From Longimicrobium sp. (lineage in GTDB: Bacteria; Gemmatimonadota; Gemmatimonadetes; Longimicrobiales; Longimicrobiaceae), in contig DASUYB010000162.1 of NCBI GenBank assembly GCA_036377595.1, forward strand, positions 1 through 39,230: a stretch of 39,230 nt of DNA, written 5' to 3'. The translations under genes and the position numbers were made by a program. The first letter of the stretch is position 1, and each line of letters begins with the position of its first letter. Shown piece by piece: positions 1 to 39,230 of this stretch. A model generated the notes under the pieces. That model was given only the letters and a program-made list of their open reading frames with translations. It had not been told where the DNA came from and searched no databases.

Positions 1-13
1 TTGTTGCCGCGAA

Positions 14-1081
14 TTCAACGCTTGGTGGGATTCACCAAGCGAGCAAATCCGCAAACTGAAGTGCAGGGCGCGCATGCTTGCGATTCATCCAGATGAAGAA
101 GTTGTGCAGCGCCACCTTGGCCGCCAGACGTGCCTTGAAGCCCTCGATGCAGTGTGGGCGTTCGCGGCCGAGGCGGAAGAAGTTCACCAGACGGTCGTGC
201 ACGGTTTCTACGATCTGCCGCAGTCCTGCGGCCCATTGCGCCCAGTCCTTCGGCCAGGCGGACCCGTGCCCCTTCTGCTGCGGTCCTACCGCCAGCGCGC
301 CGTACGCATCTCTCCATTCCCGGCGTCGCCGGGGTCCCGAAAAGCCGCGGTCGACCACATAGTAGCCACCCCCCATGGTCACACCTGCGCTGGGCAGGCG
401 AGCGTCGGCTTTCCGGCGCACCGCGAACAGTGCCGTGGCCATCGGCTGGTCTTTCGTGCTTCCAGGGGCCACGCCGTACCCCGTGATCACTCCCTCGTCG
501 GTTACCGAGCTGAGCAACTGCAGACCCCAGAAGTAACCAATCCGGCTGCAGAGCCCTTTGTTGGCGTACCCGCCCAGCCAGTCTCGACCGCGGCGGCCAC
601 ACCAGCGGGTTGCCACCCCGCAGCGGTCGATCACCTCGTACCCCGCATCCTCGGGGTTCAGAAGCTGGGCGATGTGCACCGAGAACGCCTCGATCGTGGG
701 GCCGAAGCGAAGCTGGCCCCGCACGAACTCCGCCCGATCCGGAAGATCCGGGAAGAGATGCCGCAGCTTCTGCTTGCCGAAGCTCCAGAAATCCCGCTCA
801 CTGCGGAATCGCCAGAGCTGGCCGAAGACAGAGAGCGTGACCACCTCGCTGCGGCTCAGCGAGCGCTTGCGTCCACAATCCCAGATGTTGCGCTCGACGA
901 AGCTGGGTGGCGTTCCCTTGCAGAAGTCATCCACCAAGCAGTACAGTTCGACCACGAAGGTGTCTGTGCACAGCATAGGTTCGCTCCTGTCCTTGCGGGG
1001 ATAGGTCTTTGCCTTGGCGAACTTTACCGTGCACAGGCACCTTCGTCTATCACTTTGTTTAGATTCCCACCAAGCGTTTCA
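14..1081. mobile_element. IS982-like insertion sequence, apparently complete
   Basis: The element is bounded by a 13-bp perfect terminal inverted repeat at 18-30 (ACGCTTGGTGGGA) and 1065-1077. The match continues imperfectly inward to about position 33. The bases just outside both ends are TTCA (14-17 and 1078-1081), consistent with a 4-bp target-site duplication. The 1,060-bp body carries one full transposase gene on the minus strand whose stop lies inside the left terminal repeat region. IS982 elements are typically about 1 kb with a single DDE transposase gene, which fits. A 4-bp direct repeat could occur by chance, so the exact ends are less certain than the inverted repeats. Confidence 0.8.
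32..976 (-). CDS. IS982-family DDE transposase
   Basis: This 314-residue protein would catalyse cut-and-paste movement of the surrounding element. The N-terminus has the YCLVDDFCK segment typical of IS982 transposases, followed by a basic LSRSEVVTLSVFGQ region. Candidate catalytic acidic residues are D117 (in EVIDR), D209 (in YVVDRGFSG) and E257 (in IVETVHDRL, followed by a basic R-x-R stretch), in the order expected for a DDE/RNase H-fold enzyme. The reading frame is uninterrupted and the length is normal, so it may be active. The ATG at 976 lies about 100 bp inside the right inverted repeat. The GC content is visibly lower than that of the neighbouring housekeeping genes, which fits mobile DNA. 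Confidence 0.88.
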   Translation of the reverse strand: MLCTDTFVVELYCLVDDFCKGTPPSFVERNIWDCGRKRSLSRSEVVTLSVFGQLWRFRSERDFWSFGKQKLRHLFPDLPDRAEFVRGQLRFGPTIEAFSVHIAQLLNPEDAGYEVIDRCGVATRWCGRRGRDWLGGYANKGLCSRIGYFWGLQLLSSVTDEGVITGYGVAPGSTKDQPMATALFAVRRKADARLPSAGVTMGGGYYVVDRGFSGPRRRREWRDAYGALAVGPQQKGHGSAWPKDWAQWAAGLRQIVETVHDRLVNFFRLGRERPHCIEGFKARLAAKVALHNFFIWMNRKHARPALQFADLLAW

Positions 1082-1121
1082 TTCGCCCGGCCTCCCTGGC
1101 GCCGAAACCGGCCGCCCCCCG

Positions 1122-2450
1122 CTACTCCTCGTCCTCGCTGCGGTGGCGCAGGTTGATCCGTAGCGGCACGCCCATGAACCCCCACGCGTCGCGGAAGCCG
1201 TTCTGCAGGTAGCGCACGTAGCTCTCCGGGATCCCGTCGGGGTGGTTGCTGAAGATCACGAACGTCGGCGCCGCCACGGCCACCTGCGTGGCGTAGAGCA
1301 GCTTCACCGGGTGGTTCATGTACGCCGGCGGCTTGGCGCGCGTGACCAGCGCCCGCATCACCTCGTTCACCTCGTGCGTGGCGACGCGGCGCTGCCGCTG
1401 CTCCTGCACGTCCACGATCAGGTCCAGCACGCGGTGCACCCGCTGCCCCGTCTTCGCGCTGGTGAAGAGGATCGGCACCCACTTCAGGAAGGGGGCGCGC
1501 TCGCGGATCTCCTTCTCGAACTGCGGCGCCGTCATCGTCTCCTTCTCCACCAGGTCCCACTTGCTGACGACGATGATCAATCCGCACCCCGCGTCCCACG
1601 CCTTCTCGGCCACCTTCAGGTCCTGCACCGAGATGGGTCCCAGGGTGGCATCCACCAGCAGCAGGCACACGTCCGCGCGCTCGATCGCCCGCTCGGTGCG
1701 GATGGCGCTGTAGAACTCGACCCCCTCCTCGATCTTCGACTGGCGCCGCAGCCCCGCGGTGTCGACGAACACCAGCCGCCGCCCCTTGAACTGCATGGGG
1801 GTGTCGATGGCGTCGCGCGTGGTTCCCGCCACGTCGGAGACGACCAGCCGCTCCTCGCCCAGCAGGCGGTTGACGAAGGAGGACTTCCCTACGTTCGGCT
1901 TGCCGATCACCGCGACGCGGAGCGCCTCCTCCTCCTCGCCCTCGATCTCGGGGAGGTCGAAGACGATGCGGTCCAGCACGTCGCCGCTCCCCTTGCCGCT
2001 GGTCGAGGAGACGGGGAGCGGCTCGCCCAGCCCCATGTCCCAGAAGTCGTGGTGCGCCAGCGCGGTGGGCGAGCCCAGGTTGTCGATCTTGTTGACGACG
2101 AGAACCGTCGGCTTGGCCGCACGCCGCAGGTGCTCGGCGATGGCGTAGTCCAGCGGGTGCGGCCCGGCCTTGCCGTCGGTCACCAGCACCAGCACGTCGG
2201 CCTCGCCGATGGCGGCCAGCACCTGCTCGCGGATCAGGCGGTCCATGGGCTCGTCGCTCCCCTCCACCATCCCGCCGGTGTCGACCAGGTAGAACTGGCG
2301 CCCGTTCCAGTCCGCGCGCGCGAAGTTGCGGTCGCGCGTCACGCCCGGCCGGTCTTCGACGATGGCCAGGCGCTGTCCCAGCACGCGGTTGAAGAAGGTC
2401 GACTTCCCCACGTTCGGCCGTCCCACCACGGCCACCACCGGTAGCTTCAC
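1122..2450 (-). CDS. der: Ribosome biogenesis GTPase Der (EngA)
   Basis: Der is an essential double-GTPase that binds the large ribosomal subunit and assists 50S maturation. The 442-residue protein has two tandem G domains. The first P-loop is GRPNVGKST at residues 10-18, with an NKID base-recognition motif near 117. The second P-loop, GKPNVGKSS, lies near 185, with SKWDL in the second domain. A C-terminal KH-like domain covers about the last 90 residues. Length and order match the family. The start is GTG, with ACGGAGAC just upstream. It is the last gene before the insertion sequence, whose end lies about 40 bp past its stop; the IS has not damaged it. Confidence 0.97.
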   Translation of the reverse strand: MKLPVVAVVGRPNVGKSTFFNRVLGQRLAIVEDRPGVTRDRNFARADWNGRQFYLVDTGGMVEGSDEPMDRLIREQVLAAIGEADVLVLVTDGKAGPHPLDYAIAEHLRRAAKPTVLVVNKIDNLGSPTALAHHDFWDMGLGEPLPVSSTSGKGSGDVLDRIVFDLPEIEGEEEEALRVAVIGKPNVGKSSFVNRLLGEERLVVSDVAGTTRDAIDTPMQFKGRRLVFVDTAGLRRQSKIEEGVEFYSAIRTERAIERADVCLLLVDATLGPISVQDLKVAEKAWDAGCGLIIVVSKWDLVEKETMTAPQFEKEIRERAPFLKWVPILFTSAKTGQRVHRVLDLIVDVQEQRQRRVATHEVNEVMRALVTRAKPPAYMNHPVKLLYATQVAVAAPTFVIFSNHPDGIPESYVRYLQNGFRDAWGFMGVPLRINLRHRSEDEE

Positions 2451-2530
2451 GTCTCCGTCCCGCTGAATGTCCTCGAACCGAATCGCTGGAGATTCGGTGC
2501 ATTTCGTCGAATCGCGTGCTTACGCGGCTA

Positions 2531-2598
2531 TAGATCCTTCGGCCTGCAACCTTCCGTGCAGACGCCGATTACGGTCTGGCCGGCCTCAGGATGACGTC
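2531..2598 (+). repeat. 68-bp dispersed repeat, copy A
   Basis: It runs from TAGATCCTTCGGCCTGCAAC to CAGGATGACGTC. The reverse complement of 36538-36605 matches at 62 of 68 positions; five of the six differences fall in one short internal segment. The outer arms (ATCCTTCGGCC and GGCCTCAGGAT) are imperfectly complementary, so a transcript could fold. It is intergenic. Short repeats with an ATCCTGAG...GAAGGATCT framework are scattered through many environmental bacterial genomes; assigning this one to that class is inference. Confidence 0.8.
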
Positions 2599-2625
2599 GC
2601 TCTGGAGCATCGCCAGGCCGCCGTA

Positions 2626-2668
2626 TTCTCGCACTCTCGCACTCTCGCACTCTCGCACTTCCGCACTC
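2626..2668. repeat. Octamer tandem repeat (TCTCGCAC)n
   Basis: Four exact TCTCGCAC units followed by one variant (TTCCGCAC). This is the complement orientation of the GTGCGGGA octamers at 3381-3443. Confidence 0.85.
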
Positions 2669-2734
2669 AAACGAACACGAGCGGCTCCGGCACGCCGGGA
2701 ACCGCTCGCCGGCCGGCCGCGTGGGCCGCGCCGT

Positions 2735-3277
2735 TCAGCCCACCAGCGACGCGCCGCAGTTGGCGCAGGTCTCCTGGCCGGGCTCGTACACCTCGCCGCA
2801 GCTGGGGCAGGCGAAGACCACCTCGCCCTCGGTGTCCATGTACTCGCGGATGAGCTCGAGCGCCTGCTGGTACTCGAAGGTCGGCACCAGCACGCGGGCG
2901 ATGCTCATCTCGCCGATGTCCATCGGGAAGGAGCGGTCGGTCTGCGCGAACAGGGTGGCGTCGATACCCTCGGCGCGCAGGTTCTCCACCACCAGCTGCG
3001 CGTCGAGCTCGTTGTTGTTGGTGTAGACCTGCGCGAACCCCTCGTAGACGGGGACGCTGCGGTGCTCGTCGCAGAGCGCGGCCATGCGCCCCTCGGGCGG
3101 GTCGCCGCACACGGCGCGGCCGCAGATCACGCAGCGCGAGTGCGCGGTCTTCGACGGGTCGTCGTCGCACGGCACGCCGCCCTCGCGCAGGGTGCCGCAC
3201 ACGGGGCAGGCGTCGCTCCCGGCGTATTCCGCCTCGCAGCGGGGACAGGCGTAGGTCGCTTCGGAGGTCTCGGTCAA
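2735..3277 (-). CDS. Zinc-ribbon protein with central DUF2007-like domain
   Basis: This predicted cytoplasmic protein of 180 residues has unknown function. Two CxxC pairs near the N-terminus (ACPRC, ACPVC) form a zinc ribbon. A second set follows (CDDD, CVICG, C in ALCDEH). A central stretch around YTNNNELDAQLVVENLRAEGI resembles the DUF2007 'putative signal transducing' fold. The C-terminus ends in another CPSCG...CANCG ribbon. The frame stays open upstream, but the residues before LTETSEATY look non-coding and overlap repeats. I chose the TTG at 3277 because GGAG lies about 7 nt upstream and coding character begins there. The domain assignment is by pattern and the role is not inferable. 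Confidence 0.75.
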   Translation of the reverse strand: MTETSEATYACPRCEAEYAGSDACPVCGTLREGGVPCDDDPSKTAHSRCVICGRAVCGDPPEGRMAALCDEHRSVPVYEGFAQVYTNNNELDAQLVVENLRAEGIDATLFAQTDRSFPMDIGEMSIARVLVPTFEYQQALELIREYMDTEGEVVFACPSCGEVYEPGQETCANCGASLVG

Positions 3278-3380
3278 CGGATGGGCTCCCGGTCCGCTTT
3301 CTCGTCTGATGGAAGTTCGCGCGGGGAAAACGTTCGCCGCGAGCGGGGTTTGCGCAAGATCCATGCGGGGGGAGAACGAC

Positions 3381-3443
3381 AAGTGCGGGAGTGCGGGAGT
3401 GCGGGAGTGCGGGAGTGCGGGAGGGCGGGAGTGCGGGAGTGCG
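3381..3443. repeat. Octamer tandem repeat (GTGCGGGA)n
   Basis: Seven consecutive 8-nt units starting at 3383, one of them with a substitution (GGGCGGGA), followed by a partial unit. The array lies just upstream of the zinc-ribbon gene. Because the period is not a multiple of three, the frames it opens are unlikely to be coding. Confidence 0.9.
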
Positions 3444-3494
3444 TTGGCGCGTCACGAGCGTGGCGATTCACTTGCCTCGCAGGGGATCGAGGTG

Positions 3495-3528
3495 AAAAAA
3501 GAGCCGAGACGCGGTCCGTCTCGGCTCT
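3495..3528 (-). terminator. Rho-independent terminator of the TPR gene
   Basis: A perfect 11-bp stem (AGAGCCGAGAC at 3500-3510 with its complement at 3518-3528) encloses a 7-nt loop. On the minus strand the stem is followed by a run of six T (3495-3500). It lies about 50 bp past the stop of the secreted TPR gene and is the clearest intrinsic terminator in the window. Confidence 0.9.
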
Positions 3529-3550
3529 TCCGGCCTTCGAGCGGCAGTGA

Positions 3551-3575
3551 GCGCACTCACGCACTCACGCACTCA
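3551..3575. repeat. Short octamer repeat (GCACTCAC)
   Basis: Two exact and one partial 8-nt unit lie between the TPR stop and its terminator. They are related to the other GTGCG-type octamers in the window. Confidence 0.7.
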
Positions 3576-3579
3576 GTCC

Positions 3580-4821
3580 CTATGGCGCGATCCGGTACCG
3601 GAAGCTGGTGGGCTGGCTGGTGACCTGGATCGGCACCTCGAACGGCGTGTTGGCGCCGCGCACGGGGGCCGCCACCGTCACCGTCCCCGTCCCCACGTCG
3701 CCCGCGGGCGAGGTGAGGGTGAACTCCAGCTTGACGGCCGCTCCCGGGCGCGCCGCCGCGCCGGTGACCACGCCCTTCACCGTGACCGTGCCGCCGCTGA
3801 TGTTCAGCCCCACCTGGTCCACCGTCACCTGCAGCGAGTCGGGGTTCTGCAGGCGGATGGCCGCCATCCGGTGCTGCTGCTCGGACGCGGTGTTGTTCTG
3901 CGCCTTGGCCGCGTCGGCCAGCCCCTTGTGCGCCGAGAACAGGATCAGCCACTCGTTGCCGTTCAGCGGATCGATCTGCACCTCCTTCTCGGCCACCGGA
4001 AGGAGGTCCTGCCAGCGCTGCAGGCTGTACAGCGCCAGCGAGCGGTAGTACAGGACGTTGCGGTTGTTGGGATCGGCGCGCTGCAGGTCGCGCAGCAGCT
4101 GGTCGGCCTCGGCGAACTGCTTGTCGTTGATCTTCTGCCCCGCGTAGGCCAGGACCTCGTCCATCGCCACGTTGCGACGCTCGATGGCGTTGGTGTCGTT
4201 AGCCGCGGGCGCCGGCCCCGCCAGCAGGCGGCGGTACAGGGGGATGGCCTGCGCCTGGTTGCCGCGCCGCGAGCTGAAGTACGCCGCGTAGAACGAGGCG
4301 TCGGTCAGCGTGCTGTCGAGCGCGCTGGCCGTCTGCCAGAGCGAGATGGCCGCCGTGGTGTCGTGCCGGTCGGCGATGGCCTGGCGCGCGGCCTCCATGG
4401 CCTGTCCGCCCAGCTGCTGCCGCTGCGGCGCCACCTCGCTGGCGAACTCGGGGCACAGCTGCAGCGTGCGCGCGTACAGCGAGTCGGCGCGCGCCGGCTG
4501 GTTCAGTCCCACCGCCGCGGCCGCCGCCACGTAGTAGTTGAACGGGTTGTTGGGGTCGGTCTGCGCGCCCGCCATGGCCTTGTCGTAGGCCTGCTGGAAG
4601 AGCGCGGGCTTCTGGTTGGCGTTGCGCGGCAGGTAGGTCTGGTTGATCACCGCCTGCGCGTCGGCCGCGGCCGACGAGGCGCGCGCGCCGCTGGCGCACG
4701 CCACCTGCGGCAGCGACGCGGCGCCCGCGCGGTTGCGCTGCGCGGCCGCGCCGCCACCGGGAAGCACGCTGGCGAGCGTGGCGACGCCCAGGGCCAGCAG
4801 GAGCCCGTTCCGGGTGTTCAT
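3580..4821 (-). CDS. Secreted tetratricopeptide-repeat protein
   Basis: The 413-residue protein begins with a Sec-type signal sequence (MNTRNGLLLALGVATLASVLPGG, then AAAQ as a likely cleavage site). Several helical repeats with TPR spacing follow (the PNNPFNYYVAAAAAVGLNQ region, NRNVLYYRSLALYSLQRWQDL, GNEWLILFSAHKGL). The last 90 residues look like a beta-sandwich that could be an interaction domain. No enzymatic motif is seen, so an envelope scaffolding role is only an inference. The same frame stays open far upstream through larC in antisense, but coding properties begin at this ATG, which has GGAGG about 10 nt upstream. A strong terminator follows. Confidence 0.8.
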   Translation of the reverse strand: MNTRNGLLLALGVATLASVLPGGGAAAQRNRAGAASLPQVACASGARASSAAADAQAVINQTYLPRNANQKPALFQQAYDKAMAGAQTDPNNPFNYYVAAAAAVGLNQPARADSLYARTLQLCPEFASEVAPQRQQLGGQAMEAARQAIADRHDTTAAISLWQTASALDSTLTDASFYAAYFSSRRGNQAQAIPLYRRLLAGPAPAANDTNAIERRNVAMDEVLAYAGQKINDKQFAEADQLLRDLQRADPNNRNVLYYRSLALYSLQRWQDLLPVAEKEVQIDPLNGNEWLILFSAHKGLADAAKAQNNTASEQQHRMAAIRLQNPDSLQVTVDQVGLNISGGTVTVKGVVTGAAARPGAAVKLEFTLTSPAGDVGTGTVTVAAPVRGANTPFEVPIQVTSQPTSFRYRIAP

Positions 4822-4901
4822 GAGGGTCGTCCTCCGTGGGGATGTTCGTTCCGCCCGCCCAATCGGTGGGAGCGGGTTTTCCTGCGCTGCGGCGGTCCGG
4901 G

Positions 4902-6071
4902 CTATCCCTCGGCCGCCACGCCCTCCGACAGCATGGCGCGGTACGCCGCCAGCGGGGTGATCCCCAGCCGTCCGGCGGCGCGCACCACGTCCTCGAACTC
5001 GGGCTTGGCCCGCTCGCCCCCACCCGGGAGCGACGAGCGCTTCACCCGCACCTCCTCGCCCCGCCACGTCACCGTCTCCATCCGCCGCGGCAGCACCGTC
5101 CGCCGCGCCGGCCACCAGCGCACGCCGATCGACGAGCCCGCGTGGAAGAGCGCGCCGGTGACCGCATCCAGCCGCTCCGCCGGCGCCAGCGCCTCGACGC
5201 GCACGCCGGGGCGCCCCTTCTTCATCACCTGCGGCGTGGCCGTGCAGTCCAGCGCGCCGGCGGCCAGCACCGCCTCCATCAGCGTGGGCACGTACTCGGG
5301 CGGCAGGTCGTCCACGTCGCACTGCACCACGAGCACGCTCTCGTCCCCCACTCCCCGCGGCTCGACGAGGATGAGGCGGAGCACGTTCGGGCGGTCCTGC
5401 GGGTCGCGGGTGCCCGCGCCGAAGCCGCTGGCCACGGGCGTGTACGCGGGCGGCGCCGCGCGGCCGCCGGTGAGCGCGGCCAGCAGGGCTGCGCCGGTGG
5501 GCGTCGTACACTCGCCCTCGAACGAAGGGTCCGCTACCTCGATGCCGTGCAACAACTTGAGCACCGCGGGCGGGGGCACGGGAAAGTGCCCGTGCTCCAT
5601 GTCGACCCATCCGCGGCCGAGGGCGACGGGCCGCGTCCAGAACTCCCCCGCGCCCAGCTCCGCGCATCCCGCGACCGCGCTCAGGATATCGACGATGGCG
5701 TCGACCGCGCCCACCTCGTGGAAGTGCACGCGCTCCACCGTCGTCCCGTGCACCTCGGCCTCGGCGTGGGCGAGGAGGGTGAACGCGTGCACCGCCCGGT
5801 CGCGGACCTCGGGAGCCACGCCGGTGCCCTCGATGATCTTCACCACGTGGTGGAGATGGCGATGGGCGTGCTCGTGCGGCAGCTCCAGCAGCAGGCGCGT
5901 GGCGGCGATCCCCTTGCGATTGACGCGCTCGGCGCCCACGCGCACGTCGCCCAGGCTCAGGCCGGCGACGAAGGACTGCAGCCACTCGAGCGGCAGCCCC
6001 AGGTCCAGCAGGGCGCCCACCGTCATGTCGCCGCTGATCCCGGCGAAGGGGTCGAAGATCAGTCCGCGCAA
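4902..6071 (-). CDS. larC: Nickel pincer cofactor biosynthesis protein LarC
   Basis: LarC inserts nickel into the pyridinium-dithiocarboxylate nucleotide to make the nickel-pincer cofactor of lactate racemase (LarA) and related enzymes. The protein opens with LRGLIFDPFAGISGDMTVGALLDLG, the characteristic N-terminus. It contains a His-rich stretch (PHEHAHRHLHH) and VHFHEVGAVDAIVD, and it has the C-terminal CDVDDLPPEYVPTLMEAVLAAGALD region followed by MKKGRPG. At 389 residues it is full length in one frame; in some bacteria larC is split by a frameshift. I start it at the TTG at 6071 because the conserved N-terminus begins there. No larA, larB or larE is present nearby, so the client enzyme must be elsewhere. 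Confidence 0.92.
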   Translation of the reverse strand: MRGLIFDPFAGISGDMTVGALLDLGLPLEWLQSFVAGLSLGDVRVGAERVNRKGIAATRLLLELPHEHAHRHLHHVVKIIEGTGVAPEVRDRAVHAFTLLAHAEAEVHGTTVERVHFHEVGAVDAIVDILSAVAGCAELGAGEFWTRPVALGRGWVDMEHGHFPVPPPAVLKLLHGIEVADPSFEGECTTPTGAALLAALTGGRAAPPAYTPVASGFGAGTRDPQDRPNVLRLILVEPRGVGDESVLVVQCDVDDLPPEYVPTLMEAVLAAGALDCTATPQVMKKGRPGVRVEALAPAERLDAVTGALFHAGSSIGVRWWPARRTVLPRRMETVTWRGEEVRVKRSSLPGGGERAKPEFEDVVRAAGRLGITPLAAYRAMLSEGVAAEG

Positions 6072-6210
6072 GGCTCTCGGTCGGTCCGGGGTTGGGAGTC
6101 GCAAACTACCCCGGCCGCGAGTTTCCGTCAAACGTATGGAGACGCGGGGATCTGACGCAGCGGCGCACTTCGCCCCCATGACGGTCGCGCCTCACCACCA
6201 CAATGCAGAA

Positions 6211-6232
6211 GGGCAGACCCGGAGGTCCGCCC
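6211..6232. repeat. Palindromic GGGCAGACC hairpin
   Basis: GGGCAGACC, a CGGA loop, then GGTCCGCCC: a 9-bp stem with one mismatch. It sits in the 247-bp gap between larC and the PIN-toxin partner gene and may end that transcript, although no T-run follows. Similar GGGCGGACC/GGTCCGCCC palindromes are common interspersed repeats in high-GC genomes (from general knowledge). Nothing else is recognised in this gap. Confidence 0.55.
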
Positions 6233-6318
6233 CACGATAGCCCCGATCAGGGCTTCGGTTGGATATGCAAGCGAGACGATCGGAGCACAGGCGATTCCTC
6301 CAGCAGGCGAGCCGACCG

Positions 6319-6498
6319 TCAAGCGGCAGTCTTCTTCGGTTCAGCAGGCTCCGCTGTGTCGACGAGCCTGTCTCGATGCTGTTCTTGGAGGCGCATGTAG
6401 TACTCGACCAGCTTGTATGGATCATGGTCACAGGCAGCCGAGATCTCATGCCGCACGCGCCGAATGCGTTCCAGCGTGGGATCAATCTGATCGGCCAT
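6319..6498 (-). CDS. Small 59-residue partner of the PIN toxin (candidate antitoxin)
   Basis: The 59-residue product begins MADQIDPTLERIRRVRHEIS and ends EPAEPKKTAA. It is highly charged and predicted helical, with no known DNA-binding motif visible. Its ATG at 6498 lies inside the end of the PIN gene (17-nt overlap) and is preceded 5 nt upstream by AGGAGGG, an excellent ribosome binding site, so translation is probably coupled to the toxin. PIN-domain genes of this type are often paired with a short ORF of the pattern 'DPxLExIRRxRxExS', which suggests an antitoxin or accessory protein. That role is inference. Base composition is less GC-rich than the flanks. Confidence 0.7.
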   Translation of the reverse strand: MADQIDPTLERIRRVRHEISAACDHDPYKLVEYYMRLQEQHRDRLVDTAEPAEPKKTAA

Positions 6499-6973
6499 CG
6501 TTCCCTCCTAGCAGTTCCAGTGGCGTAGTCAGGGTCGGGACGAACAATCCCAGCATCGTATTCACCCGCCGGATGTGCCCGAACTTATTTGCATTCGCCA
6601 GATGAGTGCAGTTCCACGTCAGCAGAAAGTCGCACTTGTTCTGGCTTGCCAATGCCAGGTGTAGCGCATCGCCAGTTGGATCAGCCGGCATAAGCCGGTG
6701 CCGCAGGTATGTTGCCACGATCTCGGCGATGGCAGGTTCAACCCGGAGAACCGGCAGACTTTGCATCAGCGCAAGACAATCCGCCTTCTTCTCATACTCG
6801 CCCCTGCTTAGCTCATCCAGCACAGCCTCGCTGGTGAACAGCCGGTACCGCCCTTGGGCAACGGCCCACCATTCTCGCGTCCATTCTCGGCGGGCCTGCA
6901 TGCTCGGCTCCGGACGCGACTCGAAATAGAAGCTCGGTATGGATGTCTCGATGTAAACCGCAGGTGTCGGCAT
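6482..6973 (-). CDS. VapC-type PIN-domain ribonuclease toxin
   Basis: The product is 163 residues and fits the PIN-domain endoribonuclease fold used by VapC toxins, which cut tRNA or other RNA using a cluster of acidic residues and a divalent metal. Matching motifs are the N-terminal VYIETSIPSFYF (acidic E after a beta strand), an SEAVLDELSRGEY segment with a conserved DE, and DPTGDALHLALASQNKCDFLLTWN in the C-terminal half (ADALHLA-like motif and LLTWN). It follows purH with a gap of about 87 bp and overlaps the next small gene, so the toxin comes first in the pair. The region is less GC-rich than its neighbours, suggesting acquisition by transfer. Confidence 0.85.
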   Translation of the reverse strand: MPTPAVYIETSIPSFYFESRPEPSMQARREWTREWWAVAQGRYRLFTSEAVLDELSRGEYEKKADCLALMQSLPVLRVEPAIAEIVATYLRHRLMPADPTGDALHLALASQNKCDFLLTWNCTHLANANKFGHIRRVNTMLGLFVPTLTTPLELLGGNDGRSD

Positions 6974-7060
6974 CTTCGAATGCTAATCTGTTCCAAGGAG
7001 AATGCAATCGCCCGTCTTCGCTCCACCCTCGTTCGACGGAGAACGGACCAGACTCCGACG

Positions 7061-8620
7061 TCAATGCCGGAACAGCCGGCGGCCGGTGAAGACCATGGCG
7101 ATGCCGTGCTCGTCGGCGGCGGCGATCACCTCCTCGTCGCGGACGGAGCCGCCGGGCTGGATGATGGCGCGCACGCCGGCCCCGGCCGCCGCGTCCACCC
7201 CGTCGCGGAAGGGGAAGAACGCGTCGGAGGCCAGCGCCGCGCCGGCCAGGTCGAAGCCGTTGTCGCGCGCCTTCATCACCGCGATGCGCGAGCTGTCCAC
7301 GCGGCTCATCTGCCCCGCGCCGATCCCCAGCGCCGTCCCGCCGCGCGCCAGGAGGATGGCGTTCGACTTGACCGACGCCACCGCGCGCCAGGCGAAGCGC
7401 AGGTCGTCCAGCTCCTCCGGCTCGGGCGAGCGCTTCGTCACCACCCGCCACTCGTCTTCGGGAAAGCGCATCGACAGACGCGTCTGGACGACGAAGCCGC
7501 CGCGGACGCGCTTGAAATCGAGGTCATCTCCCGCGTCCGACGGCGGGAGGACGATCAGGCGCAGGTTCTTCTTCTCCGTCAGCACCTTCAGCGCGGCCTC
7601 GTGGAACGACGGGGCGACAATGGCTTCGACGAAGTTCGGGCGCAGGAGCGCGGCCGCCTCCTCGCCGACCTCGCGGTTGAAGGCGATCACCGAGCCGAAG
7701 GCGCTGGTGGGATCCGTCGACAGCGCCTTGCGGTACGCCTCGGCCGGGTCCGCGCCCACGGCGATGCCGCACGGCGTGGTGTGCTTGATGATCGCGCACG
7801 CGGCGAGATCCGAGTCGCCCCACGCCGAGACTGCGAAGAGCGCGGCGTCGACGTCGATGAGGTTGTTGAACGACAGCTCCTTGCCGTGCAGCTGCCGCAT
7901 CGCGGGGAGCCCGCCGGCGGCCGCCTCGTCGCGGTAGAAGGCGGCGCGCTGGTCGGGGTTCTCGCCGTAGCGGAGATCCTGCACCCTGGCCAGGTCGAGG
8001 CGGATCGAATCGGCCAGCGCGGGCGCGGAATCGCCCTCCTTCCCCACCCCGCCGAGGTAGCCCGCGATGGCCGCATCGTACGCCGAGGTGTGGGCGTACA
8101 CCTTCACCGCCAGCTCGCGGCGGAGCGCGCGCCCGTCGTCGTCGTCCGCGTCGAGGCCGGCCAGCACGCGCGGATAGTCGGCCGGGTCGACGACCACCCA
8201 GACGCTCTCGTGGTTCTTCGCGGCGGAGCGCAGCATCGACGGCCCGCCGATGTCGATGTTCTCGATCGCCTCGTCGACGGTGACGCCGGGGCGCGCGACC
8301 GTTTCGCGGAAGGGGTAGAGGTTGACGGCGACGAGGTCGATGGGCTTGTAGCCGTGGGCCTGCATCTGCTCCACGTCGTCGGCGTGCGCGCGGCGGCCCA
8401 GGAGGCCCGCGTGGATGGCGGGATGGAGCGTCTTCACGCGCCCGTCCATCAACTCCGGGTGGCCGGTGACGTCGGCCACGTCCATCACCGGCACGCCGGC
8501 GTCCCGAAGCGCGCGCGCGGTGCCGCCGGTGGAAAGGAGCTGCCAGCCGCGCTCCAGCAGCGTCCGCGCGAACTCCACCAGCCCCGTCTTGTCCGATACG
8601 CTCAGCAGCGCCCTGGGCAT
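7061..8620 (-). CDS. purH: Bifunctional AICAR transformylase / IMP cyclohydrolase PurH
   Basis: PurH catalyses the last two steps of de novo IMP synthesis: transfer of a formyl group from 10-formyl-THF to AICAR, then ring closure. The 519-residue protein has the N-terminal cyclohydrolase domain (ALLSVSDKTGLVEFA, STGGTARALRDAGV, DGRVKTLHPAIHAGLL, AVNLYPF). The C-terminal transformylase domain has the KHTTPCG catalytic Lys-His motif and ends in the typical FTGRRLFRH. All regions are present and the length is normal. It is transcribed in the same direction as purN upstream, but a 186-bp gap with a hairpin repeat separates the two genes. Confidence 0.98.
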   Translation of the reverse strand: MPRALLSVSDKTGLVEFARTLLERGWQLLSTGGTARALRDAGVPVMDVADVTGHPELMDGRVKTLHPAIHAGLLGRRAHADDVEQMQAHGYKPIDLVAVNLYPFRETVARPGVTVDEAIENIDIGGPSMLRSAAKNHESVWVVVDPADYPRVLAGLDADDDDGRALRRELAVKVYAHTSAYDAAIAGYLGGVGKEGDSAPALADSIRLDLARVQDLRYGENPDQRAAFYRDEAAAGGLPAMRQLHGKELSFNNLIDVDAALFAVSAWGDSDLAACAIIKHTTPCGIAVGADPAEAYRKALSTDPTSAFGSVIAFNREVGEEAAALLRPNFVEAIVAPSFHEAALKVLTEKKNLRLIVLPPSDAGDDLDFKRVRGGFVVQTRLSMRFPEDEWRVVTKRSPEPEELDDLRFAWRAVASVKSNAILLARGGTALGIGAGQMSRVDSSRIAVMKARDNGFDLAGAALASDAFFPFRDGVDAAAGAGVRAIIQPGGSVRDEEVIAAADEHGIAMVFTGRRLFRH

Positions 8621-8738
8621 CTTCGATCTATCCTGACGAGAATCGTTGAGATCGATCCTGGAGAGAATCGTTGGGATTCAAGCCATATACGGCGCTTCGG
8701 CCGTCCCGCGAGGCCCTCTCCCTGCCGCTTCGCGGCTG

Positions 8739-8768
8739 TCCCTCCCCCAAAACCGACTGGGGGAGGGA
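8739..8768. repeat. C5/G5 hairpin repeat, copy 1 (AAACCGAC loop)
   Basis: TCCCTCCCCCA, loop AAACCGAC, TGGGGGAGGGA: a perfect 11-bp stem. The same structure occurs at 17205-17236, 17277-17308 (opposite orientation) and 24034-24063 (opposite orientation). It lies between purN and purH. The flanking GCGAAGCG-type segments are also shared with the 24-kb copy, so the full repeat is longer than the hairpin. Confidence 0.88.
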
Positions 8769-8806
8769 CCTGGGCTCGCTTCGCTCGCGGCGACTCGGCG
8801 TGTACC

Positions 8807-9505
8807 TCAGCCACCGCGCGGAATCTCCGCCATCGTGGCGCGGATGGACTGCTCGGGGGGCGACGGGGCCTCGATCAGGTCGAAGCAGAGCGGGCCCACC
8901 ACCGCATGCGGAGCATCTCCACGCGCGATTGCTTCCACGGCGAGCGGAAAGATGCGGTGCTCTACAGCCAGCACGCGCGCGGCCAGCGCCTCGGGCGTGT
9001 CGCCGGGGAGGACGGGGACGGGCCACTGGGCCACGATCCGCCCCTCGTCGTAGCGATCGCTCACCAGGTGCACGGTGGCGCCGGATACGCGCACGCCGGA
9101 CTCGATCACCGCGCGGTGCACGCGGATTCCGTACATCCCCTTCCCGCCGAAGCCGGGAAGGAGCGCGGGGTGGATGTTGAGCATCCGCCCGTGGTAGCGC
9201 TCGACCACCTCCGTCGGCACCAGCTGCAGCCACCCGGCCAGCACGACGATGTCGATCGCGTGCCGCTCCAGCTCGGCCAGCATCTTCGCGGCCAGCGCCT
9301 CGGCGCCGATCTCGCGCGCGTCGAGCACCACGAAGGGGACGCCGGAGCGCGCCGCGCGGTCGAGCGCGCCGACGCCTGCGCGGCTGACCACCACGAGCTC
9401 CACCCGCGCGGCGGGCGCCGGCGCGGGATTGAAGTGGTCGATCAGCGCCTGCAGGTTCGTCCCCCCGCCGCTGGCGAACACGGCGACGCGCTTGGGCTCG
9501 TTCAC
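8807..9505 (-). CDS. purN: Phosphoribosylglycinamide formyltransferase PurN
   Basis: PurN transfers a formyl group from 10-formyl-THF to GAR in purine synthesis. The 232-residue protein has the substrate-phosphate loop ASGGGTNLQAL near the N-terminus. It also has the signature LNIHPALLPGFGGKGMYG with the catalytic Asn and His, and VSDRYDEGRIVAQ carrying the catalytic Asp. It is about 20 residues longer than many PurN proteins because of a C-terminal tail (EAPSPPEQSIRATMAEIPRGG). The start is GTG with GGAAGAG upstream. It precedes purH on the same strand, so two purine-synthesis enzymes share this locus. Confidence 0.97.
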   Translation of the reverse strand: MNEPKRVAVFASGGGTNLQALIDHFNPAPAPAARVELVVVSRAGVGALDRAARSGVPFVVLDAREIGAEALAAKMLAELERHAIDIVVLAGWLQLVPTEVVERYHGRMLNIHPALLPGFGGKGMYGIRVHRAVIESGVRVSGATVHLVSDRYDEGRIVAQWPVPVLPGDTPEALAARVLAVEHRIFPLAVEAIARGDAPHAVVGPLCFDLIEAPSPPEQSIRATMAEIPRGG

Positions 9506-9543
9506 GGCTCTTCCGGTCCCGGTTTTTTGGAGGCCGGAAAGCT

Positions 9544-9578
9544 ACAGGGGACAGGGGACAGGGGACAGGGGACAGGGG
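9544..9578. repeat. Tandem 7-nt repeat (ACAGGGG)5
   Basis: Five exact ACAGGGG units in the purN upstream gap, directly before the long-stem hairpin. Repeats of this kind can change copy number by replication slippage. Confidence 0.92.
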
Positions 9579-9587
9579 ATCTGAGGA

Positions 9588-9655
9588 CTCACGCGGAGAC
9601 GCGGAGGCGCGGAGGACTTCGATGAGTTCTCCGCGCCTCCGCGTCTCCGCGTGAG
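9588..9655. repeat. Long-stem GCGGAGAC hairpin, copy 1
   Basis: A perfect 27-bp inverted repeat (9588-9614 and 9629-9655) with a 14-nt loop. The arms are built from 9-nt CGCGGAGAC/G-like units after CTCA. It lies 10 bp past the stop of the MBL-fold gene and before purN, so it could end the upstream transcript, although no T-run follows. Related structures are at 18107-18177, 20902-20968, 37040-37127 and 39181-39230. Confidence 0.9.
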
Positions 9656-9665
9656 AAATACAGTT

Positions 9666-10334
9666 TCAGGCGAACTGGCTGCCGCCGTAGTTGCCGATGA
9701 TGAACGGGTTGGAGATGCGCTCGTGGCCCACGGTGGTGTCCGGACCGTGGCCGGTGTGGAGCGTGGTCGCGTCCGGAAGGGTCAGCACCTGCTCGCGGAT
9801 CGAGCGCATCAGGGTGGCGAAATCGCCGCCGGGAAGGTCGGTGCGGCCGATGGAGCCGGAGAAGATCACGTCGCCCACCATCGCCACCCCGTCGCCCACC
9901 AGGATCACGTGGCCGGGCGCGTGGCCGGGCGCGAACCGGATCGCCAGCTCGCACTCGCCGAAGCGCACCGTCTCTCCCGGCACCAGCGGGTGGTCCACCG
10001 GCGGGAGCGGGTCCATGCGCACGCCGAACCACTGCGCCTGCAGCGGCGCCGCGCGGTAGAGCTCCGCGTCGTCGGGATGCAGGTGGATCGGCGCGCCCGT
10101 CTCCGCCTTCGCCAGCCCCAGCCCCTCCACGTGGTCGACGTGCGCGTGGGTCAGCACGATGCGCTCGATCGTGATCCCCTGCCGCCGGGCCTCGGCCAGC
10201 GCCTGCGCGGTGGCCGCGCCGGGATCGACCAGGATCCCCGCGCCGGTGCCCGCGCAGCTCACCAGGTACGTGTTCTCGGCGAACACCCCGCCGGTGAAGC
10301 CGCGGACGACGACGTCGCCCCGCATCTCACCCAC
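9666..10334 (-). CDS. MBL-fold metallo-hydrolase (glyoxalase II-like)
   Basis: This 222-residue cytoplasmic metallo-beta-lactamase-fold protein should bind two metal ions. THAHVDHVEG supplies the HxHxDH motif, FAPGHAPGHVILV the next metal His, GDVIFSGSIGRTDLPGGD the bridging Asp, and LHTGHGPDTTVGHE the last His. The SIGRTDLPGGD segment is typical of the YcbL/glyoxalase II-like subgroup that acts on thioesters such as acyl-glutathione; the true substrate is unknown. The start at 10334 overlaps the end of the peroxiredoxin gene by 8 nt (a second ATG follows at 10325), so the two are almost certainly co-transcribed. Confidence 0.92.
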   Translation of the reverse strand: MGEMRGDVVVRGFTGGVFAENTYLVSCAGTGAGILVDPGAATAQALAEARRQGITIERIVLTHAHVDHVEGLGLAKAETGAPIHLHPDDAELYRAAPLQAQWFGVRMDPLPPVDHPLVPGETVRFGECELAIRFAPGHAPGHVILVGDGVAMVGDVIFSGSIGRTDLPGGDFATLMRSIREQVLTLPDATTLHTGHGPDTTVGHERISNPFIIGNYGGSQFA

Positions 10335-10782
10335 GCAGCGCCCCCAGCACCTCGTCGGCGCCGTGCGCCCCGGCCGCCGCGAAGGCGATGCGGCCGTCGG
10401 GGTCGATCAGGTAGGTGGCGCGCCCCACGCCGCCGTTCTCCTTCAGCACCCCGTACGCGCTGGCGATCTCCGCGTCCTGATCGATGATCAGCGGAAAGTC
10501 CAGCATGTACTTGTCGGCGAACTTGCGATGGCTCTCGAACCCGCCCGGGTTCACGCCGAAGCGGCGCACGCCGGCCTCTTCGTACTCCTTCCCCTCGTCG
10601 CGCGCGGTGCACATCTGCCGCGTGCAGCCGGGGGTGTCGTCCTTGGGATAGAACATCAGGAGCACGGACTTGCTGCCGCGGAACTGCCCGAGCGAGATGC
10701 GCCCGCCGTCGGTGGTCTGCGCCTCGAAGTTGGGCGCCTCGGCGCCGACGGGCAGAAGCTCTTCGGCCATGTGGGTCTCCAT
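10327..10782 (-). CDS. bcp: Bcp-type thioredoxin-dependent peroxiredoxin
   Basis: This protein reduces hydroperoxides using a peroxidatic cysteine and thioredoxin. In the 151 residues, PKDDTPGCTRQMC carries the peroxidatic C53 and a second cysteine at C58. That five-residue spacing is typical of Bcp/PrxQ enzymes in which the resolving cysteine lies on the same helix. The AhpC/TSA fold is otherwise intact, with FPLIIDQDAEIASAYGV and RATYLIDPDGRI in the C-terminal half. It overlaps the MBL-fold gene downstream, suggesting a small peroxide/thiol-stress operon. Confidence 0.93.
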   Translation of the reverse strand: METHMAEELLPVGAEAPNFEAQTTDGGRISLGQFRGSKSVLLMFYPKDDTPGCTRQMCTARDEGKEYEEAGVRRFGVNPGGFESHRKFADKYMLDFPLIIDQDAEIASAYGVLKENGGVGRATYLIDPDGRIAFAAAGAHGADEVLGALRG

Positions 10783-10909
10783 AGGAGCTGTGGGTGGGGA
10801 GATGTTTCGAATCTCGCACCGCGGGGCCGCCGAGGCAACTGCTCCAGACGCGCGACGCCGCCTCGGGTCAATTCCGGGCGGCGTCAGTGATCTGCTACAC
10901 GCGAAACTG

Positions 10910-11329
10910 CTACACGCGGACCTGCACGACGTGGCCGGCGTCCATCAGCGCCTGCACGGCGTCGGCCAGGCGCTCCTCCTTCACCATCACGTAGTCGGTG
11001 TCGTAGGTCATCACCGCGAAGAGGGAGATGCCGGCGTTGGCCAGCGGCTGCGCGATGCGCGCGAACACGCCGGTCAGCGCGAAGGCGAGCGGCCCCTTCA
11101 CGCGGAGCGCGCGCCAGCCGGACTCGCTGAGCACCTCGGGCGGCACCAGGTCGGCGCGGCAGACGATGGACAGCTCGTCGCGGGTGCGGGTGACGCACGC
11201 CACCTCACCGGTCCACGCCCACACGGGGACGACCTCGTCGGGCGACAGCTTCGAGACGGCGAAGGTGTCGTCCAGCAGCGTCAGCGTGAGGGACGGCGGC
11301 GGCTCGCGCTTCTTCCTTCTCCGGATCAT
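10910..11329 (-). CDS. ACT-domain protein (CASTOR-like)
   Basis: The 139-residue product has two ACT-like segments. The first half (SLTLTLLDDTFAVSKLSPDEVVPVWA) and the second (GPLAFALTGVFARIAQPLANAGISLFAVMTYDTDYVMVKEERLADAVQAL) match the small two-ACT proteins that bind amino acids. No catalytic domain is attached, so it is probably a ligand-binding regulator or sensor; the ligand is unknown. The frame is open further upstream, but that part is low-complexity repeat DNA. I chose the ATG at 11329, which follows GACGAGG. It is followed by bcp and the MBL-fold gene in the same direction after about 130 bp. Confidence 0.85.
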   Translation of the reverse strand: MIRRRKKREPPPSLTLTLLDDTFAVSKLSPDEVVPVWAWTGEVACVTRTRDELSIVCRADLVPPEVLSESGWRALRVKGPLAFALTGVFARIAQPLANAGISLFAVMTYDTDYVMVKEERLADAVQALMDAGHVVQVRV

Positions 11330-11691
11330 CCTCGTCACCGGTGAGGTGGAGACGAGGGATGATGCGCATCCCGCGAGCCAACTGCAACGATTTGGCGTTT
11401 CACACCTCGCCCGGGGAAACGCGTAGGCACGGGTCTCCGATCCCGGCGCTGTCCCCGCCGCGGAGGCCCCCTCCCCCGGCCCCTCCCCCGCTTCGCAGGG
11501 GAGGGGAGAACTCAGCGCGTGCACGAACGCTTGCGGGACGAACAGATATCGGGCGTCAGTCGCGCAGCGACTTCGTGCGGTTGTTGCCGTGGATTCATCC
11601 GCCCGGCCACCGAGCCCGGCGACACACAATACAGGCGAAGGGGCGCCGGATCGTCTCCGGCGCCCCCTCGATCTTCATCTCCCGATGCGGT
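11330..11691. other. 362-bp gap with two GC-rich hairpins
   Basis: No gene is credible here. It contains a CCCCTCCCC/GGGGAGGGG hairpin (11480-11506), which resembles the C-rich repeats near 8,740 and 17,200, and the hairpin after nadA (11640-11666). The remaining sequence shows no recognised element. Confidence 0.55.
11640..11666 (-). terminator. Hairpin after nadA, possible terminator
   Basis: A perfect 11-bp GC-rich stem (GGGGCGCCGGA and its complement) with a 5-nt loop lies 25 bp past the nadA stop. There is no T-run, so efficient intrinsic termination is uncertain. Confidence 0.55.
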
Positions 11692-12771
11692 TTACGCGCA
11701 GCCGCAGCCGCTCTTGCGCAGGCCGGCTTCCTCGAGCGCCTGCTCGGCCCCGGTGGGCGCGCGCCAGCCGCCGGAGAGCTCCAGCATGCGGCGCAGAGAC
11801 CGCTCGGCGCGGACGCGCACGTCCTCGTCCAGCACGATCTCGTGCTGCTCGTGGTCCAGGCACCACGCCAGCTTGGCCAGCGTGTTCACCTTCATGTTCC
11901 CGCAGATCGCCGCGCCGCTCAGCGGGACCAGCGTCTTCTCCGGGAAGCGCGCCTTCAGCCGGTCCACGATTCCGCGCTCGGTGCCGAAGATCACCTCGTC
12001 GTTCTGCTCGGCGATGTCGACCATCCTGCTCGTCGAGGCTACGACGTCGGCCTGGGCCAGCAGGTCGGAGCGGGCCTCGGGGTGGATGACGACCAGCGCG
12101 CGGGGATGCTTCTTCTTCGCCTGCGCCAGCTCGTCGAGCACCAGGTCGTCGTGCACGTAGCAGTAGCCGTCCCAGGCCACGATGCTGCCGGGCTCCACCT
12201 CGCCCGCACCCTCGCGCCCGGCGATCGCGTACGGGCGGCCCGTCTTCTCCGCCGTGTACTTCGCCAGGTTACGGTCGGGGACGAAGAGGATGGTGCGGTC
12301 GCGGGAGATCGACTCCACCACCTGCACCGCGTTGGCACTGGTGCAGCAGATGTCGCTCTCCGCCTTGACCTCGGCGGTGGAGTTGACGTACGCGACGACG
12401 GCTGCGCCGGGGTAGCGCGCCTTCAGCCGCCGCAGCGCGTCGCCGGTGACAAAGTCGGCCATCGGGCAGCCGGCGCGCAGGTCGGGCATCAGCACGGTCT
12501 TGTCCGGCGACAGGATCTTCGCCGTCTCGGCCATGAAGTGCACGCCGCAGAACACGATCACGTCGGCGTCGGTCTGCGCCGCCTCCTGCGACAGCCCCAG
12601 CGAGTCGCCCAGGTAGTCGCTGACCTCCTGGATCTCCACGCGCTGGTAGTTGTGCCCCAGGATCACCGCGTTCAACTCGCGCTTGCGCGCGGCGATGCGC
12701 TCCGCCAGCTCCTCTCGGGGGAGAGCGGCGTACTCCAGCGGCGAACCGGGCTTCTGCGCGATCTGGATCAT
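11692..12771 (-). CDS. nadA: Quinolinate synthase NadA
   Basis: NadA condenses iminoaspartate with dihydroxyacetone phosphate to quinolinate in de novo NAD synthesis, using a [4Fe-4S] cluster. In the 359 residues, AVILGHNYQ, GVHFMAETAKILSPDK, NSTAEVKAESDICCTSANA and HPEARSDLL are family signatures. By alignment logic the cluster ligands should be C102 (RAGC), C204 (DGYC) and C290 (AAIC). The tail ends GCGCA. The ATG at 12771 follows GGAGGTGAGGAAT, a good ribosome binding site; a longer ORF starting 11 codons earlier is less likely. nadB and nadC are not in the window. Confidence 0.97.
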   Translation of the reverse strand: MIQIAQKPGSPLEYAALPREELAERIAARKRELNAVILGHNYQRVEIQEVSDYLGDSLGLSQEAAQTDADVIVFCGVHFMAETAKILSPDKTVLMPDLRAGCPMADFVTGDALRRLKARYPGAAVVAYVNSTAEVKAESDICCTSANAVQVVESISRDRTILFVPDRNLAKYTAEKTGRPYAIAGREGAGEVEPGSIVAWDGYCYVHDDLVLDELAQAKKKHPRALVVIHPEARSDLLAQADVVASTSRMVDIAEQNDEVIFGTERGIVDRLKARFPEKTLVPLSGAAICGNMKVNTLAKLAWCLDHEQHEIVLDEDVRVRAERSLRRMLELSGGWRAPTGAEQALEEAGLRKSGCGCA

Positions 12772-13118
12772 ATTCCTCACCTCCAGAGGGAGGCTCGAGT
12801 GCACGTTCGTCGGGCGCCGAGCGTCCTCGCATCCGCGAAATCACAGGCGAGTAACATTCTCGACTTGAGAAAGATCGCGGCACAGGTGTTTTCGCGCAAG
12901 AGGCCGTGTGGTCGGATGCTTGGACCAGCTCTCCTCACGGGCGGGTAAACCCGCGGCTGGAACAATGGAAAGCCTCGCAAACTGCGCGAGGCTTCAACTG
13001 CATGCGGGGATGTGGCGGCGCGAGTGATTGCGGATAGCGCGAAGGGCAGACTCCGCAGCCTGCGCAGCAGGCTTCCCAATGTTCCAGCCGCGGGTTTACC
13101 CGCCCGTCTGACAGCGGC
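12772..13118. other. Gap upstream of nadA, mostly a MITE-like element
   Basis: About half of the 347 bp is the 171-bp inverted-repeat element (12937-13107). The remaining 165 bp next to nadA should hold its promoter, but no convincing -35/-10 pair is seen. Confidence 0.5.
12937..13107. repeat. 171-bp MITE-like inverted-repeat element
   Basis: The ends are inverted repeats: CGGGCGGGTAAACCCGCGGC near 12938 and its complement ending at 13106. Similarity extends inward about 38 bp with a few mismatches. Inside is a hairpin (AAGCCTCGC ... GCGAGGCTT, 12970-12994). It encodes nothing and fills the gap between the diguanylate cyclase stop and nadA. No target-site duplication was recognised, so whether it is mobile is an inference. 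Confidence 0.75.
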
Positions 13119-15176
13119 CTACCCTGCCGCCACCACGCCCGTCTCCGCCGCCACGTCGACCGCGCCGGCGAGGACGACGCGGTCCTTGCCGCTGTGCTTG
13201 GCCTCGTACAGCGCCTGGTCGGCCAGGCGCACCAGCTCGTCGCGGTCGCGCTCCAGGTCGGCGGGGCCCACCACGTAGAGGCCGGCGCTCACCGTCACCC
13301 GCGCGCCGCCCTCGCCCGCCGGCGCCACCGCCTCGCGGATGCGCTGGCCGAGGGCGCGGGCGCCGTCCGCGTCCGTCTCGGGCAGCAGCACGGCGAACTC
13401 CTCGCCGCCGTAGCGCGCGATCACGTCGATGGCGCGGCCCAGCGCGGCCAGCGCGGCGCTTGCCCGGCGCAGCACGCGGTCGCCGGCGGCGTGGCCGTGC
13501 GTGTCGTTGATGCGCTTGAAGTCGTCCACGTCCGCCAATCCCAGCACGAACGGCCGGTAGTGGCGCCGCGCGCGCTCCAGCTCCAGCGCCAGCCGCTCCT
13601 CGAACACGCGGCGGTGCGGCAGGCCGGTGAGGTGGTCGCGCGTGGCCAGGCCGAACAGCCGCGCGTTCTCCAGCATCGCCGACACCTCCTGCGCCAGCAC
13701 CTCCATCCGCTCGAAGTCGTCGCGGTCGAACTCCGTCCCGCTGCGCACCTCGCCCAGCGCGAGGACGCCGGTCAGCTCGCCGCGGAACTCCATGGGGATC
13801 AGCCAGCGCGCGCCCAGCAGCTCCAGCGTGCGACGCACCTCCGCCGGCTCGCCGGCCGCCCGCGCGCGGGGATGGCGCGCGCCCTCGGGCCAGATCACCC
13901 CCAGGTCGCGGCCGCGCACCACGCCCTCGCGCGCGGCGGCGTCCGCATCGTCTCCCACCACGGCGTGCACGCGGTAGAAGCGGCGCTGCTCGTCGGCCAG
14001 CAGCAGCGCGGCCGAGCGCACGCCCAGCTCGTCGCTCATCCGCCGCACCAGGTGCTCGGCCGTCTGGTCCAGCCCCGTGATCTCCGCCAGCTCGGGGATG
14101 ATCGTGCGCTGCAGCCTGGCCAGCGCCAGCTTCTCGCGGAAGAAGAAGACGTCGAAGCCGTGGCCGATCCGGCGCGCCAGCGGCTGGAAGGCCACGCCGA
14201 TCCCCACCAGCAGCAGCGCGCCGCCCCACAGCCCGGGCTGGATCCCCAGCACCTCCTGCGCGCCCGCGCCCACCACGATCACGCTGAACCACGTCACCGC
14301 CGCAAGGACGCCGACGGTGAGGCCGAAGGTTACGCCCTTCTTCGCCAATCTCCCCAGACCGAACAGCTGGAAGCCGGCGATGGCGACGAAGAAGCCGAGC
14401 GCCACGATCAGGATCGTCGCCGGCGACAGCAGCCCCAGGAAGCGCTCCACGTCCGGCGGCAGGCGCCAGAAGAGCTTGCGCGCCATGCGGAAGGTCCACG
14501 GGACGAACGCCGCCATCACCACCGCGGCCTGGCGCCTTCCTTCCGGGCTGCGGTCCGTACGCGCCGCGTGCTGCAGCAGGGCGATGCAGGTGGCGCCGGC
14601 GATCAGGTTCCCCGCGTAGTTCAGCCGGCCGTCGTAGCGCAGCACCTCGTCCAGCGTCCACCGCCAGGGCAGGAAGGGGGTGATGGCGTTCGCGTAGGGG
14701 ATGAACGACATCAGCCCGAGCGCGATCCCCACCCCGTACGCGGCGGGGATGAGCCACGGGCGGCGCTCGACCCACGGATGCGGACGGGGGATGAGCGCGG
14801 CCAGGTGGATGAAGACGCCCACGGGAAGCGCGTAGACCAGCGACGTGGCCAGGATCAGCGGATACAGCGCCGCCACGGGCCGCATCGTCAGCTCCGGCAG
14901 CGGCCAGACGATGGTGAGCGCGATGGAGAGGCCGGCGACCACGAACATCGCCACCTGCGGGCTCTCCGGGCGGCGGCGCACGGCGACCAGCGACAGCGCG
15001 GCGTAGATGACGATGACGGCGGTGAACATCCCCCAGCTCGCGTCGACCGGGTCGGGGCCGGTGACGGTCTGGTACGCCCACGCGGTCAGCATCAGCGCGT
15101 AGGTGAGCGCGGCGAGCGGGAACAGGCGCCGGTGCGCGGGCGCCGTCCGGGAGAGGGCCGGATCGCGGGTCGACAC
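13119..15176 (-). CDS. Membrane-bound diguanylate cyclase with GAF-like domain
   Basis: This 685-residue inner-membrane enzyme should make cyclic di-GMP from two GTP. The N-terminal ~300 residues contain about eight hydrophobic helices (LTYALMLTAWAYQTV, AVIVIYAALSLVAV, LIPAAYGVGIALGLM, ILIVALGFFVAIAGF, GVLAAVTWFSVIVVG). A GAF-like sensor region follows (VRSAALLLADEQRRFYRV to LTGVLALGEVRSG). The GGDEF domain is complete: DHLTGLPHRR, DVDDFKRINDTHGH and active-site GGEEF near residue 590. RAID, an RxxD inhibitory site, lies exactly five residues before it, so product inhibition is expected. No EAL or HD-GYP domain is attached. The start is GTG. Confidence 0.93.
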   Translation of the reverse strand: MSTRDPALSRTAPAHRRLFPLAALTYALMLTAWAYQTVTGPDPVDASWGMFTAVIVIYAALSLVAVRRRPESPQVAMFVVAGLSIALTIVWPLPELTMRPVAALYPLILATSLVYALPVGVFIHLAALIPRPHPWVERRPWLIPAAYGVGIALGLMSFIPYANAITPFLPWRWTLDEVLRYDGRLNYAGNLIAGATCIALLQHAARTDRSPEGRRQAAVVMAAFVPWTFRMARKLFWRLPPDVERFLGLLSPATILIVALGFFVAIAGFQLFGLGRLAKKGVTFGLTVGVLAAVTWFSVIVVGAGAQEVLGIQPGLWGGALLLVGIGVAFQPLARRIGHGFDVFFFREKLALARLQRTIIPELAEITGLDQTAEHLVRRMSDELGVRSAALLLADEQRRFYRVHAVVGDDADAAAREGVVRGRDLGVIWPEGARHPRARAAGEPAEVRRTLELLGARWLIPMEFRGELTGVLALGEVRSGTEFDRDDFERMEVLAQEVSAMLENARLFGLATRDHLTGLPHRRVFEERLALELERARRHYRPFVLGLADVDDFKRINDTHGHAAGDRVLRRASAALAALGRAIDVIARYGGEEFAVLLPETDADGARALGQRIREAVAPAGEGGARVTVSAGLYVVGPADLERDRDELVRLADQALYEAKHSGKDRVVLAGAVDVAAETGVVAAG

Positions 15177-15411
15177 GGGGTCGCGGAGGACTGCGGGAAA
15201 GCGGGGTCGCGCCGGGACTCCGGCGCGGAGGTAAGCGCGTGAATCGTAACGCCTTCCGCCCTCTCCCGCAACCGGCCGGCGACCCTGTCGTGTGAAGCGA
15301 AATCCAATGTCTGTCTAGCATCGGCAGCGGCGCGGTACGTCCGTTGCGTTCGTCCGGCGCGCAGATCGGCGCGGTGGCGCCGATCGGCTCGTCGCGCCGA
15401 CACGAGGCCGG
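15177..15411. other. Divergent promoter gap
   Basis: This gap separates the diverging diguanylate cyclase and lipoprotein genes and must hold promoters for both. It contains a short palindrome (ATCGGCGC...GCGCCGAT near 15,363). No confident promoter motif is seen. Confidence 0.4.
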
Positions 15412-15897
15412 ATGCGCATCCTGCTCCCGTCGCCATCCCGATCTTCCCTGGATTCTCACGCGGAGACGCGGAGACGCGGAGGCGTCCGCATCTCCCTGCT
15501 CCTGCTCGTCCTGGCGATCGCGGCCTGCGGCGGGGGGTCGCCGGAGACGCGGGCGCGCGAGGCGGTGGAGTCCACGCGCTCATGGACGGCCACCATGCGG
15601 CTGGCGGGGGAGATGTGGCTGGCGGGGAAGGCGCCCACCGTCTACGCGGAGGACACCTTCCGCAAGGCGGGGGAGACGCTGGGGACGGAGTTCGAGGCGC
15701 TGCGCAGGGAGGGCGTTCCCGCGCCGCTGCGCGCGGAGCTGGGGCGGCTGCGCGCGCCGGCGGACGCGGCACGGCGGCTGGCGGACGCGGTGGCGCGGGG
15801 GGACCGCACCGCGGTGCGGCAGGAGCTGGGCGGGCTGGCGGTGAAGGACGCGGGGCTGGAGGCGCTCGCGCGGCGCCTCCCGGGCGCGGGGAAGTAG
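15412..15897 (+). CDS. Small putative lipoprotein
   Basis: The 161-residue product has a hydrophobic stretch VRISLLLLVLAIAACGGG with a lipobox (AIAAC), predicting an inner- or outer-membrane lipoprotein. The rest is charged, helical and rich in Ala/Arg/Glu, with no recognised domain. The ATG at 15412 gives an unusually long n-region. Codons 14-25 come from one arm of the GCGGAGAC repeat (15452-15482), so the true start is doubtful, yet no other standard start lies closer to the hydrophobic core. It ends 3 nt before the Nramp-like gene and is probably co-transcribed with it. Confidence 0.65.
   Translation: MRILLPSPSRSSLDSHAETRRRGGVRISLLLLVLAIAACGGGSPETRAREAVESTRSWTATMRLAGEMWLAGKAPTVYAEDTFRKAGETLGTEFEALRREGVPAPLRAELGRLRAPADAARRLADAVARGDRTAVRQELGGLAVKDAGLEALARRLPGAGK
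15452..15482. repeat. Single arm of the GCGGAGAC repeat inside a coding start
   Basis: TCTCACGCGGAGACGCGGAG-like sequence with three 9-nt units but no complementary arm nearby. It encodes SHAETRRRGG at the start of the lipoprotein ORF. Confidence 0.75.
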
Positions 15898-15900
15898 GCC

Positions 15901-17133
15901 GTGGCACTCAAGCCCAGGCAGCTGGTCGAGGTCGCCCTCGGCGTGCTGACCAGCATCGGCGGCTACCTGGACGTCGGCGCCATCGCCACCTCGTCGCAGG
16001 CGGGCGCGGAGTTCGGCTTCCGCCACCTGTGGGTGATCGCGCTGGGCACGCTGGCCGTTGTCTTCCTGGTGGAGATGTCGGGGCGCTTCGCCGCGGTCAG
16101 CAAGCACACCATCCGCGAGGGGATGCGCGAGCGGCTGGGCTTCAACTTCTTCGTCACCACCTGCGGCGCCGAGCTGGTGGTGGACGTGCTGGTGCTGGCT
16201 TCGGAGATCGGGGGGATCTGCCTGGCGCTGCAGCTGGTGACCGGCGTCCCCTTCCGCTGGTGGGCGCTGCCGGTGGGGCTGTTCGCCTGGCTGCTGCTGT
16301 GGCGGGGCACCTTCGGCGTGCTGGAGAAGGGCGTGGCCCTGCTGGGGCTGGTGACCATCGCCTTCGTGTTCGGCGCGGTGCGGCTACATCCCGAGGCGGG
16401 CGAGGTGGCGCGCGGCTTCATCCCCGGCGGCGCGGGCGGCGGCGACTCGGCGCACTACTGGTTCATCGCCGTCTCCATCCTGGGCGCGCTCATCTCGCCC
16501 TACCTCTTCTACTTCTACTCCGCCGGCGCGGTGGAGGACGGGTGGGGGCTGGACCACATCGCCACCAACCGCATGGTGGCGGGGGTGGGGATGACGTTCG
16601 GGAGCGTGGTCGCCTGCAGCGTGCTGATCGTGTCGGCGATGGTGTTCCTGCCGCGCGGCATCAAGGTGGACGACTACGAGCAGGTGGCGCTGGGGCTGAC
16701 CTCGGCGCTCGGCGGGAGCTGGGGATTCTACCTCTTCGCCGCGTCGCTGGGGATCGCCTGCCTGGGCGCGGCGCTGGAGGTGGCGCTGGCCGTCTCGTAC
16801 GTGCTGGCGCAGGGGCTCGGCTGGGTGTGGGGGGAGAACAAGAAGCCGCACCAGGCGTCGCGCTTCTCGGTGACGTACACGATCGCCATCGTGCTCGGCG
16901 TGGTGCCGATGATGCTGGGGATCGACCCGCTGCGGCTGACGGTGTTCAGCATGGCGCTGACGGCGGTGTTCCTGCCGCTGGCCATCATGCCGTTCCTGGT
17001 GCTGATGAACGACAAGCGCTACCTCGGCGACCACCGCAACGGGCGCCTGTCGAACTTCGTGGTGATGGCCGCGGTGATGATCGCCTTCGTGCTCGCGCTG
17101 GTGACGATCCCCCTGCAGGTGATGGGGGGATGA
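15901..17133 (+). CDS. Nramp-family transporter with altered metal-site motifs
   Basis: A polytopic membrane protein of 410 residues with about eleven hydrophobic helices and overall Nramp (MntH-like) organisation. In canonical Nramp proteins helix 1 carries DPGN and helix 6 carries MPH, whose Asp, Asn and Met bind Mn2+ or Fe2+. Here helix 1 has D24-V-G-A27 and the helix 6 region reads ISPYLFYFYS (198-207), so the Asn and the Met appear replaced by Ala and Ser. The Asp remains. Substrate is therefore uncertain; Nramp-related magnesium or other ion transporters also deviate at these places. The GTG start is 3 nt past the lipoprotein stop. Two PRC-barrel-like genes follow. Confidence 0.85.
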   Translation: MALKPRQLVEVALGVLTSIGGYLDVGAIATSSQAGAEFGFRHLWVIALGTLAVVFLVEMSGRFAAVSKHTIREGMRERLGFNFFVTTCGAELVVDVLVLASEIGGICLALQLVTGVPFRWWALPVGLFAWLLLWRGTFGVLEKGVALLGLVTIAFVFGAVRLHPEAGEVARGFIPGGAGGGDSAHYWFIAVSILGALISPYLFYFYSAGAVEDGWGLDHIATNRMVAGVGMTFGSVVACSVLIVSAMVFLPRGIKVDDYEQVALGLTSALGGSWGFYLFAASLGIACLGAALEVALAVSYVLAQGLGWVWGENKKPHQASRFSVTYTIAIVLGVVPMMLGIDPLRLTVFSMALTAVFLPLAIMPFLVLMNDKRYLGDHRNGRLSNFVVMAAVMIAFVLALVTIPLQVMGG

Positions 17134-17204
17134 TGAGGATGCCGGTGCGTGTTCCCGGCGCCGGCGCGAGGCCGCCGCGGAGGCCCCCCTCCCCCGCTTC
17201 GCGG

Positions 17205-17236
17205 ACCCTCCCCCCAAAACCGACTGGGGGGAGGGT
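17205..17236. repeat. C/G hairpin repeat, copy 2
   Basis: ACCCTCCCCCCA, loop AAACCGAC, TGGGGGGAGGGT: a perfect 12-bp stem, same orientation as copy 1. It lies 70 bp past the Nramp-like stop. Confidence 0.88.
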
Positions 17237-17276
17237 GAAGGGGACGCACACGAACCGTCTCCCCACGCTGAGGTCT

Positions 17277-17308
17277 CCCCCTCCCCCAGTCGGTTTTGGG
17301 GGAGGGGG
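17277..17308. repeat. C/G hairpin repeat, copy 3 (inverted)
   Basis: CCCCCTCCCCCA, loop GTCGGTTT, TGGGGGAGGGGG: a perfect 12-bp stem in the opposite orientation to copy 2, 40 bp away. The pair could form one larger fold between the Nramp-like gene and the PRC-like genes. Confidence 0.88.
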
Positions 17309-17348
17309 CCGGGGGGAGAGGGCCGCGCCGATCCAGGAGTGACGAGCG

Positions 17349-17723
17349 ATGATCGACGAAGGGCGGCAGTACGAGCTCGTTGGCGATTTGCTGGACCAGC
17401 AGATCGTCGATTCCATCTGGCGGCCCATGGGGATGGTGGACGGGATCGTGCTCGACCTGTCCGGAGACGGGCCGCCCCGCGTCAGCCACCTCGAGGTCGG
17501 CGGCGTCACGCTCGCGCGGCGGCTGCACAACCCGCTCGGCCGCTGGCTGGCCGCCATTGTCCGCCGCTGGGGAGGCACGCGCGGCGAGCCCTTCCGCATC
17601 CCCATCGGCAGGGTGAAGGCGATCGAGCTGGACGTGGAGGTCGACATCGACGCCGACACCACGCCGGCGTACTACTGGGAGCACCGGCTGGGCAGGGTGG
17701 TGCGGAGGCTCCCCGGCTCATGA
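17349..17723 (+). CDS. PRC-barrel-like hypothetical protein 1
   Basis: The 124-residue soluble product has a central MVDGIVLDLSGDGPPRVSHLEVGG segment and a C-terminal PIGRVKAIELDVEVDIDADTT segment. Both look like the short beta strands of PRC-barrel domains, small modules in RimM and other proteins that bind partners. I do not recognise a named family. The ATG has GGAG 9 nt upstream. Its TGA overlaps the ATG of the next gene (ATGA), so the two are translationally coupled. Position after the Nramp-like gene suggests an accessory role for that transporter, which is inference. Confidence 0.65.
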   Translation: MIDEGRQYELVGDLLDQQIVDSIWRPMGMVDGIVLDLSGDGPPRVSHLEVGGVTLARRLHNPLGRWLAAIVRRWGGTRGEPFRIPIGRVKAIELDVEVDIDADTTPAYYWEHRLGRVVRRLPGS

Positions 17724-18070
17724 GCGCGCGGGAAGCCCACGTCGAGCTGCTGCTGGGGCGCATGGTGTACGACGCCGCCGGCAGGAAGCTCGGCCGCATC
17801 GAGGAGATCCGCGCCGTGGCGCACGGCGGCGAGCTGTACGTGAGCCAGTACCTGGTCGATCGCTACGGCGTGACGTCGCGGCTGACGTCGGCCACGCTGG
17901 TGCCGCGGCTGGTGCACCTGCTGGGCGTCGGCCACCGGCGCAGCGGCTACGTCGTCCCGTGGACGTGGATGGACCTCTCCGACCCCGAGCGCCCGCGCAC
18001 CACGCGGCCCAAGGAAGAGCTCCCCGGCATCGACGACGAGGAGCCGCCCTACCAGGCCGTCGAGGACTGA
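17720..18070 (+). CDS. PRC-barrel-like hypothetical protein 2
   Basis: A 116-residue soluble protein. LLLGRMVYDAAGRKLGRIEEIRAVAHGGELYV is the typical PRC-barrel opening, in which the barrel begins with a 'G-x-V-x-D-x-x-G-x-x-L-G-x-I' pattern. The C-terminal GYVVPWTWMDLSDPERPR segment is also common in these proteins, and the tail is acidic. It overlaps the upstream gene by 4 nt. The longer upstream ORF in this frame is antisense or noncoding, so the start is the ATG at 17720. Function unknown; a partner-binding or regulatory subunit of the transporter cassette is plausible. Confidence 0.72.
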   Translation: MSAREAHVELLLGRMVYDAAGRKLGRIEEIRAVAHGGELYVSQYLVDRYGVTSRLTSATLVPRLVHLLGVGHRRSGYVVPWTWMDLSDPERPRTTRPKEELPGIDDEEPPYQAVED

Positions 18071-18106
18071 TCCCGTTCGTGTGATCGAGTCTGAGAACTG
18101 AATGAA

Positions 18107-18177
18107 TCACACGGAGGGAACGGAGGAAACGGAGGAACTCATCGCGGTCCTCCGTTTCCTCCGTTCCCTCCGTGTGA
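18107..18177. repeat. Long-stem hairpin, copy 2 (ACGGAGGGA variant)
   Basis: A perfect 30-bp inverted repeat (18107-18136 with 18148-18177) and an 11-nt loop. The arms are built of ACGGAGGAA-type 9-nt units. It lies between the converging PRC-like and ROK genes, ideal for a bidirectional terminator, though no T-run is present. It shares architecture, not exact sequence, with the copies at 9588 and 37040. Confidence 0.92.
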
Positions 18178-18219
18178 GACTCTTTTGGTCATCCGTCCGA
18201 ACGCACCGCGATCCGCCCG

Positions 18220-19194
18220 TCACCGCCGCCTGAGGCGCGACAGCGCGAGGTCGGCCGCGCCGAGGGCGGGCGCGTCGTCGCGGAGGGTGGCCTGGACGAT
18301 GTCGACCTTCTCGCGCGCGGCGGGGAGCGCGCGGTCGCGGACGGCGGCGGCCGCGCGCTCGCGCAGCTCGGGGAAGCCGTCCAGCACGCCGCCGCCCAGG
18401 ATCACCCGCCGCGGGTTCAGCCCGTTCACCAGCCCGACGAGCGCCGCGCCCAGCACCTCCGCCGTATCGTCGATCAGCGTCTGTGCCAGCGCGTCCCCCG
18501 CCCGCAGCGCGGCGGCCACCGACTCGCCGGTGATGGCGTCGGCGCCGCCGGCGGCGCGGATCAGCGCCGCGCCCGCGCTGTGGTGCGCGAGCGCGGCCTC
18601 GCGCGCCCGCTCCTCGATCGCCCAGCCGCCGCAGTAGGCCTCCAGGCACCCGCGGTTGCCGCAGCGGCACTGCCGTCCCCCCGCGATCACGGTCAGGTGG
18701 CCGAACTCCCCCGCCACGCCGCCGGACCCCTCCAGCAGCCGCCCGCCGATCACCGCGCCGCCGCCCACGCCGGTGCCCAGGAAGAGCACCAGCAGGTCGC
18801 GCACGCCGCGGCCGCCGCCCAGCCGCCACTCCGCCCACGTCGCCGACCGCACGTCGTTGGCGACCAGGACGGGAAGATCGAACGCCTTCCGCGCCAGGCC
18901 GCGCACGTCCACGCCGTGCCAGCCCAGGTTGGGCGCGCCGATCAGCACGCCGCGCGGGCTCACCTGCCCGGCGACGGAGATGCCGATCGTCGCCACGCCC
19001 CGCATCCCGGCGCCGAACTCGGACCGCGCCGCCTGGGCCGCGCGCGCGAGCACCGTCTCCGCGCCGTTCTCCGGCTCGGTGGGGATGCGGTGCTCGGCCA
19101 CCTTCCGCCCGCCGCGGCCGGCGAGGATGATCTCCGTCTTCGTCCCCCCGACGTCCACCCCCACCGCCAGCCGGCCGTCGTCCTTCATCCCCAT
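18220..19194 (-). CDS. ROK-family sugar kinase (glucokinase-like)
   Basis: The 324-residue cytosolic protein fits ROK sugar kinases that phosphorylate glucose or related hexoses with ATP. VGVDVGGTKTEI near the N-terminus is the phosphate-binding motif. NDVRSATWAEW and LFLGTGVGGGAVIGG follow the family. EFGHLTV supplies a zinc-binding His, and CRCGNRGCLEAYC matches the ROK CxCGxxGCxE zinc motif. There is no N-terminal helix-turn-helix, so it is a kinase rather than a NagC-type repressor. The ATG pair at 19194/19188 was chosen because earlier codons are Arg-rich and not ROK-like. Substrate is not determinable from sequence. Confidence 0.92.
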   Translation of the reverse strand: MGMKDDGRLAVGVDVGGTKTEIILAGRGGRKVAEHRIPTEPENGAETVLARAAQAARSEFGAGMRGVATIGISVAGQVSPRGVLIGAPNLGWHGVDVRGLARKAFDLPVLVANDVRSATWAEWRLGGGRGVRDLLVLFLGTGVGGGAVIGGRLLEGSGGVAGEFGHLTVIAGGRQCRCGNRGCLEAYCGGWAIEERAREAALAHHSAGAALIRAAGGADAITGESVAAALRAGDALAQTLIDDTAEVLGAALVGLVNGLNPRRVILGGGVLDGFPELRERAAAAVRDRALPAAREKVDIVQATLRDDAPALGAADLALSRLRRR

Positions 19195-19349
19195 CCCCCG
19201 TCCCCGGTGAGCCCGCGCGTGCCTTGCGCCGAAGATGCCGCGCATCCCGAGGACCGGCAACCGTCCGCGCGTTAACCCGCTGCGCCGCGCGGGCGTCTCC
19301 AACGAGAGACGCGCCCGCCGGCGGGATGCGGCGGGTTCGCAGATTGCGG

Positions 19350-20879
19350 ATGGTGATCGACATGGCCCGACCCGACCGACCCCGGCCCCTGCGGCTGTCG
19401 CCGCGCCAGCGCCTGGCCGCCGTGCTGACCCCGGCGCTGCTGGTGCTGGCCTTCGACGCGGCCAGCTTCTGGGGCTCGCAGCGCGAGCGCGCCAGCCGCC
19501 TGGACGTGGACCGGAGCCACCGCACCATCGAGACGCTGCAGCGCGTGCTGATCTCCTCCTCCGAGGCCGAGGCCGCCGAGCAGCGCTTCCTGGCCACGGG
19601 CGATCCCCGCACGCTGGCCCCGTTCGCCCGCGCCGAGGCCGACCTCCCCGCCCACCTGGACCGCCTGCGCGCGCTGAAGGAGGGCGACGCTCAGTCTTCG
19701 ATCGCGCTGGCCGACACGCTGGAGCGGCTGATCGGGAGGGAGATGGCGGAGATGCGCGCGAGCATCACCGTGGCGCGGGGCGGCGACCGCGCGGCGGCCG
19801 TCCGGCGCTCGGAATCGGGCGGCGCCGTGGCCGCCGCGGGCGAGGTGGAGCGGGTGGCGGCCGCGCTGCAGCGCGACGAGGAAGCGGAGCTGCGGGAGCG
19901 CAACCTGCACGAGGAAGGCGTCACCGAGCGTCTGATCGCGCTCGTCGTGCTCGGCGCGCTGGCGACGGCGGCGGTGTCGCTGGCGGTCAACTGGCTGCTG
20001 GGGCGCTACGGCGCCAGCCAGGAGGCGTTCGCGGGAGAGATGGCCAGCCTGAACCGGCAGCTGGCCGAGCAGTCCGCCTCGCTGCAGCAGCTGACCGCCG
20101 AGCTGCAGGAGCGCACCGACGCGGCCGAAGAGGCAAACCGCGCCAAGTCGCGCTTCCTGGCGGGGATGTCGCACGACCTGCGCACGCCGTTGAACGCCAT
20201 CTCCGGCTACGTGGAGCTGCTGGAGATGGGCGTGCGCGGCCCCGTGTCCGAGGCGCAGAAGGCCGACCTGCAGCGCATCCGCGACAGCAGCCGCCACCTG
20301 CTGTCGCTGATCGAGTCGATCCTCTCCTTCGCCCGCACCGAGTCGGGGAAGCTGGAGGTGCGGCCGGAGCCCGTTCCCGCGGCGGCGCTGGTGCGGCAGG
20401 CCGAGTCGTCGTTCCTCCCCCAGGCCGCGCAGAAGCAGCTGCGCTACTCGTCCGACGGGGCGGATGGGGTGTGGGTGATGGCGGACCCGGAGAAGACCGA
20501 GCGCGTGCTGCTGAACCTGATCGGCAACGCCATCAAGTTCACCCCCGCGGGCGGCGAGGTGGCGGTGCGGTGCGTGGACGAGGGCGAGCGCGTGGCCATC
20601 CACGTGCGCGACACCGGCCGCGGCATCCCGCCGGAGCAGGTGCCGCTCATCTTCCAGCCCTTCGTGCAGGTGGACCGCGAGCAGGTCCCCCAGCACCAGC
20701 GCGGGGTCGGGCTCGGCCTGGCCATCAGCCGCGAGCTGGCCGTCGCGATGGGCGGCGAGCTGACGGTGGAGAGCGAGCCCGGCCGCGGGTCGACCTTCAC
20801 CCTCCATCTCCCCCGCGCGCCCGATCCGCGCCCCCGCGCCGACGCCGCCACGCACGCGGGAGAGTCGAAGCCCGTGTGA
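19350..20879 (+). CDS. CHASE3-type sensor histidine kinase 1
   Basis: A 509-residue membrane sensor kinase. The N-terminal helix LAAVLTPALLVLAFDAASFW is followed by a CHASE3-like extracellular domain (SHRTIETLQRVLISSSEAEAAEQRFLATGDP), then a second helix (LIALVVLGALATAAVSLAV) and a short coiled coil. HisKA has MSHDLRTPLN with the phospho-acceptor H275. The ATPase domain has NLIGNAIKF (N box), DTGRGI (G1) and GVGLGLAIS (G2). No receiver domain is fused and no response regulator is adjacent, so it is an orphan. Starts at ATG 19350 or 19362 are both possible. A close paralogue follows 220 bp downstream. Confidence 0.9.
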   Translation: MVIDMARPDRPRPLRLSPRQRLAAVLTPALLVLAFDAASFWGSQRERASRLDVDRSHRTIETLQRVLISSSEAEAAEQRFLATGDPRTLAPFARAEADLPAHLDRLRALKEGDAQSSIALADTLERLIGREMAEMRASITVARGGDRAAAVRRSESGGAVAAAGEVERVAAALQRDEEAELRERNLHEEGVTERLIALVVLGALATAAVSLAVNWLLGRYGASQEAFAGEMASLNRQLAEQSASLQQLTAELQERTDAAEEANRAKSRFLAGMSHDLRTPLNAISGYVELLEMGVRGPVSEAQKADLQRIRDSSRHLLSLIESILSFARTESGKLEVRPEPVPAAALVRQAESSFLPQAAQKQLRYSSDGADGVWVMADPEKTERVLLNLIGNAIKFTPAGGEVAVRCVDEGERVAIHVRDTGRGIPPEQVPLIFQPFVQVDREQVPQHQRGVGLGLAISRELAVAMGGELTVESEPGRGSTFTLHLPRAPDPRPRADAATHAGESKPV

Positions 20880-20901
20880 TCCACCGGTCCCCCTAAAGGA
20901 T

Positions 20902-20968
20902 TCTCATGCGGAGGCGCGGAGACGCGGAGTGAATCGTTTCCTCCGCGTCTCCGCGTCTCCGCGTGAGA
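20902..20968. repeat. Long-stem GCGGAGAC hairpin, copy 3
   Basis: 28-bp arms (20902-20929 and 20941-20968) match at 26 positions with an 11-nt loop; the two differences are G-U compatible in RNA. It lies between the two tandem sensor kinase genes. Confidence 0.88.
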
Positions 20969-21099
20969 TCATTGGGATCAGGAGATGCGAAGAGTGGTGA
21001 ACATGTGACGGACCTTGAACCTGTGGCGGGATGGATGCAGGTTAAGAAACGACACCATCTTCCAGATCCCCCTGCCCCGCCCCGAAGGAGGTGCGGTCC

Positions 21100-22722
21100 A
21101 TGCCTCCGAGCCCGCAGCCTCTCCGCCTGACGACCCCGCAGCGCATCGCCGCGGTGCTGGCGCCCGCGGTGCTGGTGCTGGCCTTCGGCGCGGCCGGGTG
21201 GTGGGGCACCGTGCGCGAGAGCCGCTCGCGCGCCGACGTCACCCAGAGCCACGAGACCATCGAGGCGCTGCAGCAGCTCCTCACCACCCTGGTCGACGCG
21301 GAGACGGGGCAGCGCGGCTTCCTGTTGACCGGCGACGCGCGCTACCTGGAGCCGTTCCGCGCCGCCGAGGCCGACGTGCAGCGGCGCATCCAGGACGTCG
21401 GCCGGCTGACCGGAGACGCCCCCCAGGCGACGCGGGAGCGCGTCGCCTCGCTGTCGCTCCTCGTCGGCCGCAAGTTCGGCGAGCTGAACGAGACCATCGA
21501 CTCGGCGCGCGCCGGCCGGCGCGAGGCCGCGCTGGCGATCGTCGCTTCCGGCCGCGGCAAGGCCACGATGGACGAGATCCGCCGCGTCACCGGCGCGCTC
21601 GCCGACGGCGAGCGCACGGAGATGGCGGTGAGGGCTGCGACGGAATCGCGCAGGTCGCGGCTGCTGACCGCGCTGATCGTGCTCGGCGCCGCCGCGTCGG
21701 CGGTGGTGACGCTGCTGCTGAACCGGATGCTGAACCGCTACGGCACCAGCCAGGCCGCCTTCGCCGGGGAGCTGGAGCGGGCGAACGCGCAGCTCGAGGC
21801 GCAGCAGGCGGAGCTCGAGCAGCAGAACGAGCACCTGCAGGAGCAGTCGGCCGAGCTCGAGGCGCAGTCCGCGCAGCTGCAGGAGCAGCAGGCCGAGCTG
21901 GAGATGCAGCACGCCGCGCTGCAGGAGCTGACGGAGGAGCTGCAGGCGCGCACCACGGCGGCCGAGGCGGCCAACCTGGCCAAGGCGCGCTTCCTGGCCG
22001 CCATGTCGCACGACCTGCGCACGCCGCTGAACGCCATCTCCGGCTACGCCGACCTGCTGGAGATGGGGATCCGCGGCCCCGTGACCCAGGCGCAGGCCGA
22101 CGACCTGCAGCGCATCCGCAACAGCTCGCGCCACCTGCTGTCGCTGATCACGGGGATCCTGGACTTCGCGCGCGTCGAGGCCGGGCGCGTGGAGGTGCGG
22201 CTGGAGAACGTGCCGCTGGCGGCCACCGTGCGCGGCGTGGAATCCTCCATCCTCCCCCAGGCGGCGGAGAAGGGGGTGAAGTTCGAGACCGACGCCGGCC
22301 CCGAGGGCGTATGGGTGTCGGCCGACCCCGAGCGGGTGGAGCAGGTGCTGCTGAACCTCGTGGGCAACGCGGTGAAGTTCACCGACCCCGGCGGCGAGGT
22401 GGCGCTCAACTGCGTGGAAGACGGCGAGGAGATGGTGGCCATCCACGTGCGCGACACCGGCCCGGGGATCGCCGAAGACCAGCTCGCCACCATCTTCGAG
22501 CCGTTCGTGCAGGTGGACCGCCAGGCGGTACCCGAGCGCCAGCGCGGCGTGGGCCTGGGCCTGGCCATCAGCCGCGAGCTGGCCGGCGCGATGGGCGGGT
22601 CGCTGGAGGTGCAGAGCGAGCCGGGGAAGGGCTCCATCTTCACCCTCCGCCTGCGCCGCGTCCCCAACCCGCACGCCCACCCCGAGGCCGCCGCCGGCGC
22701 CGGCGAGGCCGAGATGGTCTGA
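21100..22722 (+). CDS. CHASE3-type sensor histidine kinase 2 (paralogue, extended coiled coil)
   Basis: A 540-residue paralogue of the previous kinase with the same architecture: transmembrane helix (RIAAVLAPAVLVLAFGAAGWW), CHASE3-like domain (HETIEALQQLLTTLVDAETGQRGFLLTGD), second helix, coiled coil, HisKA (MSHDLRTPLN, H304) and HATPase (NLVGNAVKF, DTGPGI, GVGLGLAIS). The linker before HisKA is a long Gln/Glu-rich coiled coil, exactly 35 residues longer than in the paralogue (five heptads). The ATG at 21100 is preceded by GAAGGAGG. No response regulator is adjacent. The lanthipeptide-like array starts 170 bp downstream on the same strand. Confidence 0.92.
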   Translation: MPPSPQPLRLTTPQRIAAVLAPAVLVLAFGAAGWWGTVRESRSRADVTQSHETIEALQQLLTTLVDAETGQRGFLLTGDARYLEPFRAAEADVQRRIQDVGRLTGDAPQATRERVASLSLLVGRKFGELNETIDSARAGRREAALAIVASGRGKATMDEIRRVTGALADGERTEMAVRAATESRRSRLLTALIVLGAAASAVVTLLLNRMLNRYGTSQAAFAGELERANAQLEAQQAELEQQNEHLQEQSAELEAQSAQLQEQQAELEMQHAALQELTEELQARTTAAEAANLAKARFLAAMSHDLRTPLNAISGYADLLEMGIRGPVTQAQADDLQRIRNSSRHLLSLITGILDFARVEAGRVEVRLENVPLAATVRGVESSILPQAAEKGVKFETDAGPEGVWVSADPERVEQVLLNLVGNAVKFTDPGGEVALNCVEDGEEMVAIHVRDTGPGIAEDQLATIFEPFVQVDRQAVPERQRGVGLGLAISRELAGAMGGSLEVQSEPGKGSIFTLRLRRVPNPHAHPEAAAGAGEAEMV

Positions 22723-22790
22723 TCCGCGGAAACCGGCCCGATCTCCCACAGGACAGGCGGACATACGGCGACAAGCGCGCGGAGTGCGCC

Positions 22791-22824
22791 TTGACGCGCA
22801 GCACATTCTGTGTTTTGTGTTAAT
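22791..22824 (+). promoter_or_regulatory. Possible promoter of the precursor array
   Basis: An AT-rich island in otherwise GC-rich DNA with TTGACG at 22791-22796 and TGTTAAT near 22818-22824, about 70 bp before the first precursor gene. The spacing (about 21 nt) is longer than the sigma-70 optimum, so this is tentative. Confidence 0.3.
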
Positions 22825-22892
22825 GTCCCCGCCCACAACTTTGCCCCACCCGGTCCCGGACGGGGCGAACCTTCACTTTGGAGGAGGACGCC

Positions 22893-23087
22893 ATGGACAA
22901 GCTGCGGCTGGAGATGGAGCGGCTGAGGGTGGAGACGTTCGCGCCGGACGCGAAGACTGGCGGCAAGGGCACGGTGCTGGGCTACGACGACAGCACCTGC
23001 AGCGCCCAGCCCACCTGCGGCATCGCCTCGCGCGGCGAGGAGACGTACGAGCTGGAGGGCCCTTCCCGCTATGTCTGCTGCGTGTGA
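22893..23087 (+). CDS. Pinensin-like lanthipeptide precursor A1
   Basis: A 64-residue peptide with an amphipathic leader (MDKLRLEMERLRVETFAPDA), a GKGTV junction motif (25-29) and a Ser/Thr/Cys-bearing C-terminal core. Cysteines are C36, C42, C62 and C63, with Ser/Thr at 34, 35, 37, 41, 46, 51 and 58 as possible dehydration sites. The leader pattern KLxLxxxxLxVE[ST]F followed by GTV resembles precursors of the pinensin class of lanthipeptides. The ATG at 22893 follows GGAGGAGG. Assignment to a modified peptide rests on pattern and on its three neighbours. No LanB, LanC or protease gene is in the window. Confidence 0.8.
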   Translation: MDKLRLEMERLRVETFAPDAKTGGKGTVLGYDDSTCSAQPTCGIASRGEETYELEGPSRYVCCV

Positions 23088-23159
23088 CGGAACGGGGGCG
23101 ATCTCCCGCTACGGGCGAGATCGTTCCGACGCGCTGGAACCCACTCATGGAGGGACATC

Positions 23160-23354
23160 ATGGAGAAGCTGCGGCTGGACGTGGACCGGCTGAAGGTGGA
23201 GAGCTTCGCGCCGGACGCGAAGACCGGGCGCAAGGGAACGGTGCGGGCGCACGACGACAGCGACTGCAGCGTGGCGTACACCTGCGGCATCTCGTGGCGC
23301 AGCGAGGAGTCGTACGAGCTGGAGCCTCCCACGCGCTACGGCTGCTGCATCTGA
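23160..23354 (+). CDS. Pinensin-like lanthipeptide precursor A2
   Basis: A 64-residue paralogue of A1. Its leader (MEKLRLDVDRLKVESFAPDA) is nearly the same and the four cysteines sit at identical positions (36, 42, 62, 63). The core differs most: SDCSVAYTCGISWRSEESY instead of the SRGEETY form, and it ends in GCCI. It starts 72 nt after A1, with ATGGAGGGA just upstream acting as the ribosome binding site. A product with a different ring-flanking sequence is likely if it is modified. Confidence 0.8.
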   Translation: MEKLRLDVDRLKVESFAPDAKTGRKGTVRAHDDSDCSVAYTCGISWRSEESYELEPPTRYGCCI

Positions 23355-23447
23355 AACGCCGGGGCGGCGTCCCCACCGGCACGCCCGTTCATGTCCACGC
23401 CGGATGCGTCCGGCGTGGGCGAAACTCTCTCGACCCATGGAGAAATC

Positions 23448-23642
23448 ATGAACAAGCTGCGGCTGGACCTGAACGGGCTGAAGGTGGAAAGCTTCGCGCC
23501 GGACGCGATGAAGCGTGGAAAGGGCACGGTTCTGGGCTACGACGGCAGCACCTGCAGCCAGGGGTTCACCTGCGGCGTGGCCTCGCGCGGCGAGGAGACG
23601 TACGAGTTCGAGGTGAACACCCGCTACGCCTGCTGCGTCTGA
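23448..23642 (+). CDS. Pinensin-like lanthipeptide precursor A3
   Basis: A 64-residue paralogue with leader MNKLRLDLNGLKVESFAPDA and cysteines at 36, 42, 62 and 63. The core contains STCSQGFTCGVASRGEETY and ends RYACCV. It begins 93 nt after A2 and is preceded by CATGGAGAAAT, a variant of the CATGGAGGGA motif found before A2 and A4. That points to tandem duplication of a unit that includes the translation start region. Confidence 0.8.
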   Translation: MNKLRLDLNGLKVESFAPDAMKRGKGTVLGYDGSTCSQGFTCGVASRGEETYEFEVNTRYACCV

Positions 23643-23709
23643 GCCACCCGGCGTCCCCGCCCGGGTTCCGAGCCCCGGCGGGGGCCGAACCTTTCTCATG
23701 GAGGGATGG

Positions 23710-23901
23710 ATGAACAAGCTGCGGATGAACGTGGACGGTCTGAAGGTGGAGACCTTCGAGGCGGGCGACACGGCGCGGGCGATGGGCACGGTGCGCGCGA
23801 ACGACGGCGGCTGCAGCATTCAGCCCACCTGCGGCAACCCCTCGCGCGGCGAGGAGACGTACGCGCAGGAGGTCGTCACCCGCTACGCCTGCTGCGTCTG
23901 A
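23710..23901 (+). CDS. Pinensin-like lanthipeptide precursor A4
   Basis: A 63-residue paralogue with a more divergent leader (MNKLRMNVDGLKVETFEAGD) and one residue fewer before the first core cysteine (C35, C41, C61, C62). The core has GCSIQPTCGNPSRGEETY and ends RYACCV. I use the second ATG (23710), because the first (23698) adds MEGW, which none of the paralogues has; ATGGAGGGA then serves as ribosome binding site. It is the last of the array and a strong hairpin follows. Confidence 0.78.
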   Translation: MNKLRMNVDGLKVETFEAGDTARAMGTVRANDGGCSIQPTCGNPSRGEETYAQEVVTRYACCV

Positions 23902-23951
23902 CGGAGCGCCGAAATCGCGTATCACCCCGGCGAACCGCGCCCATCACGCAT

Positions 23952-23985
23952 GAAGCCCTTGCATCCGCCCGGATGCGAGGGCTTC
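23952..23985 (+). terminator. Hairpin terminator at the end of the precursor array
   Basis: GAAGCCCTTGCATCC, loop GCCC, GGATGCGAGGGCTTC: a 15-bp stem with a single G-T mismatch, 50 bp after the last precursor stop. The following sequence is only modestly T-rich (GTCGTAGTCTC), so termination strength is uncertain. Confidence 0.7.
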
Positions 23986-24033
23986 GTCGTAGTCTCTGGG
24001 AGATGAAGTAGCCGCGCGCGAAGCGCGCCCAGG

Positions 24034-24063
24034 TCCCTCCCCCAGTCGGTTTTGGGGGAGGGA
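24034..24063. repeat. C5/G5 hairpin repeat, copy 4 (inverted)
   Basis: TCCCTCCCCCA, loop GTCGGTTT, TGGGGGAGGGA: identical stem to copy 1 in opposite orientation. It is flanked by GCGCGAAGCGCGCCCAGG, which corresponds to the sequence beside copy 1. Confidence 0.88.
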
Positions 24064-24204
24064 CAGGCTGTCCGGACACGACGCAGTCGCGCCGGGCAGC
24101 CAGGGAGAGGGCCCCCGCCGGGGTACTTCGCCGCGCCACCACAACGACATCCCCGCGAAACGTCTGCTTGACGCGGTGCGGGGCGCGGACGATTCTATAC
24201 GCCC

Positions 24205-25260
24205 ATGCGCAAGCTCCTCCTCTTCATCGGCGTGCTGCTGGCCGCGCACGTCGCCCTCCTGTTCGTCCGCCCCGGCGGCGCCCAGGCGCCCGCGGCGGCA
24301 GCCGCCGCCAACGGCGGCCACCGGCTCACCGTCGGCATCGTGTTCGACGTGGGCGGGCGCGGCGACAAGAGCTTCAACGACGGCGCCTACCTGGGCGCCA
24401 TGCGCGCCGCGCGCGAGCTGGGCGCCGACGTGCGCCTGGTGGAGCCCGGCGAGGGCTCCGACCGCGAGGCCGGCCTCCGCCTCCTGGCCGCGCAGGGGCT
24501 CGATCTGGTCGTGGGCGTCGGCTTCATCTTCAGCGACGACCTGACGCTGCTGGCGAAGGAGTATCCCGACATCCACTTCGCCGGGGTCGACTACGCGCTG
24601 CAGACGGACGCGAACGGCAACGTCATCCCCCCGCCCCCCAACCTGGCCGCGCTCAAGTTCCGCGAGGAGCAGGGCTCCTTCCTGGTGGGCGCCATCGCCG
24701 CGCTGACCTCGAAGACGAAGCGCGTCGGGTTCGTGGGCGGGATGGACATCCCCCTGATCCACAAGTTCGAGGCGGGCTACAAGGCCGGCGTGCGCGCCGT
24801 GTGCCCCGACTGCCGCGTGATCGCGCAGTACGCCGGCGTCACTCCCGAGGCCTTCCGCAACCCCGGCAAGGGGAAGGAGCTGGCGCTCAGCCAGTACAAC
24901 CAGGGGGTGGACGTGATCTTCCACGCCTCGGGGTCGACGGGGCTGGGGGTGTTCGAGGCGGCGCGGGCCACGCACAAGCTGGCCATCGGCGTCGACGCCG
25001 ACCAGTACGCCGAGGCACCGGGGTACGTCCTCACCAGCATGGTCAAGGGCGTGGACCAGGCCGTGTTCGACGAGGTCGCGAAGGTGCGGAACGGCACCTT
25101 CCACGGCGGCATCGACTGGTTCGGGCTGCGCGAGAACGGCGTGCGCTACGTGTACGACGAGAACAACCGCGCGCTGATCCCCGACTCGGTGCGCGCCCGC
25201 GTGGAGCAGCTCAAGGCCGACATCATCGCCGGGCGCATCCAGGTGCCCAGCGAGCGCTGA
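24205..25260 (+). CDS. BMP-family nucleoside-binding ABC transporter protein
   Basis: A 351-residue periplasmic binding protein. After a signal sequence (MRKLLLFIGVLLAAHVALLF...AQAP) comes LTVGIVFDVGGRGDKSFNDGAY, the BMP/PnrA motif. VVGVGFIFSDDL, HFAGVDY, GSFLVGAIAALTSKTKRVGFVGGMDIPLIHKFEAGYKAG, and YNQGVDVIFHASGSTGLGVFEAA are all characteristic. BMP proteins bind purine nucleosides and deliver them to the ATPase and permeases encoded next. There is no lipobox, so it is probably soluble in the periplasm. It is the first gene of a four-gene importer operon. Confidence 0.95.
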   Translation: MRKLLLFIGVLLAAHVALLFVRPGGAQAPAAAAAANGGHRLTVGIVFDVGGRGDKSFNDGAYLGAMRAARELGADVRLVEPGEGSDREAGLRLLAAQGLDLVVGVGFIFSDDLTLLAKEYPDIHFAGVDYALQTDANGNVIPPPPNLAALKFREEQGSFLVGAIAALTSKTKRVGFVGGMDIPLIHKFEAGYKAGVRAVCPDCRVIAQYAGVTPEAFRNPGKGKELALSQYNQGVDVIFHASGSTGLGVFEAARATHKLAIGVDADQYAEAPGYVLTSMVKGVDQAVFDEVAKVRNGTFHGGIDWFGLRENGVRYVYDENNRALIPDSVRARVEQLKADIIAGRIQVPSER

Positions 25261-25292
25261 GCTTCATCATCCCCCTTCCCTTCCGCGGACCC

Positions 25293-26840
25293 TTGCCTGA
25301 ACAACCATCCGCCGCCCCCGTGGTGCGCATGGCCGGCATCGACAAGAGCTTCGGCCCCGTGCGCGCCAACCGCGGGGCCAGCCTGGAGGTCGGCGCCGGC
25401 GAGATCCACGCGCTGGTCGGCGAGAACGGCGCCGGCAAGAGCACGCTGATGCGCATCCTGAGCGGGATGTTCACCCCCGACGCGGGCACGGTGGAGGTCT
25501 TCGGCCGCGACGTGACCGGGTGGACCACCGCGCAGGCCATCGCCGCCGGCGTGGGGATGGTGCACCAGCACTTCATGCTCGTCCCCACCCTCACCGTCGC
25601 GGAGAACGCGGTTCTCGGCACCGAGCCGCGGCAGGGGCTGGTGCTCGACCGGGAGAAGGCGCGCCGCGAGGTGGAAGAGCTGGCGCGCCGCACCGGCCTC
25701 GCCGTCGATCCCGCCCGCCGCGTGAGCGAGCTGTCCGTGGGCGAGGCGCAGCGGGTGGAGATCCTCAAGGCGCTGCTGCGCGGGGCCAAGGTGCTGATCC
25801 TCGACGAGCCCACCGCCGTCCTCTCGCCGCCCGAGGTGCAGGAGCTGTGGGGGGTGCTGCGGGGATTGAGGGACGAGGGCGCCACCGTCGTCCTGATCAC
25901 CCACCGGCTCGACGAGGTGATGGACATCTCCGACAACATCACGGTGATGCGCGCGGGGACCACGGTTGGCCGCATCCGCACTGCGGAGACCTCGCCCGGC
26001 GACATCGCCCGCGCGATGGTGGGGCGCGAGGTGGCGCTGGCCGCGGAAGCCGATGTCTATCGCCCGGGGAAGACGGCTCCCGGCGCCGCGCCCGCGCTGG
26101 AGGTGCGCGACCTGGTGGTCGGCGCCCACGGCCGCCCGCGCGCGGTGGACGGCGTCAGCTTCCAGGTGCGCCCGGGGGAGATCCTGGGGATCGCGGGGGT
26201 GGAGGGGAACGGGCAGACGGAGCTGATCGAGGCGATTGCCGGCCTCACCCCCGTCACCGCGGGACAGATCCTGCTCGGCGGCGATGACGTCACCGCGACG
26301 GCGGTGCGCGGGCGGGGCGACGCGGGGCTGTCGCACATCCCCGAGGACCGGCACCGGCGCGGGCTGCTGCTCGACTACTCCGTGGCCGAGAACCTGGTCC
26401 TCGGCCAGCAGCACCGCTTCCAGAAGGGGCTGGCGCTCGACCGCGACCGCATCGCCCGCAACGCGGACGAGCAGGTGCGCGCCTACGACGTGCGCCCGGC
26501 CGACCCGGGTCTCCCCGCGCGCGCCCTCTCCGGCGGCAACCAGCAGAAAGTCGTCGTCGCGCGGGAGATGATGCGCGACTTCTCCGTCCTCCTGGCCGCG
26601 CAGCCGACGCGCGGCGTGGACGTGGGCGCGGTGGAGCTGATCCACGACCGCCTGCGCCAGGCGCGGGACGCGGGGAAGGCGATCCTGCTCGTCTCCGCCG
26701 AGCTGAACGAGGTCCTGGCGCTCGCCGACCGCGTGGCGGTGATGTACGGAGGGAGATTCGTGGCGGTGATGCCGCGCGCCGAGGCCAGCGAGGAGGTTCT
26801 CGGCCCCTACATGACCGGCGCGCAGCGGGAGGCCGCGTGA
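25293..26840 (+). CDS. Nucleoside ABC transporter, double ATPase subunit
   Basis: A 515-residue protein with two ABC domains in one chain, as in RbsA and the BMP-type nucleoside importers. The first domain has Walker A GENGAGKST (near 43-51), signature LSVGEAQRV and Walker B VLILDEPTAVLSP. The second domain has a degenerate Walker A (GVEGNGQTEL), signature LSGGNQQKV and LLAAQPTRGVDV in place of Walker B, normal for this family. I start it at the TTG at 25293 for typical length; GTG 25320 is an alternative. It couples ATP hydrolysis to nucleoside uptake with its neighbours. Confidence 0.93.
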   Translation: MPEQPSAAPVVRMAGIDKSFGPVRANRGASLEVGAGEIHALVGENGAGKSTLMRILSGMFTPDAGTVEVFGRDVTGWTTAQAIAAGVGMVHQHFMLVPTLTVAENAVLGTEPRQGLVLDREKARREVEELARRTGLAVDPARRVSELSVGEAQRVEILKALLRGAKVLILDEPTAVLSPPEVQELWGVLRGLRDEGATVVLITHRLDEVMDISDNITVMRAGTTVGRIRTAETSPGDIARAMVGREVALAAEADVYRPGKTAPGAAPALEVRDLVVGAHGRPRAVDGVSFQVRPGEILGIAGVEGNGQTELIEAIAGLTPVTAGQILLGGDDVTATAVRGRGDAGLSHIPEDRHRRGLLLDYSVAENLVLGQQHRFQKGLALDRDRIARNADEQVRAYDVRPADPGLPARALSGGNQQKVVVAREMMRDFSVLLAAQPTRGVDVGAVELIHDRLRQARDAGKAILLVSAELNEVLALADRVAVMYGGRFVAVMPRAEASEEVLGPYMTGAQREAA

Positions 26841-27946
26841 GCACCACCACCGTGCAGCAGACCCCGCCCGCCGCGCCGGAGACCAGGGGCGGCACCGCCG
26901 CCACGGCGTGGCGCGCGCGGCTGGAGGAGGCGCTCCTCCCGCCCGTCGTGGCCATCGTGATCGCGCTGGTCATCGGCGACCTGCTGATCCTCTCCATGGG
27001 CCAGTCCCCCGGCGCCGTCTACCGGCTCCTGCTGGAGGGGACGTGGGGGAACGCCTACGGCTTCGGGCAGGTGCTGTTCAAGGCGACCACGCTGACCTTC
27101 ACCGGCCTCGCGGTCGCGCTCGCCTTGCGGGCGGGGCTCTTCAACATCGGCGCGGAGGGGCAGCTGGCGGCGGGCGGCTTCCTGGCCGCGGTGCTCGGCC
27201 TCGTCCTTCCCGCGGGGACGCCGGGGGTGCTGGCGGTGCCGCTGTGCCTCGTCGCCGCGGCGGTGGGCGGCGGCGCGGTGGGCGCGGTCCCCGGCGCGCT
27301 GAAGGCCCGCTTCGGCGCGCACGAGGTGATCGTCACCATCATGCTGAACTTCATCACCCTGGCGCTGCTGAACTGGATCGTTGCGGCCCATCTCCACGTG
27401 CCGGAGACGCTGCACACGCCCGACATCCACGCGGGCGCCATCCCCCGTCTCGGCGGACCGTTCGCGGGGTCGGCGGCGAACTGGACGATTCTCCTGGCGC
27501 TGATCTCCGCGGCGGCGGTGGGCTGGTACCTGTTCCGCACGCGGCGGGGATACGAGCTGCGCGCGGTGGGGCTGCAGCCGGACGCGGCGGAGTACGCCGG
27601 GGTGCGCGTGGGCGGCGTCTGGCTGCGGGCGATGGCGGTGTCCGGCGCGCTGGCGGGGCTGGGCGGGGTGAACTTCGTGCTGGGCTACAAGCACTACTAC
27701 GAGGACGGCTTCGCGGGCGGCGCGGGGTTCCTGGGGATCGCCGTGGCGCTGGTCGGCCGCAACGATCCGCGGGGCGTGGTGCTGGCGGCGCTCTTCTTCG
27801 CCACGCTGTCGCAGGGCGGGCTGGCGATCAACGCGGTGGTGCCCAAGCAGATGGTGGAGGTGCTGCAGGGGGTGGTGATCCTGGCGGTGGCCGTGGCCGT
27901 GCCCGAGGTGCGGCGACTTCTCCGTCTCCAGCCGCGGAGGGCCTGA
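26837..27946 (+). CDS. Nucleoside ABC transporter permease 1
   Basis: A 369-residue inner-membrane permease. It has about eight or nine hydrophobic helices and the segment LALRAGLFNIGAEGQLAAGGFLAAV, characteristic of BMP/ribose-type permeases. GALKARFGAHEVIVTIMLNFITLALLNW and LGGVNFVLGYKHYYEDGFAGGAGFLGIAVALVGR are typical of the larger permease subunit. Its GTG start overlaps the ATPase stop by 4 nt (GTGA), so translation is coupled. It pairs with the next gene to form the channel. Confidence 0.94.
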   Translation: MSTTTVQQTPPAAPETRGGTAATAWRARLEEALLPPVVAIVIALVIGDLLILSMGQSPGAVYRLLLEGTWGNAYGFGQVLFKATTLTFTGLAVALALRAGLFNIGAEGQLAAGGFLAAVLGLVLPAGTPGVLAVPLCLVAAAVGGGAVGAVPGALKARFGAHEVIVTIMLNFITLALLNWIVAAHLHVPETLHTPDIHAGAIPRLGGPFAGSAANWTILLALISAAAVGWYLFRTRRGYELRAVGLQPDAAEYAGVRVGGVWLRAMAVSGALAGLGGVNFVLGYKHYYEDGFAGGAGFLGIAVALVGRNDPRGVVLAALFFATLSQGGLAINAVVPKQMVEVLQGVVILAVAVAVPEVRRLLRLQPRRA

Positions 27947-27949
27947 GCC

Positions 27950-28831
27950 ATGATCGTGATCACCTTCATCCTGCAGGCCATCCGCATCGCCATCCCCTAC
28001 CTGTTCGCGGCCAGCGGCGGGGTGGTGGCGGAGCGCGCGGGCGTGGTGTCGCTGACGCTCGAGGGGTTCATGCTCTCCGGCGCCTTCTGCGCCACGCTGG
28101 GCTCGTACTACGGCGGGAGCCCGTGGATCGGGCTCCTCTGCGGCGTCGCGGGCGGGCTGGTGATGGGGCTGCTGCACGCGGTGGCGTCGATCCGCTACAA
28201 GGCCGACCAGATCGTGGTGGGGATCGCCATCAACCTGCTGGTCGTCGGCCTGACGCGCTTCTTCCTGCACCTAGCGTTCGACAGCTCGTCCAACTCGCCG
28301 CGCGTCCCCGGCTTCGGGGGCGAGAACGCGGGATCGGGGCTGATGGCGCTCGTCTCCAACCCGCTGGTGTGGCTGGGGATCGCGCTGGTGCCGGCGATGG
28401 GATGGCTGATGTACCGCACCCCCTTCGGCCTGCGCGTCCGCGCCGTGGGCGAGCACCCGCTGGCGGCCGAGTCCGTGGGCGTCCCCGTCCCCCGCGTGCG
28501 CTACCTGGCGGTGGCGATGAGCGGGGTGCTGGCGGCGCTGGGCGGGGCGTACCTGGCGCTCGACCAGCACCAGTTCACCGACCAGATGACGGCGGGGCGC
28601 GGCTACGTGGCCCTGGCGGCGGTGATCTTCGGGCGATGGGACCCGGTTCGCGCCGGCATCGCCTGCCTCTTCTTCGCCGCCGCGGAGACGCTGCAGATCC
28701 AGCTGCAGGGGCTGCAGGCCATCCCCAGCCAGTTCGTCTCGATGATCCCCTACGTGCTGACGATCATCGCGCTGGCCGGCATCGTGGGCCGCAGCGTGCC
28801 GCCCGCCGCGCTGGGGCGGGCGGAGGATTGA
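27950..28831 (+). CDS. Nucleoside ABC transporter permease 2
   Basis: A 293-residue permease, the smaller partner of the channel. The segment ERAGVVSLTLEGFMLSGAFCATLGS is the counterpart of the NLGVEG motif of this family. IRYKADQIVVGIAINLLVVGLTRFFL, GLRVRAVGEHPLAAESVGVPVPRVRYLAVAMSGVLAALGGAYL and AGRGYVALAAVIFGRWDP are all conserved. It starts 3 nt after permease 1. Together with the binding protein and ATPase this is a complete importer for purine nucleosides or similar compounds. Confidence 0.94.
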   Translation: MIVITFILQAIRIAIPYLFAASGGVVAERAGVVSLTLEGFMLSGAFCATLGSYYGGSPWIGLLCGVAGGLVMGLLHAVASIRYKADQIVVGIAINLLVVGLTRFFLHLAFDSSSNSPRVPGFGGENAGSGLMALVSNPLVWLGIALVPAMGWLMYRTPFGLRVRAVGEHPLAAESVGVPVPRVRYLAVAMSGVLAALGGAYLALDQHQFTDQMTAGRGYVALAAVIFGRWDPVRAGIACLFFAAAETLQIQLQGLQAIPSQFVSMIPYVLTIIALAGIVGRSVPPAALGRAED

Positions 28832-28886
28832 GGCGCGACACGCGAGTGGGATCGATCGTCAGTACGCGGGTTTTCGGCGTGACAAT

Positions 28887-28934
28887 GCGAGTGAACTCGC
28901 GGCTACAACGACACACAGTCCGCCTTCGCGGACT
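28887..28934. repeat. Two adjacent short hairpins
   Basis: GCGAGT-GA-ACTCGC at 28887-28900 and AGTCCGC-CTTC-GCGGACT at 28917-28934. They lie between the permease and the MaoC-like gene. Their close pairing looks like an interspersed repeat unit, but only one copy exists in this window. Confidence 0.55.
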
Positions 28935-28981
28935 TCGCGCTTGACGGGCTGTGGTGCGGTGACCGGAAGGCGGGTGCGGCG

Positions 28982-29446
28982 GTGAGCTTCAGGGTTCCAC
29001 GCGAAGACCGCTGGTTCGAAGACTACGAGCCGGGCTCGGTGCACGAGTTCGGCTCGATTGTCGTGCGCGAGGAGGAGGTGCTGGCGTTCGGGCGGAGGTT
29101 CGACCCGCAGCCGTTCCACACCGACCCTTCCGCCGCGGCGGAGACGGAGTACGGCGGGCTGATCGCCAGCGGGTGGCACACGGCTGGGCTGATGATGCGG
29201 CTCTACTCCGACCACTATCTCTCGAAGGTGGCCACGCTCGTCTCCCCCGGCGTCGACGACCTGCGCTGGCTGAAGCCCGTGCGCCCGGGCGACGAGCTGG
29301 TGCTACGCGTGACCGTCGCGGAGGCACGGCGTTCGCGAAGCAGGCCGGACCGCGGCCTGGTGCGCTCCGACGTCGAGGTGCTGAACCAGCGCGGCGAGGT
29401 GGTGATGACGCTCAGCGCGCTCAACTTCTTCCGCACGCGCCCATAA
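28982..29446 (+). CDS. MaoC-like hydratase/dehydratase
   Basis: A 154-residue single hot-dog domain protein resembling MaoC-type (R)-hydratases, which add water to enoyl-CoA. FDPQPFHTDPSAAAETEYGGLIASGWHTAGLMMRL contains the family Asp-His active-site pattern and the GGLIASGWHT element. The C-terminal VLNQRGEVVMTLSALNFFRTRP is typical. Substrate cannot be assigned. The start is GTG, with a weak ribosome binding site. It stands alone between the importer and the copper-protein-like gene. Confidence 0.9.
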   Translation: MSFRVPREDRWFEDYEPGSVHEFGSIVVREEEVLAFGRRFDPQPFHTDPSAAAETEYGGLIASGWHTAGLMMRLYSDHYLSKVATLVSPGVDDLRWLKPVRPGDELVLRVTVAEARRSRSRPDRGLVRSDVEVLNQRGEVVMTLSALNFFRTRP

Positions 29447-29656
29447 CCATCGGCCGGCGCCGGGCGCGGACAGCGTTGTTAAACGGGCGCCGGAGAGGTA
29501 CCATGGTGACCATTCTTCGGTCGCGGGCGGATGATGACGGTGGTGATTCGCGCGGCGCAGTCGGTCTGGAATCATCTTTCCCCTTCATTCCTTCCCCTTC
29601 GCAATCTCGCCGGAAATCCTGCGCATGCATCCCCCTCTCAGTCCGAGGGCCGTAGC

Positions 29657-30721
29657 ATGACCATGACGAAAGGCCAGGTCCGCTTCCTGGCCGCGGCCCT
29701 GCTCTGCGCGACGGCCGCGCGCTCGCAGCCGGCCGTCGAGCACGGCGGCGGGTCGCCCACGAGAGCCACCGCCACGCCGGCGGTGCACGTGTACGCCGAC
29801 CGCGCGCGTGGCGAGCTGGTTGTGGAGTCGCGCGCGGTGGACCTGGCCGCGCGCTCGGGGCACGCGCAGGTCCTGCCCGTGCAGGCCGCGTCGCCGGTGG
29901 GCGGCTGGCTGCATGGATACGCGGTGGAGCTGGTGGACGCGCGCGGGCGCGTGGTTCCGCGCCAGATGCTGCACCACGTGATCGTGGTGGTGCCGAACCG
30001 GCGCGGGCTGTTCAACCCCATCATGCTGCGGATCGTGGCCGCGGGGCACGAGACGCCCGAGGTGCGGCTCCCGTCGATGGTGGGCTACCGGCTGCGCCGC
30101 GGCGATCCGCTGCTGATCGCGGGGATGCTGGACAACGAGAGCGCGTCGGCCTACCGCGGCGTCCGCATCCGCGTGCGCATGCCGCTGAAGCCGGCCGACG
30201 CGTGGATCCGCCCCATCAGCATCGTCCCCTTCTCGATGGACGTGATGCCGACCGGCACCCAGCGCGCGTGGAACCTGCCGCCCGGCCGCACGCAGCGGTC
30301 GTGGGAAGGGAGCCCCGCGGTGGCCGGGCGCATCCTGGGGATCGGCGGGCACCTGCACCGCTACGGCGTGGCGCTGCGGCTGGAGGACGTGACCGCCGGG
30401 AAGACGCTGTGGGTCGGCCGGCCCGAGCGCGACCCGTCGGGCGAGGTGCTGCGGATGCCGACGCACACCTTCCTGCGCCCGGTTTCCGTGCGCCCCGACC
30501 ACCGCTATCGCCTGACGGCCGTGTACGAGAATCCCACCGGGCGCATGATCCCCGGCGGCGGGATGGGCGCCGCGGGCGGAGCGGTGATCCCCGCAGATCC
30601 GGCGCGCTGGCCGGCCATCGACGCGCGCAGCCAGGAGTACCAGCTGGACCTGCGCGCCAACTCCACCGACCCCGCCGCACATTCCGGCGACATGCACGGG
30701 ATGCCGGGGATGCATCATTGA
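29657..30721 (+). CDS. Secreted PHM-like protein, candidate copper protein
   Basis: The 354-residue product starts with a Sec-like signal (KGQVRFLAAALLCATAARSQP). Three segments resemble peptidylglycine alpha-hydroxylating monooxygenase (PHM): H106-H107 in QMLHHVIVV, RLPSMVGYRL (like PHM RLPxGVGFRV) and H232-x-H234 in GGHLHRYG. A later M297 or M303 (GRMIPGGGM) could be the Met ligand. The third His of the PHM CuH site would align near M157, so catalysis is uncertain. The C-terminus HSGDMHGMPGMHH is Met/His-rich, as in periplasmic copper-binding proteins. I use the ATG at 29657. The efflux operon downstream does not clearly fit a copper pump. Confidence 0.6.
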   Translation: MTMTKGQVRFLAAALLCATAARSQPAVEHGGGSPTRATATPAVHVYADRARGELVVESRAVDLAARSGHAQVLPVQAASPVGGWLHGYAVELVDARGRVVPRQMLHHVIVVVPNRRGLFNPIMLRIVAAGHETPEVRLPSMVGYRLRRGDPLLIAGMLDNESASAYRGVRIRVRMPLKPADAWIRPISIVPFSMDVMPTGTQRAWNLPPGRTQRSWEGSPAVAGRILGIGGHLHRYGVALRLEDVTAGKTLWVGRPERDPSGEVLRMPTHTFLRPVSVRPDHRYRLTAVYENPTGRMIPGGGMGAAGGAVIPADPARWPAIDARSQEYQLDLRANSTDPAAHSGDMHGMPGMHH

Positions 30722-30971
30722 AGCGCGGCCGCTGATCTCCCCGGCCGCGGTGAATTCCCATCGCCGCCGAACCTTGGCGAAGTGCATCGTCGCAGACCCG
30801 GGCGGCGAATCTCACCGTCTCGATCCACTCCGGCGCAGTGTTTGCCGAACCCGGAGTCACGCCGCGTCCCACCCGCGGCGTCGCACTCGATCCGGGTAAC
30901 GGCGCGGATGCGCCAGGCTGAATCCCCGGATTCGGCATCACACGGCGTTTCAACACCGGGCCGGGAGTCCG
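30722..30971. other. 250-bp gap before the efflux operon
   Basis: I see no gene or strong hairpin. A short perfect palindrome (GAATCCCCGGATTC) lies around 30,920, and the efflux operon promoter should be here, but no confident motif stands out. Confidence 0.4.
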
Positions 30972-32189
30972 ATGCGGATGCGGTGGATGGTGGTGGGGCT
31001 CTGCGCGGGCGCCGTCGTGCCGCACGCGCGGGCGCAGCAGCGCGTGACGCTGGCGCAGGCCGAAGCCGCGGCGCTGGCCAACGGCGCGCGCGTCCGCATC
31101 GCCGCGGCGGACGAGGCGGCTGCGCGGGCGGACGTGCTCACCGCCCGCGCCTTCCCCAACCCCACCGTGGCGGCGGACTACTCGAAGTCCGCGCCGCAGT
31201 ACCATCTCACCGCCGACCAGCCGCTGGAGTTTCCCTGGCTGCGCGGCGCGCGTATCCGCGCCGCGCAGGCGGGTGCGCTGGGCGCGCGCTACCGGCTGGA
31301 GATCGAGCGCGCCGCCGTGCGCTATGCCGTCGATAGCGCGTACGTGCAGGCGGCGGCCGCGCGCGAGCTGTTCACCCTTTCCGCGCGCACCGAGCGCGAG
31401 GGCCAGGAGCTGGTGCGCATCGCCCGCACCCGCCAGCAGGCCGGAGATGCGAGCGAGCTGGACGTGGAGCTGGCGCTCGTCGCCCAGGGGGGGCTGCAAT
31501 CCGCCGCCCTGGCCGATTCGCTGGCCGCCGTGGCCGCGCTCCTCGACCTGCAGGCGCTGATGGGGATCCCCTCCGCGCACCCCACGATCGTCCTGGCCGA
31601 CTCGCTGGCCTCGCTCCCGCCGCTCGCGCCCCGCGTCACCCCTGGTGACGGCGGGGCGCCGCCGCTGCGCACCGCCGCGGCCGAGGCCGACGTGCAGGCG
31701 CGCACGGCATCGCTCGCGATGGAGCGGGCCAACCGCTGGGCCGCGCCGGCCGTCACCGGCGGGGTGGAGTGGCACGACCCCACGGGGGGCGAGCCGGGGT
31801 ACCTCCCCACCTTCGGCATCTCCATCCCCCTGCCGCTGTGGGACCGCAATCGCGGACCGATCGCCGTGGCGCGAGCGCAGCTGCAGCGCGCCGAGGCCGA
31901 GCTCGAGGCCGCGCGGCGCGAGGGCGCGGCGGCGCTGGCGGCGGCGGAACGCGATCGCGCGGCCGCGGCGGTCAGCGTCGAGCGCGGGCGCGCGCTGCTG
32001 GCCCACGCCGAGCGCGTGGTCGCCCTCTCCACGCAGGGATACCGGGAGGGCGCGTTCCCCATCACCACCGTGATCGACGCGCGCCGCGCCGCCCGCGACG
32101 TGCTGCGGCAGTACATCCAGGACCTGGCCGCGCTGCGGTCGGCCGAGAGCGCCGCGGCGCTGGCCCGCATGGTGGGGAGCGTGCCATGA
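30972..32189 (+). CDS. TolC-family outer-membrane efflux protein
   Basis: A 405-residue protein with a signal sequence (VVGLCAGAVVPHARAQQ). VTLAQAEAAALANGARVRIAAADEAAARADVLTARAFPNP is the usual start of a TolC/OEP repeat. The second half is likewise a helical repeat (LPTFGISIPLPLWDRNRGPIAVARAQLQRAEAELEAARRE). It should form the outer-membrane channel of the tripartite pump encoded downstream. Its stop overlaps a possible ATG of the adaptor gene. Confidence 0.92.
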   Translation: MRMRWMVVGLCAGAVVPHARAQQRVTLAQAEAAALANGARVRIAAADEAAARADVLTARAFPNPTVAADYSKSAPQYHLTADQPLEFPWLRGARIRAAQAGALGARYRLEIERAAVRYAVDSAYVQAAAARELFTLSARTEREGQELVRIARTRQQAGDASELDVELALVAQGGLQSAALADSLAAVAALLDLQALMGIPSAHPTIVLADSLASLPPLAPRVTPGDGGAPPLRTAAAEADVQARTASLAMERANRWAAPAVTGGVEWHDPTGGEPGYLPTFGISIPLPLWDRNRGPIAVARAQLQRAEAELEAARREGAAALAAAERDRAAAAVSVERGRALLAHAERVVALSTQGYREGAFPITTVIDARRAARDVLRQYIQDLAALRSAESAAALARMVGSVP

Positions 32190-32191
32190 GG

Positions 32192-32231
32192 GAAGTACGA
32201 AAGTGCGGGAGTGCGAAGGTGCGGGAGTGCG
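32192..32231. repeat. Octamer repeat between tolC-like and adaptor genes
   Basis: Five 8-nt units (GAAGTACG, AAAGTGCG, GGAGTGCG, AAGGTGCG, GGAGTGCG). It is related to the octamer arrays at 2,630, 3,390 and 3,555 but lies inside an operon. Confidence 0.85.
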
Positions 32232-32278
32232 TTGGGACGGGAGATCCGGATCCGTTTCACGTCCCCGGCCGGCGTGCG

Positions 32279-33334
32279 ATGGCGGCTGCGGCGCTGGGGA
32301 TGGCGCTGCTGGCGCTGGCGGCGTGCGGAGGGAAGGGCGGCGACGGCGGGGGAGACGAAGAGGCCGAGGCGGCGCCCGAAGTCGTCGCGCAGACGGCGGT
32401 GGCGCAGGCGCAGGCCTTTCCCGTGACCGTCACCGCGCTGGGGGTGGTGGACGCGGCGCCGGGGCACGTGGCCGAGCTGGCGGCACCGGTGCAGGCCCGC
32501 GTGACCCGCATCTTCGTCACCACCGGCCAGGCGGTCGCCGCGGGCCAGCCGCTGGTGGCGCTCGACCAGACGGTGTTCGCCGCCGAGGTGCGGCGCACCG
32601 ACGTCGCGCGGGTGACGGCGCAGCAGGCCTACCAGCGCGCGCGCCGCCTGGCCGACGCCGGCATCCTCCCGCGCAAGGACGCCGAGGCCGCCGCCGCCGC
32701 GCTGGCCGACGCCAACGCCGCCGCCATCGCGGCGCGCAGCACGCTGGGCCAGGCCACCCTGCGCTCGCCCATCTCCGGCATCGTGGCCGCCGTCAACGCG
32801 CGGCTGAACGCGCAGGCCGACCCGGCCACCACGCTGGTGCAGGTGGTCGACCCCGCCGGGCTGGAGATCCACCTGTCCATGCCGCCCGAGCAGGCCGGAC
32901 GCATCCAGCCGCGCCAGCCCGTGCACCTGAGCGCCGGACGCGACGCGGGCGGCCCCGCGCTGGGCGAGGGCGTGGTGACGGGAGTCGGCGCGGTGATCGA
33001 CACGGCCAACGGCAGCGTGGACGTGCGCGCCGCCCTCACCCGCCCCGCCGGCCGCCTCTTCGTGGGCCAGGACGTGCTGGCCTCCATCGAGGTGGCCGCG
33101 GGGGCCGGCGTGGTCACCGTCCCCGCCGCGGCGCTCGTCCCCGCCGAGGGCGGCGAGCAGGTGTTCGTGGTGGACGCGCAGGGGGTCGCCCACGCGCGCC
33201 CCGTCGCCGTCGGCGAGCGGCGGCAGGACGTCGTCGCCATCACCAGAGGGCTGCGCGGCGGCGAGACCGTGGTGGCGCAGGGCGCCTACGGGGTGCAGGA
33301 CGGCGCCCGCGTCCGCCGCGCGGCGGCGCCATGA
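32279..33334 (+). CDS. RND efflux periplasmic adaptor subunit (lipoprotein)
   Basis: This membrane-fusion protein links the RND pump to the TolC channel. From ATG 32279 it is 351 residues with a signal and lipobox (MALLALAAC). A lipoyl-like half (VAELAAPVQARVTRIFVTTGQAVAAGQPLVALDQ), an alpha-hairpin (ARVTAQQAYQRARRLADAGILPRKDAEAAAAAL), its partner lipoyl half (ATLRSPISGIVAAVNARLN) and the beta-barrel follow. An upstream in-frame ATG at 32186 overlaps the TolC stop, has a GGGGAG site and would add 31 residues encoded by the octamer repeat. I prefer 32279, but 32186 cannot be excluded. No Met-rich copper-binding motif is visible. Confidence 0.85.
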   Translation: MAAAALGMALLALAACGGKGGDGGGDEEAEAAPEVVAQTAVAQAQAFPVTVTALGVVDAAPGHVAELAAPVQARVTRIFVTTGQAVAAGQPLVALDQTVFAAEVRRTDVARVTAQQAYQRARRLADAGILPRKDAEAAAAALADANAAAIAARSTLGQATLRSPISGIVAAVNARLNAQADPATTLVQVVDPAGLEIHLSMPPEQAGRIQPRQPVHLSAGRDAGGPALGEGVVTGVGAVIDTANGSVDVRAALTRPAGRLFVGQDVLASIEVAAGAGVVTVPAAALVPAEGGEQVFVVDAQGVAHARPVAVGERRQDVVAITRGLRGGETVVAQGAYGVQDGARVRRAAAP

Positions 33335-36300
33335 GGCTGGTGGACGCGCTGGCCGCCCAGCGCCGCTTCGTGTACCTGGCCGTGGCGCTGCTGAGCGCGG
33401 CGGGCGCCTGGGCGGCCACGCGGCTCCCGTCGGCCATCTATCCGGAGCTGACCTTCCCGCGCATCGCGGTGATCGCGCAGGGGTCGGCGCTCGATGCGCA
33501 GCAGGTGGTGTTCGCCATCACCCGCCCCCTGGAAGAGGCGGTCAGCAACGTCCCCGGGGTGCAGCGCGTGCGCTCGCGCAGCATTCGCGGGAGCGTGGAG
33601 GTCTCGGTGGACTTCGCGCCGCGCACCGACATGGCGCAGGCGCTGCAGCTCACCCAGGCCCGCGTCAACGAGGCGCAGCCCGGCCTCCCCGCCGGCCTGT
33701 CCATCCAGGTGGAGCGGCTGACCCCCACCGTCTTCCCCATCCTCAGCTACAACCTCACCGGCGGCAGCACCACCGACCTCTACGACGCCGCCCTCTACCA
33801 GATCCGCCCCGTCGTCTCCCGCATCCCCGGCGTCAGCCGCGTGGAGGTGCAGGGAAGCGACGTGCGCGAGCTGGAGGTGATCGCCGACCCCGTGCGCATG
33901 ACCACGCTCGGGCTCAGCTACACCGGGCTGGCCGACGCCATCCGCGCCGGCGTCCAGCCGGCCGCGGTGGGACGCGAGACGCAGGACTACCAGCAGTACC
34001 TGGTGGTCACCGACCTCGAGGCGCACACGGCCGACGACGTCGCGAACGTCGTGGTGCGCCCCGGCACGCGCGTGCGCGACGTGGCCACGGTGGCGATGGG
34101 TACCGAGGACCACGTCGCGCTCGTGGCGGGAGACGGGAAGCCCGCCGCGCTGATCAACATCTCCCGCCAGGTGGGCGGCAACACCGTGGCCATCACCGAC
34201 AGCGTGGCGAAGGAGATGGCGGCGCTGCAGCGCACCCTGCCGCGGGGGATGCGGCTGAAGCCCGTCTACGACCAGGCCGTGCTGGTGCGCGAGGCGGTGG
34301 GCTCGGTGCGCGACGCCATGCTCGCGGGCGCCGTCCTGGCGGTGATCGTCCTTCTCCTCTTCCTCCGCCACGGCCGCATCACCGCCATCAGCGCGGCGTC
34401 GATCCCCCTGACCATGGCCGTCTCCGTGCTGGGGATGTGGCTGCTGGGGCAGACCTTCAACCTGATGACGCTGGGCGGGATGGCCATCGCCATCGGGCTG
34501 GTGATCGACGACAGCGTGGTGGTCACCGAGAACATCGCCCGCCACCTGGCGCTGGCGCCGGACCGGAGGACGGCCATCCGCGAGGCGGTGGACGAGCTGG
34601 TCTGGCCGGTGACCACGTCGACGCTCACCACCGTGGTCGTCTTCCTCCCCCTCGGCCTCCTGCAGGGCGTCGTCGGCCAGTTCTTCAAGGCGCTCTCCAT
34701 CACCCTTTCCCTGGCCGTCCTGGTCTCGCTCGTCCTCGCGTTGACGATCATCCCCCTGCTGGCCGACCAGCTGATCCGCGAGGGCGAGGAGGACGTGGAC
34801 GAGGACGAGGTCCCGCGCCCCGGCGTCCGCGGCATCCCCGCGCGCATCGGCCGCGGGCTGCGCCGGCTGACGGACGGCTACGAGCGCACGCTCACGCGGC
34901 TGCTGCGGCACCCCCGCCGGCTCTTCGCGGTGGCCGTCGGCCTGGTGGCGGCCGGCTGGCTGGCGCAGCGCTTCGTGGGGACGGGGTTCCTGCCGGAGAT
35001 GGACGAGGGGGCGTTCGTGCTCGACTACTTCACCCCCGGGGGGACGGACCTGGCCGAGACCGACCGGCAGCTGCACGTGGCCGAGCGCATCCTGATGGCC
35101 ACGCCCGAGGTGGAGGGGATCAGCCGGCGCACGGGCGCGGAGCTGGGGCTGTTCGCCACCGAGCAGAACGTGGGCGACATGGTGGTGCGGCTCAAGGCGC
35201 CCAGCCGGCGCGATCGCAGCTCCTTCGAGGTGATCGACGAGGTGCGGGGAAAGATCGAGTCGCGGCTCCCGCGGCTGAGCATCGAGTTCGTGCAGATCCT
35301 TTCCGACGTGATCAACGACCTGGCCGGCAGCGCCAGCCCGGTGGAGATCAAGCTCTTCGGCGACGATCTCGATCGCATGGAGGCGTACGCGAGGACGATT
35401 GCCGCGCCGATGGAGAAGGTGGACGGGCTCGTCGATCTCCAGAGCGGGGTGAGCGAGCCCGCGCCGGAGATGCACGTCCGCGTCGATCCCGCCCGCGCCG
35501 CGCGCGTGGGGCTGACGGGCGACGACGTGAACACGCAACTGGCCGCCGAGCTGCTGGGGGCCGAGGCGGGGCAGGTCCGCGCCGGCGACCGCACGGTGGG
35601 CGTGCGCGTGCACGCACCCGACGACGTGCGCTTCGACCCGCTGCGGCTTCCCACGCTCCCCGTGTTCAGCGCGTCGACCGGGGGCGACGTGCCGCTCGGC
35701 TCCGTGGCCACCGTCGTCCGCGGCAGCGAGCGCGCCGAGCTGAGGCGCGAGAACCAGCGCCCGGCCATCGCCGTCACCGGCGGGGTGGAGGGGCGCTCGC
35801 TGGGCGCGGTGATGGCCGACGTCCGGCGGATCCTGGCCGCGCACCCCGCGCCGCCGGGCGTGCGGGTGGAGATCGGCGGCGCCTGGGCGGGGCAGCAGGC
35901 CGCGTTCCGTTCGCTGCTGGCCGTGCTCGCGCTGGCCGGGCTGTCGGTGATCGCGGTGATGGTGATCCAGTTCCGCTCGTTCGTGGAGCCGCTGATCATC
36001 GCCCTGGCGGCGCCGCTCTCGTTCGTGGGCGCGCTGGCGCTGCTGCTGGCCACCGGCACCCCGCTGAACGTCTCCAGCCTGATGGGGATGGTGCTGCTGG
36101 TGGGGCTGATCGTGAAGAACGGGATCATCCTCCTCGACTTTACCCATCACCGCATGCGGCACGAGGGCGAGCCGCTGGGCGAGGCCGTCCGCGTGGCCGC
36201 GCGCACGCGCCTGCGGCCGATCCTGATGACCACGCTGTGCACGCTGTTCGGCCTGCTCCCGCTGGCGCTGGGCCTGGGCGCGGGCTCCGAGCTGCAGCGC

Positions 36301-36411
36301 CCCCTCGCGCTGGCGGTTATCGGCGGGCTGGCGCTGTCGACGCCGATCACCCTCTTCCTCGTCCCCGGCTTCGTCGTGGCCATCCGCGGCCGCGAGTACC
36401 GGCTGGGGTGA
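33331..36411 (+). CDS. RND efflux pump permease (HAE1-like)
   Basis: A 1,026-residue inner-membrane proton-driven efflux transporter. It has about 12 transmembrane helices and two large periplasmic loops. The proton-relay motif is GLVIDDSVVVTEN with D393-D394, the paired aspartates of hydrophobe/amphiphile pumps (AcrB-like). Heavy-metal pumps such as CusA and CzcA usually have only one Asp there. The segments FNLMTLGGMAIAIGL, GTGFLPEMDEGAFVL and the C-terminal GMVLLVGLIVKNGIILLDF are typical. The start overlaps the adaptor stop by 4 nt (ATGA). It probably expels drugs, lipids or other hydrophobic molecules; the substrate is not identifiable. Confidence 0.95.
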   Translation: MRLVDALAAQRRFVYLAVALLSAAGAWAATRLPSAIYPELTFPRIAVIAQGSALDAQQVVFAITRPLEEAVSNVPGVQRVRSRSIRGSVEVSVDFAPRTDMAQALQLTQARVNEAQPGLPAGLSIQVERLTPTVFPILSYNLTGGSTTDLYDAALYQIRPVVSRIPGVSRVEVQGSDVRELEVIADPVRMTTLGLSYTGLADAIRAGVQPAAVGRETQDYQQYLVVTDLEAHTADDVANVVVRPGTRVRDVATVAMGTEDHVALVAGDGKPAALINISRQVGGNTVAITDSVAKEMAALQRTLPRGMRLKPVYDQAVLVREAVGSVRDAMLAGAVLAVIVLLLFLRHGRITAISAASIPLTMAVSVLGMWLLGQTFNLMTLGGMAIAIGLVIDDSVVVTENIARHLALAPDRRTAIREAVDELVWPVTTSTLTTVVVFLPLGLLQGVVGQFFKALSITLSLAVLVSLVLALTIIPLLADQLIREGEEDVDEDEVPRPGVRGIPARIGRGLRRLTDGYERTLTRLLRHPRRLFAVAVGLVAAGWLAQRFVGTGFLPEMDEGAFVLDYFTPGGTDLAETDRQLHVAERILMATPEVEGISRRTGAELGLFATEQNVGDMVVRLKAPSRRDRSSFEVIDEVRGKIESRLPRLSIEFVQILSDVINDLAGSASPVEIKLFGDDLDRMEAYARTIAAPMEKVDGLVDLQSGVSEPAPEMHVRVDPARAARVGLTGDDVNTQLAAELLGAEAGQVRAGDRTVGVRVHAPDDVRFDPLRLPTLPVFSASTGGDVPLGSVATVVRGSERAELRRENQRPAIAVTGGVEGRSLGAVMADVRRILAAHPAPPGVRVEIGGAWAGQQAAFRSLLAVLALAGLSVIAVMVIQFRSFVEPLIIALAAPLSFVGALALLLATGTPLNVSSLMGMVLLVGLIVKNGIILLDFTHHRMRHEGEPLGEAVRVAARTRLRPILMTTLCTLFGLLPLALGLGAGSELQRPLALAVIGGLALSTPITLFLVPGFVVAIRGREYRLG

Positions 36412-36686
36412 TTCGAATTGATTTTCTGCATTCTCCAACCGGGGACACGGAGGAGCCGGCGCTCGGTCCGCCATCCTCCGTGCCCTCGTTGACGAAATCC
36501 GGGAATTGGGTTGATGTACCCGGACCGATCCCACACTGACGTCATCCTGAGGCCGGCCAGACCGTAATCAGCGTCTGCGCAAGCGGTTGCAGGCCGAAGG
36601 ATCTATCATCGCGGCAGCACGGGATCCGGTCGGACGCACCAATACTCGACCCGGACCTGGTATTGGCGACTTTTGAAGATCCGGGA
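36412..36686. other. Gap after the efflux operon
   Basis: The gap between the RND stop and the stop of the Cys-rich precursor holds dispersed-repeat copy B (36538-36605). No gene is supported here. Confidence 0.5.
36538..36605 (-). repeat. 68-bp dispersed repeat, copy B
   Basis: Reverse-complement match (62 of 68) to 2531-2598. It lies downstream of the efflux operon and of the Cys-rich precursor gene. The outer arms can pair imperfectly. Confidence 0.8.
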
Positions 36687-36938
36687 TCACACCAGGATCG
36701 GACCGGTGTCGGGGCAGAACTGGTCGCACCTGCTCAGGGCGCAGGTGATGCCGCAGGTGCCCTCGCACGAGGCGCCGCAGGTGAACTGCCCGGCGCAGGT
36801 GTCGCAGGTGCGGCCGAAGAAGGAGCACCCGAAGGTGAACTCCCGCCCCTCCACCGTTCCGCGTCGCTCCACCTTCTCCGGCTGCGCCTGGAAGCTTTCG
36901 ACGTGAAGGTCGTCCAGGTCGAGCTTGAGCTTGCCCAT
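36687..36938 (-). CDS. Cys-rich pinensin-like lanthipeptide precursor B
   Basis: An 83-residue peptide with the leader MGKLKLDLDDLHVESFQAQP, almost the same pattern as array peptides A1-A4, followed by ERRGTV (25-29). The core then departs completely: nine cysteines at 38, 45, 48, 54, 58, 62, 66, 71 and 75, six of them directly preceded by Thr or Ser (for example T44C45, T47C48, T53C54). Such [TS]C periodicity suits multiple lanthionine or methyllanthionine rings, but many cysteines could also suit disulfides or metal binding. The ATG has GGAGG 7 nt upstream. It is divergent from an MFS exporter 270 bp away. Confidence 0.78.
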   Translation of the reverse strand: MGKLKLDLDDLHVESFQAQPEKVERRGTVEGREFTFGCSFFGRTCDTCAGQFTCGASCEGTCGITCALSRCDQFCPDTGPILV

Positions 36939-37039
36939 CGTGCACCTCCGCTGATGTCGAGTCGTTGCGGTTGAGCGCGGCCCCGTTTCGGCCCCGTGCA
37001 CACTCTACGGCGGACGCGCCGCGCCGGATCTCCAGAAAC

Positions 37040-37127
37040 TGAGGCCTCACGCGGAGACGCGGAGTCGCGGAGAACTCACCCCCGGCGCTGGGTTCTCCGC
37101 GTCTCCGCGGCTCCGCGTGAGGCCTCA
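37040..37127. repeat. Long-stem GCGGAGAC hairpin, copy 4
   Basis: 36-nt arms (37040-37075 and 37092-37127) match at 34 positions with a 16-nt loop. It lies in the divergent gap between the Cys-rich precursor and the MFS transporter, where the promoters of both should be. Confidence 0.9.
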
Positions 37128-37206
37128 TCCCCGTCTACATCCGCGCGGGAACCGGGTTTGCGAGAGGAACCGCGCATCGCGCAGTCACGGCAACGGATTC
37201 GGGGGG

Positions 37207-39168
37207 ATGGGGATGGTGGAGCAGGCGGTGCGGGCGGAGGAGGAGCGGAGCGTGTGGGTGGTGTTCAGCGGGCTGCTGCTGGTGATGCTGCTGGCCGCGC
37301 TCGACTCCACCATCGTGGCCACGGCGCTGCCGACCATCGTGGGCGAGCTGGGCGGCGTCGGACATCTCGCCTGGGTGGTGACGGCGTACCTGCTGGCGCA
37401 GACCGTCGTCACCCCGCTGTACGGCAAGCTGGGCGACCTGTACGGGCGCAAGCTCGTGCTGCAGACGGCGGTCGTCGTCTTCCTGCTGGGCTCGGCGCTG
37501 TGCGGGCAGGCGCGCTCGCTGGAGGCGCTGATCGCGTTCTGCGCGCTGCAGGGCCTCGGCGGCGGCGGGCTGATGGTGAGCTCGATGGCCGCCGTCGGCG
37601 ACGTGATCCCCCCGCGCGAGCGCGGGCGCTACCAGGGGATCTTCGGCGCGGTGTTCGGGCTCTCCAGCGTGGCCGGGCCACTGATCGGCGGGTTCTTCAC
37701 CACCCACCTGTCGTGGCGCTGGATCTTCTACATCAACCTCCCGCTCGGCATCGTGGCGATGCTCGTCCTCGCCGCGACGCTCCCCGCGAACCCGGAGCGC
37801 AGGCGCCACCGCATCGACTGGCTCGGCGCGGGAACGCTGGCGGCGGCGCTCAGCGGCATCATCCTGCTCACCGACCTGGGCGGGACGACGTACCCGTGGG
37901 GATCGCCGCAGATCGTGGGGCTCGGCGTCGCCAGCGCCATCTTCCTCTCCCTCTTCGTCTGGATCGAGCGGCGCGCGGCCGAGCCGGTGCTGCCGCTCAG
38001 GCTCTTCCGCAACCGCATCTTCACGGTCAGCAGCGCGGTGGGCGTCGTCGTCGGCTTCGCGATGTTCGGCTCCATCACCTATCTCCCGCTCTTCCTGCAG
38101 ACGGTGAAAGGGGCGAGTCCGACGTCGTCCGGCCTGCAGCTGCTGCCGGTGATGGGCGGGATGCTGGTGACGTCGATCGCCTCCGGCCAGCTCATCTCCC
38201 GCTGGGGGCGCTACCGCGTCTTTCCCATCGCGGGGACGGCGGTGATGACGGTGGGCCTCTTCCTCCTCTCGCGGATGCACGCGGACACCAGCCTCGTCAC
38301 CGCGTCGCTGTACATGCTGATCGTGGGGATGGGGCTGGGGATGGTGATGCAGGTGCTGGTGCTGGCCGTGCAGAACTCGGTGGAGTACGAGGACCTGGGC
38401 GTGGCGACGAGCGGGGCCACGCTCTTCCGCTCCATCGGCGGCTCGCTGGGGACGGCGGTGCTGGGCGCGGTGTTCGCCGCGGAGCTGGCCCAGGCGCTCG
38501 CGCGGGTGATGCCGGGCGGTGCACAGGCGACGGGTGCGCGCCTGGACCCGGCGGCGCTGCGGCAGATGCCGGCGGCGACGCGGTCGATGTTCCTGGGCGC
38601 GTTCACCGACTCGCTCGACACCGTCTTCCTCGTGGCCGCGTTCGTGGCGGTCGTCGCGTTCGCGCTGTCGTGGCTGCTGGAGGAGCGGCCGCTGCGCGCC
38701 TCGGTGGCGGCAGGCGGCGGCGCCGGCGTGGGCGAGACCATGGCGATGCCGCAGGACGACGAGCCGTGGCCGCCCTTCTCTCGCGCGCTGTGGGCGCTGA
38801 TGCACCGCGACGCCAAGGTGCGGATGATCGAGAAGGTGTCGGCGATGGCCGGCGTCGCGCTCTCGCCCGCGGCGGTGTGGCTGCTGTCGCGCATCGGCCA
38901 CGGGCGCGACGCCGACCCTTTCCGCGTGGGGACGGAGTTCGGCATCGAGCCCACGCGCCTGCGCCAGGCCGACGCCGAGCTGCGCGCCGAGGGGATGATC
39001 GACGGCGGCGCGCTCACCCCGCGCGGCGCGGAGACGCTCGGCCGGCTGCGCTCCGCCGCGCGCGAGTGGCTGTGCAGCCTGGTGGAGGGATGGGACCCCG
39101 AGCACCACGCCGGCCTCGCGACCATGCTGGAGCGCGTCGCGGCCGACGTGGTGGAGGAACGCGATTGA
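37207..39168 (+). CDS. DHA2-type MFS exporter with C-terminal winged-helix-like domain
   Basis: A 653-residue protein. The first ~510 residues form a 14-helix drug:H+ antiporter (DHA2, EmrB/QacA-like): [14 protein letters not shown] is motif D1, [10 protein letters not shown] motif A and [14 protein letters not shown] motif C. After a linker ([14 protein letters not shown]...) the last ~110 residues look like a MarR-type winged helix: [51 protein letters not shown] and [20 protein letters not shown], with the typical Arg/Gly 'wing'. Fusion of exporter and regulator-like domain is unusual. The starts at 37207 or 37213 (ATGGGGATGG) are equally plausible. Confidence 0.88.
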
Positions 39169-39180
39169 GAAGCAGGTCTC

Positions 39181-39230
39181 ACGCAGAGGGCGCAGAGGTC
39201 GCAGAGGGCGGGAAGCTCTCTGCGACCTCT
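39181..39230. repeat. GCAGAGG hairpin, truncated by the window end
   Basis: Left arm with CACGCAGAGGGCGCAGAGG units. The complementary arm starts at 39218 (13 nt paired with 39194-39206) and is cut off by the end of the window. Another variant of the long-stem hairpin family, 12 bp after the MFS stop. Confidence 0.75.

Follow-up and report, generated by a model that had tools for sequence, protein, structure and literature searches.

A tandem array of candidate class I lanthipeptide precursors in Longimicrobium, probably served by enzymes shared with many dispersed loci

What do four small, closely similar genes lying in tandem in a Longimicrobium genome encode, and where are the enzymes that would act on their products? 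The window (i.e. the whole stretch of 39,230 nucleotides that was analysed) had been read in a first-pass annotation as carrying four pinensin-like precursor peptides without maturation genes of their own. From the sequence comparisons set out here, we consider it likely that the four genes, A1–A4, encode class I lanthipeptide precursors that would be matured in trans by enzymes encoded elsewhere, at C103, and shared with other dispersed loci. The features of the window that bear on this question are the following (coordinates of the precursor genes A1–A4 include the stop codon).

22791..22824, + strand: candidate promoter TTGACG ... TTGTGTTA, read by eye and common to the upstream region of the array in the congener G003
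22893..23087, + strand: precursor gene A1, 64 aa, with a match to the leader-family profile
23160..23354, + strand: precursor gene A2, 64 aa
23448..23642, + strand: precursor gene A3, 64 aa
23710..23901, + strand: precursor gene A4, 63 aa
23950..23986, + strand: long GC-rich hairpin 3' of A4, candidate transcription terminator (-37.2 kcal/mol, z -5.1)
36690..36938, - strand: fifth leader-bearing precursor, 83 aa, with a Cys-rich core, adjoining an MFS transporter gene

Coordinates and lengths of the four tandem open reading frames were confirmed, and alignment bore out the common plan ascribed to them: a leader (KLRxxxxxLxVE[ST]F), then GTV, then four cysteines at fixed positions (36, 42, 62 and 63 in A1), with A4 one residue shorter ahead of the first. 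Ser/Thr residues at positions 37, 41, 51 and 58 (A1 numbering) are likewise retained in all four peptides. The residues around the cysteines had been described as variable, whereas the cores proved not very variable, the pattern CS...TCG..S..EE[TS]Y..E..[TS]RY.CC being broadly common to A1–A4. NCBIfam and Pfam profiles assigned no name to any of the four.

The array itself stood as described, but its scope as a set of four genes left out both the fifth member in the window and a genome-wide repertoire. At least 176 genes for Cys/Thr-rich peptides with the same leader (in its genome-wide form KLxLxxxxLxVESF...GTV) were found at 88 loci on 54 contigs of the 7.2-Mb genome; the figure, counted in the genome stretches examined by a strict leader regular expression, is a lower bound because ten further checked sites of the leader DNA pattern fall outside it. 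A profile built from the five peptides of the window gave at least 150 matches in the genome contigs. While 55 of the 88 loci are single genes, the remainder are grouped, with up to 10 genes per group. GTV is exact in 157 of the 176 genes, and the cores hold a median of 6 Cys and 8 Ser/Thr, Cys making up 14.5% of core residues vs 0.1% of leader residues. The array is one of at least 88 loci that probably use common enzymes. Elsewhere in the repertoire, contig C20 (L034), 11.7 kb in all, carries 20 precursor genes, some of them in runs of 8 to 10, interspersed with housekeeping genes. In two species, the genes at C136:33898-34041 and L128 7088-7494 (G001) have the core pattern WSDxSxCPTTxPSDRRPC in common, GTV being present only in the G001 copy.

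The genes are short, and long spurious frames overlap the array on both strands, as might be expected if chance or mis-called frames in a high-GC genome lay behind the family. We regard this as scarcely credible: the leader DNA pattern gave 158 matches in the genome vs 1 for the reversed control, 169 of the 176 genes begin with ATG, a Shine-Dalgarno-like sequence precedes 162 of them, and sequence and synteny are conserved in a second species (G003). The CATGGAG-type motif that had been singled out upstream of A2–A4 is part of this ordinary Shine-Dalgarno context and is exact in only 6 of 176 upstream regions.

In G003, three array copies occupy the equivalent place, between an orthologous kinase (74% identity) and a Bmp lipoprotein (93%), and one of them has lost GTV while retaining the core pattern CS..PTCG..SRGEETY..E..TRYACC. 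A hairpin equivalent to that after A4 also lies 3' of the G003 array (z -5.6). The candidate promoter stretch fell below the threshold of a consensus-promoter scan, which reported none there. Just 5' of the array lie two tandem genes for CHASE3 histidine kinases (window 19224-22722), and on its downstream side a Bmp/ABC-type importer is encoded; the kinase genes are paired in G003 too and are possible regulators. A domain scan of the 20 larger window ORFs found no RiPP-enzyme domain in any of them, in agreement with the earlier statement that the window contains no LanB or LanC, and a RiPP peptidase was likewise not found in the vicinity of the array.

A search of the genome for LanB and LanC, fixed beforehand as a check, found both, so that a lanthionine synthetase is not absent, and the proposal of a duplicated class I lanthipeptide-type set relying on enzymes elsewhere is supported. 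At C103 (L029), LanB1 (PF04738), LanB2 (PF14028) and LanC (PF05147) are encoded consecutively, as a split class I dehydratase and a cyclase; same-leader precursors, encoded on the strand of lanC, start 92 bp 3' of it, and ∼5.5 kb beyond them lies an ABC transporter gene. Both zinc motifs of this LanC (WCHGGPG and SLCHGRGG) are intact, and the protein matches LicM2 and NisC; LanB2 matches NisB weakly, and the best solved relative of LanB1 is 6ec7, a LanB-domain protein. Three hallmarks of class I precursors are in place, namely a LanB-type (glutamyl-tRNA) dehydratase, a zinc-ligand LanC and a clustered precursor with the same leader. The core of an operon-side precursor (C103:100399-100560), EATPGHSCLRTACCPDTFQPGCTG, is identical in both species (G003 C23, L111 6036-6209), unlike most cores.

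The C103 LanC carries a C-terminal extension of ∼225 aa (L029 10860-11600), which is also found in the LanCs of the eight precursor-rich genomes, G184 and G186, and is absent from the two nearest other LanCs checked. Among 10 members, the extension matched the RRE-type models PqqD (6/10), NGO1945_C (4/10) and HvfC-RRE (3/10), repeatedly but always below threshold; we propose as a hypothesis that the RRE-like tail might help to read the leader.

C103 is not the only such locus. C98 encodes a second split LanB (PF04738 and PF14028) with a CCG-type LanC and its own precursor of Cys-Ser/Thr repeats, and if the leader were a generic tag, the array might be matured there, or by both loci. PF14028 and LanC are present at C98, two GTV-type precursors lie ∼10 kb from its LanB, and ProcM, a promiscuous class II enzyme, has the same CCG set of zinc ligands. 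Yet the precursor of C98 itself has a differing core, and the LanC tree places the C98-type LanC together with the G007 one, outside the single clade formed by the eight precursor-rich genomes (support 96/99, 98% of bootstrap trees), which makes maturation by C98 unlikely in our view. Leader genes are almost absent from G007, where the same pairing of CCG-type LanC, split LanB and Cys-Ser/Thr-repeat precursor recurs. The LanB2 tree did not resolve the precursor-rich group as a single clade. The long repeat cores of C98 (L030 9825-10094) and G007 (L112 14003-14242), e.g. CSNCSDCSNC, are a separate and striking core type. On C145, a LanC-domain protein is encoded that lacks the zinc motifs and seems to be fused to a kinase; on C1, a piece of LanB is encoded close to NRPS-like genes (kinase and NRPS named by eye from sequence). 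Because the C98 enzymes and the NRPS-linked LanB piece are also in the genome, we infer, rather than observe, that the array is assigned to C103.

Comparison across genomes ties the leader to split LanB. The dehydratase elimination domain (PF14028) occurs in 9/9 leader-bearing genomes vs 8/289 others among 298 genomes of the phylum (p 5e-13, relatedness ignored), and, among 31 relatives, in 8/8 genomes with leader genes vs 1/23 without (p 1e-6, relatedness ignored). Seven relatives gave 131, 120, 46, 34, 27, 10 and 8 matches to the leader DNA pattern; other genomes gave 0 to 5, and the listed sites that were looked at resemble unrelated hydrophobic stretches. Outside the family, where a genome has one or two copies of the leader, these mostly adjoin lanB-lanC: the gene order is lanB1-lanB2-lanC-precursor in G184; in G186 the precursor lies between LanB and LanC, and the next genes encode a subtilase-like protein and an ABC transporter (several genes named by eye in both cases). 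Same-leader precursors lie near their own LanB/LanC in G003, G014, G015, G184 and G186, as at C103.

Could the peptides nevertheless be something other than lanthipeptides, either leader-bearing Cys-rich peptides that form disulfides or bind metal, or a decaying gene family? No enzyme lies near the array, several cysteines are adjacent (CC) or immediately follow Thr, and dN/dS is near 1 in many core comparisons. Values of dN/dS among the copies are uninformative, and synonymous distances are low, so that copies without function could stay alike through recent duplication or gene conversion. Against such readings, which we hold to be very improbable, leader presence tracks split LanB throughout the phylum, frames, ribosome-binding sites and synteny are all intact, and Ser/Thr are placed before Cys above every control class of residues. 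When the cysteines were kept in place and the first 5 residues of each core were trimmed off, a separate upstream Ser/Thr was available for every Cys in 135 of 176 cores vs a null of 90.5 ± 5.5, the control classes (glycine/alanine, acidic/amide and others) being at or near their nulls. Relative to Cys, Ser/Thr make up 42% of residues at -1 and 38.5% at -5 vs 18.7% overall, a placement that fits N-to-C thioether rings. A first test on fully shuffled cores (152 vs 55) was dropped for overstating directionality; with Cys fixed but without trimming the null climbs to 128/176, and for this reason the stricter trimmed test is quoted. The directional bias of Cys is partly positional.

The array peptides themselves largely conform to what a class I core requires, Ser/Thr able to pair with Cys. 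In A1–A3, every Cys can be assigned its own N-terminal Ser/Thr in a full N-to-C assignment; in A4, no core Ser/Thr lies N-terminal of the first Cys, so its cysteines cannot all form canonical rings.

Taken together, these results argue for maturation of the array by the C103 enzymes, along the following lines. The shared N-terminal leader, ∼28 residues up to the GTV junction, would be recognised by the trans-acting enzymes; LanB1 would glutamylate, and LanB2 eliminate, to turn core Ser/Thr into dehydro-residues, which the LanC cyclase would join to Cys, mostly at Ser/Thr preceding the Cys in the chain. Removal of the leader would next fall to an unclustered protease, and release of the product to an exporter. 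The modification of A1–A4, the choice of C103 rather than C98, the ring topology and the leader cut site are all predictions of this scheme. As to the protease, C39 peptidase-transporters are encoded on C17, C13 and C68, where no adjoining leader genes were found, and the GTV junction is not a double-glycine site. A scan of 10 genes near five large precursor clusters for alternative maturases returned only housekeeping and transport families. The products may perhaps act outside the cell, for example in competition or signalling. The literature covered on Longimicrobium, Gemmatimonadota and lanthipeptides holds genome-mining mentions and leaves the repertoire undescribed; most subscription papers lay outside its scope, and a prior description is possible. 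Cluster-based mining would miss most of the precursors because biosynthetic enzymes are distant from nearly all of them.

How does the system relate to known ones? By its leader, split LanB and LanC, we place it in class I, near the pinensins of Chitinophaga, which are antifungal lanthipeptides of that class (family I 17 of PMC7268733); their LanB is likewise split into separate proteins (PMC7268733) and their leader motif is of the same LxL type. It differs from them in its Cys-rich cores, its GTV junction and its precursors, which are mostly unclustered with the enzymes. Against the pinensin leader model NF038180, with its curated cut-off of 24 bits, A2, A3 and the fifth peptide scored 13.9, 13.6 and 17.5 bits and A1 and A4 gave no reported match, so that all window peptides are under the cut-off and, in the strict sense, the pinensin-like label of the first-pass annotation is unsupported for A1–A4; 9 other loci in the genome exceed it, and 15 of 60 leaders match at E <= 0.01. 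The top match in the genome, at 40.7 bits (C37:38711-38791, - strand), was missed by the strict leader regular expression.

With canonical class I clusters of the nisin type the system shares predicted Ser/Thr dehydration by LanB and cyclisation by LanC; it departs from them in its split LanB, mostly dispersed precursors, ∼225-aa LanC extension and lack of an FxLD leader.

In its organisation it resembles the prochlorosins and SyncA peptides made by ProcM and SyncM, with a conserved leader, highly diverse cores, many genes distant from the enzyme and one or few enzymes acting in trans. Many prochlorosin-type precursors lie far from their cognate LanM (PMC7268733), and SyncM is reported to modify up to 79 substrates (PMC9872173). 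The combinatorial systems compared are class II, picocyanobacterial and have tens of substrates per strain; here, 176 dispersed genes at 88 loci stand against 2 split LanB/LanC loci, in keeping with a prochlorosin-like mode if the enzymes act as predicted. The differences lie in the chemistry and the scale: a class II LanM with a Nif11-type leader is not what accompanies this leader, which is of the short KLxL type and linked to class I split LanB and LanC, the phylum is another, and at least 176 genes lie in one genome, the promiscuity of their enzymes being presumed. We lean, though only somewhat, towards the wider view that this is the largest lanthipeptide repertoire of a single genome and a class I system of one enzyme set with hundreds of substrates. 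On this view, the RRE-like LanC tail would enable one operon of split LanB and LanC to act on precursors spread across the genome, and the system would have expanded from an operon with one precursor, a form that related families still retain. If so, a class I system with well over 100 natural substrates would mean that the mode evolved separately, with a different dehydration chemistry, and would offer a naturally occurring library of substrates for a promiscuous split LanB/LanC. The number of copies in the sister genomes ranges from none through few to many, which makes the drivers of such an expansion directly testable.
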